A stretch of DNA of 43,819 bases from positions 1 to 43,819 of the forward strand of contig JAQGKS010000041.1 in assembly GCA_028289965.1 (NCBI GenBank), in the 5' to 3' direction. The notes beneath the pieces are model-generated. The model had not been told where the DNA came from, searched no databases, and saw only the letters and a list, made by a program, of their open reading frames with translations. Both the position numbers and the translations under genes were made by a program. Source of the DNA: Sphingomonas bacterium. GTDB taxonomy: Bacteria; Pseudomonadota; Alphaproteobacteria; Sphingomonadales; Sphingomonadaceae. Positions 1 to 43,819 of the stretch are shown here, piece by piece. Numbering within the stretch: position 1 is the stretch's first letter; every line of letters starts with the position of its first letter.

Positions 1-630
1 GGTGGCTGGGCGTGGGGATATGGCGAGCATGACCGTTACGTCGGCTACGTCCGCGAGGAGGCACTCGGCGCCCCGGAGGAGGCCAGCCACGTCGTTATCG
101 CGCCGCTCGCTCTGGTCTTCGCCGCGCCCGACATAAAATCCGCTGTGGTCTGCCGATTGCCGATGGGCGCCCGCCTACGCGGCGAGCCGGCGGGCGACTT
201 TCTGGCCTGCACCGGGGGCTTCGTTCATGCCCGGCACCTGGGCCGGCTGCCGGCAGCCGAACCCGACCCCGTAGCCGTCGCCGAACGGCTGATCGGTGCG
301 CCCTATCTGTGGGGCGGGCGGGGCGCCGGGGGGATCGACTGTTCGGGGCTGGTACAACTGGCACTGGGGCTGTGCGGGCATGCCGCGCCGCGCGATACCG
401 ATCTGCAGCGGAACCAGATCGGACGGGAGCTTGCAGCGGGCGAGATACTGCATCGCGGCGACCTCATATTCTTTCCCGGCCATGTCGGCATGATGATCGA
501 TGAAACCCGGATGATCCACGCCAACGCATTCTGGATGGCGGTTACGGTCGAGCCGCTCGCCGATATCGTGGCGCGTCTGGCCGGAACGTCTGTCGATCCA
601 ATTCTCTCGCGGCGGAGGCTGCAATCGTGA
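1..630 (+). CDS. SH3-domain NlpC/P60 (C40) endopeptidase, 5' end cut by window
   Basis: Probable peptidoglycan endopeptidase cleaving stem peptides. The frame is open from base 1, so the start lies outside the window. The first visible residues (GWAWGYGEHDRYVGYV) resemble a bacterial SH3 segment, which usually positions the enzyme on the wall. The catalytic domain follows: the nucleophile Cys in GGIDCSGLVQ (bases about 333-362), the His in FFPGHVGMM (about 472-498), and a third polar position near HANAFW. The start often picked at base 145 would discard the SH3 part and is unlikely. The stop overlaps the argC GTG start (GTGA), so the two are co-transcribed. The family call is secure; the substrate is inferred. 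Confidence 0.85.
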   Translation, partial: GGWAWGYGEHDRYVGYVREEALGAPEEASHVVIAPLALVFAAPDIKSAVVCRLPMGARLRGEPAGDFLACTGGFVHARHLGRLPAAEPDPVAVAERLIGAPYLWGGRGAGGIDCSGLVQLALGLCGHAAPRDTDLQRNQIGRELAAGEILHRGDLIFFPGHVGMMIDETRMIHANAFWMAVTVEPLADIVARLAGTSVDPILSRRRLQS

Positions 631-1559
631 CGATCAAGGTATTCATCGACGGTGCCGCCGGCACCACCGGGCTGGAGATCGGCGATCGGCTGTCCGGCCG
701 CAAAGACATCCGGCTGGTGACGCTGGCGGACGATCGCCGCAAGGATCCGGCCGCCCGTGCCGAGGCGCTGAATGCGGCGGATGTCGTCGTGCTCTGCCTT
801 CCCGATGATGCCGCGCGCGAAGCGGTGGCGCTGATCGAGAACCCGGCGGTGCGGATCATCGACGCATCGACGGCGCATCGGACCGACCCGGCCTGGGCCT
901 ACGGCTTTGCCGAACTCGATCCCGGCAGCCGCAAGGCGCTCGCCGCGGCGACCCGCGTTTCCAGTCCGGGCTGCTACCCGACGGGATTCCTCGCCCTCGT
1001 GCGGCCGCTGGTCCGCTGCGGCCTGCTGCCCGCATCGACGCTGGTGAGCGTGAACGCCACCTCCGGCTATTCGGGCGGCGGCAAGGCTATGATCGCCGAG
1101 TTCGAGCAGCCGGGTGCGGCAGTGCAAGGGTTCCGGCTCTACGCCTTGGGGCTGGGCCACAAGCATGTGCCCGAAATGCGCACCCATGCGGGGCTGACAT
1201 ACCCGCCGATCTTCGCGCCCGCCGTGGCGCGCAGCTATCGCGGCATGCTGGTCGAGGTGCCGATCCACCTCCATGCGCTGCCTGCGCAGCCGCGGCTCGC
1301 GGACGTGCGCGACGCGCTTGCCGATGCCTATCGCGGCAGTGCGGTGGTCAAGGTCATCGATCCCGCGCCCCCCGCGCTGAGGCTGGAGCAATGCGCCGGG
1401 ACGGACCGGCTGGAACTCTATATCTGCGGTGACGATGCGACCGGGCAGGTGCGCCTGGTCGCCGCGCTCGACAATCTCGGCAAGGGGGCCGCGGGGGCAG
1501 CGGTGCAGAACCTCAACATCGTCAGCGGACTGGACGAGACCGCCGGCCTCAAGCTGTAG
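627..1559 (+). CDS. argC: N-acetyl-gamma-glutamyl-phosphate reductase (short, type 2)
   Basis: Third step of arginine synthesis: NADPH-dependent reduction of N-acetylglutamyl phosphate to the semialdehyde in the cytoplasm. The protein is 310 residues, the length of the short ArgC class rather than the roughly 345-residue class. An N-terminal Rossmann motif (DGAAGTTGLEIGDRL, 8-22) is followed by the catalytic Cys116 in SSPGCYPTG and a conserved His180 in GLGHKHVPEM. The start is GTG at 627, overlapping the upstream peptidase stop by four bases. No other arg gene is adjacent, so pairing with a cell-wall peptidase looks like a shared promoter rather than a pathway link. It converges on mltG with a 13-base gap. 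Confidence 0.95.
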   Translation: MTIKVFIDGAAGTTGLEIGDRLSGRKDIRLVTLADDRRKDPAARAEALNAADVVVLCLPDDAAREAVALIENPAVRIIDASTAHRTDPAWAYGFAELDPGSRKALAAATRVSSPGCYPTGFLALVRPLVRCGLLPASTLVSVNATSGYSGGGKAMIAEFEQPGAAVQGFRLYALGLGHKHVPEMRTHAGLTYPPIFAPAVARSYRGMLVEVPIHLHALPAQPRLADVRDALADAYRGSAVVKVIDPAPPALRLEQCAGTDRLELYICGDDATGQVRLVAALDNLGKGAAGAAVQNLNIVSGLDETAGLKL

Positions 1560-1572
1560 GGCTGGCGCGCGC

Positions 1573-2571
1573 CTACATCTCGCCGCGCTGGCGGCGCAGG
1601 GCGTACCACCGCTGCACATTGGCATTATGTTGGGCCAGGGTTTCGGCGAAGACGTGCCCGCCCTTGCCGTCGGCCACGAAGTAGAGCGCGCGGGTCTGCG
1701 CCGGATCCAGCACGGCAGCGATCGACTCGCGACCGGGATTGGCGATCGGCCCCGCCGGCAGCCCGGCCCGCGCATAGGTGTTGTAGCCGTTGTCCGCGTC
1801 CAGCTCAGATCGGCGGATGCGCCGGCCGAGCGGGCGGCCCTGCGTGATCGGGTAGATCACCGTCGGATCCGCCTGCAGCCGCATCCCCTGCCGCAGCCGA
1901 TTGGAATAAACCGCCGCCACCGTCCGCCGCTCGGCCGGGACGGCGGTTTCCTTTTCCACGATCGACGCCAGGATCAGCGCCTCCCGCGGCGTCTTCACGA
2001 CGGCCGATGGCGTGCGCGTCTTCCACAGCGCCGCCAGCTTCGTATCCATCGCCTTGCGCATCCGGCCGAGCACGGCGGCGCGGCTCTCGCCCCGTTCGAA
2101 GCTGTAGCTGTCCGGCAGCACCGATGCTTCCGGCGGCACGGGGACGCTCCCGGTCAGCAGCGGCTCGGCCATCAGCCGATCGCGGACCAGGACGGACGGC
2201 ATTCCCTCCGGCACCACGACGAAGTGCTGCCGGGTCCGGCCCGATTGCAGCAGGGCGAGAATATCCGCTGCGCTGGCGTGGGCGGGCACCTCATATTCGC
2301 CGGCGCGGATCGGATCGTCGGTCCCGAACGTACGGACGAGCCGCAGGAACCGCGCACGCGAGCGGATCGCCCCTTCCCGCTCCAGCACGCGTGCGGCGGC
2401 GGACAGGCTCGATCCCTCCGCTATGCTGATCGTCAGCGATCGCGGCGCGGGCCCCGCGCCGCGCCATTCGCGCCCGACCCACAGGAAGGCGACCAACGCC
2501 GCGGCGACAGCAAACGCCAGCAGCATGGCGATCCGCCGTGTACGCCGCCCTCTGGATCGCCGCCGCGCCAC
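1573..2571 (-). CDS. mltG: endolytic murein transglycosylase (YceG family)
   Basis: Inner-membrane lytic transglycosylase that cuts nascent glycan strands and is thought to end their polymerisation. A very basic N-terminus (ARRRSRGRRTRR) precedes a single membrane segment at about residues 14-33, leaving the rest periplasmic. The hallmark LASIVEKETAVPAERR stretch (201-216) carries the catalytic Glu, followed by VYSNRLRQGMRLQADPTV. At 332 residues it is normal for the family. It begins 10 bases after the fabF stop and is the last gene of the fab transcript, an arrangement seen in many proteobacteria that links lipid and wall synthesis. Confidence 0.95.
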   Translation of the reverse strand: MARRRSRGRRTRRIAMLLAFAVAAALVAFLWVGREWRGAGPAPRSLTISIAEGSSLSAAARVLEREGAIRSRARFLRLVRTFGTDDPIRAGEYEVPAHASAADILALLQSGRTRQHFVVVPEGMPSVLVRDRLMAEPLLTGSVPVPPEASVLPDSYSFERGESRAAVLGRMRKAMDTKLAALWKTRTPSAVVKTPREALILASIVEKETAVPAERRTVAAVYSNRLRQGMRLQADPTVIYPITQGRPLGRRIRRSELDADNGYNTYARAGLPAGPIANPGRESIAAVLDPAQTRALYFVADGKGGHVFAETLAQHNANVQRWYALRRQRGEM

Positions 2572-2581
2572 CGTTCGTTCG

Positions 2582-3841
2582 TCAGACGCCGGTCAGCACC
2601 AGGCTGGCGTTGGTGCCGCCGAAGCCGAAGCTGTTGTTGAGGATCGCCTTCACGCGCCGCTGCTTGGGCGTATGCGGCACCAGATCGACGCCCTGGACAC
2701 CCTCGCTCGGATTGTCGAGGTTGAGCGTCGGCGGGACGACCTGATCGCGCATCGCCAGGATGCAGAAGATCGTCTCGACGGCCCCGGCGCCGCCCAGCAG
2801 GTGGCCGATCGCCGATTTGGTCGACGACATCGACAGCGTCTCGATGGCATTGCCGAACAGTCGGCGCACAGCCCCCAGTTCCAGCTCGTCGCCAAGCGGA
2901 GTCGAGGTGCCGTGGGCGTTGATGTAGTCGATGTCGGACGGGTTCAACCCCGCCTTGCGCAGCGCCATCTGCATGGAGCGGAACGCCCCCGAGCCTTCCG
3001 GATGCGGCGCGGTGACGTGGTAGGCGTCGCCCGACAGGCCGTATCCGATCACCTCGGCATAGATCTTTGCGCCGCGCGCCTTGGCCCGTTCATACTCCTC
3101 GAGCACGACGACCCCCGCGCCTTCGCCCATGACGAAGCCGTCGCGATCGCGATCATAGGGGCGGCTGGCCTTTTCCGGCGTGTCGTTGAACGAGGTGGAG
3201 AGTGCCCGTGCCTGCGCGAACCCTGCGATGCCCAGCGGGCAGATCGCGCCTTCCGCGCCACCGGCCAGCATCACATCGGCATCGTCCATCGCGATCATCC
3301 GCGCGGCATCGCCGATCGAGTGCGCGCCGGTGGAGCAGGCGGTGACGACGGCGTGGTTCGGCCCCATCAGCCCGTACTTGATCGATACCTGCCCCGAAAT
3401 GAGGTTGATCAGGCGACCATGGACGAAATGCGGGGAAACGCGGCGCGGCCCCTTATCGCGGCACACCAGCGATTCGCTTTCGATTCCCGGCAGCCCGCCG
3501 ATCCCGGCACCGATCGAGCAACCGGCGCGATACCGCTCCTCCTCGGTCATGTCGGTCAGGCCGGCATCCTCGATCGCCTGGCCTGCGGCATCGATGCCGA
3601 AGACGATGAACGGATCGACCTGGCGCTGAACCTTGTGGTCGACACGCTTGGACGCGTCGAAGCCGTATTCATGATCCTTCGGCTTCACCTCGCACGCGAT
3701 GCGGCAGGCATGTTCCACGGGATCGAAGCGGGTGATCGGCCCGGCGCCGGAGCGGCTTGCCAGGATGTTCGCCCAGACGGTTTCGACATCCGCACCCAGC
3801 GGGGTCACGAGCCCCAGTCCAGTGACGACGACGCGGCGCAT
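2582..3841 (-). CDS. fabF: beta-ketoacyl-ACP synthase II
   Basis: Condensing enzyme of type II fatty-acid elongation, adding malonyl-ACP units to acyl-ACP. It has 419 residues with the complete KAS triad: Cys169 (VVTACSTGAHS), His310 (INAHGTSTPLGDE) and His347 (SAIGHLLGGAGA), plus the C-terminal SFGFGGTNAS glycine loop. The start MRRVVVTGLG has a GGAGGGG element just upstream. It follows acpP after 134 bases that hold a terminator-like hairpin, so expression may depend on read-through or its own promoter. Confidence 0.97.
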   Translation of the reverse strand: MRRVVVTGLGLVTPLGADVETVWANILASRSGAGPITRFDPVEHACRIACEVKPKDHEYGFDASKRVDHKVQRQVDPFIVFGIDAAGQAIEDAGLTDMTEEERYRAGCSIGAGIGGLPGIESESLVCRDKGPRRVSPHFVHGRLINLISGQVSIKYGLMGPNHAVVTACSTGAHSIGDAARMIAMDDADVMLAGGAEGAICPLGIAGFAQARALSTSFNDTPEKASRPYDRDRDGFVMGEGAGVVVLEEYERAKARGAKIYAEVIGYGLSGDAYHVTAPHPEGSGAFRSMQMALRKAGLNPSDIDYINAHGTSTPLGDELELGAVRRLFGNAIETLSMSSTKSAIGHLLGGAGAVETIFCILAMRDQVVPPTLNLDNPSEGVQGVDLVPHTPKQRRVKAILNNSFGFGGTNASLVLTGV

Positions 3842-3910
3842 TTCCCCTCCTGTCGGTTATCGGCGGCCGGCGTCGCTGAGCGTGCGGCGCGCAACCCGTA
3901 CGGCACAAAG

Positions 3911-3951
3911 CAAAACGGCTCCCGACGCCGGCAGATCCGGGCGGGAGCCGT
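3911..3951 (-). terminator. hairpin with T-run between acpP and fabF
   Basis: Read on the minus strand, ACGGCTCCCG (3951-3942) pairs exactly with CGGGAGCCGT (3924-3915). That gives a 10-bp stem with a 17-base loop, followed at once by TTTGCTTTG. It lies 24 bases after the acpP stop. The shape fits an intrinsic terminator or attenuator that would let the short acpP message accumulate above fabF-mltG. Confidence 0.7.
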
Positions 3952-3975
3952 GGATCGGCCGGCGTCGAGGCCGGT

Positions 3976-4212
3976 TCAGCCCTTGTTTGTCTCGATATAG
4001 GTAATCGCATCCTTGACGGTAGCGATCTTCTCGGCGGCATCGTCGGGAATCTCGACGCCGAACTCTTCCTCGAAGGCCATCACCAGCTCGACGATGTCGA
4101 GGCTGTCCGCGCCCAGATCATCGATGAAGCTTGCCTCTTCCGTGACCTTCTCGGACTCGACGCCGAGATGCTCGACGACGATCTTCTTCACGCGCTCGGC
4201 AGTCTCGCTCAT
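3976..4212 (-). CDS. acpP: acyl carrier protein
   Basis: Acidic 78-residue carrier of growing acyl chains. The phosphopantetheine attachment site is Ser37 in [20 protein letters not shown]. Family length and the four-helix pattern are intact. A purine-rich GAGGGAAGG element sits about 9 bases upstream of the ATG. It lies between fabG and fabF in the usual order but is insulated by hairpins on both sides (4294-4312 upstream, 3911-3951 downstream), consistent with its need for much higher expression than the enzymes. Confidence 0.97.
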
Positions 4213-4293
4213 TCTCTGAACCTTCCCTCAGGCTTATCTGCGGCCGCCCTAAACGTGGGCGATGACGCTTGCAAGACCCGGCTGGCCCGGGCC

Positions 4294-4312
4294 GCGGCCG
4301 ACGATCGGCCGC
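4294..4312 (-). terminator. GC hairpin after fabG, before acpP
   Basis: GCGGCCGA (4294-4301) and TCGGCCGC (4305-4312) form a perfect 8-bp stem with a 3-base loop, starting 8 bases after the fabG stop. A self-complementary GGCCCGGGCC lies immediately beyond it. No T-run follows, so it is a weak terminator, a pause site or an mRNA 3'-end stabiliser rather than a certain intrinsic terminator. Confidence 0.45.
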
Positions 4313-4320
4313 AGCGCGGT

Positions 4321-5061
4321 CTAGATCATCGCCATGCCGCCGTTGACGTGTATCGTCTGCCCCGTGACGTAGCCGGCCTCGCGGCTGGCGAGGTAGGCGA
4401 CGGCCGCGCCGATGTCAGCGCCCTCGCCCAGCTTGCCGGCGGGGATGCGCGCGGTCAGCGCCTGCTTCTGCGCGTCCGGCAGGACGTCCGTCATCGGCGA
4501 GGCGATGAAGCCGGGCGCCACGCAGTTGACGGTGATGTTGCGGCTGGCCAGCTCCTGCGCGAGCGCCTTGGACATGCCGACCAGCCCGGCCTTCGACGCG
4601 GCATAATTCGCCTGCCCCGGATTGCCCGTCGTCCCCACGACGGAGGTGATCGAGATGACGCGGCCATAGCGCCCCTTCATCATCGGCTTGGCCGCCGCGC
4701 GCATCAGGCGGAACGCCGCCTCCAGATTGACCCGGATCACGTCGGACCATTCATCGTCCTTCATCCGCATCGCCAGATTGTCGCGGGTGACGCCGGCATT
4801 GTTGACGAGGATGTCGATCCGGCCGCCCAGCGCCTCGACGGCGCGTGGCACCAGCGCGTCCACCGCCGCCGCGTCCGAAAGGTCGCAGGCCAAAGCGACG
4901 TGATCGCCGCCCAGCGTCTCGCGATAGGCGTTCAGCTTGGCCTCGTTCGATCCGGAGACGGCGAGCCGCGCCCCCTGCCCGGCCAGTGCCGCGGCTATGG
5001 CGGAGCCGATGCCGCCGGATGCGCCGGTCACCAGCGCGGTCATGCCTGAAAGGTCGAACAT
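4321..5061 (-). CDS. fabG: 3-oxoacyl-ACP reductase
   Basis: NADPH-dependent reduction of 3-ketoacyl-ACP in fatty-acid elongation. It is a short-chain dehydrogenase of 246 residues: nucleotide motif TGASGGIG (12-19), NNAG (87-90), Asn112, Ser140, and Tyr153/Lys157 in the YAASK motif. The ATG at 5061 is chosen because an AAGGA ribosome site lies 6-10 bases upstream and the protein then begins with the canonical MFDLSGMTALVTG; a longer upstream open frame is only the fabD region in another frame. It starts 23 bases after the fabD stop. Confidence 0.97.
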   Translation of the reverse strand: MFDLSGMTALVTGASGGIGSAIAAALAGQGARLAVSGSNEAKLNAYRETLGGDHVALACDLSDAAAVDALVPRAVEALGGRIDILVNNAGVTRDNLAMRMKDDEWSDVIRVNLEAAFRLMRAAAKPMMKGRYGRVISITSVVGTTGNPGQANYAASKAGLVGMSKALAQELASRNITVNCVAPGFIASPMTDVLPDAQKQALTARIPAGKLGEGADIGAAVAYLASREAGYVTGQTIHVNGGMAMI

Positions 5062-5084
5062 GGGCTGTTCCTTGTGCAGCGTGA

Positions 5085-6020
5085 TCAGAGGGAGGCGGCG
5101 AGCGCCTCGATATCGGCCATCGCCACGATGCTGGTGACGGTGGCATCGGGCACGGTACGCTTGACCATCGGGCCGAGCACCTTGCCGCCAAACTCGATGA
5201 AATGGGTAACACCCGCCTCGGCCATCGCCGCGACGCTTTCGCGCCAGCGGACCGTGCCGGTCACCTGCTCGACGAGCAACCGCCGGATCTCGGCCGGGTC
5301 GGCGACGGGCGCGGCGGTGACGTTGGCATAGACCGGCACCAGCGGCGCGCGGAGCGGCGCCCCCGCCAGCGCCGCGGCCATCGCATCGGCCGCCGGCTGC
5401 ATCAGCGGGCAGTGGAACGGGGCGGAGACCGGCAGCAGCACCGCGCGCTTGAGACCATGTTCCTTGGCCATGGCGATCGCCCGCTCGATCGCGCCGACAT
5501 GGCCGGAGATCACCACCTGGCCGGGATCGTTGTCGTTGGCCACGGTGCACACCTCACCCTCGGCCGCAGCCTCCGCCAGCGCACGCGCCTTGCCGAGATC
5601 GGCACCGAGCAGGGCAGCCATCGCCCCCTCGCCCACCGGCACCGCCGCCTGCATCGCCTGCCCGCGCAGCTTCAGCAGCCGGGCGGTGGTGGCGACATCG
5701 AGCGCGTCGGCGGCGCACAGCGCGCTATATTCGCCCAGGCTGTGCCCGGCGACGAAATCGGCCTTGTCCGCCAGCCGGATGCCGCCTTCGCGCTCCAGCA
5801 CGCGCAGCGTGGCGATGGCGTTGGCCATGATTGCGGGCTGCGCGTTTTCGGTGAGCGTCAGCTGGTCCGGCGGGCCCTCGCGCATGATCCGGAAGAGGTG
5901 CTGGCCGAGCGCCTCGTCCACCTCCTCGAACACCGCCCGCGCGATGGCGCTCGCCCCGGCCAGGGCGACGCCCATGCCGATTGCCTGACTGCCCTGCCCG
6001 GGAAAGATGAATGCGCGCAT
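5085..6020 (-). CDS. fabD: malonyl-CoA:ACP transacylase
   Basis: Loads malonate from CoA onto ACP. It has 311 residues with FIFPGQGSQ (4-12), the nucleophile Ser94 in GHSLGEYSAL, Arg119 in the KLRGQAM loop and His203 in SAPFHCPLM. The start at 6020 is fixed by an AGGACCTCC ribosome site directly before the ATG; 25 extra in-frame residues upstream lack family similarity. First gene of the fabD-fabG-acpP-fabF-mltG block, diverging from rpsF across 201 bases that presumably hold both promoters. Confidence 0.96.
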   Translation of the reverse strand: MRAFIFPGQGSQAIGMGVALAGASAIARAVFEEVDEALGQHLFRIMREGPPDQLTLTENAQPAIMANAIATLRVLEREGGIRLADKADFVAGHSLGEYSALCAADALDVATTARLLKLRGQAMQAAVPVGEGAMAALLGADLGKARALAEAAAEGEVCTVANDNDPGQVVISGHVGAIERAIAMAKEHGLKRAVLLPVSAPFHCPLMQPAADAMAAALAGAPLRAPLVPVYANVTAAPVADPAEIRRLLVEQVTGTVRWRESVAAMAEAGVTHFIEFGGKVLGPMVKRTVPDATVTSIVAMADIEALAASL

Positions 6021-6170
6021 GGAGGTCCTTTCGTTCGGGTGCCGGTTAATGGCATCGCCGCCCGGCTGGCAACCCGCTTGCCTTCGTGCCGGCAATCAGC
6101 CATGGACGGCGCAGAACGGGGCGGAGGCCATGCCTTTCCGCCCTGATCGCTATTGGAAGAAAGCCGGAGG

Positions 6171-6193
6171 GGCGTCGCTATGGTAGCGGCGTC
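6171..6193 (+). promoter_or_regulatory. leader hairpin upstream of rpsF
   Basis: GGCGTCGCTA (6171-6180) pairs with TAGCGGCGTC (6184-6193) through ten base pairs (two G-T wobbles) around a TGG triloop. The stem ends 28 bases before the rpsF start. Many bacterial rpsF leaders carry an S6:S18-binding autoregulatory element. I cannot confirm the conserved CCG feature here, so this is only a candidate. Confidence 0.3.
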
Positions 6194-6221
6194 AGCGATC
6201 GGCCAAGATGAGGACGTGACC

Positions 6222-6653
6222 ATGCCGCTGTACGAGCATGTGTTTCTCGCGCGTCAGGACCTTGCCCAGGGGCAGGTCGATGCGCTGGCGGAAACCGCCA
6301 CCAGGATCGTCGAGGAAACTCAGGGCAAGGTCGTCAAGACCGAGGCTTGGGGCCTGCGCGGTCTCGCCTACCGGATCAAGAAGAACCGCAAGGGCCATTA
6401 CGTGATGCTCGAGATTGACGGCCCACCCGCCGCCATCGCCGAGCTCGAGCGCCAGACGGCGATCAACGAGGACATCATCCGCTACATGACCGTCCGCGTC
6501 GATGCGCATGAGGCGGGCCCGTCTGCGATGATGCGCCGCAACGAGCGCAGCGAGCGCGATCGTGGCGATCGTGGCGGCCGCGGCCGTGACCGTGATGACC
6601 GCCCGCGCGAGGATCGCCCGCGCCGCGACCGCGACGACCGCGACGCGGCCTGA
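6222..6653 (+). CDS. rpsF: 30S ribosomal protein S6
   Basis: Platform protein of the small subunit that binds S18. The ATG at 6222 is chosen because [14 protein letters not shown] is the conserved S6 N-terminus; a start at 6153 would add 23 unrelated residues and swallow the leader hairpin. The core S6 fold covers residues 1-100 of 143. The tail from about residue 105 is almost entirely Arg, Asp and Gly ([15 protein letters not shown] and similar), a low-complexity extension seen in many alphaproteobacterial S6 proteins. It is followed 13 bases later by rpsR. Confidence 0.95.
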
Positions 6654-6666
6654 GGAGGTATAGAAT

Positions 6667-6891
6667 ATGGCACGCCCGTTTTTCCGCCGCCGCAAGAGCT
6701 GCCCCTTCTCCGCGAAGGATGCTCCCCGGATCGATTATAAGGACGTTCGTCTGCTGCAGGGCTTCGTGTCCGAGCGCGGCAAGATCGTTCCCAGCCGCAT
6801 CACCGCGGTTTCCGCAAAGAAGCAGCGCGAACTCGCCCAGGCGATCAAGCGTGCCCGGCACATCGGGCTGCTTCCGTATATCGTCAAGTAA
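6667..6891 (+). CDS. rpsR: 30S ribosomal protein S18
   Basis: A 74-residue small-subunit protein that docks on S6. It has the basic N-terminus [13 protein letters not shown] and the conserved core [33 protein letters not shown] in order. A strong GAGGAGG ribosome site lies at the end of rpsF, nine bases before the ATG. Middle gene of the conserved rpsF-rpsR-rplI operon. Confidence 0.97.
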
Positions 6892-6903
6892 GGAGCGGAC
6901 CCC

Positions 6904-7500
6904 ATGGATGTGATCCTGCTCGAGCGCGTCGAAAAGCTCGGCCAGATCGGAGACGTCGTCTCCGTAAAGGCCGGCTACGCCCGCAACTTCCTCCTCCCGC
7001 GCAAGAAGGCGCTTCGTTCCAACGAAGCAAACCGCAAGGTCTTCGAGCGTAACCGCACCCAGATCGAGGCGGACAATGCCGCCCGCCGCGACACCGCCAA
7101 GAGCGATGCCTCGGGCCTGGAAGGCAAGACGCTGACCCTGATCCGTCAGGCATCCAACGTCGGCCAGCTCTACGGTTCGGTTTCCGCCCGTGACCTTGCC
7201 GATGCGCTGGAAGCCGATGGTGCGAAGGTAACCCGCAGCCAGATCGTCCTCGATCGGCCGATCAAGTCGCTTGGGCTGAGCGAGGTGAAGATCTCGCTGC
7301 ACCCCGAAGTGCAGGTGACGATCAAGGTGAACGTCGCCCGTTCGCCCGAGGAGGCCGAACTCCAGTCGCAGGGCGTCGATGTCATGGCATCGATGTTCGA
7401 GCGTGAGGAAAGCGGCTTCACCGAGGACTATGATCCCAACGCCGAGCCCGGCGAAAGCGCCATCGTGCGCAACGACCGGGACGAAGACGAGCAGGGCTGA
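6904..7500 (+). CDS. rplI: 50S ribosomal protein L9
   Basis: Large-subunit protein that binds 23S rRNA near the L1 stalk. The N-terminal domain (MDVILLERVEKLGQIGDVVSV, then the GYARNFLLP motif) is canonical, followed by the long helix and C-terminal domain. At 198 residues it is about 50 longer than the E. coli protein. The surplus is an acidic, disordered-looking tail from about residue 165 (EREESGFTEDYDPN onward), as in other alphaproteobacteria. It starts 12 bases after rpsR with AAGGAG upstream. Confidence 0.97.
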   Translation: MDVILLERVEKLGQIGDVVSVKAGYARNFLLPRKKALRSNEANRKVFERNRTQIEADNAARRDTAKSDASGLEGKTLTLIRQASNVGQLYGSVSARDLADALEADGAKVTRSQIVLDRPIKSLGLSEVKISLHPEVQVTIKVNVARSPEEAELQSQGVDVMASMFEREESGFTEDYDPNAEPGESAIVRNDRDEDEQG

Positions 7501-7531
7501 GCCCCGCTTTTCGAACTCGTCCGTTGAACAG

Positions 7532-7567
7532 ACAAGGCCCGTCCGGAGCGATCCGGGCGGGCCTTGT
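7532..7567 (+). terminator. strong hairpin after rplI
   Basis: ACAAGGCCCGTCCGG (7532-7546) pairs with CCGGGCGGGCCTTGT (7553-7567): 15 base pairs with one wobble and a 6-base loop, 31 bases after the rplI stop. The trailing sequence GCTGTGCG lacks a clear T-run. Position and strength still support a termination or 3'-end processing hairpin separating the ribosomal operon from ku. Confidence 0.7.
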
Positions 7568-7684
7568 GCTGTGCGTTCCCCTTGGCGGCGCCTCCGGTGG
7601 GCGGCTGTCTTGCGCGACGACACCATGCTGCGCCGGTGCGCATCGCACCCCCGACGCGCGTTTCTCCGCACCGTCTTTCTGATC

Positions 7685-7709
7685 GGAACGAGTCGGCCCG
7701 TCGCGGATT
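7685..7709 (+). promoter_or_regulatory. possible EcfG-type promoter upstream of ku
   Basis: GGAAC at 7685-7689 followed after 16 bases by GATT (7706-7709) partly matches the alphaproteobacterial general-stress sigma EcfG pattern (GGAAC, 16-18 bases, CGTT). The -35 is exact and the -10 is imperfect. It lies 30 bases upstream of the ku start. General-stress control of ku has been described in other alphaproteobacteria. Confidence 0.3.
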
Positions 7710-7739
7710 GAATCGCCCACGCAACGAAGGGTTCGATCG

Positions 7740-8714
7740 ATGGCAGCGCGCGCCTATTGGAAAGGCCAGATCCGGCTGGCCCTCGTCTCCATTCCGGTCG
7801 AGATCTACTCGGCCACCAAAAGCGGTGCGTCGATCGCGTTCCACCAGATCCACGAGCCCTCGGGCAAGCGCGTCAAGTATGAGAAGGTGGTGCCCGGCAT
7901 CGGGCCCGTCGACGTCGACGAGATCATCAAGGGCTTCGAGTATGAGAAGGGCGAATATGTCCTGATCGACGAGAAGGAGATCGAAGGGGTCAAGCTGGAG
8001 AGCAAGAAGACGCTGGAGCTGACCCAGTTCGTCGACAGCCACGACATCGATCCGATCTATTACGACAAGCCTTATTACGTCGTGCCCGCCGACGATCTGG
8101 CGGAGGAGGCGTTCATCGTGCTGCGCGAGGCGCTGCGCAAATCGCGCAAGATCGGGCTGGGGCAGCTGGCGCTGCGCGGCCGCGAATATGTCGTCAGCAT
8201 CAAGCCATGCGGGCGCGGCATGGTGCTGGAGACGCTGCGTTATGCCGACGAGGTCAACAAGGCCGCATCCTTCTTCCGATCGATCGGTGACGAAAAGCCG
8301 GACGAGGAGTTGCTGGATCTCGCCACTACCCTGATCGACAAGAAGAGCGGCGAATTCGACGCGGGCGACTTCCACGATCGCTACGTCGATGCGCTGAGGG
8401 ATCTGATCGAGCGCAAGAAGAAGGGCAAGACGATCAGCACGTCCGACGAGGACGAGGCGCCTGCCGCCCGCGGCTCGAACGTCGTCGATCTGATGGCTGC
8501 GCTGAAGCGATCGCTCGACAAGCCCGCAGGCGGCGCCAGGGCTGCACCAAAGAAATCGGCGGAGACCGCCGAGGAGCCGACCCCGATCAAGGCCGCACCC
8601 AAGAAGGCAGCGCCGCGCAAGCCGGCCGCGGCAAAGGCGGATGCGGATGCGGATGCGGATGGCGGCGCCGGCGCCGGCGCCAAGCCCAAGGCGCCTGCGC
8701 GCAAGCGGGCCTGA
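7740..8714 (+). CDS. ku: Ku-type DNA end-binding protein
   Basis: Homodimeric ring that binds broken DNA ends and recruits LigD for non-homologous end joining. The core (residues 1 to about 250) starts with MAARAYWKGQIRLALVSIPV and includes the typical KYEKVVPG, YYDKPYYVVP and LGQLALRGREYVV segments. After VVDLMAALKRSLD the protein becomes a Lys/Ala/Pro-rich tail of about 65 residues with an (Ala-Asp)4 run and a (Gly-Ala)3 run encoded by DNA hexamer repeats. Basic tails of this kind in bacterial Ku proteins affect DNA binding. ligD follows after three bases. AAGGG precedes the ATG. Confidence 0.96.
   Translation: MAARAYWKGQIRLALVSIPVEIYSATKSGASIAFHQIHEPSGKRVKYEKVVPGIGPVDVDEIIKGFEYEKGEYVLIDEKEIEGVKLESKKTLELTQFVDSHDIDPIYYDKPYYVVPADDLAEEAFIVLREALRKSRKIGLGQLALRGREYVVSIKPCGRGMVLETLRYADEVNKAASFFRSIGDEKPDEELLDLATTLIDKKSGEFDAGDFHDRYVDALRDLIERKKKGKTISTSDEDEAPAARGSNVVDLMAALKRSLDKPAGGARAAPKKSAETAEEPTPIKAAPKKAAPRKPAAAKADADADADGGAGAGAKPKAPARKRA
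8637..8681 (+). repeat. two in-frame hexanucleotide repeat tracts in the ku tail
   Basis: GCGGAT is repeated four times without error at 8637-8660, and GGCGCC three times at 8664-8681. They encode Ala-Asp and Gly-Ala dipeptide repeats. Because units are six bases, slippage changes tail length by whole dipeptides without breaking the frame. Confidence 0.85.
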
Positions 8715-8717
8715 TCG

Positions 8718-11285
8718 ATGGCGCGCACGCCCAGGGCCGAACCCGCGACCCTCGCCGCCACCGGATCGGACGGTCCGCTGGCGAAGTACAATTCGAAGCG
8801 GGACTTCACCAGGACCGCCGAGCCGGCCGGCACGCTGGCCGAACGGCCCGGCCACAGCTTCATGGTCCAGAAGCACGATGCGACGCGGCTCCACTACGAT
8901 TTCCGGCTGGAGCTGGACGGCGTGCTGAAGAGCTGGGCGGTAACGCGCGGCCCCAGCCCCAACCCGGAGGACAAACGCCTCGCCGTCCGCACGGAGGATC
9001 ATCCGCTCTCCTACGCCACGTTCGAGGGCACGATACCCAAGGGCCAATATGGCGGCGGCACGGTGATGCTGTGGGATCGCGGTACATGGGTGCCGCATCC
9101 CGGCAAGGACCCGTCGAAGACGATCGAAGAAGGCCACCTCCACTTCACGCTGGAGGGCGAGCGGATGAAGGGCGAATGGATCCTGATCCGCCTGAAGCCG
9201 CGTGCCGGCGATCGGAGCGAGAACTGGCTGCTGCGCAAGGTGGCGGACATGCAGGCGGGCGCGTCGGGCGATCTGGTGGAGAAGTACGTCACCAGCGTGG
9301 CCAGCGGCCGATCGATGATCGAGATCGCCGAGGGCAAGCCCGCGCCCGATGCCCCCGCCGCCCCTCGCAAGCGTTCCGGGAAAGCCAAAGCTGCGGAGGA
9401 ACCCGCGAGGGAATCCGCGGCAAAGAAGCCCCCGGCAAAGAGGCCCGCGGCCTCCACCGCCCTGCCCGCCTTCCGCGATCCGCAACTGGCTACCCTGGTC
9501 GACAGCGTTCCCGCGGGTGCCGGCTGGCTGCACGAGGTGAAATATGACGGCTATCGCTGCCTGCTGGCGGTGGCCGGCGGCGCGGCGCGCACGTTCACCC
9601 GTTCCGGGCAGGACTGGTCCGACAAGTTCGCGCCGATCGTCGCCGCGGCGGAGAAGCTCGATCTGCCGGCGGCTCTGATCGATGGCGAGATCGTCGCTCT
9701 GGACAAGGATGGCAGGCCCAGTTTCCAGGCATTGCAGGCCAGTTTGAAGGAAGGCAGCGGCACGCTGGCCTTCTTCGCGTTCGACCTGCTGGAGGAAAAT
9801 GGCGAGGACCTGACGGGATTGGGCAATCGCGAACGCAAGGCGCGGCTCAGCGCCCTGCTCGATGGTGCGCCAGCGCCGATTCACGTCGCCGAGCACGTCG
9901 AACAGGGTGAGAAGCTGTTCCACGCGCTCTGCGCCGAGGGTTATGAGGGCGTCATCTCCAAGCGCGCGGATGCGCCGTATCGCGGCCGGCGATCGTCCAA
10001 CTGGCTGAAGATCAAGTGCATAAAGCGGCAGGAGTTCGTGATCGTCGGCTGGACGGCGAGCGACAAGCAGCGGGGCTTTCGTTCGCTGCTCCTCGGCCTG
10101 AACGAGGATGGCCGGCTGCGCTATGCGGGAAAGGCCGGCACCGGCTTCACGAATGCCCGGATCGACGAACTGATGGCGAAGATGAAGCCGCTCGCCCGTA
10201 CCGAGCCGACTGTCGAGGCGCCGCGGCTGGTGGCACGCGAGGCGCACTGGATCGAGCCGCAGCTGGTTGCCGAGATCGCTTTCACCGAGTTCACCGGCGA
10301 TGGCGTGCTCCGCCATCCGAGCTTCCTCGGGCTGCGCGAAGACAAGGCCGCCGCCGATGTCGTCGAGGAAAAGCCGCTACGCGTGCAGAAGATCGCCGCC
10401 GAGGCCCGCCCGGCGCCGGACATGGCGGGGGTGAAGATCACCAACCCCGATCGGGTGGTCTTTCCCGAATCCGGCATCACCAAGGGTGAACTGGCGAATT
10501 ACTATGCCAGCGTCGCCCCGCCGATGCTCGAGTGGCTCGGCGATCGCCCGGTCAGCCTGGTGCGCTGCCCCCAGGGGCGCGCCAAGCAGTGCTTCTTCCA
10601 GAAGCACGATGCCGGCAGCTTCGGCGATGCGGTGAAGCACGTGCCGATCCGCGAAAAGGACGGATCGCACCAGCCCTACCTCTATGTCGACGATGCCCGC
10701 GGGCTGCTGACCTGCGTGCAGATGGGAGCGATCGAGTTCCACGGCTGGGGATCGAAGATCGCCGATGTGGAGATGGCCGATCGGCTGGTATTCGATCTCG
10801 ATCCGGACGAGGGGCTCGGCTTCGAGGCGGTGAAGGTTGCCGCGGCGCAGTTGCGCGACGTTCTTGCCGACATGGGCCTGCCGAGCGACCCGCTGCTTTC
10901 CGGCGGCAAGGGCGTGCATGTCTGCGTCGCCCTGGATGCCACGCGGGACTGGGTGGCGGTAAAGGATTTTGCCAGCCGCTTTGCCCGTGCGATCTCAGCC
11001 GCGCACCCCGTTAGGTTCACCGCGAACATGAAGAAGACGGAGCGCACCGGCCGCATCTTCCTCGATTGGCTGCGCAACCAGCGCGGCGCGACGGCGATCC
11101 TGCCTTATGCGGTGCGCGCCCGCGCCAACGCGCCCGTTGCCGCGCCGGTCACGTGGGACGAACTGGCGGCGCTGGACACGGCCGCGCGCTACACGATCAA
11201 GGATGCCGATCTGCTGATCGAGCGCGCGGCATCGGCGGCGCTTGCCGATTGGGGGCGCAAGGCGCGCACGCTGCCCGATCTGTGA
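8718..11285 (+). CDS. ligD: multifunctional ATP-dependent DNA ligase D
   Basis: Single-polypeptide end-joining machine, 855 residues, in the order phosphoesterase-ligase-polymerase. Phosphoesterase (about 20-200): His53, His59, Asp61, Arg63 and His95 reproduce the spacing of the known metal/phosphate ligands of Pseudomonas LigD. A Lys/Ala/Pro linker (about 210-245) follows. Ligase: adenylated Lys275 in HEVKYDGYR, Glu324 in LIDGEIVALD, and motif IV EGVISKRADAPYRG. Polymerase/primase (about 570-855): metal Asp693 and Asp695 in FDLDPDEG, SGGKGVH (728-734) and Asp783 in FLDWLRN. All three active sites look intact. It is translationally linked to ku. Confidence 0.97.
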   Translation: MARTPRAEPATLAATGSDGPLAKYNSKRDFTRTAEPAGTLAERPGHSFMVQKHDATRLHYDFRLELDGVLKSWAVTRGPSPNPEDKRLAVRTEDHPLSYATFEGTIPKGQYGGGTVMLWDRGTWVPHPGKDPSKTIEEGHLHFTLEGERMKGEWILIRLKPRAGDRSENWLLRKVADMQAGASGDLVEKYVTSVASGRSMIEIAEGKPAPDAPAAPRKRSGKAKAAEEPARESAAKKPPAKRPAASTALPAFRDPQLATLVDSVPAGAGWLHEVKYDGYRCLLAVAGGAARTFTRSGQDWSDKFAPIVAAAEKLDLPAALIDGEIVALDKDGRPSFQALQASLKEGSGTLAFFAFDLLEENGEDLTGLGNRERKARLSALLDGAPAPIHVAEHVEQGEKLFHALCAEGYEGVISKRADAPYRGRRSSNWLKIKCIKRQEFVIVGWTASDKQRGFRSLLLGLNEDGRLRYAGKAGTGFTNARIDELMAKMKPLARTEPTVEAPRLVAREAHWIEPQLVAEIAFTEFTGDGVLRHPSFLGLREDKAAADVVEEKPLRVQKIAAEARPAPDMAGVKITNPDRVVFPESGITKGELANYYASVAPPMLEWLGDRPVSLVRCPQGRAKQCFFQKHDAGSFGDAVKHVPIREKDGSHQPYLYVDDARGLLTCVQMGAIEFHGWGSKIADVEMADRLVFDLDPDEGLGFEAVKVAAAQLRDVLADMGLPSDPLLSGGKGVHVCVALDATRDWVAVKDFASRFARAISAAHPVRFTANMKKTERTGRIFLDWLRNQRGATAILPYAVRARANAPVAAPVTWDELAALDTAARYTIKDADLLIERAASAALADWGRKARTLPDL

Positions 11286-11338
11286 GACGCGACGGCCGCT
11301 TCCTGCCCCCTTCCCAACCCGACCGGCACCAGCTACCG

Positions 11339-11350
11339 TAACGATAGTTA
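11339..11350 (+). promoter_or_regulatory. short palindrome TAAC-GATA-GTTA before the flavoprotein gene
   Basis: TAAC (11339-11342) and GTTA (11347-11350) are inverted around GATA, 19 bases before the start codon at 11369. In the 83-base gap after ligD this is the only AT-rich palindromic element, so it may be a -10 region or operator for the flavocytochrome pair. Confidence 0.3.
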
Positions 11351-11368
11351 AGGTCTGGGGAGAGGACC

Positions 11369-12937
11369 ATGGAAATGCAGCTTCCGCCGGGGCTGGACCG
11401 GCGCGGATTCGATTCGGCGCTGGCGGCGATGCGCCGTACGATCGGCGATACCAAGGTGTTCGCCACCGATCTCGATCGCCAGACCTATATCGATGCCTAT
11501 GCACTGGGCGACGGGATGGAACATGCCGCCAGCATGGCCCTTGCGCCGGAGACGGTGCAGGAGGTGCAGGCGATCGTCCGCGTCGCCAACGAGCACAAGC
11601 TGCCGCTGTGGCCGGTCTCGCGCGGGCGCAACCTCGGCTACGGCATGGCCGCGCCGCGGATGGCGGGCAGCGCCGTCCTCGACATGACCCACATGAACAA
11701 GATCATCGAGGTCGACACCCGCTACGCCCATGCGCAGCTGGAGCCCGGCGTCGGCTTCTATCAGATGCACGAGCATCTGCGCGACAACCGCATCCCGCTA
11801 TGGATGTCGGTGCCGGCGAACGGCTGGGGTTCGGTGATCGGCAACGCACTGGAACGGGGCATCGGCTACACCCCCTACGGCGATCACACCTCCAAGATCT
11901 GCGGCATGGAGGTGGTGACCCCGACCGGCGAGATCGTCCGCACCGGCATGGGCGCGATGGAGGGCAACAAGGCGTGGGCGCATTACCCGCACGGCTTCGG
12001 CCCGAGCTGGGATCAGATGTTCGTCCAGTCGAACTTCGGCATCGTCACCAAGGCCAATATGTGGCTGATGCCCGAGCCCGAAATGTCGGCCCACGTGCAG
12101 GTCAACCTGCCCCGGCCGGAAGATATCGGCTGGGCGATCGATGCGCTGGCCGAACTGCGGCAGCGCGGCGTGATCGAACACAACATCATCTTCGGCAACT
12201 ATCTGCACGATGCGTCGGCATTCACGACCCGCGCCGACTGGTATCAGGGCGAAGGCCCCCTGCCCGATGCCATCGCCGAAAAGATCCAGAAGCAGTTCAA
12301 CGTGGGCTGGTGGACGTTCCACCTCTCGCTGTTCGGCTATGGCCGGATCGTCGAGGAGAACATGAAGATCGTGCGCGCCGCGCTCGAGCCCCGGCTCGGC
12401 GCCGGGCTCGACTGGAAGCTGTGGAAGCGGGGCGAGCCGATCGAGCCGTTCGGCCCGTCCACCGGCGTACCGTTCGTGCTGCCGCTGAACGTCGCCAACT
12501 GGATGGGCGGGCGCGGCGGGCACGTCGGCTTCTCCCCGGTCATGCCGCCGTCGGGCGAACTGGCGCTGGCCGCGTTCCGCAGCCGCAAGGCGCGATTCGA
12601 AGCCGCGGGGCTGGATTATTATTGCAGCTTCACGATGGGCCACCGCCACATCGCCAACGTCAACATGATCATCTTCAACCGCGACGATGCCGACATGGTC
12701 AAACGCACCCAGGCGCTGTTCACGCAGATGATCAAGGATGCGCGCGAGGAGGGCTATGGCGAGTATCGCACCCACATCGACTATATGGATCCGGTGGCCG
12801 ACACCTATGACTTCAACAACGGCGCGCTGATGCGGCTGAACGAGAAGGTCAAGGACGCGCTCGATCCCAATGGCATCCTCGCGCCCGGCAAGAATGGCAT
12901 CTGGCCCGCGCGGCTGCGCAAGGAGAAGCGCGCATGA
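11369..12937 (+). CDS. VAO/PCMH-family FAD-dependent phenol oxidase or dehydrogenase
   Basis: Predicted to oxidise a para-substituted phenol (vanillyl alcohol, eugenol or 4-alkylphenol type). It has 522 residues. An FAD-binding PCMH-type domain includes PVSRGRNLGYG (83-92) and the family signature ERGIGYTPYGDH (162-173). The substrate-phenolate pair Tyr466-Arg467 lies in GEYRTH. From remembered alignments, the covalent Tyr of p-cresol methylhydroxylase (GLYNWRGG) corresponds to Ala here (NVANWMGG), while His385 in GGHVGFSPV matches the histidyl-FAD position of vanillyl alcohol oxidase. No signal peptide is seen. The stop overlaps the start of a cytochrome c gene (ATGA), suggesting cytochrome rather than oxygen as electron acceptor. 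The exact substrate is unknown. Confidence 0.88.
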   Translation: MEMQLPPGLDRRGFDSALAAMRRTIGDTKVFATDLDRQTYIDAYALGDGMEHAASMALAPETVQEVQAIVRVANEHKLPLWPVSRGRNLGYGMAAPRMAGSAVLDMTHMNKIIEVDTRYAHAQLEPGVGFYQMHEHLRDNRIPLWMSVPANGWGSVIGNALERGIGYTPYGDHTSKICGMEVVTPTGEIVRTGMGAMEGNKAWAHYPHGFGPSWDQMFVQSNFGIVTKANMWLMPEPEMSAHVQVNLPRPEDIGWAIDALAELRQRGVIEHNIIFGNYLHDASAFTTRADWYQGEGPLPDAIAEKIQKQFNVGWWTFHLSLFGYGRIVEENMKIVRAALEPRLGAGLDWKLWKRGEPIEPFGPSTGVPFVLPLNVANWMGGRGGHVGFSPVMPPSGELALAAFRSRKARFEAAGLDYYCSFTMGHRHIANVNMIIFNRDDADMVKRTQALFTQMIKDAREEGYGEYRTHIDYMDPVADTYDFNNGALMRLNEKVKDALDPNGILAPGKNGIWPARLRKEKRA

Positions 12938-13347
12938 CGATCCGCCTTCCGCTGCTGATCGCGCTCGCCGCGATCGGGTCGCTCGCCCCTCTCGCCGCGG
13001 CCGTGGCCCAACCGGCGCCCGCCACGCCCAATCCCGCGCCGGCACCGCCCAAGCCGCGCTCCGCGGGCGAAGCCGTGTTCCTGGACAAGTGCCGCTATTG
13101 CCATGTCGAAATGGGGCCGGGCACGCTGACCCTGGCCAAACGGCTGGGGCCGGAGAACGGGCTGCTCGCGGCGCGGCCCGATCTGGATGCCGGCTACGTC
13201 AAGGCGGTGGTGCGCAACGGGCTCAACACGATGCCGCCGATCAACCGGGTCGAGGTGAGCGACGCCGAGCTCGACACGATCGCGACCTGGCTCGCGACCC
13301 ACAATAAGGGCCGCAAGCCCGCGGCAAAGCCGGCGAAGAAGCGCTAG
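12934..13347 (+). CDS. small periplasmic c-type cytochrome, electron acceptor of the flavoprotein
   Basis: A 137-residue single-haem cytochrome. A signal peptide (about 1-26, ending AAAVAQ) is followed by a Pro/Ala-rich linker. The haem site is Cys53, Cys56 and His57 (CRYCH), with Met100 in NTMPPI as probable sixth ligand. The C-terminus is Lys-rich (GRKPAAKPAKKR). The ATG overlaps the flavoprotein stop, the arrangement seen for the cytochrome subunits of p-cresol methylhydroxylase and eugenol hydroxylase. The flavoprotein has no visible export signal, so either it is carried with the cytochrome as in PCMH or the pair meet differently. Confidence 0.88.
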   Translation: MTIRLPLLIALAAIGSLAPLAAAVAQPAPATPNPAPAPPKPRSAGEAVFLDKCRYCHVEMGPGTLTLAKRLGPENGLLAARPDLDAGYVKAVVRNGLNTMPPINRVEVSDAELDTIATWLATHNKGRKPAAKPAKKR

Positions 13348-13364
13348 GCCGGCCTTCCCGGCGC

Positions 13365-13394
13365 GCTCGCCCTCAGCAACCGATGAGGGCGAGC
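13365..13394. terminator. perfect hairpin spanning the folE stop in a convergent gap
   Basis: GCTCGCCCTCA (13365-13375) and TGAGGGCGAGC (13384-13394) form an 11-bp perfect stem with an 8-base loop. One arm contains the folE stop codon. It sits between the converging cytochrome gene and folE and could end transcription from both sides; neither side has a T-run. Confidence 0.45.
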
Positions 13395-13990
13395 ACCTCG
13401 CGCCGGGATCGCTCGTCGGAGCGGAACACGCCCATCATCCGGCTGGTCGTCATCCCCACGCCGGGGGTGCGCACGCCCCGCGCGGTCATGCACGCATGGC
13501 TCGCCTCGATCACCACGGCGACACCGCGCGGCTTCAGATTGTCCCAGATGCAGTCCGCCACCTCCGCGGTCAGCCGCTCCTGCACCTGCAGCCGCCGGGC
13601 AAAGCCGTGGAGCACGCGGGCGAGCTTGGAGATGCCGACGACGTGATCGCGCGGCAGATAGGCGATGTGCGCCTTGCCGATGATCGGCGCCATATGATGC
13701 TCGCAGTGCGACTGGAACGGAATGTCCTTGAGCAGCACGATCTCGTCATAGCCGCCGACCTCCTCGAAGGTCCGGCTGAGATAGCTTGCCGGATCGGTGT
13801 CGTAGCCCTGGCAATATTCCTTCCACGCCCGCGCGACGCGCTTCGGCGTGTCGAGCAGCCCCTCGCGCGCCGGATCGTCGCCGGCCCAGCGGATCAGGGT
13901 GCGGACCGCTTCCTCGATCTCGGGCGGAACGTTGATCTTGGCTGGCGCGGAGACCAGGTCACCCTCGCTCGCGCTATCGGCCATGTTCAT
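13373..13990 (-). CDS. folE: GTP cyclohydrolase I
   Basis: First step of tetrahydrofolate synthesis, GTP to dihydroneopterin triphosphate. It has 205 residues with zinc ligands Cys96 and His99 (SHCEHHMAP) and Cys167 ([10 protein letters not shown]), plus the conserved [26 protein letters not shown]. The N-terminal 20 residues are variable. The start at 13990 has GGGAGAGGTGG immediately upstream; a second ATG two codons later is equally possible. It stands alone between the flavocytochrome pair and the tRNA. Confidence 0.96.
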
Positions 13991-14056
13991 CCACCTCTCC
14001 CATCGCGAACCCTCACCCGCGCCTCGGGGAGCAGCGCACTCGCTCTAATGCTTCGA

Positions 14057-14133
14057 TGGTGACCCGAGAGGGACTCGAACCCCCGACCTCGAAATTAGGA
14101 ATTTCTTGCTCTGTCCGGCTGAGCTACCGGGCC
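14057..14133 (-). tRNA. tRNA-Arg (anticodon CCT)
   Basis: Reading the minus strand from 14133, the acceptor GGCCCGG pairs with TCGGGTC (two G-U pairs). The D-stem is GCTC/GAGC, and the anticodon loop TTCCTAA has CCT as anticodon with T33 present. The T-arm GGGGG-TTCGAGT-CCCTC is standard, and CCA is encoded. The outermost pair of the anticodon stem (27-43, A-G) is mismatched. Decodes AGG, a rare codon in this GC-rich genome. Confidence 0.95.
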
Positions 14134-14237
14134 ACTGCCGAACCCCTAGCCCGCTGCCCCTTTGCCTGCAAGAATGGCGTTCCCCCACCGTTCGGGCCAG
14201 GGGATCCGATGGCATATCCTGCGGGACAGGCCCGCGT

Positions 14238-14693
14238 TCAATTGTCGACGCCGGGCGGTCGCACCGGGAAGGGCAAGGGGGCGACTTCGATCCCCTCGTC
14301 CACCAGCGCGCGCGCGTCGTCGGCGGTCGCCTGACCGTGGATCGAGCGGGCCTTGCTCTCACCGAGATGGATCGCGCGCGCCTCGTCGGCGAAGCGCGAA
14401 CCGACATAATCGGACGATTCGAGCGCCTTGGCCTGCGCCGCCGCCATCGCCCGCAGCATCTCCTTCATCGCGACCATGCCGTTGTTGGTCATCGCGGCGG
14501 GCGCCCGGCGCTCCACCCGCTGATTGCCCTTGGCACCCAGCCGCGGCGTCATCGGCGCCTTGTCGACCTCCTCGCTGCCGCACATCGGGCAGGCGACGAG
14601 GCCGCGGGCCTGCTGGCCTTCATAATCGGCGGTCGAGCCGAACCATGCCTCGAACACATGGCCGCCGCCGCACACCAGATCGAATACGATCAT
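14238..14693 (-). CDS. DUF1178 family protein
   Basis: Conserved alphaproteobacterial protein of unknown function, 151 residues. It begins MIVFDLVCGGGHVFEAWFGS, the family signature. Cys8/His12 and the CPMC pair (Cys35, Cys38) suggest a small zinc-ribbon-like N-terminal domain; the remainder is Ala/Glu-rich and probably helical. The ATG overlaps the stop of the upstream amidase by four bases (ATGA). This places it in a tight grx-nit-DUF1178 operon, a common alphaproteobacterial arrangement. The role is unknown; thiol metabolism is suggested only by context. Confidence 0.88.
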   Translation of the reverse strand: MIVFDLVCGGGHVFEAWFGSTADYEGQQARGLVACPMCGSEEVDKAPMTPRLGAKGNQRVERRAPAAMTNNGMVAMKEMLRAMAAAQAKALESSDYVGSRFADEARAIHLGESKARSIHGQATADDARALVDEGIEVAPLPFPVRPPGVDN

Positions 14694-15517
14694 GCCGCGA
14701 TCTCCGCCGGCGCGATCGGCCGCCGGTGGGCGATCGCCGGGATGCGCGCGCGCACCTCCGCCACCCGGCCCAGATCGATCTCCACGATCGCGATCCCTTC
14801 TTGCTCGCCCATGTCGAGCAGCACCTCGCCCCACGGATCGACGACGAGCGAATGGCCATAGGTGGTGCGGCCATCGGCGTGGTGGCCATGCTGGGCGGCG
14901 GCGATGACGAAGGCGCCCGCCTCGATCGCCCGCGCGCGCAGCAGCACATGCCAATGCGCCTGCCCGGTGGGCACGGTGAAGGCGGAAGGCACCGACAGCA
15001 TCACCGCGCCACCGTCGCTCAACGCACGGTAGAGATCGGGGAAACGCAGATCGTAGCAGACCGAAAGGCCCAACCTGCCCCACGGCGTCTCGGCGATGCT
15101 CGTCCGGGTGCCGGGCGCATAGCTCGCCGATTCGCGCCAGCTTTCGCCGGAGGGCAGATCGACGTCGAACAGGTGGATCTTGTCATACCGGGCGCGAATC
15201 GCGCCGGTGCCGTCGATCAGCACGCTGCGATTGACCAGCCGCTCGGCCCCCGCCTGCCGCAGCGCCAGCGAACCAAGCTGGATCCACAGGCCGGTGCGGG
15301 CGGCCGCCTCGCGCACCGCGGCGAGAACGCAGTCGTCATTCTCCAAGGCGATCTTGCCCGCCGCCCGTGCGCGGTCGCGGTCGAGCAGGCCGCTCATCTC
15401 GGGCGTGAACATCATGTCGGCGCCGCTGGCGGCCGCTTGCTCGATCCGCTCGACGATGGCGCGGGCATTCGCCTCCGGATCGATTCCGGTGCGGGATTGG
15501 AGGATCGCGGCGCTCAT
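14690..15517 (-). CDS. carbon-nitrogen hydrolase, Nit1/deaminated-glutathione amidase-like
   Basis: Nitrilase-superfamily amidase of 275 residues with the Glu-Lys-Cys triad: Glu40 (FTPEMSG), Lys113 (YDKIHLFDVDLP) and Cys154 (LSVCYDLRFPDLYR). The DKIHLFDVD and CYDLRFP signatures place it with the Nit1/Nit2 branch, whose members remove the amide of deaminated glutathione or omega-amides. Its neighbour is a glutaredoxin gene, with which it overlaps by one base (TGATG), making a glutathione-repair role attractive but inferred. The C-terminus overlaps the DUF1178 start. Confidence 0.9.
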   Translation of the reverse strand: MSAAILQSRTGIDPEANARAIVERIEQAAASGADMMFTPEMSGLLDRDRARAAGKIALENDDCVLAAVREAAARTGLWIQLGSLALRQAGAERLVNRSVLIDGTGAIRARYDKIHLFDVDLPSGESWRESASYAPGTRTSIAETPWGRLGLSVCYDLRFPDLYRALSDGGAVMLSVPSAFTVPTGQAHWHVLLRARAIEAGAFVIAAAQHGHHADGRTTYGHSLVVDPWGEVLLDMGEQEGIAIVEIDLGRVAEVRARIPAIAHRRPIAPAEIAA

Positions 15518-15774
15518 CAGGTGGCGAGCAGCGGATCCAGCTTACCCGCCGCTTCCAGCGCCGCCAGATCATCCGATCCGCCGACATGGCGATCATCGAT
15601 GAAGATCTGCGGCACGGTCGACCGGCCATTGGCACGCTGCAGCATCTCGCCGCGCTTCGGGCCGCCCATGGTGATGTCATATTCCTCGAAGGCCGCGCCC
15701 TTGTCGGCAAGGAGCCGCTTCGCCCGGGTGCAATAGGGGCACATATATTTGGTGTAGATCTCGACCTTCGCCAT
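15517..15774 (-). CDS. grxC: glutaredoxin (GrxC type)
   Basis: An 85-residue dithiol glutaredoxin: active site Cys12-Pro-Tyr-Cys15 (MCPYCTRAK), cis-Pro motif STVPQIFID and the glutathione-binding GGSDDL. The ATG at 15774 gives the standard family N-terminus MAKVEIYTK; upstream in-frame sequence belongs to no known domain. It overlaps the following amidase start by one base and starts 43 bases after comF. Confidence 0.95.
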   Translation of the reverse strand: MAKVEIYTKYMCPYCTRAKRLLADKGAAFEEYDITMGGPKRGEMLQRANGRSTVPQIFIDDRHVGGSDDLAALEAAGKLDPLLAT

Positions 15775-15817
15775 CACGCCATCCTTCGTCACCACGGTGC
15801 AGCTAGGTGCCCGCACG

Positions 15818-16576
15818 TCAAATGTCGAGTGACGGGCTTGTTCCACGAACCACCCGCGCCCAGCAGAGCAGGTGGACCTCGGCCGCCCCGCCTCGCTTGA
15901 GCGCAGCAGCGCAGGCATTCGCGGTCGCCCCGGTGGTGTAGACGTCGTCGATCAACAGGATCCTGCGACCCCGCAGCGCCTCCTGGTGCGGCCGCCGTAC
16001 CGCGAACGCGCCGCGCACCGCCTTGGCTCGCGCCGCCGGCCCCAGCCCACGCAGCATCGGCGTTCGCCTCGTCCGCTCGATCAGGTCGACGGCGAGCGGC
16101 AGCCCCCGCCGCCGGCACAAGGCGCGGGCGATCAGCGCCGACTGGTTGAACCCGCGCGACCAGATCCGCCAGCGGTGGAGCGGCACCGGCGCGACGAGCA
16201 TGTCCGGCTCGGCGGGAACCAGCCGGTCGAGCTGCCGCGCGATCGTCTCGGACAGGCCGGGCCGCCGACCATGTTTCAGCCGGATCGCGATCTGCCGCGC
16301 AATCTCACCATAAGCGACCGCGGCGCGAACCGAATCGAGCGCCGGCGGTGTGTGCAGGCAGGCGCCGCACCGCGCACCAGGGCCGGGATCGATCTCGAAC
16401 GGTTCGGCGCAGCTGATGCAACTCGGCGGACCGAGAAAGTCGAGCCGCGTCCAGCACGCCATGCAGAAACGGTGATCCTCCGCCGTCACCTCGCCGCAGC
16501 CGGGGCTGCGCGGCGGCAGCGCGAAGGCGAGCATCGCCGCGGCGGCGCGGGCGACGGGGGCGATCGATCGGTTCAC
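15818..16576 (-). CDS. ComF-family phosphoribosyltransferase-like protein
   Basis: Homologue of ComF, linked to DNA uptake in competent bacteria, though many non-competent species carry it. Paired cysteines (PGCG, FCMAC, CISC, RCGAC) form an N-terminal zinc region. The PRPP-binding motif RILLIDDVYTTGAT is near the C-terminus. I prefer the GTG start at 16576, which puts the first zinc Cys about 25 residues in, as usual, and leaves 44 bases to the diverging methyltransferase. A longer ATG version starting at 16612 is possible. First gene of the comF-grx-nit-DUF1178 group. Confidence 0.88.
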   Translation of the reverse strand: MNRSIAPVARAAAAMLAFALPPRSPGCGEVTAEDHRFCMACWTRLDFLGPPSCISCAEPFEIDPGPGARCGACLHTPPALDSVRAAVAYGEIARQIAIRLKHGRRPGLSETIARQLDRLVPAEPDMLVAPVPLHRWRIWSRGFNQSALIARALCRRRGLPLAVDLIERTRRTPMLRGLGPAARAKAVRGAFAVRRPHQEALRGRRILLIDDVYTTGATANACAAALKRGGAAEVHLLCWARVVRGTSPSLDI

Positions 16577-16620
16577 GGCGGTGCTTGTCCATCGGCGCTC
16601 GCGGCGGCACAAGCCTGACC

Positions 16621-17505
16621 ATGGCCGATCCAGAGATCTTCGATCGCGCGCTGCGCCGCCGCCGCCGCGACCGCGCTGCCCGCATTTTCACTGACCATGG
16701 TTTCCTGCGCGACCATGTCGTCGACGAGCTGCTCGACCGGCTCGGCGGCGTGACGCGCAGCTTCGATCGCGTGCTCGATCTCGGCTGCATGGATGGCACC
16801 CTGGCGGAGCGGCTGGCGCCCGGCCGCTCGGTGGTTCGTGCCGATCCCGGATTCGCCTTCGCCAAGGCGGCAGGTGGCATCCAGTGCGACGAGGATCGCC
16901 TGCCCTTCGCCGATGCCAGCTTCGATCTGGTGATTGCCGCCGGCGGGCTCGAAACGGTCAACGATCTGCCCGGCGCGCTCTCGCTGATCCGGCGGATCCT
17001 GAAGCCCGACAGCCTGTTCCTCGGCGCGCTGATCGGCGCGGGCAGCCTGCCGCGGCTGCGCGCCGCGACGCTCGCGGCCGACATGGCGACCGGGGGTGTT
17101 GCCCCCCGCATCCACCCGCAGATCGACGTTCGCTCGGCCGGAGATCTGCTCGCCCGCGCCGGGTTCGCGCTTCCGGTGGCGGACGGCGAGCGGCTGACCG
17201 TCCGCTACCGTGATCCGCTGCGGCTGATCAACGATCTGCGCGGCATGGCGGGCGGCAATCTCCTCCACGGCCGCCGCCCGCCGCTCCGGCGCGACGCGCT
17301 GCCCGAACTGTTCCACAGCTTTGCCGAGCAGGCCGATGCGGACGGCCGGACGTCCGAAGCGTTCGAGATCGTCTATCTGGTGGGCTGGTCGCCTTCGCCC
17401 GACCAGCCCAAGCCCGCGCGACGCGGCAGCGGCACGCAATCGCTGGCCGACGCGCTGCGGCCAAGCGGCCCCGCCGCCGCCCGCAAGGGCACCACCGAGG
17501 GTTAG
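16621..17505 (+). CDS. class I SAM-dependent methyltransferase, NDUFAF5-like
   Basis: A 294-residue protein with N-terminal IFDRALRRRRRDRAA and then LDLGCMDGTLAERL as SAM motif I. Both fit the alphaproteobacterial relatives of mitochondrial complex I assembly factor NDUFAF5, and more distantly BioC. The third Gly of motif I is Met (GCMDG), still compatible with SAM binding. The ATG at 16621 is taken; the in-frame upstream TTG at 16585 would overlap comF. The C-terminal 40 residues are Pro/Arg-rich and variable. It converges on mutT with a four-base overlap of stop regions. Function in complex I assembly is inferred by family only. Confidence 0.85.
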   Translation: MADPEIFDRALRRRRRDRAARIFTDHGFLRDHVVDELLDRLGGVTRSFDRVLDLGCMDGTLAERLAPGRSVVRADPGFAFAKAAGGIQCDEDRLPFADASFDLVIAAGGLETVNDLPGALSLIRRILKPDSLFLGALIGAGSLPRLRAATLAADMATGGVAPRIHPQIDVRSAGDLLARAGFALPVADGERLTVRYRDPLRLINDLRGMAGGNLLHGRRPPLRRDALPELFHSFAEQADADGRTSEAFEIVYLVGWSPSPDQPKPARRGSGTQSLADALRPSGPAAARKGTTEG

Positions 17506-17927
17506 ATCAGCGCTTCGAGCAGCCCGATCAGCGGCACGTCCGCCGGGGGCATGGGCAGCCTGTGCATGTCGAGCGGACGGACCCAGCGCAGCGCCGTCGC
17601 ATCGAGCGGCTGCGGCGTGCCGCGCCACTTGCGGCAGGTGTAGAGCAGCAACAGCAACGGCCGCTCGCCGATCCGGTCGCTGGCGAATACCGCGGGGGCG
17701 AGGCAGGCATGGTCCGTATCGATCCCCAGTTCTTCGGCCAGTTCGCGCACCAGCGCGGCCTCCGGCGTCTCGCCCGGCTCGATCTTGCCGCCGGGAAACT
17801 CCCATAGGCCCGCCATCGATCGGCCGGGTGCGCGCTGCTGCAAGAGCACGCGGCCATCGCTGTCGACCAAGGCGACGGCGACGACGATCAGGATCGGGGG
17901 TGCAGGCAGGATCGGAGATTCGGGCAC
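17502..17927 (-). CDS. mutT: MutT-type Nudix hydrolase (8-oxo-dGTP diphosphatase)
   Basis: Sanitises oxidised dGTP. The 141-residue protein carries the full Nudix box GGKIEPGETPEAALVRELAEELGI, preceded by LWEFP as in MutT. No ATG is available upstream of the conserved VVAVALVDSDGRVLLQQR strand, so a GTG at 17927 (VPESPILP) is the most sensible start; its ribosome site is weak. The C-terminus overlaps the methyltransferase stop. Confidence 0.9.
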   Translation of the reverse strand: MPESPILPAPPILIVVAVALVDSDGRVLLQQRAPGRSMAGLWEFPGGKIEPGETPEAALVRELAEELGIDTDHACLAPAVFASDRIGERPLLLLLYTCRKWRGTPQPLDATALRWVRPLDMHRLPMPPADVPLIGLLEALI

Positions 17928-18003
17928 CGTAAGAGCTTTCTTAAGAGGAGCAGCATAGGCAGGTTCTGGTCTTCCGACACAATATCGCAAGCTGGGGCAG
18001 CCA

Positions 18004-18180
18004 ATGAACCGCGTCATCGCCCGCCTTGTTCGCAATGCGCGAGGCGCCACCGCTGTCGAATATGGACTGATCCTCGCACTCGTCGTGTTGGCGGTCTTCG
18101 CCGCCTTGTTCGCCGTTGCCGCGACTACGATCGACGTCTGGACCAATGTTGCCGAAAAGACAGCGTCCGCCGGAAAGTGA
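18004..18180 (+). CDS. Flp/Fap-type pilin, copy 1
   Basis: A 58-residue gene that a 60-residue cutoff would miss. The product starts MNRVIARLVRNARGATAVEYGLI: a short basic leader, then the Flp prepilin-peptidase site Gly14/Ala15 with Glu at +5 and Tyr at +6, then a continuous hydrophobic helix to about residue 42 and a short polar tail. It is the typical precursor of a tad-type pilus subunit. GGGGCAGCC lies just before the ATG. No tad/cpa assembly genes are in the window, so assembly must be encoded elsewhere. Confidence 0.9.
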   Translation: MNRVIARLVRNARGATAVEYGLILALVVLAVFAALFAVAATTIDVWTNVAEKTASAGK

Positions 18181-18198
18181 GTGCGCAAGATGCTTACT

Positions 18199-18215
18199 AT
18201 TCATTGACCATGAAT
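18199..18215 (+). promoter_or_regulatory. inverted repeat in the leader of pilin copy 2
   Basis: ATTCAT (18199-18204) and ATGAAT (18210-18215) are perfect inverted repeats with a 5-base spacer. They lie in the 169-base, comparatively AT-rich gap between the pilin genes, which probably contains the promoter of the second gene. A regulator site is possible; none is identified. Confidence 0.35.
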
Positions 18216-18349
18216 GTTCAAGTGGTCGGCGATAATTCGATCTTCATTAAACGTTTGGCAATGACGCAGAGTTAGGAAGGTCTCGCTCGCACCGAAAGGC
18301 GCAGCCGGGAATGTGGCAAACGAAGCGTTGGAACCGAGGGAGACCGAAT

Positions 18350-18517
18350 ATGCAGTTCGTCCGCAAGATGCTCAAGGACAGCAAGGGCGCGACCGCCATT
18401 GAATATGGCCTGATCGCCGCTCTGATCGCCGTCGCTGCGATCACCGCGATGTCCAGCCTGGGCAAGCAGCTGACCAACACGTTCAACAACGTGACGACGA
18501 ACATGAAGGCCGGCTGA
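18350..18517 (+). CDS. Flp/Fap-type pilin, copy 2
   Basis: A 55-residue pilin precursor. The ATG at 18350, after GAGGGAG, is preferred over an earlier one at 18311 because it gives the standard short leader MQFVRKMLKDSKG before the processed ATAIEYGLIAALIAVAAITAM helix. Gly13/Ala14 is the predicted cleavage site with Glu at +5. The C-terminal part NTFNNVTTNMKAG is Asn/Thr-rich as in major Flp pilins. With the strong terminator behind it, this copy is probably the abundantly expressed subunit, while copy 1 is more divergent. Confidence 0.95.
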   Translation: MQFVRKMLKDSKGATAIEYGLIAALIAVAAITAMSSLGKQLTNTFNNVTTNMKAG

Positions 18518-18542
18518 TCCAGCCTGAGCCTGATGACGAGAG

Positions 18543-18575
18543 GGGCGGCGGAACTTCGGTTCCGCCGCCCTTTTT
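18543..18575 (+). terminator. intrinsic terminator after the Flp pilins
   Basis: GGGCGGCGGAAC (18543-18554), loop TTCG, GTTCCGCCGCCC (18559-18570), then TTTTT. A 12-bp perfect stem with a stable UUCG tetraloop and a T-run: the clearest terminator in the window, 25 bases after the pilin stop. Confidence 0.95.
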
Positions 18576-18610
18576 GTGCGTGCTCCGGCCGGTTCGCGGC
18601 GCGCGCGCCG

Positions 18611-20047
18611 TCAGCCCCGGACGATCAGCTTGACCTTGTCACCCGGCCTGAGCGCCGCATCCCGCGCCAACGCGTTCAGCGTGAGGAACCGCTCCAGCCG
18701 GTGGTCGGCATAGGCCATCCGCGCCGACAGGCTCGCCGCGGTATCGCCCGGCCGGACCGTGACCACCGCCACCCTGCGCGGGCGGATCGCGGCCACCTCG
18801 GCATCGTTCAGCCGCGCGACCGACTGGAGCATCGGGCCGAACGGGCCGACCCCGCCGCCAGCGGGAACGATCGTGACGAAATGGACGATGCTGGCCGGGC
18901 TCAGCCGATAGGCGGTCACCGTCACGTCCACCGCGCTTTGCCCGCTGTTCGCCTGCCGGCTCGCGCTCGCCGCCTCGATCCCGTTGATCCGCGTCGGGCG
19001 CGCCTCCACCGCGACGGCGGCGCCGCCGGTCAGCCCGCGAAACACCTGCTCGATATAGCGCGCAAGGTCGCCGCCGGCCTGTCCGCTGCCGAACTGCGCC
19101 TGCCCACCGGAGCCGCTGACGGTCACCGCGGCGGGGCTGTTGGCGAGGGTGAACCCGGACGGCGCGGTGAAGCCGAGCTTCAACCCCGGGTGGCGGAAGG
19201 TCCGGCCCTCCACCACACCTTGCGCGGGATCGTCGTCATACAGCATGCCGTCGATGGCCGCGAGGAAGGCATCGCGGTTGCGGCTTGCACTCCCCGGCGG
19301 CCCGGCCACTTGCGTGGCGCGGGCGCGGGCGCGCGCCACGCGATCCGCGGTGTTGGGATGCGTGCTTGCCCAGGTCGGCGCCGCTTCCGCCTCCTTGCCC
19401 TGCAATTGCGCGTCGAGCTTGTTCTGGGCGTTGAGCGCGGCGAGCATGTCCGCCGCCGCCGCCGGATCGTAGCGCGCGCCGGCGAGGTAGCGGATGGCGA
19501 GCTCGTCCGCCTGATATTCCTGCGAGCGCGAGAAACGCAGCGTGTAAAGCTGCGCGCCATAGCCGGCGATCTGCCCCAGCTGCGCGCTGCCCGTCAGTAC
19601 GCTGAGCCCGGCCGACAGGACCTGGCCGATCGTCGACCGGCTTGACCGCTTGTTCGAGTGGCGCGCGGCGACGTGGCCCACCTCATGCCCCAGAACAGAG
19701 GCAAGTTCGGCCTCGTCATTCATCAGCGCGACGAGGTTGCGGGTGACGTAGACATAGCCGCCGGGAACGGCGAAGGCGTTGGCGACGGGGGAATTGAGCA
19801 GGGTGACGGTGAAGTCCCCTTGCGAGTTGGACAGGCCGGACTGGACCGCGATCCGCTTGCCCACCCCGGTGACATAGGCCGCCCCCGGCCCGCTATAGGC
19901 ACCACCAAATTCCTGGAGCAGCTGCGGGTTGGCCTTGGCCCCGGCGGCCTTGTCCGACGCCGATATGCTGCGCGCCTGCTGGGCGATCCCCGCCCCGCCT
20001 GACGCCAGCAAAGCTGCACATAATCCGATGGCGATGGGTCGTTTCAC
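18611..20047 (-). CDS. exported M48-family zinc metalloprotease with LysM-like C-terminus
   Basis: A BepA/LoiP-like periplasmic protease, 478 residues. A signal peptide (about 1-22) precedes the M48 core with HEVGH (121-125) as zinc site and Glu177/Asp181 (SQEYQADELA) as third ligand region. The C-terminal 50 residues (VRPGDTAASLSARM to LRPGDKVKLIV) look like a LysM or related envelope-binding repeat. BepA-type enzymes survey outer-membrane protein assembly; the role here is inferred. It is the last gene of the minus-strand run, starting 23 bases after accA. Confidence 0.92.
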   Translation of the reverse strand: MKRPIAIGLCAALLASGGAGIAQQARSISASDKAAGAKANPQLLQEFGGAYSGPGAAYVTGVGKRIAVQSGLSNSQGDFTVTLLNSPVANAFAVPGGYVYVTRNLVALMNDEAELASVLGHEVGHVAARHSNKRSSRSTIGQVLSAGLSVLTGSAQLGQIAGYGAQLYTLRFSRSQEYQADELAIRYLAGARYDPAAAADMLAALNAQNKLDAQLQGKEAEAAPTWASTHPNTADRVARARARATQVAGPPGSASRNRDAFLAAIDGMLYDDDPAQGVVEGRTFRHPGLKLGFTAPSGFTLANSPAAVTVSGSGGQAQFGSGQAGGDLARYIEQVFRGLTGGAAVAVEARPTRINGIEAASASRQANSGQSAVDVTVTAYRLSPASIVHFVTIVPAGGGVGPFGPMLQSVARLNDAEVAAIRPRRVAVVTVRPGDTAASLSARMAYADHRLERFLTLNALARDAALRPGDKVKLIVRG

Positions 20048-20070
20048 AAACGGTCTCCGTTCAGTGGCGG

Positions 20071-21012
20071 CTATCCAATGGCGAGAAACTTGTCCCGTCG
20101 GGCCTGCCGCACATCGTCGGCGGAAACGCCGTCAAAGGCGTCAAGCTCCTCGCCGATCGCGGTGGCGAGCGCGGCGATGGCGGCGCCGGGATCGCGATGC
20201 GCGCCGCCGACGGGCTCGGGCACGATGCGATCGATCACCCCCAGCCGCCTTAGATCGAGCGCGGTGATCTTCATCGCCTCGGCCGCATCCGGCGCGCGTT
20301 CGGCGGTTCGCCACAGGATCGATGCGCAACCCTCCGGCGAGATCACCGAATAGACCGCATGTTCGAACATCAGCACGCGATTGGCCGCGGCGAGCGCCAC
20401 GGCGCCGCCCGATCCACCCTCGCCCACCACCACCGCGATCAGCGGCACGCCAAGCTCGAGACATGTCTCGGTCGACCGGGCGATCGCCTCGGCCTGGCCG
20501 CGCTCCTCCGCCTGGACGCCGGGAAAGGCCCCCGACGTATCGACCAGGCTGACGACCGGCAGGCCGAAGCGATCGGCGAGCTTCATCAGCCGGATCGCCT
20601 TGCGATAGCCCTCGGGCTTGGCCATGCCGAAATTATGCTTGAGCCGGCTGGCGGTGTCGTCGCCTTTCTCATGGCCGATCAGCATCACGCGCCGCCCGCC
20701 GATCCGCGCGAATCCGCCGATGATCGCGAGATCGTCGGCAAAGGCGCGGTCGCCGGCCAGGGGCATGAAGCCTTCGGCCAGCCCGGCGACATAGTTGCGG
20801 AAGTGCGGCCGCTCGGGATGGCGGGCGACCTGCGTCTTCTGCCACGGCGTGAGCTTGGCATAGGTATCGCGCAGCAGCCGATCGGACTTGGTCTGGAGGC
20901 GCGAAACCTCCGGGCCGATGTCGATCGATCCGGACTGTGCCGTCTCCCGCAGCTCCGCAACGCGGCCCTGCAATTCCTGGATGGGTTTCTCAAAGTCGAG
21001 GAAGCTGACCAT
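20071..21012 (-). CDS. accA: acetyl-CoA carboxylase carboxyltransferase alpha subunit
   Basis: With AccD it transfers carboxyl from biotin to acetyl-CoA, making malonyl-CoA. It has 313 residues and the canonical N-terminus [18 protein letters not shown]. The conserved [22 protein letters not shown] and [38 protein letters not shown] regions, quoted here in shortened form ([18 protein letters not shown]), are present. accD is not in the window. It starts 12 bases after xerD, an unexpected co-transcription partner. Confidence 0.97.
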
Positions 21013-21024
21013 AAGCCGCGCGGA

Positions 21025-21942
21025 CTAAGCCGGGAGCGTGGCCTCGTCAACGAGCGGGTGGCGCGTGTTGACGAGCTCGACCAGCCGGCGGCTGTCGACA
21101 TGGGTATAAATCTGCGTCGTGGCGATGTCCGCATGGCCGAGCAGAAGCTGCAATGCGCGCAGGTCCGCCCCCCCTTCCAGCAGATGCGTCGCGAACGCGT
21201 GGCGCAGCACGTGGGGGCTGACGCGCTCCGCCGGCACGCCGGCATCGGCGGCCAGCGCGCGGACGAGCTGGTAGAGCCGGACGCGACTGAGATGTTTCTT
21301 GCCCGACGGGAACAGCCAAACGGAGTCTGCCGGGATCAAGGCGCTCCACGCGGCGACGGCGGCGCGCGCGCGGTCGGAGATCGGCACCAGCCGCTCGCGC
21401 CCGCCCTTGCCGCGCAGGATCAGGAACGGATCGTCCCCGCGCAGCGCCCGGGCGGGGAGCGAGACGAGCTCGGTCGCGCGCAGCCCCGAACCGTAGAGCA
21501 ATTCCATCAGCGCCGTCAGCCGAACGTCCGCCGGCGATCCGCGTTCGGCCTGGCGGCGTTCGAGTTCGGCGAACAGCTTGCCGACCTGATCATGATCGAG
21601 CGTCCGGGGCAGCGTTCGCGCGCCACCGGGGCGGGGCAGCGCCGCTGAGGGGTCGTCGGCGCGAAATCCTTCCTCGGCGACGAACAGGAAGAAGCGGCGC
21701 AGCGCGGCCGATTTGCGCGCAACGCTGCTGCGGGCCAGCCCCATCCATGCCTCGCTTAGCCGCGCCAGATCGTCCGGGCCGGCGATCGCCAGCCCGCCCT
21801 CCAGCATCGTCGATGCGGCGCGCAGATCGGATGCATAGGCCATCAGCGTGTTGCGCGCCGCGCCCGCTTCGGCCGCCATCATCTCCAGGAAGCGCCCGAT
21901 CAGCGCGGCATCGTCACCGCGGCCGAGCGCGGCACCGCTCAT
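21025..21942 (-). CDS. xerD: site-specific tyrosine recombinase XerD
   Basis: Resolves chromosome dimers at dif together with XerC. It has 305 residues with an N-terminal SAM-like core-binding domain (about 1-95) and a catalytic domain holding Arg155 (SGLRATEL), Lys179 (GKGGRERL), His244 and Arg247 (HVLRHAF), His270 (LLGHADI) and the nucleophile Tyr279 (TQIYTHV). Length and motifs match chromosomal Xer proteins rather than phage integrases. No attachment-site repeats or phage genes accompany it. The start overlaps the stop of the preceding 601-residue gene by four bases. Confidence 0.94.
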   Translation of the reverse strand: MSGAALGRGDDAALIGRFLEMMAAEAGAARNTLMAYASDLRAASTMLEGGLAIAGPDDLARLSEAWMGLARSSVARKSAALRRFFLFVAEEGFRADDPSAALPRPGGARTLPRTLDHDQVGKLFAELERRQAERGSPADVRLTALMELLYGSGLRATELVSLPARALRGDDPFLILRGKGGRERLVPISDRARAAVAAWSALIPADSVWLFPSGKKHLSRVRLYQLVRALAADAGVPAERVSPHVLRHAFATHLLEGGADLRALQLLLGHADIATTQIYTHVDSRRLVELVNTRHPLVDEATLPA

Positions 21943-23744
21943 GTCCGGCTCATCGCCTCGGCGGCGATCATCCGCGCATCGCCCTCGCGGCCAACCCGGC
22001 GGAGCGCCGAGACGATGTGGTAGAGATAGGCAGGCGGCACCGCCGCCCAGCTGCGCGACTGCATGCCGACCGCCGCGAGGATCGCGACCGTTCCCGGCTG
22101 CCCGCTCGCCACCGCCAGATCGAGCGCGCGGGTCCAGCGGTTCGTCCGCGTCACCGGCACGCCAAGCTCCTCGGCCAGCCGCGCCTGATCGCCTGCGCCG
22201 ATCCGGCCGAGCCCGGCAAGGCCGGCGAACAGCAGCTGCGCCCGGTGACGGCCATCGTCGCCAGCACGATCCGCGAAAGCGCTCACCCGCCGATAGCCGA
22301 TCTCGACCCGCGGCCGCGGCGAACCGACGGCGAGGATCGCCCAGGCCGGATCGGCGTCGCCCGCGCTCATGCCTTCGACCAACGGTGCCCAGCGGTCGGC
22401 CTGATAATCGAGCCCGGCCGAATACATCGCCCCGATCAGCGCAGCCGCGTCGGCGGAATAGGCCTCGTCCGGCCGGATCCGGGCCGCTGCGCGCGCGGTC
22501 AGCACCGCATCACCATAACGTGCCAGCTCGTCCCGGTCCTTGCCCCACAGCCCGCGTAACGCGGTCATCCGGTCGCCATCCCCATCACCGACATAGGCGT
22601 TGCGCAGCTTGCCCGCGGGGGTCTCGGCAACCTCGAGCGGGTCGGTCTCGTCCGCCAGCGCCGAATAGAGGTCCACCAGAGCGGCGTTGGAGAAGACGCC
22701 GAGCGCGGCGGCGATCCGCGCCGCCTCGATCCGGGCGGCCAGCGGCACCATCGGCGAACGCGCCTGCCACGCTTTGACCTGCGGGCCGACCGTCTCGAAC
22801 AACGGCTCGGGGATCGTCACGCCGAGCGCGGTGGCAAGGCCGAAGCGCCAGCTGGTGAGCCCTTCGACGCCGTCCCATTCGATGTTGATCTGGCGCCGGC
22901 CGCCGCCCGCGCCGACCACCTTTTCGGCCAGGAACAGATCGACGCCACGCGCCACGCGCGCGCGCCTGGCGCGATCGATCAAACTGCCCGACGCCGCCGC
23001 CTCGCCCGACAGCGCCGCGCACATCGCCGCGGCGAGCGGCCAGATCGGCTCCTTGCTTTGCGCCTGCCCGGGCACGACCAGCGGGCACAGCCCCGCCGGG
23101 TCCGCCGTGGCGAGCGCCGTCTGCGCCGCGACCGCGAGCAGCTTGGGCGAGAAGCGATCGACGTCGACGCCCTGCACCAGCATCCGGGCGCCGTCGGCCT
23201 CGCCCATCCGCAGCAGCAGCCACGCCCGCTCGGCGATCCAGTCCGCATCCGGCACATTGTCCGGCGTCGGCACGCGCGACAGCAATGCGCGGCGCAGCAG
23301 GATCGAGCCCCAGCGCGACGCGATCGGCGCCTCGATCCGGCGCATCAGGGTGGACAGGAAAGTGCCGTCGGCATTGCCGAACGCATTGCCGAGGCCGGCG
23401 CCGTCCGGCCCGAGCACGCCGGCGACGTCGATCGGTCGGCGCGCCCAATCGGGTATCTCGACCGGGCCGGCCGCTTCCTCCTCGTCCTCCTCCTCCGCTC
23501 GATCGATCGCGGCACCGTCCGCCGACGGTGGCAGCGCAGTGCTCGATGGCGGGCGGGAGGCAGGCGTGCCCGCGGCCTCGCCAGGCGCGGGCGCGGCGGC
23601 AGGCGCCGACGAAGGCGGCGGCGGTGCGGGATCGCCAAACCCTTCGGGCAGGAGCGATTCCTGCCCCGACGCCGGCAGCCCGCTCAGCAGCGCGATGCTC
23701 GCGGCAAGCGCGAGCAGCGCCGCTTTATTTGGCGGGCGCTTCAT
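21939..23744 (-). CDS. exported hypothetical protein, Ala-rich helical repeat-like
   Basis: I do not recognise a named family. The 601-residue product has a signal peptide (about 1-27, ending near ASG-QE), then a Pro/Ala/Ser-rich linker with an acidic run (AEEEDEEEAAG, about 82-92). About 500 residues of Ala/Leu/Arg-rich sequence follow that look like stacked helices (TPR- or SEL1-like by eye, no exact repeat). The body contains no transmembrane segment and no obvious catalytic motif. It is probably periplasmic or outer-membrane attached. It overlaps the upstream 45-residue membrane protein by 20 bases and xerD by four, so the three are translationally coupled. Confidence 0.8.
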   Translation of the reverse strand: MKRPPNKAALLALAASIALLSGLPASGQESLLPEGFGDPAPPPPSSAPAAAPAPGEAAGTPASRPPSSTALPPSADGAAIDRAEEEDEEEAAGPVEIPDWARRPIDVAGVLGPDGAGLGNAFGNADGTFLSTLMRRIEAPIASRWGSILLRRALLSRVPTPDNVPDADWIAERAWLLLRMGEADGARMLVQGVDVDRFSPKLLAVAAQTALATADPAGLCPLVVPGQAQSKEPIWPLAAAMCAALSGEAAASGSLIDRARRARVARGVDLFLAEKVVGAGGGRRQINIEWDGVEGLTSWRFGLATALGVTIPEPLFETVGPQVKAWQARSPMVPLAARIEAARIAAALGVFSNAALVDLYSALADETDPLEVAETPAGKLRNAYVGDGDGDRMTALRGLWGKDRDELARYGDAVLTARAAARIRPDEAYSADAAALIGAMYSAGLDYQADRWAPLVEGMSAGDADPAWAILAVGSPRPRVEIGYRRVSAFADRAGDDGRHRAQLLFAGLAGLGRIGAGDQARLAEELGVPVTRTNRWTRALDLAVASGQPGTVAILAAVGMQSRSWAAVPPAYLYHIVSALRRVGREGDARMIAAEAMSRT

Positions 23745-23862
23745 TCAGCATCGCCTTCTCGACGGTCGCCGGGGCCACCTCGGTATCGACATTGGCAAGC
23801 GCGACCACCGCCGCGATTATCACGGCCAGGATCAGGATGAGGAGCAGCATGGGACGCGACAT
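23725..23862 (-). CDS. 45-residue single-pass membrane protein
   Basis: A small gene easily missed by length filters. The product begins MSRPMLLLILILAVIIAAVV, a hydrophobic helix from about residue 5 to 22, followed by a polar tail ending EKAMLNEAPAK. An AAAAGG ribosome site lies six bases before the ATG. Its last 20 bases overlap the start of the 601-residue exported protein, typical of coupled small partners. Function unknown. It diverges from aroK across 69 bases. Confidence 0.75.
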   Translation of the reverse strand: MSRPMLLLILILAVIIAAVVALANVDTEVAPATVEKAMLNEAPAK

Positions 23863-23881
23863 CTTGGACCTTTTGAAAAGA

Positions 23882-23921
23882 GCGCCGCGCTTTTGCCCGA
23901 AGCGGCGCCTATGTGTATAGC
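23882..23921 (+). promoter_or_regulatory. aroK promoter region with inverted repeat
   Basis: TTGCCC (23893-23898), 17 bases, TATAGC (23916-23921) is a reasonable vegetative promoter whose start point would fall only a few bases before the ATG at 23932, giving a nearly leaderless message. The inverted repeat GCGCCGC (23882-23888)/GCGGCGC (23902-23908) overlaps it and faces the diverging small-membrane-protein gene. Confidence 0.35.
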
Positions 23922-23931
23922 CCCCGCCGCA

Positions 23932-24471
23932 ATGACGGACAGCCCTCCCCCCGCACGTGGCCAGCCGGATCGCCCGATCGTGCTCGTCGGGATGATGGGC
24001 GTCGGCAAGTCGACGGTGGGCAAGCGGTTGGCGGCGCGGCTGAAAGTGCCGTTCGTCGATGCCGATCACGAGATCGAGCGCGCCGCCGGGCGCACCATTG
24101 CGGAAATCTTCGAACGCTTCGGCGAACCGGCGTTCCGCGATGGCGAACGGCGGGTCATCGCCCGCCTGATCGACGGCCGGCGCAAGGTCGTGGCGACGGG
24201 TGGGGGCGCGTTCATGCAGCCGGAGACGCGCCAGTTGATCCTCGACCGGGCCACCGCCATCTGGCTCGACGCCGATCTCGACGTGCTCGCCGAACGGGTC
24301 GGCCGGCGCGACGGGCGCCCGCTTCTCAAAGGCCGCAACCCGCGCGAGGTGCTTGCCGAGCTCGCTGCGATCCGCAACCCGATCTACGCGCTCGCGCCGA
24401 TCCACGTGCGCAGCCAGCCGCTGCCGCACGAGGCGACAGTGGAAACCATAATGAAGGCCCTTGCTGCATGA
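23932..24471 (+). CDS. aroK: shikimate kinase
   Basis: Phosphorylates shikimate in the chorismate pathway. It has 179 residues with Walker A GMMGVGKST (20-28), the shikimate-binding DADHEIE, and VATGGGAF. The ATG at 23932 is preferred to one at 23911, which lies inside the likely promoter. The long open frame upstream of it is the antisense of the 601-residue gene and is not coding. The stop overlaps the aroB start (ATGA), the classic aroKB arrangement. Confidence 0.95.
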   Translation: MTDSPPPARGQPDRPIVLVGMMGVGKSTVGKRLAARLKVPFVDADHEIERAAGRTIAEIFERFGEPAFRDGERRVIARLIDGRRKVVATGGGAFMQPETRQLILDRATAIWLDADLDVLAERVGRRDGRPLLKGRNPREVLAELAAIRNPIYALAPIHVRSQPLPHEATVETIMKALAA

Positions 24472-25580
24472 TCCGCGTTGACGTCGCGCTTGGCGCGCGA
24501 AGCTATCCGATCGACATTGCCGATGGCGCGATCGACCGCGCCGGCACCCTGCTCGCGCCATTCGCCAAGCGCGGCCGGCTGGTGATCGTGACCGACCAGA
24601 ATGTCGCGCAGTACCATCTGCCGCGGCTGGAAAAGGCGATTTGCGGGGCGGGGATCGCCACCCAGGTCGAGGTCCTGCCGCCCGGCGAAGGCACCAAGAG
24701 CTGGGCGCAGTTGGCGGGCCTGACCGATCGGCTGCTGGCGCATGGGGTGGAGCGCGGCGAGCATGTCGTGGCGCTCGGCGGGGGCGTGATCGGCGATCTC
24801 GTCGGCTTTGCCGCGTCGATCCTCAAGCGCGGTTGCGGGTTCGTGCAGGTGCCGACGACGTTGCTGGCGCAGGTCGATTCGTCGGTCGGCGGCAAGACCG
24901 CGATCAACAGCCCGGCCGGCAAAAATCTGATCGGCGCGTTCCACCAGCCCTCTTATGTGCTGATCGATCCGACCACGCTCGATACCCTGCCCAGGCGCGA
25001 GCTTGGCGCCGGCTATGCCGAAGTCGCCAAATATGGCCTGATCGACGACGAGCGCTTCTTCGCCTGGTGCGAGGCCAATGGCGCGAAGCTGATCGCCGGG
25101 GAGGCCGCGCCGCGGATCGAGGCGATCCGCCACAGCGTTGCCGCCAAGGCGCGGATCGTCGCTGCGGACGAGCGCGAGACGACCGATCTGCGCGCGTTGC
25201 TCAACCTCGGCCACACCTTCGGCCATGCGCTGGAGGCGGATACCGGCTTTTCCGATCGGCTGCTCCACGGCGAGGCAGTCGCCGCCGGCATGGCGCTGGC
25301 GTTCCGCTATTCCGCCCGGATCGGCCTGTGTCCCGCCGAGGATGCTGCGCGGGTATCCCGTCATCTCGCCGCGGTCGGTCTGCCCAACGGACTGGCGGCG
25401 GCCGGGGTTTCGGCGTCGGGCGCGGAACTGGTCGGCCATATGGCGCACGACAAGAAGATGGCCGGCGGCCGCCTGCCCTTCCTGCTCGCCCGCGGCATCG
25501 GCAAGACCTTCGTCGACAAGCAGGTCGAGCTGGCCGACGTCGCCGCCTTCCTCGACGAGGAACGCGCTAGCGCCCTCTGA
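24468..25580 (+). CDS. aroB: 3-dehydroquinate synthase
   Basis: Second step of the shikimate pathway, cyclising DAHP using NAD and a divalent metal. It has 370 residues with GGGVIGD (104-110), VDSSVGGKT (136-144), Glu185 in YAEVAKYG and the His-rich NLGHTFGHALE and LLHGEAVA segments expected to supply metal ligands. It is translationally coupled to aroK. The last 14 bases overlap the 3' end of the converging DUF423 gene. Confidence 0.97.
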   Translation: MIRVDVALGARSYPIDIADGAIDRAGTLLAPFAKRGRLVIVTDQNVAQYHLPRLEKAICGAGIATQVEVLPPGEGTKSWAQLAGLTDRLLAHGVERGEHVVALGGGVIGDLVGFAASILKRGCGFVQVPTTLLAQVDSSVGGKTAINSPAGKNLIGAFHQPSYVLIDPTTLDTLPRRELGAGYAEVAKYGLIDDERFFAWCEANGAKLIAGEAAPRIEAIRHSVAAKARIVAADERETTDLRALLNLGHTFGHALEADTGFSDRLLHGEAVAAGMALAFRYSARIGLCPAEDAARVSRHLAAVGLPNGLAAAGVSASGAELVGHMAHDKKMAGGRLPFLLARGIGKTFVDKQVELADVAAFLDEERASAL

Positions 25581-25914
25581 GCGCGCCGAGCGCCAGCCAC
25601 AGCCAACCGAGGATCAGGCCGATCCCGCCGATCGGCGTCACCGCGCCCAATATGCGCGGCGCGCCGAACGCCATCGCGTAGAGCGTGCCGGCAAAGATGG
25701 CGGCCCCGCCGACGAACAGCCATGCTGCCGCCCGGCCGCGCGGTTGGCCGACCGCGACCAGCGCCGCGACCGCGTGGATAAGCTGATATTGCGCGCCGGT
25801 GCGCAGCAGTTCGGCGGCGCGCGCGCCCGCGCCGTGGGCAGCGAACGCCCCGGCCGCCACGGCGAGCGCGCCGGACAGCGCGGCCAGCATCGTCAGCAAT
25901 CCCGCCCGCTTCAT
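25567..25914 (-). CDS. DUF423 family membrane protein
   Basis: A 115-residue protein with four predicted membrane helices and the family features GALAVAAGAFAAHG near the N-terminus and GGIGLILGWLWLALG near the C-terminus. Function unknown across the family. It overlaps the end of the upstream antiporter gene by four bases and is the last gene of the dnaB-side minus-strand run. Confidence 0.9.
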   Translation of the reverse strand: MKRAGLLTMLAALSGALAVAAGAFAAHGAGARAAELLRTGAQYQLIHAVAALVAVGQPRGRAAAWLFVGGAAIFAGTLYAMAFGAPRILGAVTPIGGIGLILGWLWLALGALRGR

Positions 25915-27686
25915 GGTCCAGTCTCCGGCAACAGCGGGGATCCCTTGCGAAATATCGTCTCCCGGCCGGCGTTGAGATCGCCGGCCTCGCTCTGCAGGCC
26001 GAGGCGCACTTCGTCGCGCTCCCGGTAGGAGGTCTCGACCCGCTCGATCTCGGCCTTGTCGAAGCCGATCGCCGAAAGCGCCAGGCGGCCCATGCAGATC
26101 GCCGATTCGAACACTTCGCGCACCGACCCGGCAAGCTGGAGCCCGTCGAGCCGGATCAGGTGGCGCCGATCGAACGTCCGCACCAGCACCGCGGCGTGGC
26201 GGAACTGCTCGAGCACCTGCTTCAGCGCCTCGCGATCGGGCCCGTCGCCATCGGTGCAGAAGATGATCGCCTGCGCCTCGTCCGCACCCGCCTGGCGCAG
26301 CAGATCGATCCGCTGGCCGTCGCCATAATAGACCTTCCAGCCATAAGCGGTGCTGGTGTCGATCTGCGCCGGATTATTGTCGATCAGGGTGACGCTGACC
26401 GACTTGGCGAACAGCATCTGCGCCACCGTCTGCCCGAAGCGGCCATAGCCGACGACGATCGCGCTGGCCTTTGCCGCCAGTTCCGGGCCCTCGAGATCAT
26501 CGCGGGGGTTGATCGGCGGGCGGTTGAAGCGGCGGGACAGCGCCATCAGGAACGGCGTCGTCGCCATCGACAGCGTCACCACCGCGCCGAACAGGCTGGC
26601 CGCTTCGGGCGCGATCAGCTGCGCCGAGGCGGCCTGGCCGAACAAGACGAAGGCGAATTCGCCGCCCTGGCTCAGCAGCAGCCCGAAGGCGAGCGCCTGC
26701 CGCCAGCCCATGCCGAACAGCCGCCCCAGCAACAGCATCACCCCGGTCTTGATCGCCACCACCGCGGCGGCCAGGCCGATGACGAAGAAGGGCCGCGCGG
26801 CGATCGCGTGGAGATCGAGCATCATGCCGACGGCGAGGAAGAACAGCCCGAGCAGGATCGTGCGGAACGGCGCGACATCCGCCTCCAGCTCATGCCGATA
26901 GGGCGAATCGGCGAGCATCACGCCGGCGATGAACGCCCCGAGCGCGGTCGACAGATGGAGCGACTGCATCACCGCCGCGCTCGCCAGCACCGTGAACAGC
27001 CCGGCGGCGACAAACAGCTCGCGCTCGCCCAGGCCGCCGATCAGGCGGAACAGCGGGTTGAGGATATAGCGCCCCGCCAGCACCAGCCCGACCACCGCGC
27101 CGACCGTATATAATCCGAGCAGCCAACCGGGCGGGGCGGACGGATCGGCCGGCGCCCGTGACAGCGCGGCGATGATCGTGATCAGCGGGACGATCGACAG
27201 ATCCTGGAACAGCAGGACCGAAAAGGTGCGCTCGCCGAACGGCGTGTTGAGCCGGCCGGCCGAGCTCAGCATCGGCAGCACCTGCGCGGTCGACGACAGT
27301 GCCAGCGGCAGGCCGAGCCCCAGTGCGGCGGGCGCCGAAAAGCCGGTGAACAGGAACAGCACCGCGCTCAAGGCGACGCCGCACAGGACCACCTGGAGCA
27401 GGCCGAGCCCGAAGATGTCGCGCCGCAACCGCCACAGCCGGCTCGGATGCAGTTCGAGCCCGACGAGGAACAGCAGCAGGACGATGCCCAGTTCGGCGAT
27501 GCCGAGCTTGGTCTGCGCATCGCTGGCGAGCCCCAGCCCCTGCGGCCCGATCAGCGCCCCCGCGACGAGATAGCCGAGCACCGCGCCCAGCCCCAGGCGG
27601 CGGAACAGCAAGACGAACACCAGCGCCGCGCCCAGCAGGACCACCCCGTCCAGCAGCGGCAACCCGCCATGGTCGGCGGCGTTCAC
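25911..27686 (-). CDS. CPA2-family cation:proton antiporter, KefB/KefC-like
   Basis: A 591-residue inner-membrane transporter: about 12 hydrophobic helices (residues 10 to 385), then a cytoplasmic TrkA-N/RCK domain with the nucleotide motif VVGYGRFGQ (about 408-416). Glutathione-gated KefB/C proteins protect against electrophiles by potassium efflux. A gating partner (KefF/KefG) is not adjacent, so the regulator is unknown. It starts four bases inside the end of the NifU-like gene. Confidence 0.92.
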   Translation of the reverse strand: MNAADHGGLPLLDGVVLLGAALVFVLLFRRLGLGAVLGYLVAGALIGPQGLGLASDAQTKLGIAELGIVLLLFLVGLELHPSRLWRLRRDIFGLGLLQVVLCGVALSAVLFLFTGFSAPAALGLGLPLALSSTAQVLPMLSSAGRLNTPFGERTFSVLLFQDLSIVPLITIIAALSRAPADPSAPPGWLLGLYTVGAVVGLVLAGRYILNPLFRLIGGLGERELFVAAGLFTVLASAAVMQSLHLSTALGAFIAGVMLADSPYRHELEADVAPFRTILLGLFFLAVGMMLDLHAIAARPFFVIGLAAAVVAIKTGVMLLLGRLFGMGWRQALAFGLLLSQGGEFAFVLFGQAASAQLIAPEAASLFGAVVTLSMATTPFLMALSRRFNRPPINPRDDLEGPELAAKASAIVVGYGRFGQTVAQMLFAKSVSVTLIDNNPAQIDTSTAYGWKVYYGDGQRIDLLRQAGADEAQAIIFCTDGDGPDREALKQVLEQFRHAAVLVRTFDRRHLIRLDGLQLAGSVREVFESAICMGRLALSAIGFDKAEIERVETSYRERDEVRLGLQSEAGDLNAGRETIFRKGSPLLPETGP

Positions 27687-28108
27687 CGCGCGGCCTGCGC
27701 CGCTGCCTCGGCGACCGCCTCGAACGCCAGCCGGATCGAGGCATGGCGCGCGGCATGGGGCCGCGCGGGCGCGAATATCTCGAGGCCGGGCCAGTCGCCC
27801 GGATCGTCCCGTTCGCCCGAGAGGAACCCGGCCAGCGCATCGCGCGCCGAGGCGAGATCGTCACCCGTGCGGCCGATGGCATGTTCGGCCATCAAGGCGG
27901 CCGATGCCTGGCCCAGCGCGCAGGCGCGCACCTCCTGCCCGAGTGCGACGACCCGGCCCTGATCGTCGAGCATGACGTCTACTGTCACCCGGCTGCCGCA
28001 GACCGGCGAACGCCGCTCGGCGGTGGCGTGCGGGGCAGGCAGCCGGGCATGGTGCGGGATGCTGCTGGCGAGTCGCAGGATGGTTGCGTTGTAGAGCGGC
28101 GCGGACAT
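27683..28108 (-). CDS. NifU/IscU-like iron-sulphur scaffold homologue with altered ligands
   Basis: A 141-residue protein aligning with the NifU N-terminal/IscU/SufU fold: PVCGSRVTVDV around Cys37, then EVRACALGQASAALM around Cys63. The usual Asp after the first CG is Ser39, and the third cluster Cys (IscU HCSVLAEDA) is Ala123 here (HASIRLAFEA). It therefore probably cannot bind a cluster in the classical three-Cys way. Translationally coupled to a KefB-type antiporter. It may be a degenerate scaffold or have a different role. Confidence 0.8.
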   Translation of the reverse strand: MSAPLYNATILRLASSIPHHARLPAPHATAERRSPVCGSRVTVDVMLDDQGRVVALGQEVRACALGQASAALMAEHAIGRTGDDLASARDALAGFLSGERDDPGDWPGLEIFAPARPHAARHASIRLAFEAVAEAAAQAAR

Positions 28109-28190
28109 GCGACGTCACTTAGTGCAGCCAAACGCCCAGCGCACCTGTGTTCGCGCCTGCACCGCAGGCCGTGAGGCGCGGAACGGCCGC

Positions 28191-29693
28191 TCAGTCGGGC
28201 ATGTAGCTGTCTTCGGCGTAATCGGAGAATTTGGTGATCTTCGCCTCGAACTTCAGCTTCACCTTGCCGGTCGCGCCGTGGCGCTGCTTGGCGATGATCA
28301 GCTCCGACAGCCCGAACACCCGCTCCATATCCCGCGCCCACTGGTCATGGGCCTCGAACGTCTTGGCGTCGTCGCCGTCGACCGGCCGCTTCGGTTCGCG
28401 CGACTGGGTGTAATATTCCTCGCGATAGACGAACAGGACGATGTCGGCGTCCTGCTCGATCGATCCCGACTCGCGCAGATCCGACAGCTGCGGGCGCTTA
28501 TCCTCGCGCTGCTCGACCGCGCGGCTCAACTGCGACAGCGCGAGCACGGGAAGGTGGAGTTCCTTGGCCAGGGTCTTGAGACCACGGCTGATCTCCGAAA
28601 TTTCCTGCACGCGGTTGCCGTCGCTGGATTTGCCCGAGCCTTGCAGCAGCTGGAGATAATCGACCACGATCATGCCGATCCCGCGCTGGCGCTTGAGCCG
28701 GCGCGCGCGGGTGCGCAGCGCGGCGATCGTCAGGCCGGGCGTATCATCGATGTAGAGCGGCAGCGTCTCGAGTTCGGCGGCGGCGCGCGCCAGGTTGCGG
28801 AAATCGGCCTGGCTGATCTTGCCCATGCGCAGGTTTTCGGAACTGATCCCGGATTGTTCGGACAGGATACGCGTCGCCAGCTGATCCGCCGACATTTCCA
28901 GGCTGAAGAAGGCGACAGGCGCGCCGACCGACTTGCCCTCCTCGATCCCGTCTTCCTTGTCGCGCATGAAGCGCTGCGCCGCGTTGAACGCCATGTTGGT
29001 GGCGAGCGCGGTCTTGCCCATGCCCGGGCGGCCGGCGAGGATCAGCAGATCGGATCGGTGCAGACCGCCGATCCGGCCGTTGACGCTGTCGAGCCCGGTG
29101 GTGATGCCGGACAGGTGCCCGCCGGAATTGAGCGCGCGCTCCGCATTCTCGACGGCCATCTTGGTCGCCTGGCCGAAGCTCTTGACGCTGCCCTGCTCGC
29201 CGCCTTCCTCGGCGACCTTGTACAGCGCGACCTCGGCCGCCTCGATCTGGCTCTTCGGATCGATCGATTCGCTGGTGTCGAGCGCCTGCTCGACCAGGTC
29301 GCGGCCGACCCCGATCAGTTCGCGCAGCAAGGCGAGATCGTATATCTGGCCGGCAAAGTCGCGCGCGCCGATCAGCGCGGCGCCGCTCCCGGTCAGATGG
29401 GCGAGATAGGCCGGGCCGCCCAGTTCGCGCATCTGTTCGTCGGCATCGAACATCGGCTTCAGCGTCACCGGATTGGCGACCATGTTGCGATCGACCAGCC
29501 GCAGGATCGCATCGTAGATGCGGCCGTGGACGGCTTCGTGGAAGTGGTCGGCGCGCAGCCTGACCTGCACGTCCTCGACCAGCCGGTTGTCGATCATCAG
29601 CGCGCCGAGCAGCGCTGCCTCCGCCTCGATGTTGCGGGGAAGCACGGGCCCGTCGGTGGGCGGCGGGGGAACGAGTCGGATCGGTTCGGCCAT
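28191..29693 (-). CDS. dnaB: replicative DNA helicase
   Basis: Hexameric helicase that unwinds DNA at the replication fork. The 500-residue protein has the N-terminal DnaB domain from about residue 20 (NIEAEAALLGALMIDNRLVED) and the RecA-like core with Walker A GRPGMGKTALATN and Walker B MIVVDYLQLL, then LSQLSRAVEQREDKRP. No intein is present. The ATG at 29693 starts MAEPIRLVPPPP; a 168-residue in-frame extension upstream is rejected because it covers the intergenic region and the MarR gene. An inverted pair of DnaA-box sequences lies 51-82 bases upstream. Confidence 0.97.
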   Translation of the reverse strand: MAEPIRLVPPPPTDGPVLPRNIEAEAALLGALMIDNRLVEDVQVRLRADHFHEAVHGRIYDAILRLVDRNMVANPVTLKPMFDADEQMRELGGPAYLAHLTGSGAALIGARDFAGQIYDLALLRELIGVGRDLVEQALDTSESIDPKSQIEAAEVALYKVAEEGGEQGSVKSFGQATKMAVENAERALNSGGHLSGITTGLDSVNGRIGGLHRSDLLILAGRPGMGKTALATNMAFNAAQRFMRDKEDGIEEGKSVGAPVAFFSLEMSADQLATRILSEQSGISSENLRMGKISQADFRNLARAAAELETLPLYIDDTPGLTIAALRTRARRLKRQRGIGMIVVDYLQLLQGSGKSSDGNRVQEISEISRGLKTLAKELHLPVLALSQLSRAVEQREDKRPQLSDLRESGSIEQDADIVLFVYREEYYTQSREPKRPVDGDDAKTFEAHDQWARDMERVFGLSELIIAKQRHGATGKVKLKFEAKITKFSDYAEDSYMPD

Positions 29694-29743
29694 GGGGCGC
29701 CTTGTCCTCTTCGGCGGCCCCGCGCTCAACCGATCATTGCATC

Positions 29744-29775
29744 TTCTCCACAATCGCCTGCGCGCCTGTGGATAA
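29744..29775. promoter_or_regulatory. inverted DnaA-box pair upstream of dnaB
   Basis: TGTGGATAA (29767-29775) is the exact complement of the consensus DnaA box TTATCCACA. TTCTCCACA (29744-29752), on the other strand, differs from it by one base. They are inverted with a 14-base spacer in the 132-base dnaB/MarR intergenic region. Autonomous control of dnaB by DnaA is the simplest reading. Confidence 0.6.
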
Positions 29776-29789
29776 AGCGTCCGCCCCTC

Positions 29790-29833
29790 TTGCCCGGCAC
29801 ACGATGAGCCCCGATACATGTAAGTATGCTTAC
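29790..29833 (+). promoter_or_regulatory. promoter and palindromic operator of the MarR/EmrA pair
   Basis: TTGCCC (29790-29795), 17 bases, GATACA (29813-29818) forms a plausible promoter. Immediately after it GTAAG (29820-29824) and CTTAC (29829-29833) are inverted around TATG. A TAAGTATGCTTA-like palindrome is the kind of site bound by MarR dimers, and its place over the likely start point fits autorepression. Confidence 0.5.
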
Positions 29834-29843
29834 GGATGGCAGG

Positions 29844-30287
29844 ATGAGCATCGGGTTCCTGATGCACGATGTGGCGCGGCTGATGCGCTATCGCTTCGAC
29901 GCGCGTGCGCGCGATCTGGGGGTGACGCGGCCGCAGTGGCGGGTGCTGCTCCACCTCGCGCGGACCCCCGGTCCGACCCAGGCCGAGCTGGCCGACCTGC
30001 TGGACGTGGAGCGGATCACCCTGTGCCGGATGATCGACCGCCTCGCCGACGCAGGACTGGTCGAGCGGCGCGCCGATCCCAGCGACCGGCGCGTGTGGCG
30101 GCTGCATCTGCTGCCCGCGGCGCACGGCATTGCCGATCAACTGGCCGAGATCGGCGCGAAATTCGAGGAAGAGATTTTGTCCCCCCTCGACGAACAAGCG
30201 CGTGCCTCGCTGATGGCAAGCCTGGAGAGCATGCGCGACGGCCTGCGCCGGCGCACCGCGGACGAAGCGCAGGAGGAAGTGGCGTGA
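29844..30287 (+). CDS. MarR-family transcriptional regulator
   Basis: A 147-residue winged-helix repressor. The helix-turn-helix is in TQAELADLLDVERITLCRMI and the wing in ERRADPSDRRVWRLHL. I start at MSIGFLMHDVARL (29844), where family similarity begins; an ATG six codons earlier (29826) lies inside the predicted operator. It overlaps the following membrane-adaptor gene by four bases (GTGA), so it probably controls it. Ligand unknown; such regulators usually respond to aromatic compounds or oxidants. Confidence 0.9.
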   Translation: MSIGFLMHDVARLMRYRFDARARDLGVTRPQWRVLLHLARTPGPTQAELADLLDVERITLCRMIDRLADAGLVERRADPSDRRVWRLHLLPAAHGIADQLAEIGAKFEEEILSPLDEQARASLMASLESMRDGLRRRTADEAQEEVA

Positions 30288-31318
30288 ACGAAATGACCAG
30301 CATCGCCGGCGACGAGGTCGCGCCGCCCAAGACCCGGCGCTGGCGGACCCCGCTGATGCTGTCGGTGCCGCTGCTGCTGATCGCCGTCGGATTGTATTTC
30401 TGGCTTTCCGGCGGGTCGACGGTGTCGACCGACAATGCCCAGGTCGGCGCGCACGTGATCGCCGTCGCGCCGGAGGTCGGTGGCCGCATCGTCGAGGTGC
30501 GGGTGGCGGAGAACCAGAAGGTCAAGGCGGGCGACCTGCTCTACCGGATCGATCCCGCGCCCTACCGGATCGCGCTGATGCAGGCGGACGCCGCGGTCGG
30601 CAATGCCCGACTTCAGATCAGCCAGATGCAGAGCGGCGTCTCCGCCCGGGTCGCCGACATTGGCGAGAAGGCGTCCGAGGTCGAGCTCGCGCGCGAGAAT
30701 TTCCGGCGCCAGCGCGAACTGCTCGATCGCGGCTTCACCACGCGCTCCGCGTTCGATGCGGCGCGCGCGGCGCTCACCTCGGCCGAGGCGCAGCGCAACT
30801 CGGCGGCGGCGGAAGCGCAGTCGGCGCGGGCGATGCTCGGGATGAGCGCGCAAGGCGGTCACCCCCAGGTCGAGGCGGCGCTCGCGCAGCGGGCCAAGGC
30901 GGCGCTCGACCTCGCCCGCACCGAGATTCGTGCGCCGGTCGACGGCATCGTCGCGCAGGCCGACAAGCTTCAGCCGGGTGCGCTGGCGATGCAGATGCTG
31001 TCCAACGTCAGCCTCGTCGGCGGCGGCGATTATTGGGTCGAGGCCAATTTCAAGGAGACCCAGCTGGCCCAGCTGCGCGTCGGCCAGGAAGCCGAGGTCG
31101 AGATCGACGCGATGCCCGGCAAGCCGCTCAAGGGCCATGTGATCGGCATCGGCGCGGGCACCGGATCCGAATTCTCGCTGCTGCCGGCCCAGAACGCGAC
31201 CGGCAACTGGGTCAAGGTAACCCAACGCGTGCCGGTGCGGATCAAGCTCGATCAGGCGCCGGCGCGGCCGCTGGTTTCGGGCTGGAGCGCGCACGTGACG
31301 GTTCGCGTCGCCGACTGA
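30284..31318 (+). CDS. HlyD/EmrA-type periplasmic adaptor protein
   Basis: A 344-residue membrane-fusion protein. One membrane helix (about 22-43) is followed by STDNAQVGAHVIAVAPEVGGRI, the EmrA-type biotinyl-lipoyl start, a coiled-coil hairpin (about 95-200, with QRELLDRGFTTRSAFD) and a beta-barrel region (YWVEANFKETQLAQLRVGQ). The GTG at 30284 is chosen over ATG 30293 because AGGAGG lies seven bases before it. The usual EmrB-type transporter and outer-membrane channel genes are absent downstream; UPF0262 follows instead. The adaptor must pair with a transporter encoded elsewhere. Confidence 0.92.
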   Translation: MNEMTSIAGDEVAPPKTRRWRTPLMLSVPLLLIAVGLYFWLSGGSTVSTDNAQVGAHVIAVAPEVGGRIVEVRVAENQKVKAGDLLYRIDPAPYRIALMQADAAVGNARLQISQMQSGVSARVADIGEKASEVELARENFRRQRELLDRGFTTRSAFDAARAALTSAEAQRNSAAAEAQSARAMLGMSAQGGHPQVEAALAQRAKAALDLARTEIRAPVDGIVAQADKLQPGALAMQMLSNVSLVGGGDYWVEANFKETQLAQLRVGQEAEVEIDAMPGKPLKGHVIGIGAGTGSEFSLLPAQNATGNWVKVTQRVPVRIKLDQAPARPLVSGWSAHVTVRVAD

Positions 31319-31371
31319 TCGGGAGCCCGGCAGTTTTGCCAATCGGCGCCGCGTCCGATAAGCGCGACACC

Positions 31372-31854
31372 ATGGGCGATCCGCGCATCATCTCCGTCGA
31401 TCTCGACGAGCAGACGATCATCTGGCGCAATGCCGATGTCGAGCAGGAGCGGCGCGTCGCGGTCTTCGACCTGCTGGAGGATAATCGCTTCGTCCCCCAG
31501 CGTGGCTATGCCGGGGATTATGCGGGGCCGTACCGGATCCGGCTGCGCGTCGAGGAAGGGCGTCTCGCGATCGACATCCTTTCCGAGGATGCCCAACTGC
31601 TCGAGACGATCGTCCTCGGGCTGGCGCGCTTTCGCCGCCCGATTCGCGATTATTTCGCGATCTGCGACAGCTATTACCAGGCGATCCGCGCCGCATCGCC
31701 ACAGCAGATCGAGACGATCGACATGGCCCGGCGTGGCATCCACAACGAGGCCGCCGAGCTGCTGAAGGAGCGGCTCGACGGCAAGATCGAGGTCGATTTC
31801 GACACCGCCCGGCGGCTGTTCACGTTGATCTGCGTTCTGCACATCCGGGGATAG
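31372..31854 (+). CDS. UPF0262 family protein
   Basis: An alphaproteobacterial protein of unknown function, 160 residues. It matches the family in LDEQTIIWRNADVEQERRVAVFDLLEDN and RRPIRDYFAICDSYYQAIR (quoted as DVEQERRVAVFDLLE and FRRPIRDYFAICDSY). It is soluble and charged, with no membrane or catalytic motif. The ATG at 31372 is used. It is followed four bases after its stop by cdd, an arrangement suggesting co-expression with pyrimidine salvage. Confidence 0.88.
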   Translation: MGDPRIISVDLDEQTIIWRNADVEQERRVAVFDLLEDNRFVPQRGYAGDYAGPYRIRLRVEEGRLAIDILSEDAQLLETIVLGLARFRRPIRDYFAICDSYYQAIRAASPQQIETIDMARRGIHNEAAELLKERLDGKIEVDFDTARRLFTLICVLHIRG

Positions 31855-31858
31855 GGTG

Positions 31859-32320
31859 ATGGAAGTTGCGCTCGAGGACGTCGCCGCCGGCGTGCTGATC
31901 GACGCCGCGCGCGAGGCGGCGGCTTATGCTCATGCGCCGTATTCGCGCTTCGCCGTCGGCGCGGCGCTGTTGCTGGCGGACGGCAGCATGGTGCGCGGCA
32001 CCAACTTCGAAAATGCGAGCTACGGGCTGTCGCTATGTGCTGAAACCGTTGCCCTGGCGACGGCCAATGCCGCCGGGCGGCTGCGCGACGTGGTGGCGAT
32101 CGGGGTGATTGGCGGGACGATCACCGCGGACGGGATCAGCGGCGACGCCGTCGTCCGCCCCTGCGGCCGCTGTCGGCAGATCCTCAACGAAGCGGCCCAG
32201 CTTGGCGGGCGGGACATCGTCGTCCACTGCGCCTCGGCCGATGGCAGCGCGATCGAGCGCCATTTGCTGTCGGATCTGCTCCCTCATGCGTTCGGCCCGG
32301 CCGATCTCGGCTTTCGCTGA
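31859..32320 (+). CDS. cdd: cytidine deaminase
   Basis: Zinc enzyme converting cytidine and deoxycytidine to uridine forms. It has 153 residues with the catalytic Cys60-Ala-Glu62 and the zinc-binding Pro101-Cys102-Gly-Arg-Cys105 (RPCGRCRQ). The N-terminal substrate motif YAPYSRFAVGAAL appears as HAPYSRFAVGAAL. ATG at 31859 is taken; a GTG one codon earlier is possible. It forms a pyrimidine-salvage block with dcd 56 bases downstream. Confidence 0.95.
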   Translation: MEVALEDVAAGVLIDAAREAAAYAHAPYSRFAVGAALLLADGSMVRGTNFENASYGLSLCAETVALATANAAGRLRDVVAIGVIGGTITADGISGDAVVRPCGRCRQILNEAAQLGGRDIVVHCASADGSAIERHLLSDLLPHAFGPADLGFR

Positions 32321-32376
32321 CTTGCCGCGCGGCGCCTTTGCCGCGAAAGCAGCCGCGCCAAGGGGAGAGCGTCTAG

Positions 32377-32931
32377 ATGTCGATCATGTCGGACCGATGG
32401 ATTCGCGAGCAGGCCACGCAAAACGGCATGATCGAGCCGTTCGTGGAGGCGCAGCGCAACGATGGCTGCATCAGCTACGGCCTGTCCTCCTACGGCTATG
32501 ACGCGCGGGTGACCGACGAGTTCAAGATCTTCACCAACGTCGACAGCGCGATCGTCGATCCGAAGAACTTCGCCCAGAACAGCTTCGTCGATCGCCGCAC
32601 CGATGTCTGCGTGATCCCGCCGAACAGCTTCGCGCTTGCCCGCACGGTCGAATATTTCCGCGTGCCGCGCGACGTGCTGGTGATCTGCCTTGGCAAGTCG
32701 ACCTATGCGCGGTGCGGGATCATCGTCAACGTGACCCCGCTCGAGCCCGGCTGGGAGGGGCATGTCACCCTCGAATTCTCGAACACCACGCCGCTGCCGG
32801 CACGGGTCTACGCCAATGAAGGCGCGTGCCAGTTCCTGTTCCTGCAGGGCAACGAGCCGTGCGAGGTCAGCTATGCCGACCGGGCGGGCAAATATATGGG
32901 ACAACGCGGCGTCACCCTGCCCCGGCTGTGA
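32377..32931 (+). CDS. dcd: dCTP deaminase
   Basis: Converts dCTP to dUTP, feeding dTMP synthesis. It has 184 residues with the trimeric dUTPase-like fold motifs [24 protein letters not shown] and [17 protein letters not shown], the last carrying the catalytic Glu. GGGGAGAG precedes the ATG. Together with cdd it gives two separate cytosine-to-uracil routes (nucleoside and nucleotide) in one block. Confidence 0.96.
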
Positions 32932-32955
32932 GGCGCGGCGGAACGTGCCGCCTTT
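32932..32955 (+). terminator. possible weak terminator after dcd
   Basis: GCGGC and GCCGC invert around a 7-base loop just after the dcd stop and are followed by CTTTCC. The stem is only five base pairs plus weak outer pairing, so termination is uncertain; it would separate the pyrimidine block from the formate dehydrogenase operon. Confidence 0.3.
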
Positions 32956-33007
32956 CCGGATTGGTCGGTGCCTTGGTGGTGGCGCGATGCGGCGGAGCGG
33001 CCTATAA

Positions 33008-33514
33008 ATGGTGGATCGAGGTCGCGCGGTTGGAGTGGCAGTGGCGGAGCAGCAGGATTTTGATCGCGACGCGGCACTTGCCGTGATCGCTTCGCACGTG
33101 GCGATGCGCGGCGCGCTGTTGCCGATGCTCCACGCGATCCAGGAGGCGATCGGCTTCGTGCCCGATGCGCTGGTGCCCGATATCGCCGAGGCGCTGAACG
33201 TCAGCCGCGCCGACGTGCACGGCGTGATCACTTTCTATCATGATTATCGGCGCAAGCCGGCGGGGCGGCACATCGTCAAGATCTGCCGCGCCGAGGCCTG
33301 CCAGGCGCGTGGTGGCGGCGCGATCGAGGCGGCGGCGGCCGAGCGGCTGGGCGTGGCGATGGGCCAGACCCGCGCCGACGGCCAGGTCACGCTCGAGGCG
33401 GTCTATTGCCTCGGCCTGTGCGCAACGGGCCCCAGCGCGCTGGTCGACGGGGTGCCCGTCGCCCGAGTCGATGCCGCCAAGCTCGCCCGTATCGCCGTGC
33501 AGGTGGCGGCATGA
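33008..33514 (+). CDS. fdsG: NAD-dependent formate dehydrogenase gamma subunit (NuoE-like)
   Basis: A [2Fe-2S] thioredoxin-like subunit of soluble formate dehydrogenase. The 168-residue protein resembles NuoE: helical N-terminus, IQEAIGFVPDALVPDIAEAL, HGVITFYHDYR, then cluster ligands Cys93, Cys98, Cys134 and Cys138. GGAG lies ten bases before the ATG at 33008; the first dozen residues are not conserved, so a slightly later GTG start is possible. The stop overlaps the fdsB start (ATGA). Confidence 0.93.
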   Translation: MVDRGRAVGVAVAEQQDFDRDAALAVIASHVAMRGALLPMLHAIQEAIGFVPDALVPDIAEALNVSRADVHGVITFYHDYRRKPAGRHIVKICRAEACQARGGGAIEAAAAERLGVAMGQTRADGQVTLEAVYCLGLCATGPSALVDGVPVARVDAAKLARIAVQVAA

Positions 33515-35076
33515 CCCGGGTCTTCATCAGCTGCGACATGAACTCGGTCGCGCTCGGGGCGGACGAGATCGCCGATGTCTTTGCCGAAGCAGGCGCCGAA
33601 GTCGTTCGCACCGGTAGCCGCGGATTATTCTCGATCGAGCCGCTGGTCGAAGTCGAGGATGGCGAGCGCCGTATCGGTTTTGGTCCGGTCGGCCCCGACG
33701 ATGTCGCGGCGGTGCTCGATGGCACCTCCGGCAAGCGGCTCGGCGAGATCGACGCTTTGCCCTTCTTCAAGGGGCAGCAGCGCTTCACCTTCGCCCGCGT
33801 CGGCCGCACCGATCCGCTCAGCCTGACGGACTATGCCGCGCACGGCGGCTGGGCCGGGCTCAACAAGGCGCGCGGGATGGCGCCCGTCGAGGTCGTCGCC
33901 GAGGTCAAGGCATCGGGCCTGCGCGGCCGTGGCGGCGCCGGCTTTCCGACGGGCATCAAGTGGCAGACGGTGCTCGACGCCGCGGGCCACGAAAAGTTCA
34001 TCGTCTGCAATGCCGACGAGGGCGATAGCGGCACCTTCGCCGATCGCATGCTGATGGAGGGCGATCCCTATTGCCTGATCGAAGGCATGGCGATCGCCGG
34101 CCACGCGGTCGGCGCATCCTACGGCTATATCTACGTCCGCTCCGAATATCCCTACGCGATCCGCGCGCTCGAAGAGGCGATCCGCCGCTCCGCCGGGATC
34201 GTTGCGCCGTTCGCGCTGGAAGTACGCACCGGGGCCGGCGCCTATGTCTGCGGCGAAGAGACGGCCTTGCTCGAATCGATCGAGGGCAAGCGCGGCATGG
34301 TCCGCGCCAAGCCGCCGCTGCCGGCCCATGTCGGGCTGTTCGGCAAGCCGACCGTCATCAACAATGTGCTGAGCCTCGCCGCCGTCCCGTTCATCCTGAG
34401 CGAGGGCGCGAGCGCTTATGCCGATGTCGGCTTCGGCCGGTCGCGCGGCACGATGCCGATCCAGCTGGCCGGCAACATCAAGCATGGTGGCCTGTACGAG
34501 GTCGGCTTCGGCGTGACACTGGGCGAACTGGTCAACGATATCGGCGGTGGCACCGAAAGCGGGCGGCCGGTCCGCGCGGTGCAGGTCGGCGGCCCGCTCG
34601 GCGCCTATTTCCCGCCATCGATGTTCGACATGCCGTTCGATTACGAGACGTTCGCCCAGAATGGCGGCCTGATCGGCCATGCCGGGATTACCGTGTTCGA
34701 CGATACCGTGGACATGGCGCACATGGCGCGGTTCGCGATGGAATTCTGCGCGATCGAGAGCTGCGGCAAGTGCACGCCGTGCCGGATTGGCTCGGTCCGC
34801 GGCGTCGAGACGATCGACCGGCTGGTCGCATCGCGCGACGGCCGCGCCGGCAAGCCGGTGGTGGAGCATGACAGCAGGGCGATTCCCCTGCCCGCCGATC
34901 CGGATCGCGAGCTTGTCCGCCAGACCGCGATCCTGCGCGATCTGTGCGACACGATGAAATTCGGATCGCTTTGTGCGCTTGGCGGGTTCACGCCCTATCC
35001 GGTGTTGAGCGCGCTCGATTTCTTTCCTGAGGATTTCGGTGGCGAGGCGCCCACGCTCGCAGCCGCCGCGGAGTAA
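33511..35076 (+). CDS. fdsB: NAD-dependent formate dehydrogenase beta subunit (NuoF-like)
   Basis: Diaphorase subunit passing electrons from FdsA to NAD. It has 521 residues: an N-terminal thioredoxin-like part (1 to about 110), then the FMN/NADH site GLRGRGGAGFPTG (137-149) and NADEGDSGTF (167-176), and a [4Fe-4S] site with Cys418, Cys421, Cys424 (ESCGKCTPCRIG) and Cys488. The start at 33511 overlaps fdsG; a longer frame from 33406 lies inside fdsG and is rejected. fdsA follows after five bases. Confidence 0.96.
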   Translation: MTRVFISCDMNSVALGADEIADVFAEAGAEVVRTGSRGLFSIEPLVEVEDGERRIGFGPVGPDDVAAVLDGTSGKRLGEIDALPFFKGQQRFTFARVGRTDPLSLTDYAAHGGWAGLNKARGMAPVEVVAEVKASGLRGRGGAGFPTGIKWQTVLDAAGHEKFIVCNADEGDSGTFADRMLMEGDPYCLIEGMAIAGHAVGASYGYIYVRSEYPYAIRALEEAIRRSAGIVAPFALEVRTGAGAYVCGEETALLESIEGKRGMVRAKPPLPAHVGLFGKPTVINNVLSLAAVPFILSEGASAYADVGFGRSRGTMPIQLAGNIKHGGLYEVGFGVTLGELVNDIGGGTESGRPVRAVQVGGPLGAYFPPSMFDMPFDYETFAQNGGLIGHAGITVFDDTVDMAHMARFAMEFCAIESCGKCTPCRIGSVRGVETIDRLVASRDGRAGKPVVEHDSRAIPLPADPDRELVRQTAILRDLCDTMKFGSLCALGGFTPYPVLSALDFFPEDFGGEAPTLAAAAE

Positions 35077-35081
35077 GCAAG

Positions 35082-37934
35082 ATGGCCTGGATCGGCGAAA
35101 TCGACCTCGGAACCCCCGCCTCGCTGGCACCGCCCGCGCGGACGGTGACGCTTACCATCGACGGACAGCAGATCGACGTGCCCGAAGGCACCTCGGTGAT
35201 GCGCGCCGCGGCGCTGATGGGCACGACGATTCCCAAGCTGTGCGCCACCGACATGCTCGAGGCGTTCGGATCGTGCCGGATCTGCCTGGTCGAGATTGAC
35301 GGCCGTGCCGGCTATCCCGCCTCCTGCACCACGCCGGTCACCCCCGGCATGGTCGTGCGCACCCAGACCGATCGGCTCAAGCAGATCCGCAAGGGGGTGA
35401 TGGAGCTCTACATCTCCGATCACCCGCTCGATTGCCTCACCTGCGCCGCCAATGGCGATTGCGAGTTGCAGGACATGGCCGGCGCGGTCGGCCTGCGCGA
35501 CGTGCGCTACGGCTATGAGGGCGAGAACCATCTTCGTCAGGCCAAGGACGAATCGAACCCCTATTTCACCTTCGATCCGTCCAAGTGCATCGTCTGCTCG
35601 CGCTGCGTGCGGGCTTGCGACGAGGTCCAGGGCACCTTCGCGCTGACGATCCAGGGGCGCGGGTTCGGCTCCAAGGTCTCGGCCAGCCAGGATCAGGATT
35701 TCCTGTCGTCCGAATGCGTCTCGTGCGGCGCCTGCGTCCAGGCCTGCCCGACCGCGACGCTCACCGAAAAAGCGGTGATCGAGATCGGCACGCCCGATCG
35801 ATCGGTGATCACCACCTGCGCCTATTGCGGCGTCGGCTGCTCGTTCCGCGCCGAGATGCGCGGCGAGGAACTGGTGCGGATGGTGCCGTGGAAGGACGGC
35901 AAGGCCAATCGCGGGCATAGCTGCGTCAAGGGCCGCTTTGCCTGGGGCTATGCCAACCACAAGGAACGCATCCTCTCGCCGATGATCCGCTCCTCGGTCG
36001 AGGAGCCGTGGCGCGAGGTCAGCTGGGACGAGGCGATCGCCTACACCGCCAGCGAATTCAAGCGGATCCAGGCGACCTATGGCACGCGCTCGATCGGCGG
36101 CATCACCTCGTCGCGCTGCACCAACGAGGAGACGTTCCTCGTCCAGAAGCTGATCCGCCAGGGCTTCGGCAACAACAATGTCGATACCTGCGCGCGGGTC
36201 TGCCACTCGCCCACCGGCTACGGCCTGAAGACGACCTTCGGCACCTCCGCCGGCACGCAGGATTTCGACAGCATCGCCCATTGCGACGTGGTGATGATCA
36301 TCGGCGCCAACCCGACCGACGGGCACCCGGTGTTCGCATCGCGGATGAAGCAGCGGCTGCGCGAGGGCGCACGGCTGATCGTGATCGATCCGCGCCGGAT
36401 CGATCTGGTCCGCTCGCCGCATATCGAGGCGGATCATCATTTGACGCTGCGCCCCGGCACCAACGTCGCGGTGTTGACCGCGATGGCCCATGTCATCGTC
36501 ACCGAAGGCCTCTCCAACGAGGCGTTCATCCGCGAGCGGTGCGACTGGGACGAATATCAGGACTGGGCCGATTTCGTGTCGGAACCCGCCCGTTCCCCCG
36601 AGGCGATCGAGGCGCTGACCGGCGTTGTCGCGGCGGATCTGCGCGCCGCCGCCCGGCTCTACGCGACCGGCGGCGACGCGGCGATCTTCTATGGCCTCGG
36701 CGTGACCGAGCATAGCCAGGGCTCGTCGACGGTGATGGCGATCGCCAACCTGGCGATGGCGACGGGCAATCTCGGGCGCGAGGGCGTCGGCGTGAACCCG
36801 CTGCGCGGCCAGAACAACGTCCAGGGCGCGTGCGACATGGGATCCTTCCCGCACGAATATTCGGGCTACCGCCACGTCTCCGACGACGAGACGCGCGCAT
36901 TGTTCGAGGAAGCGTGGGGCACCAAGCTGGACAGCGAGCCCGGCCTGCGCATCCCCAACATGCTCGACGCGGCGACCGATGGCGCGTTCAAGGGTATCTT
37001 CATCCAGGGCGAGGACATCCTTCAGTCCGATCCGAACACGCACCATGTCGCGGCCGGCCTGCGGGCGATGGAATGCGTCGTCGTCCAGGATCTTTTCCTC
37101 AACGAAACAGCCAATTACGCACATGTCTTCCTGCCGGGTTCGACCTTCCTGGAGAAAGACGGCACCTTCACCAACGCCGAGCGCCGGATCCAGCGCGTGC
37201 GCAAGGTGATGAGCCCGAAGAACGGCTATGCCGATTGGGAGATCGTCCAGCTCGTCGCCAACGCGATGGGCCTGGGGTGGCGCTACGACCACCCGTCGGA
37301 GATCATGGACGAGATTGCCCGTCTCACCCCGACGTTCAAGCGCGTCTCCTACGAGACGCTCGACAGCGCCGGATCGCTGCAATGGCCGGCGACGGACGAG
37401 AGCCCCGAGGGCATGCCGGTAATGCACATCGGTGGCTTTTCGCGCGGCAAGGGCAAGTTCGTCGTGACCGACTATGTCGCGACCGATGAGAAGACCGGCC
37501 CGCGTTACCCGCTGCTGCTGACCACCGGACGGATCCTCAGCCATTACAATGTCGGCGCACAGACGCGGCGGACCGAGAACACCGCCTGGCACCCCGAGGA
37601 TCTGCTCGAGCTGCACCCGCACGACGCCGAGAATCGCGGCATCCGTGATGGCGATTGGGTGCGCTTGGCCTCGCGCGCGGGGGAGACGACGCTGCGTGCC
37701 AAGATAACCGATCGGGTCGCCCCGGGCGTGGTCTACACCACCTTCCACCACCCGACGACGCAGGCCAACGTCATCACCACCGACTATTCGGACTGGGCCA
37801 CGAACTGCCCCGAATATAAGGTGACCGCGGTCCAGGTCTCGCCCTCCAACGGGCCGAGCCATTGGCAGGAGGAATATGAGCGCCAGGCGCGGATGAGCCG
37901 GCGGATCGAGGGCCAACTCGAGGCGGCGGAATAA
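35082..37934 (+). CDS. fdsA: NAD-dependent formate dehydrogenase catalytic alpha subunit
   Basis: Molybdenum (bis-MGD) subunit oxidising formate to CO2, 950 residues. In order: N-terminal [2Fe-2S] domain (Cys54, Cys65, Cys68, Cys82), a His114-Cys118-Cys121-Cys127 cluster, two [4Fe-4S] sites (Cys169/172/175/179 and Cys212/215/218/222), the Mo-domain cluster (Cys246, Cys249, Cys253, Cys281) with Lys283, and the Mo ligand Cys374 followed by His375 (ARVCHSPTGYG). Cys rather than selenocysteine is encoded. All electron-transfer sites expected of the Rhodobacter/Cupriavidus Fds type are present. Confidence 0.97.
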   Translation: MAWIGEIDLGTPASLAPPARTVTLTIDGQQIDVPEGTSVMRAAALMGTTIPKLCATDMLEAFGSCRICLVEIDGRAGYPASCTTPVTPGMVVRTQTDRLKQIRKGVMELYISDHPLDCLTCAANGDCELQDMAGAVGLRDVRYGYEGENHLRQAKDESNPYFTFDPSKCIVCSRCVRACDEVQGTFALTIQGRGFGSKVSASQDQDFLSSECVSCGACVQACPTATLTEKAVIEIGTPDRSVITTCAYCGVGCSFRAEMRGEELVRMVPWKDGKANRGHSCVKGRFAWGYANHKERILSPMIRSSVEEPWREVSWDEAIAYTASEFKRIQATYGTRSIGGITSSRCTNEETFLVQKLIRQGFGNNNVDTCARVCHSPTGYGLKTTFGTSAGTQDFDSIAHCDVVMIIGANPTDGHPVFASRMKQRLREGARLIVIDPRRIDLVRSPHIEADHHLTLRPGTNVAVLTAMAHVIVTEGLSNEAFIRERCDWDEYQDWADFVSEPARSPEAIEALTGVVAADLRAAARLYATGGDAAIFYGLGVTEHSQGSSTVMAIANLAMATGNLGREGVGVNPLRGQNNVQGACDMGSFPHEYSGYRHVSDDETRALFEEAWGTKLDSEPGLRIPNMLDAATDGAFKGIFIQGEDILQSDPNTHHVAAGLRAMECVVVQDLFLNETANYAHVFLPGSTFLEKDGTFTNAERRIQRVRKVMSPKNGYADWEIVQLVANAMGLGWRYDHPSEIMDEIARLTPTFKRVSYETLDSAGSLQWPATDESPEGMPVMHIGGFSRGKGKFVVTDYVATDEKTGPRYPLLLTTGRILSHYNVGAQTRRTENTAWHPEDLLELHPHDAENRGIRDGDWVRLASRAGETTLRAKITDRVAPGVVYTTFHHPTTQANVITTDYSDWATNCPEYKVTAVQVSPSNGPSHWQEEYERQARMSRRIEGQLEAAE

Positions 37935-37939
37935 GCACG

Positions 37940-38230
37940 ATGATGAGCAACCTCGAACGGCTGGTCTACATGGCCAACCAGATCGCGCGCAATTTCGAGG
38001 CGATCGGCCATGACAAGGCCGCCGCGGCCACCGCCGATCACATCGCCAGCTTCTGGGATCCGCGTATGAAGGCGCAGATTTTCGCGTTGATCGACAAGGG
38101 CGAGGCCAATCTTGCTCCCCCCGCCCTCGCCGGCCTTTTGTCGCTCCGCCGCGACGGCGCACCGGCGCACCAGACCCGGGCGACCGAGTTTAACGACGTG
38201 AACGAGGCCGGGCACGCCGACGCCGGCTGA
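37940..38230 (+). CDS. fdsD: formate dehydrogenase delta subunit
   Basis: A 96-residue accessory subunit beginning MMSNLERLVYMANQIARNF, with KAAAATADHIASFWDPRMK as in other FdsD proteins. It contributes to assembly or stability of the complex. It directly follows fdsA by five bases, whereas in the well-studied operons a sulphurtransferase gene (fdsC/fdhD) lies between. The C-terminal 25 residues are variable. Confidence 0.92.
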   Translation: MMSNLERLVYMANQIARNFEAIGHDKAAAATADHIASFWDPRMKAQIFALIDKGEANLAPPALAGLLSLRRDGAPAHQTRATEFNDVNEAGHADAG

Positions 38231-38285
38231 TCGCGGAATCCTGCCGCGCGGCCTCCCTTCACCCGGCCAAACGGGAGACGCCAGC

Positions 38286-38678
38286 ATGTCGATTCACACG
38301 ATGATCGCCGCCCATCCCGACGTCGCCGGGGAGCTTAACGAGGAATTGGCGACGGCGGTGCGGCACGCGATGTTCTGCGCGGTGATCTCCACCTCCTGTG
38401 CCGATGCCTGCTCGGCCGAGGCGATGGACATGCGCCAGTGCATCCGGACCTGCATGGATTGCGCCGACGTGTGCACCGCGACGATGACGGTGGCGGCGCG
38501 GCGCACCGGCAGCAACGAGGCGGTGATCCGGGCGATGCTGACCGCCTGCATCGAGACATGCGACATCTGTGCGACCGAGTGCGAGCGGCACAGTCACGAC
38601 CATTGTCGGCGCTGCGCGGAGATGTGCCGGGAATGCGCCGCGGATTGCCGCAAGGCGCTCGCTACCGTTGGCGTCTAG
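38286..38678 (+). CDS. four-helix-bundle copper-binding protein (DUF326, Csp-like)
   Basis: A 130-residue protein with 16 cysteines spaced in CxxxC and CxxC patterns along predicted helices (SCADACS, CIRTCMDCADVC, CIETCDICATEC, CRRCAEMCRECAADC). This matches the Csp copper-storage family. There is no signal peptide, so it is cytosolic like Csp3. GGGAG precedes the ATG. It lies 55 bases after fdsD and may be co-transcribed with the formate dehydrogenase; a functional link is not established. Confidence 0.9.
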   Translation: MSIHTMIAAHPDVAGELNEELATAVRHAMFCAVISTSCADACSAEAMDMRQCIRTCMDCADVCTATMTVAARRTGSNEAVIRAMLTACIETCDICATECERHSHDHCRRCAEMCRECAADCRKALATVGV

Positions 38679-38693
38679 CCGACGGATCGGCGA

Positions 38694-39227
38694 TCAGGCG
38701 GCCTTCCGCGACCGGCGATATTTTTCGAGCTTCTTGAGCACCATCTCGCGCTTCAGCCGCGACAGCCGGTCGATGAACAAGATGCCCTCGAGGTGGTCCA
38801 TCTCATGCTGGAGGCAGGTCGACAGCAGACCGTCGAGCGCCTCCTCATGCTGCTTGCCGTCCTGATCGAGCCAACGGGCGTGGATGCGCGCGGGGCGCTC
38901 GACATCCGCATATTGCTCCGGAACCGAAAGACAGCCTTCGCTGTAGAGGTTGATCTCCTCCGACGGATCGAACAGCTCGGGATTGATGAACACGCGCGGG
39001 TTGCGAACCGGCTCCTGATCCTCTTCGGCGCCGTCCTGCAGGTCGATCACCAACAGGCGCTTGGGAACGCCCACCTGGATCGCTGCCAGCCCGATGCCGG
39101 GCGCATCGTACATCGTCTCGAACATGTCGGCGATGAGCGTGCGCAGGCCATCGTCGAACGTGTCGACGGGCTCGGAAATGAGTCGCAGCCGCGGATCCGG
39201 CGCTTCGAGGATGGGCAATATGGCCAT
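38694..39227 (-). CDS. def: peptide deformylase
   Basis: Removes the formyl group from nascent proteins. It has 177 residues and all three motifs: GIGLAAIQVG (44-53), EGCLSVP with metal ligand Cys99, and HEMDH (141-145) with His141, His145 and catalytic Glu142. recR lies 50 bases upstream on the same strand, and fmt, encoding the opposing formylating enzyme, is just beyond it on the plus strand. Confidence 0.97.
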   Translation of the reverse strand: MAILPILEAPDPRLRLISEPVDTFDDGLRTLIADMFETMYDAPGIGLAAIQVGVPKRLLVIDLQDGAEEDQEPVRNPRVFINPELFDPSEEINLYSEGCLSVPEQYADVERPARIHARWLDQDGKQHEEALDGLLSTCLQHEMDHLEGILFIDRLSRLKREMVLKKLEKYRRSRKAA

Positions 39228-39277
39228 GCGGGAGAGCTAGGAATGCTTGGCCGAAACGTCAAGCAGTCCCGCCGCGA

Positions 39278-39874
39278 TCAGGAAACCGGCCGGCGCGCGC
39301 GCAGCGCCTGCGCCAGCGTACCCTCGTCGAGATAATCGAGCTCGCCCCCCACCGGCAGGCCATGCGCCAGCTGGGTCAGCCGCACCGGAAACCGCTCCAG
39401 CCGGTCGGCGATATAATGGGCGGTGGTCTGCCCCTCCAGCGTCGCGTTCATCGCCAGCACGACCTCGTCGATCCCGCCCGCGGCAACCCGGCCGACGAGC
39501 ATGTCAATCGCGAGATCCTCCGGCCTGATTCCCTCCAGCGCCGAAAGCCGGCCGCCAAGCACATGGAAACGACCGGGAAACAGCCGCGATCGATCGAGCG
39601 CCCAGAGGTCCGCCACCTCTTCGACCACGCACAGCAGCCGGGCATCGCGCCGGATATCGGTGCACACCGAACAGGGATCGCTGGTATCGACATTGCCGCA
39701 GACCGAGCAATTGGCGAGCCGTTCGGTCACCGCCTCGAGCGCGCGCAGCAGCGGCGCCAGCGCCGCCTCGCGCTTCTTGAGCAGATGGAGCACCGCCCGG
39801 CGCGCCGATCGCGGGCCAAGGCCGGGCAGTCGCGCCAGCGCCTGGGTCAGCGCGTCAATCTCGGGAGAGGCCAT
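39278..39874 (-). CDS. recR: recombination mediator RecR
   Basis: Partner of RecO and RecF in loading RecA at gaps. It has 198 residues: helix-hairpin-helix [20 protein letters not shown], a four-Cys zinc finger [16 protein letters not shown], a Toprim domain ([16 protein letters not shown], then [17 protein letters not shown]), and a C-terminal Walker-like part. It diverges from fmt across 53 bases. dnaX, its frequent partner, is not here. Confidence 0.96.
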
Positions 39875-39927
39875 GAAGTTACCGATATGGGGTTGCGCAC
39901 CGGCTTGCCAAGCGTTTGAGGAGAGCG

Positions 39928-40833
39928 ATGCGTATTGCCTTCATGGGAACCCCCGATTTCGCCGTGCCGACGCTCGACGCGCTGGCCGCCGCCGGGCACG
40001 ACATCGTCGCCGTCTACAGCCAGCCGCCCCGCCCCGCAGGACGCGGCAAGGCGCTGATGCCCTCGCCGGTGCAGCGCCGGGCGGAGGCGCTCGGCATACC
40101 GGTGCGGACGCCCGCCTCGCTCCGCGACGCCGATGCGCAGGCGGCGTTCGCCGCGCTCGACCTCGATCTTGCGGTGGTCGCCGCCTACGGGCTGATCCTG
40201 CCGCTGCCGATCCTGCACGCGCCCATGCATGGCTGCCTCAACGTCCATGGCTCGCTGCTGCCACGCTGGCGCGGTGCGGCGCCGGTGCAGCGCGCGATCC
40301 TGGCGGGCGATGCGATGACGGGCGTGACGATCATGGCGATGGCGCGCGGGCTCGATACCGGTCCGATGCTGGCGATCGCGGCGACCCCGGTGGATCGCAA
40401 GACCGCCGGCGCACTGACCACCGAGCTTGCCGGCCTCGGCGCCGACCTGCTGGTGCGGGTGGTGGCGGAGCTTGGCCGTTTCCCGCCGCTGCCGCAGCCC
40501 GAACAGGGCGTCACCTATGCCGCCAAGATCGACAAAGCGGAGGCGCGGATCGACTTTGCGGCGGAGGCGGTAATGGTCGAGCGCCAGGTGCGCGCGTTCA
40601 ACCCGGCGCCCGGCGCCTTTTTCGAACATGCCGGCGAGCGAATCCGGATCCTTGCGGCGGAGGTGGTGGATGGCGCCGGCCCGCCCGGCACCGTGATCGA
40701 CGATGCGCTGACGATCGCCTGCGCGGCCGGCGCGATCCGGGCGACCTCCGTCCAGCGGGCGGGCCGCGGCGTGATGAGCGCCGCCGAGCTGCTGCGCGGA
40801 CTGCCGATCGTCCCAGGGACCGTGCTCGAGTGA
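39928..40833 (+). CDS. fmt: methionyl-tRNA formyltransferase
   Basis: Formylates initiator Met-tRNA using 10-formyl-THF. It has 301 residues with [19 protein letters not shown] at the start, catalytic Asn105, His107 and Asp143 ([17 protein letters not shown] and GLDTGP), and a C-terminal tRNA-binding barrel. A GAGGAGAG ribosome site supports ATG 39928 over an ATG four codons earlier. The stop overlaps the truA GTG start. Confidence 0.97.
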
Positions 40834-41600
40834 CGCGGTTCCGACTGACGATCGAATTCGATGGCGCCCCCTTCATGGGGTGGCAGCGCCAGCCGCATGG
40901 CCCGAGCGTGCAGGGCACGATCGAGGCGGCGGTGCGGCAATTGACGGGCGAACCGGCGACGCTGCACGCCGCCGGGCGGACCGATGCCGGCGTTCATGCC
41001 TACGCCATGACCGCGCATATCGACCTTGCCCGGGGCTTCACCCCGTTCAGGCTGGTCGAGGGGCTGAACGCGCTGATCCGCCCGGCGCCGGTCGCGATCC
41101 TCGCCTGCGAGCCGGTCGCGGACGACTGGCACGCGCGTTTCTCGTGCCTTGGCCGGCGCTACGTCTACCGCATCGTCAACCGCCGCCCGCCGCTGACGCT
41201 GGAACTCGGCAAGGCGTGGCGCATCCTCGCGCCGCTGGACGTGGCGGCCATGGACGAGGCAGCGCAGTTGCTGGTCGGCCTGCACGATTTCACGACGTTC
41301 CGCTCGGTCCATTGCCAGTCGGAGAGCCCGGTCAAGACGCTCGACAGCCTGCGCGTCCGCCGCAGCGGCGAGCGGATCGAGGTGGAGGCCGCGGCGCGTT
41401 CCTTCCTCCACCACCAGGTTCGATCGATGGTCGGATGCCTCGCGCTGGTCGGCCGGGGCAAATGGAGCGGGGACGATCTCGCCGCAGCGCTGGCGGCACG
41501 CGACCGCACCGCGCTCGGCCTCAATGCGCCGCCGGACGGGCTCTACTTCGTCGAGGCGGTCTATCCGTGCGCGGCGAGCGGCGCCGCCGAGCGGCCATAG
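40830..41600 (+). CDS. truA: tRNA pseudouridine(38-40) synthase
   Basis: Modifies uridines in the tRNA anticodon stem-loop. It has 256 residues with catalytic Asp52 in GRTDAGVHA, the start [21 protein letters not shown], and [20 protein letters not shown] near the C-terminus. The GTG start at 40830 overlaps the fmt stop (GTGA). The C-terminus overlaps the 3' end of the converging amidotransferase gene by 40 bases. Confidence 0.96.
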
Positions 41601-43486
41601 CCGAACAGCCGCTCCAGCGACTGGTCGAGCATCATCAGCTGCCACAGCAGCCGCCCATGATCGGCGCTGCCCGCCTGATGATCGGCCGCAAAGCGGGCGA
41701 TGGCCGGGCCGGAGAACCAGCCGGTCGCCGCGAGCGCCGAGCCATGGGCGATACCCGCGGCCCGCGCCGCGAGCGGCCCGCGGAACCATGCACCGATAGG
41801 CGTGACGAAGCCCATCTTGCGGCGATAGAGGATTTCACGCGGGAGATAGCGCTCCATCGCCTTCTTCATCAGCCACTTGCCGGTCTTCCCTCGGATCCGC
41901 ATCGAATGCGGTAGGCGCCCGGCAAATTCGATCAGGCGGTGATCCAGCAACGGCTCGCGCGCCTCGAGGCCGACTGCCATGCTGGTGCGGTCGACCTTGG
42001 TGAGGATGTCGCCCGGCAGCCAGATCTTGAGGTCGGCATATTGCGCGCGGTCGAGCGCATCGCGCGCCGGCGCATCGCGCATCGCCTTGACGTAGCGATC
42101 CTCGGCGCGGTGTCCCTGCAGCGCCTGATGTCCGGCGGCGGTATAGAGTTGGGCGCGGAGATGCTCGCCAGTCACGCCGACCGACGCGGCATAGGCCTCC
42201 TCGGGCGAGCGGCCGAGCGCCTGGAGCGTCGTCTTGGCGCGCAGCGGGCGCGGCGCCCAATCCAGCTTGGGCCATTGATCGCCCAGTGCGCCGATACGGG
42301 CACGCAGCGCGGCCGGGAGGAGCCCGCGGACGCGATCCTCGCCGACATGGAACAGATGGCGACGATAGCCGGCGAACGCCTCGTCCGCGCCGTCGCCCGA
42401 CAGCGCCACCGTCACGCTCTCGCGCGCCAGTTCGCATACCCGGTAGGTCGGCAGCGCGGAGGCGTCGGCGAACGGCTCGTCGAAGGCGGCGCCGAGCGTT
42501 TCGAGCAAGGCGAAATCGCCCGCCGCGACGCGCCGGGTACGGTGGTTGGTGTGGAACCGATCGGCGACGATCTTGGCGTACTGCGTCTCGTCATGATCGG
42601 ACGCATCGAACCCGATCGAGCAGGTCTCGACCGGATTGCGGCTGGCCTCCGCCATTAAGGCGACGACCGCCGAGGAATCGACCCCGCCCGACAGGAACGC
42701 GCCGAGCGGCACGTCCGCTACCATCCGCGATCGCACCGCATCGCGCATCCGCGACACCAGTTCCTCCTCGAGCGCGGCGGCCGAACGCCGGTCACGATCG
42801 GCGAAGCTCACGTCCCACCAGCCGATCGGCGCCGGCAACGGCAGGCCGCGGCGCAGCAGCAGATGGTGGCCCGCGGGCAGCTTCTTCACGCCCGCGACGA
42901 TGCAGGCATCGTCGGGCACGTAGCCAAGCCCGAGATAATCGTCGATCGCACTGAAATCGGGCGCGCGGCGGAGCAGCGGATGGACCAGCAGCCCCTTCAG
43001 TTCCGAGGCGAATATCACGCTGCCATCGGACAGTTCGGCATAATATAACGGCTTCACGCCGAGCCGATCGCGCGCCAGGAACAGGCAGCCGCGGCCGACG
43101 TCGTACAGCGCGAAGACGAACATGCCGTGGAAGCGCTGGACGCAGTCCGGCCCCCACTGGCGCCAGCCGTGGAGGATCACCTCGGTGTCGCTGGCCGTGC
43201 GGAAAACATGCCCCAGCGCCTCAAGCTCGGCGCGTACTTCCTTGAAATTATAGATTTCGCCGTTGAAGATCGTGACCAGTTCGCCGTCCGCGGTGAGCAT
43301 CGGCTGGTCGCCCGTGCCGAGATCGATGATCGCCAGCCGCCGGTGGCCGAGGCCGACCCCGGGACCCGTCCACACGCCGGCGCCGTCCGGTCCGCGATGG
43401 GCGATCGCATCGGTCATCGCCTGCACGCGCGCCGGCTCCACCGGCTTGGCCACCTGCAGGTGGAAGATGCCGGCAATGCCGCACAT
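41561..43486 (-). CDS. asparagine-synthase-like amidotransferase, XrtA/exosortase-associated type
   Basis: Glutamine-dependent amidotransferase of 641 residues. Cys2 (MCGIAGIF) is the class II glutaminase nucleophile; HRGPDG and FNGEIYNF follow. The synthetase half has the ATP motif SGGVDSS (266-272) and [13 protein letters not shown]. Length and wording of the motifs fit the amidotransferase-1 group found in exosortase A/exopolysaccharide clusters rather than housekeeping AsnB. Context agrees: it starts three bases after an EpsI-like C-terminus. The acceptor is probably a sugar or polymer precursor, not known. Confidence 0.88.
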
Positions 43487-43489
43487 CGC

Positions 43490-43819
43490 TCAGCGCGCCC
43501 CCCGCCGGGCGAGCTGGTCGATCGGGCCGAGCGCGGCGAGGAAGGCGTCGATCGCCGGGCGGGCGCTGCGCTGATCGACCTCGGGCGAGGAGACGAGCAC
43601 GGCCACGCCGCGCTGATCCCCACCGAACAGCCGGGTCTTCAGCGTTTCGATCTTCACGCGCACATTGCTTCCGGTGACGACATCGCCGAGCCGATAGAAG
43701 ATGGCGACCTCGCGGACAACCGGACCCGGGCCGGAGATGCGAAATGCCCGCCCGCCGTCCGGCGCCGGGCGGTCGTCGGTCCAGGCCCAGGGGCCCTCCG
43801 GCTCGATCGCGCCCTGGCC
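43490..43819 (-). CDS. EpsI-like exosortase-associated protein, C-terminal fragment
   Basis: The frame is open from the right edge to a TGA at 43490, giving 109 visible residues; the 5' end lies outside. Segments REVAIFYRLGDVVTGSNVRV and TRLFGGDQRGVAVLVSSPE resemble the C-terminal part of EpsI/DUF3485 proteins, which in sphingomonads may be fused to exosortase A itself. It is too short for tracking software that needs an ATG. The downstream amidotransferase starts three bases later, so the two share a transcript. Confidence 0.65.
   Translation of the reverse strand, partial: GQGAIEPEGPWAWTDDRPAPDGGRAFRISGPGPVVREVAIFYRLGDVVTGSNVRVKIETLKTRLFGGDQRGVAVLVSSPEVDQRSARPAIDAFLAALGPIDQLARRGAR

Follow-up and report, generated by a model that had tools for sequence, protein, structure and literature searches.

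A conserved DnaA box upstream of dnaB in sphingomonads that probably ties helicase supply to the replication initiator

The window analysed here is a stretch of 43,819 nucleotides from a Sphingomonas assembly (GCA_028289965.1, contig JAQGKS010000041.1), in which the gene on the minus strand is identified by Pfam as that of the replicative helicase DnaB and the divergent gene on the plus strand as that of a MarR protein (Table 1). The dnaB reading frame starts at 29693 and the MarR reading frame at 29826; the intergenic gap is therefore 132 bases long. In-frame start codons exist upstream of 29693, none of which is probably the start of dnaB. Position 29693 is favoured because no family alignment begins before the residues MAEPIRL, and because a relative of the same genus (G030) has no further in-frame ATG upstream before a stop. 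Two 9-mers of the DnaA-box type lie in the gap. Box 1 is perfect, the plus strand at 29767-29775 reading TGTGGATAA, and it supplies the 9-bp match to TTATCCACA expected of a promoter under DnaA control. Box 2 is inverted relative to box 1 and separated from it by a spacer of 14 bases. The earlier note on this DNA had described such a pair, inverted and 14 bases apart, in the dnaB/MarR gap, and the coordinates confirm it.

Table 1. Features of the dnaB upstream region and of the likely origin (positions in the window unless a locus is named).
Feature	Position	Strand	Remarks
dnaB, replicative helicase, 500 aa	28191..29693	minus	Pfam DnaB_C, E 7e-102; DnaB N-terminal domain, E 9e-22
Candidate -10 element of dnaB, GACAAG	29701..29706	minus	-13 to -8; 17 bp from -35
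Candidate -35 element of dnaB, TTGAGC	29724..29729	minus	-36 to -31; conserved TTG
Box 2, TTCTCCACA, one mismatch	29744..29752	plus	-59 to -51 from dnaB ATG
Box 1, perfect DnaA box TTATCCACA	29767..29775	minus	-82 to -74 from dnaB ATG, dnaB coding strand
Likely oriC of the window's genome	L307:1209-1500 (G000:C176)		between hemE and the PPPase gene; three DnaA-like boxes and GANTC sites

The perfect box is rare in this genome. It occurs once in the window, against a mean of 0.01 in 100 dinucleotide shuffles (one of the 100 reaching a single copy), and twice in the whole assembly (3,007,565 bases, 87% complete), where a reversed control pattern occurs 13 times. By arithmetic from the assembly rate, about 8e-5 perfect boxes would be expected in the 132-base gap. 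Sites with at most one mismatch number three in the window, against 1.5 expected, and 23 of the 100 shuffles reach three; because one-mismatch sites are not rare alone, box 2 is remarkable only for adjoining box 1. The small probability of a chance origin that the earlier note had assigned to the pair therefore stands for the perfect box, which is far above chance (two copies in 3.0 Mb), but not for the one-mismatch box alone.

The upstream region of dnaB was compared across the family. The gene was found in 117 of 119 genomes, representing 90 genera (the other two gave no dnaB match at the set limit), and upstream DNA was examined for all 117, the window's genome (G000) among them. The start in each genome is the ATG nearest the alignment-expected point, picked mechanically, and the box positions given here therefore carry some error. 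In 93 of the 117 genomes a perfect box (24) or one with a single mismatch (69) is located between -120 and -30 of the dnaB start, whereas four control windows of the same width further upstream hold one in 3, 1, 0 and 2 genomes. This is the conservation in relatives that a DnaA-regulated promoter should display, and it answers in the affirmative the comparison across sphingomonads that had been proposed as a check on box 1. In the remaining 24 genomes the site has two mismatches in 12 and three or four in the other 12. A count of 8-mers made independently of any motif returns TATCCACA as the commonest in the region, present in 65/117 genomes versus none in either of two control windows. The commonest best site before dnaB is CTATCCACA (31 of 93), the first base of the box being degenerate, and a G follows the box in 66 of the 98 genomes that could be anchored on it. 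The perfect box occurs 0 to 43 times per genome across the 119 family genomes; even the highest rate (43 in 3.5 Mb) would place only about 0.1 perfect box across all 117 dnaB upstream windows, by arithmetic, against the 24 observed.

The position and orientation of the box are conserved as well: 89 of the 93 boxes are carried on the dnaB coding strand, most of them 60 to 100 bp upstream. Single strong DnaA boxes distant from oriC could titrate DnaA, and box 1 might accordingly be a reservoir that plays no part in the transcription of dnaB. Titration, however, needs neither a fixed distance nor a fixed orientation, and we regard this reading as quite improbable.

The gene on the other side of the gap is variable. 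The divergent neighbour of dnaB is UPF0262 in 83 genomes, MarR in 7, Dcd in 1 and unassigned in 26, and the box is present in 69/83, 6/7, 1/1 and 17/26 of these, respectively; the box goes with dnaB, whatever the divergent neighbour. MarR proteins bind palindromes, and an inverted pair located between dnaB and a MarR gene could in principle be the operator of the latter. Against such an assignment, the box is found in 87 of the 110 genomes whose dnaB has no MarR neighbour, and a separate motif, TAAGCAT or ATGCTTA, is located at the MarR start in 7/7 MarR genomes but in only 1/110 of the others. On these two grounds the operator reading of the pair was rejected, with next to no probability left to it. 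We note that a palindrome, GTAAGTATGCTTAC, at 29820-29833 coincides with the MarR start of the window and is probably the MarR operator.

The inverted arrangement itself is not what the family has kept. Among the 98 genomes anchored on box 1, an inverted second site at an offset of 23 or 24 is found in five, the window's genome included. The offset is 23 in two of these (the window's genome and its same-genus relative G030) and 24 in three (G079, and G039 and G117, both of one genus). The inverted pair is thus best described as a local variant; as a conserved unit it was rejected, and the expectation that the boxes would be kept as a pair in relatives fails. Direct second sites are commoner (+11 in 10/98, and -9, abutting box 1 upstream, in 6/98), and G025 and G107 carry a more degenerate TGTGGGCG where the window has its box 2. 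Box 2 is probably a weak partner site of box 1. An RNA hairpin formed by the two arms was also considered, since the 44-nt stretch folds with a z score of -2.88 and only 2 of 200 shuffles do as well. Although this beats most of the shuffles, the family conserves the second arm poorly, and the predicted transcription start would lie downstream of the stretch; the hairpin was rejected.

Between the boxes and dnaB lies a promoter-like arrangement, which in the window reads TTGAGC, 17 bp, GACAAG, 7 nt, ATG. In the 117 ATG-aligned genomes, TTG[AC] starts between -37 and -34 at 75 places, and TTG[ACG] is found at -38 to -34 in 82/117 versus 6 and 5 at two control places. An A/T signal is seen at -11 and -10 of the same alignment. 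The -10-like signal, about 7-12 bp before the dnaB ATG, is family-wide, and the mRNA looks leaderless (29693-29706): the predicted start falls at or next to the ATG, and the dnaB mRNA is thus probably leaderless. A word resembling a Shine-Dalgarno sequence at -15 to -4 occurs in 19/117 genomes, against 0 to 12/117 in controls, a weak signal that, for some genomes, argues slightly against the mRNA being leaderless. A scan with an E. coli-type consensus reported no promoter at dnaB, and a search for terminators found none.

Both boxes are upstream of the -35-like element, a usual place for an activator. DnaA could instead bind the box and repress dnaB, limiting helicase when DnaA is plentiful; it is described, in the accessible part of a review, as either activator or repressor (PMC8203912). 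The boxes, however, precede the -35-like element and do not overlap the promoter, and in M. tuberculosis less DnaA binding accompanies less dnaB expression, as far as the available text of PMC7738170 relates. We consider repression unlikely, although it is the most probable of the alternatives to activation. Control of dnaB by CcrM was examined as well. Its site, GANTC, shows no enrichment before dnaB (27/117 versus 26, 20 and 32) and is absent from the last 120 bp before dnaB in the window, and this candidate was rejected.

The host encodes the protein that would bind these boxes. Its genome carries a DnaA DNA-binding domain (Bac_DnaA_C, domain IV) with the sequence GGRDHTTV, a region whose residues contact the box in the E. 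coli structure. Similar boxes are found at its likely origin of replication: the interval between hemE and the PPPase gene holds CTATCCACA and two copies of TTTTCCACA within 150 bp (the gene names were tested by Pfam in G045; in the window's genome PPPase was assigned by search and hemE by eye). We take this interval to be the likely oriC because of its likeness to Caulobacter, where hemE lies at the origin according to the accessible text of PMC8959179. Of the ten genomes examined at this place, four (G045, G089, G030 and G024) have TTATCCACA where the window's genome has CTATCCACA; the latter thus takes the place of TTATCCACA at the likely oriC. In G063 an inverted perfect box is nearby, and G067, G049, G013 and G057 have imperfect sites only. 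A host that encodes DnaA and bears similar boxes at its likely origin is what a DnaA-regulated promoter calls for. The same comparison bears on whether a different protein recognizes the TATCCACAG core at dnaB, as the degenerate first base and the G after the box in 66/98 genomes might hint; the similar boxes at the likely oriC show the same change of first base. Such a protein and the RNA hairpin, taken together, are very unlikely explanations. Very probably, box 1 functions in the dnaB promoter as a site for DnaA.

The other perfect TTATCCACA of the window's assembly, at L083:1501-1509 (G000:C181:12395-12403), lies upstream of mraZ-rsmH, the adjacent genes being identified as MraZ (PF02381, E 3e-9) and RsmH (PF01795, E 4e-70); mraZ-rsmH is the start of the division and cell wall cluster. 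The only two perfect boxes of the assembly are thus those before dnaB and before mraZ. A Pfam MraZ match was obtained in 26 of 59 family genomes searched, with the window's genome outside the 26. A stricter first count, with mechanically picked starts and a 250-bp limit, found 12/26 genomes with a box of no more than one mismatch (4 perfect), versus 0/26. In 300-bp windows anchored roughly on the Pfam match, a box is present in 17/26 (15 perfect and 2 with one mismatch), all on the mraZ strand, compared with 2/26 and 1/26 in controls, a count that is not independent because its limits were set after the box positions had been seen. The accessible text of PMC8959179 reports no DnaA box at mraZ. 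Tentatively, and at somewhat less than even confidence, we suggest a small, old sphingomonad DnaA regulon, in which oriented high-affinity boxes would drive a leaderless dnaB and mraZ with the dcw cluster, so that DnaA would set both the helicase supply and the division programme.

The wider context of the boxes was surveyed in five genomes, where 30 of the 36 boxes were taken as loci; all 30 were inspected, and flanking reading frames were obtained for 14 of them and for L083. Of 80 named loci, 36 were read by eye and stand outside the counts. The perfect boxes of G063, G024 and G049 (L282, L293 and L294, near base 1501) have a longer context in common, ATCCCC-ATATCC-N-TTATCCACAGG followed by GACTC.

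Beyond the family, upstream DNA was examined in 68 of 100 matched genomes of the class, mostly better-ranked and hand-picked. Of these other alphaproteobacteria, 29/68 carry a DnaA box, perfect or with one mismatch, within 150 bp of dnaB, versus 8/68, 2/67 and 2/62 in controls further upstream; the link between box and dnaB reaches beyond the family but is weaker there. A different arrangement, TYCACA-N3-TGTGG (two DnaA-like sites inverted across a 3-bp spacer), precedes dnaB in 8/68 class genomes (L201, L210, L222, L223, L224, L235, L242 and L250) and is found in 0/68 and 0/67 further upstream and in 0/117 family genomes, the pattern having been chosen after the sequences were seen. Its 3-bp spacer falls short of the 14 bp in the window by about one helical turn.

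Taken together, we consider it likely that box 1, as part of the dnaB promoter, is genuinely bound by DnaA, which most likely activates the gene. The analysis shows the sequence and its conservation, its occurrence beside various neighbours, the promoter-like spacing kept in the family and comparable boxes at the likely oriC; we infer that DnaA binds, that it activates and does not repress, where transcription starts, and any timing in the cell cycle. In the proposed mechanism, the replication initiator DnaA would bind box 1, ahead of the -35 element, and most likely activate dnaB, whose transcript is probably leaderless; the replicative helicase would then be made when active DnaA is available. 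The DnaA box would in this way probably tie helicase supply to the start of replication, a connection also reported for Caulobacter and M. tuberculosis. In the lineage of the window, box 2, which is inverted relative to box 1 across the spacer of 14 bp, is probably a weak site that cooperates with it; at this spacing the majority of relatives have either a different second site or none.

The primary paper on the Caulobacter DnaA regulon is Hottes 2005, and a Sphingopyxis genome paper (PMC4741004) reportedly mentions a DnaA box and oriC. Our literature search turned up no description of DnaA boxes upstream of dnaB for sphingomonads, and the dnaB promoter serves only as a tool in the accessible text of PMC6478999. 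A mechanism of this kind is known; to it the present analysis adds conservation across the family, the spacing of the promoter and a parallel at mraZ. Control of dnaB by DnaA, reported for Caulobacter and M. tuberculosis, would thereby extend to a large family, and if the mraZ box is functional too, one initiator would reach the start of replication and the division genes alike. In C. crescentus, according to a review, dnaQ and dnaB have predicted DnaA boxes ahead of them and both belong to the DnaA regulon (PMC8203912). DnaA is also stated to regulate replisome components (PMC4287350, citing the primary regulon paper). By the review's description, the sphingomonad case is alike in its predicted boxes before dnaB, and Caulobacter is of the same bacterial class; the orientation kept across the family, the spacing and a probably leaderless start are what the present analysis describes on the sphingomonad side. 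The Caulobacter gcrA, ftsZ, mipZ and hdaA promoters are likewise DnaA-controlled, with one, two or more boxes, in the available text of PMC3193534; they resemble the present promoter in bearing boxes and differ in the genes they serve. M. tuberculosis DnaA likewise binds ahead of dnaB, and dnaB is under-expressed in a mutant whose binding at that place is reduced (PMC7738170, accessible text); by this description, and across phyla, the DnaA site predicted here upstream of dnaB is alike.
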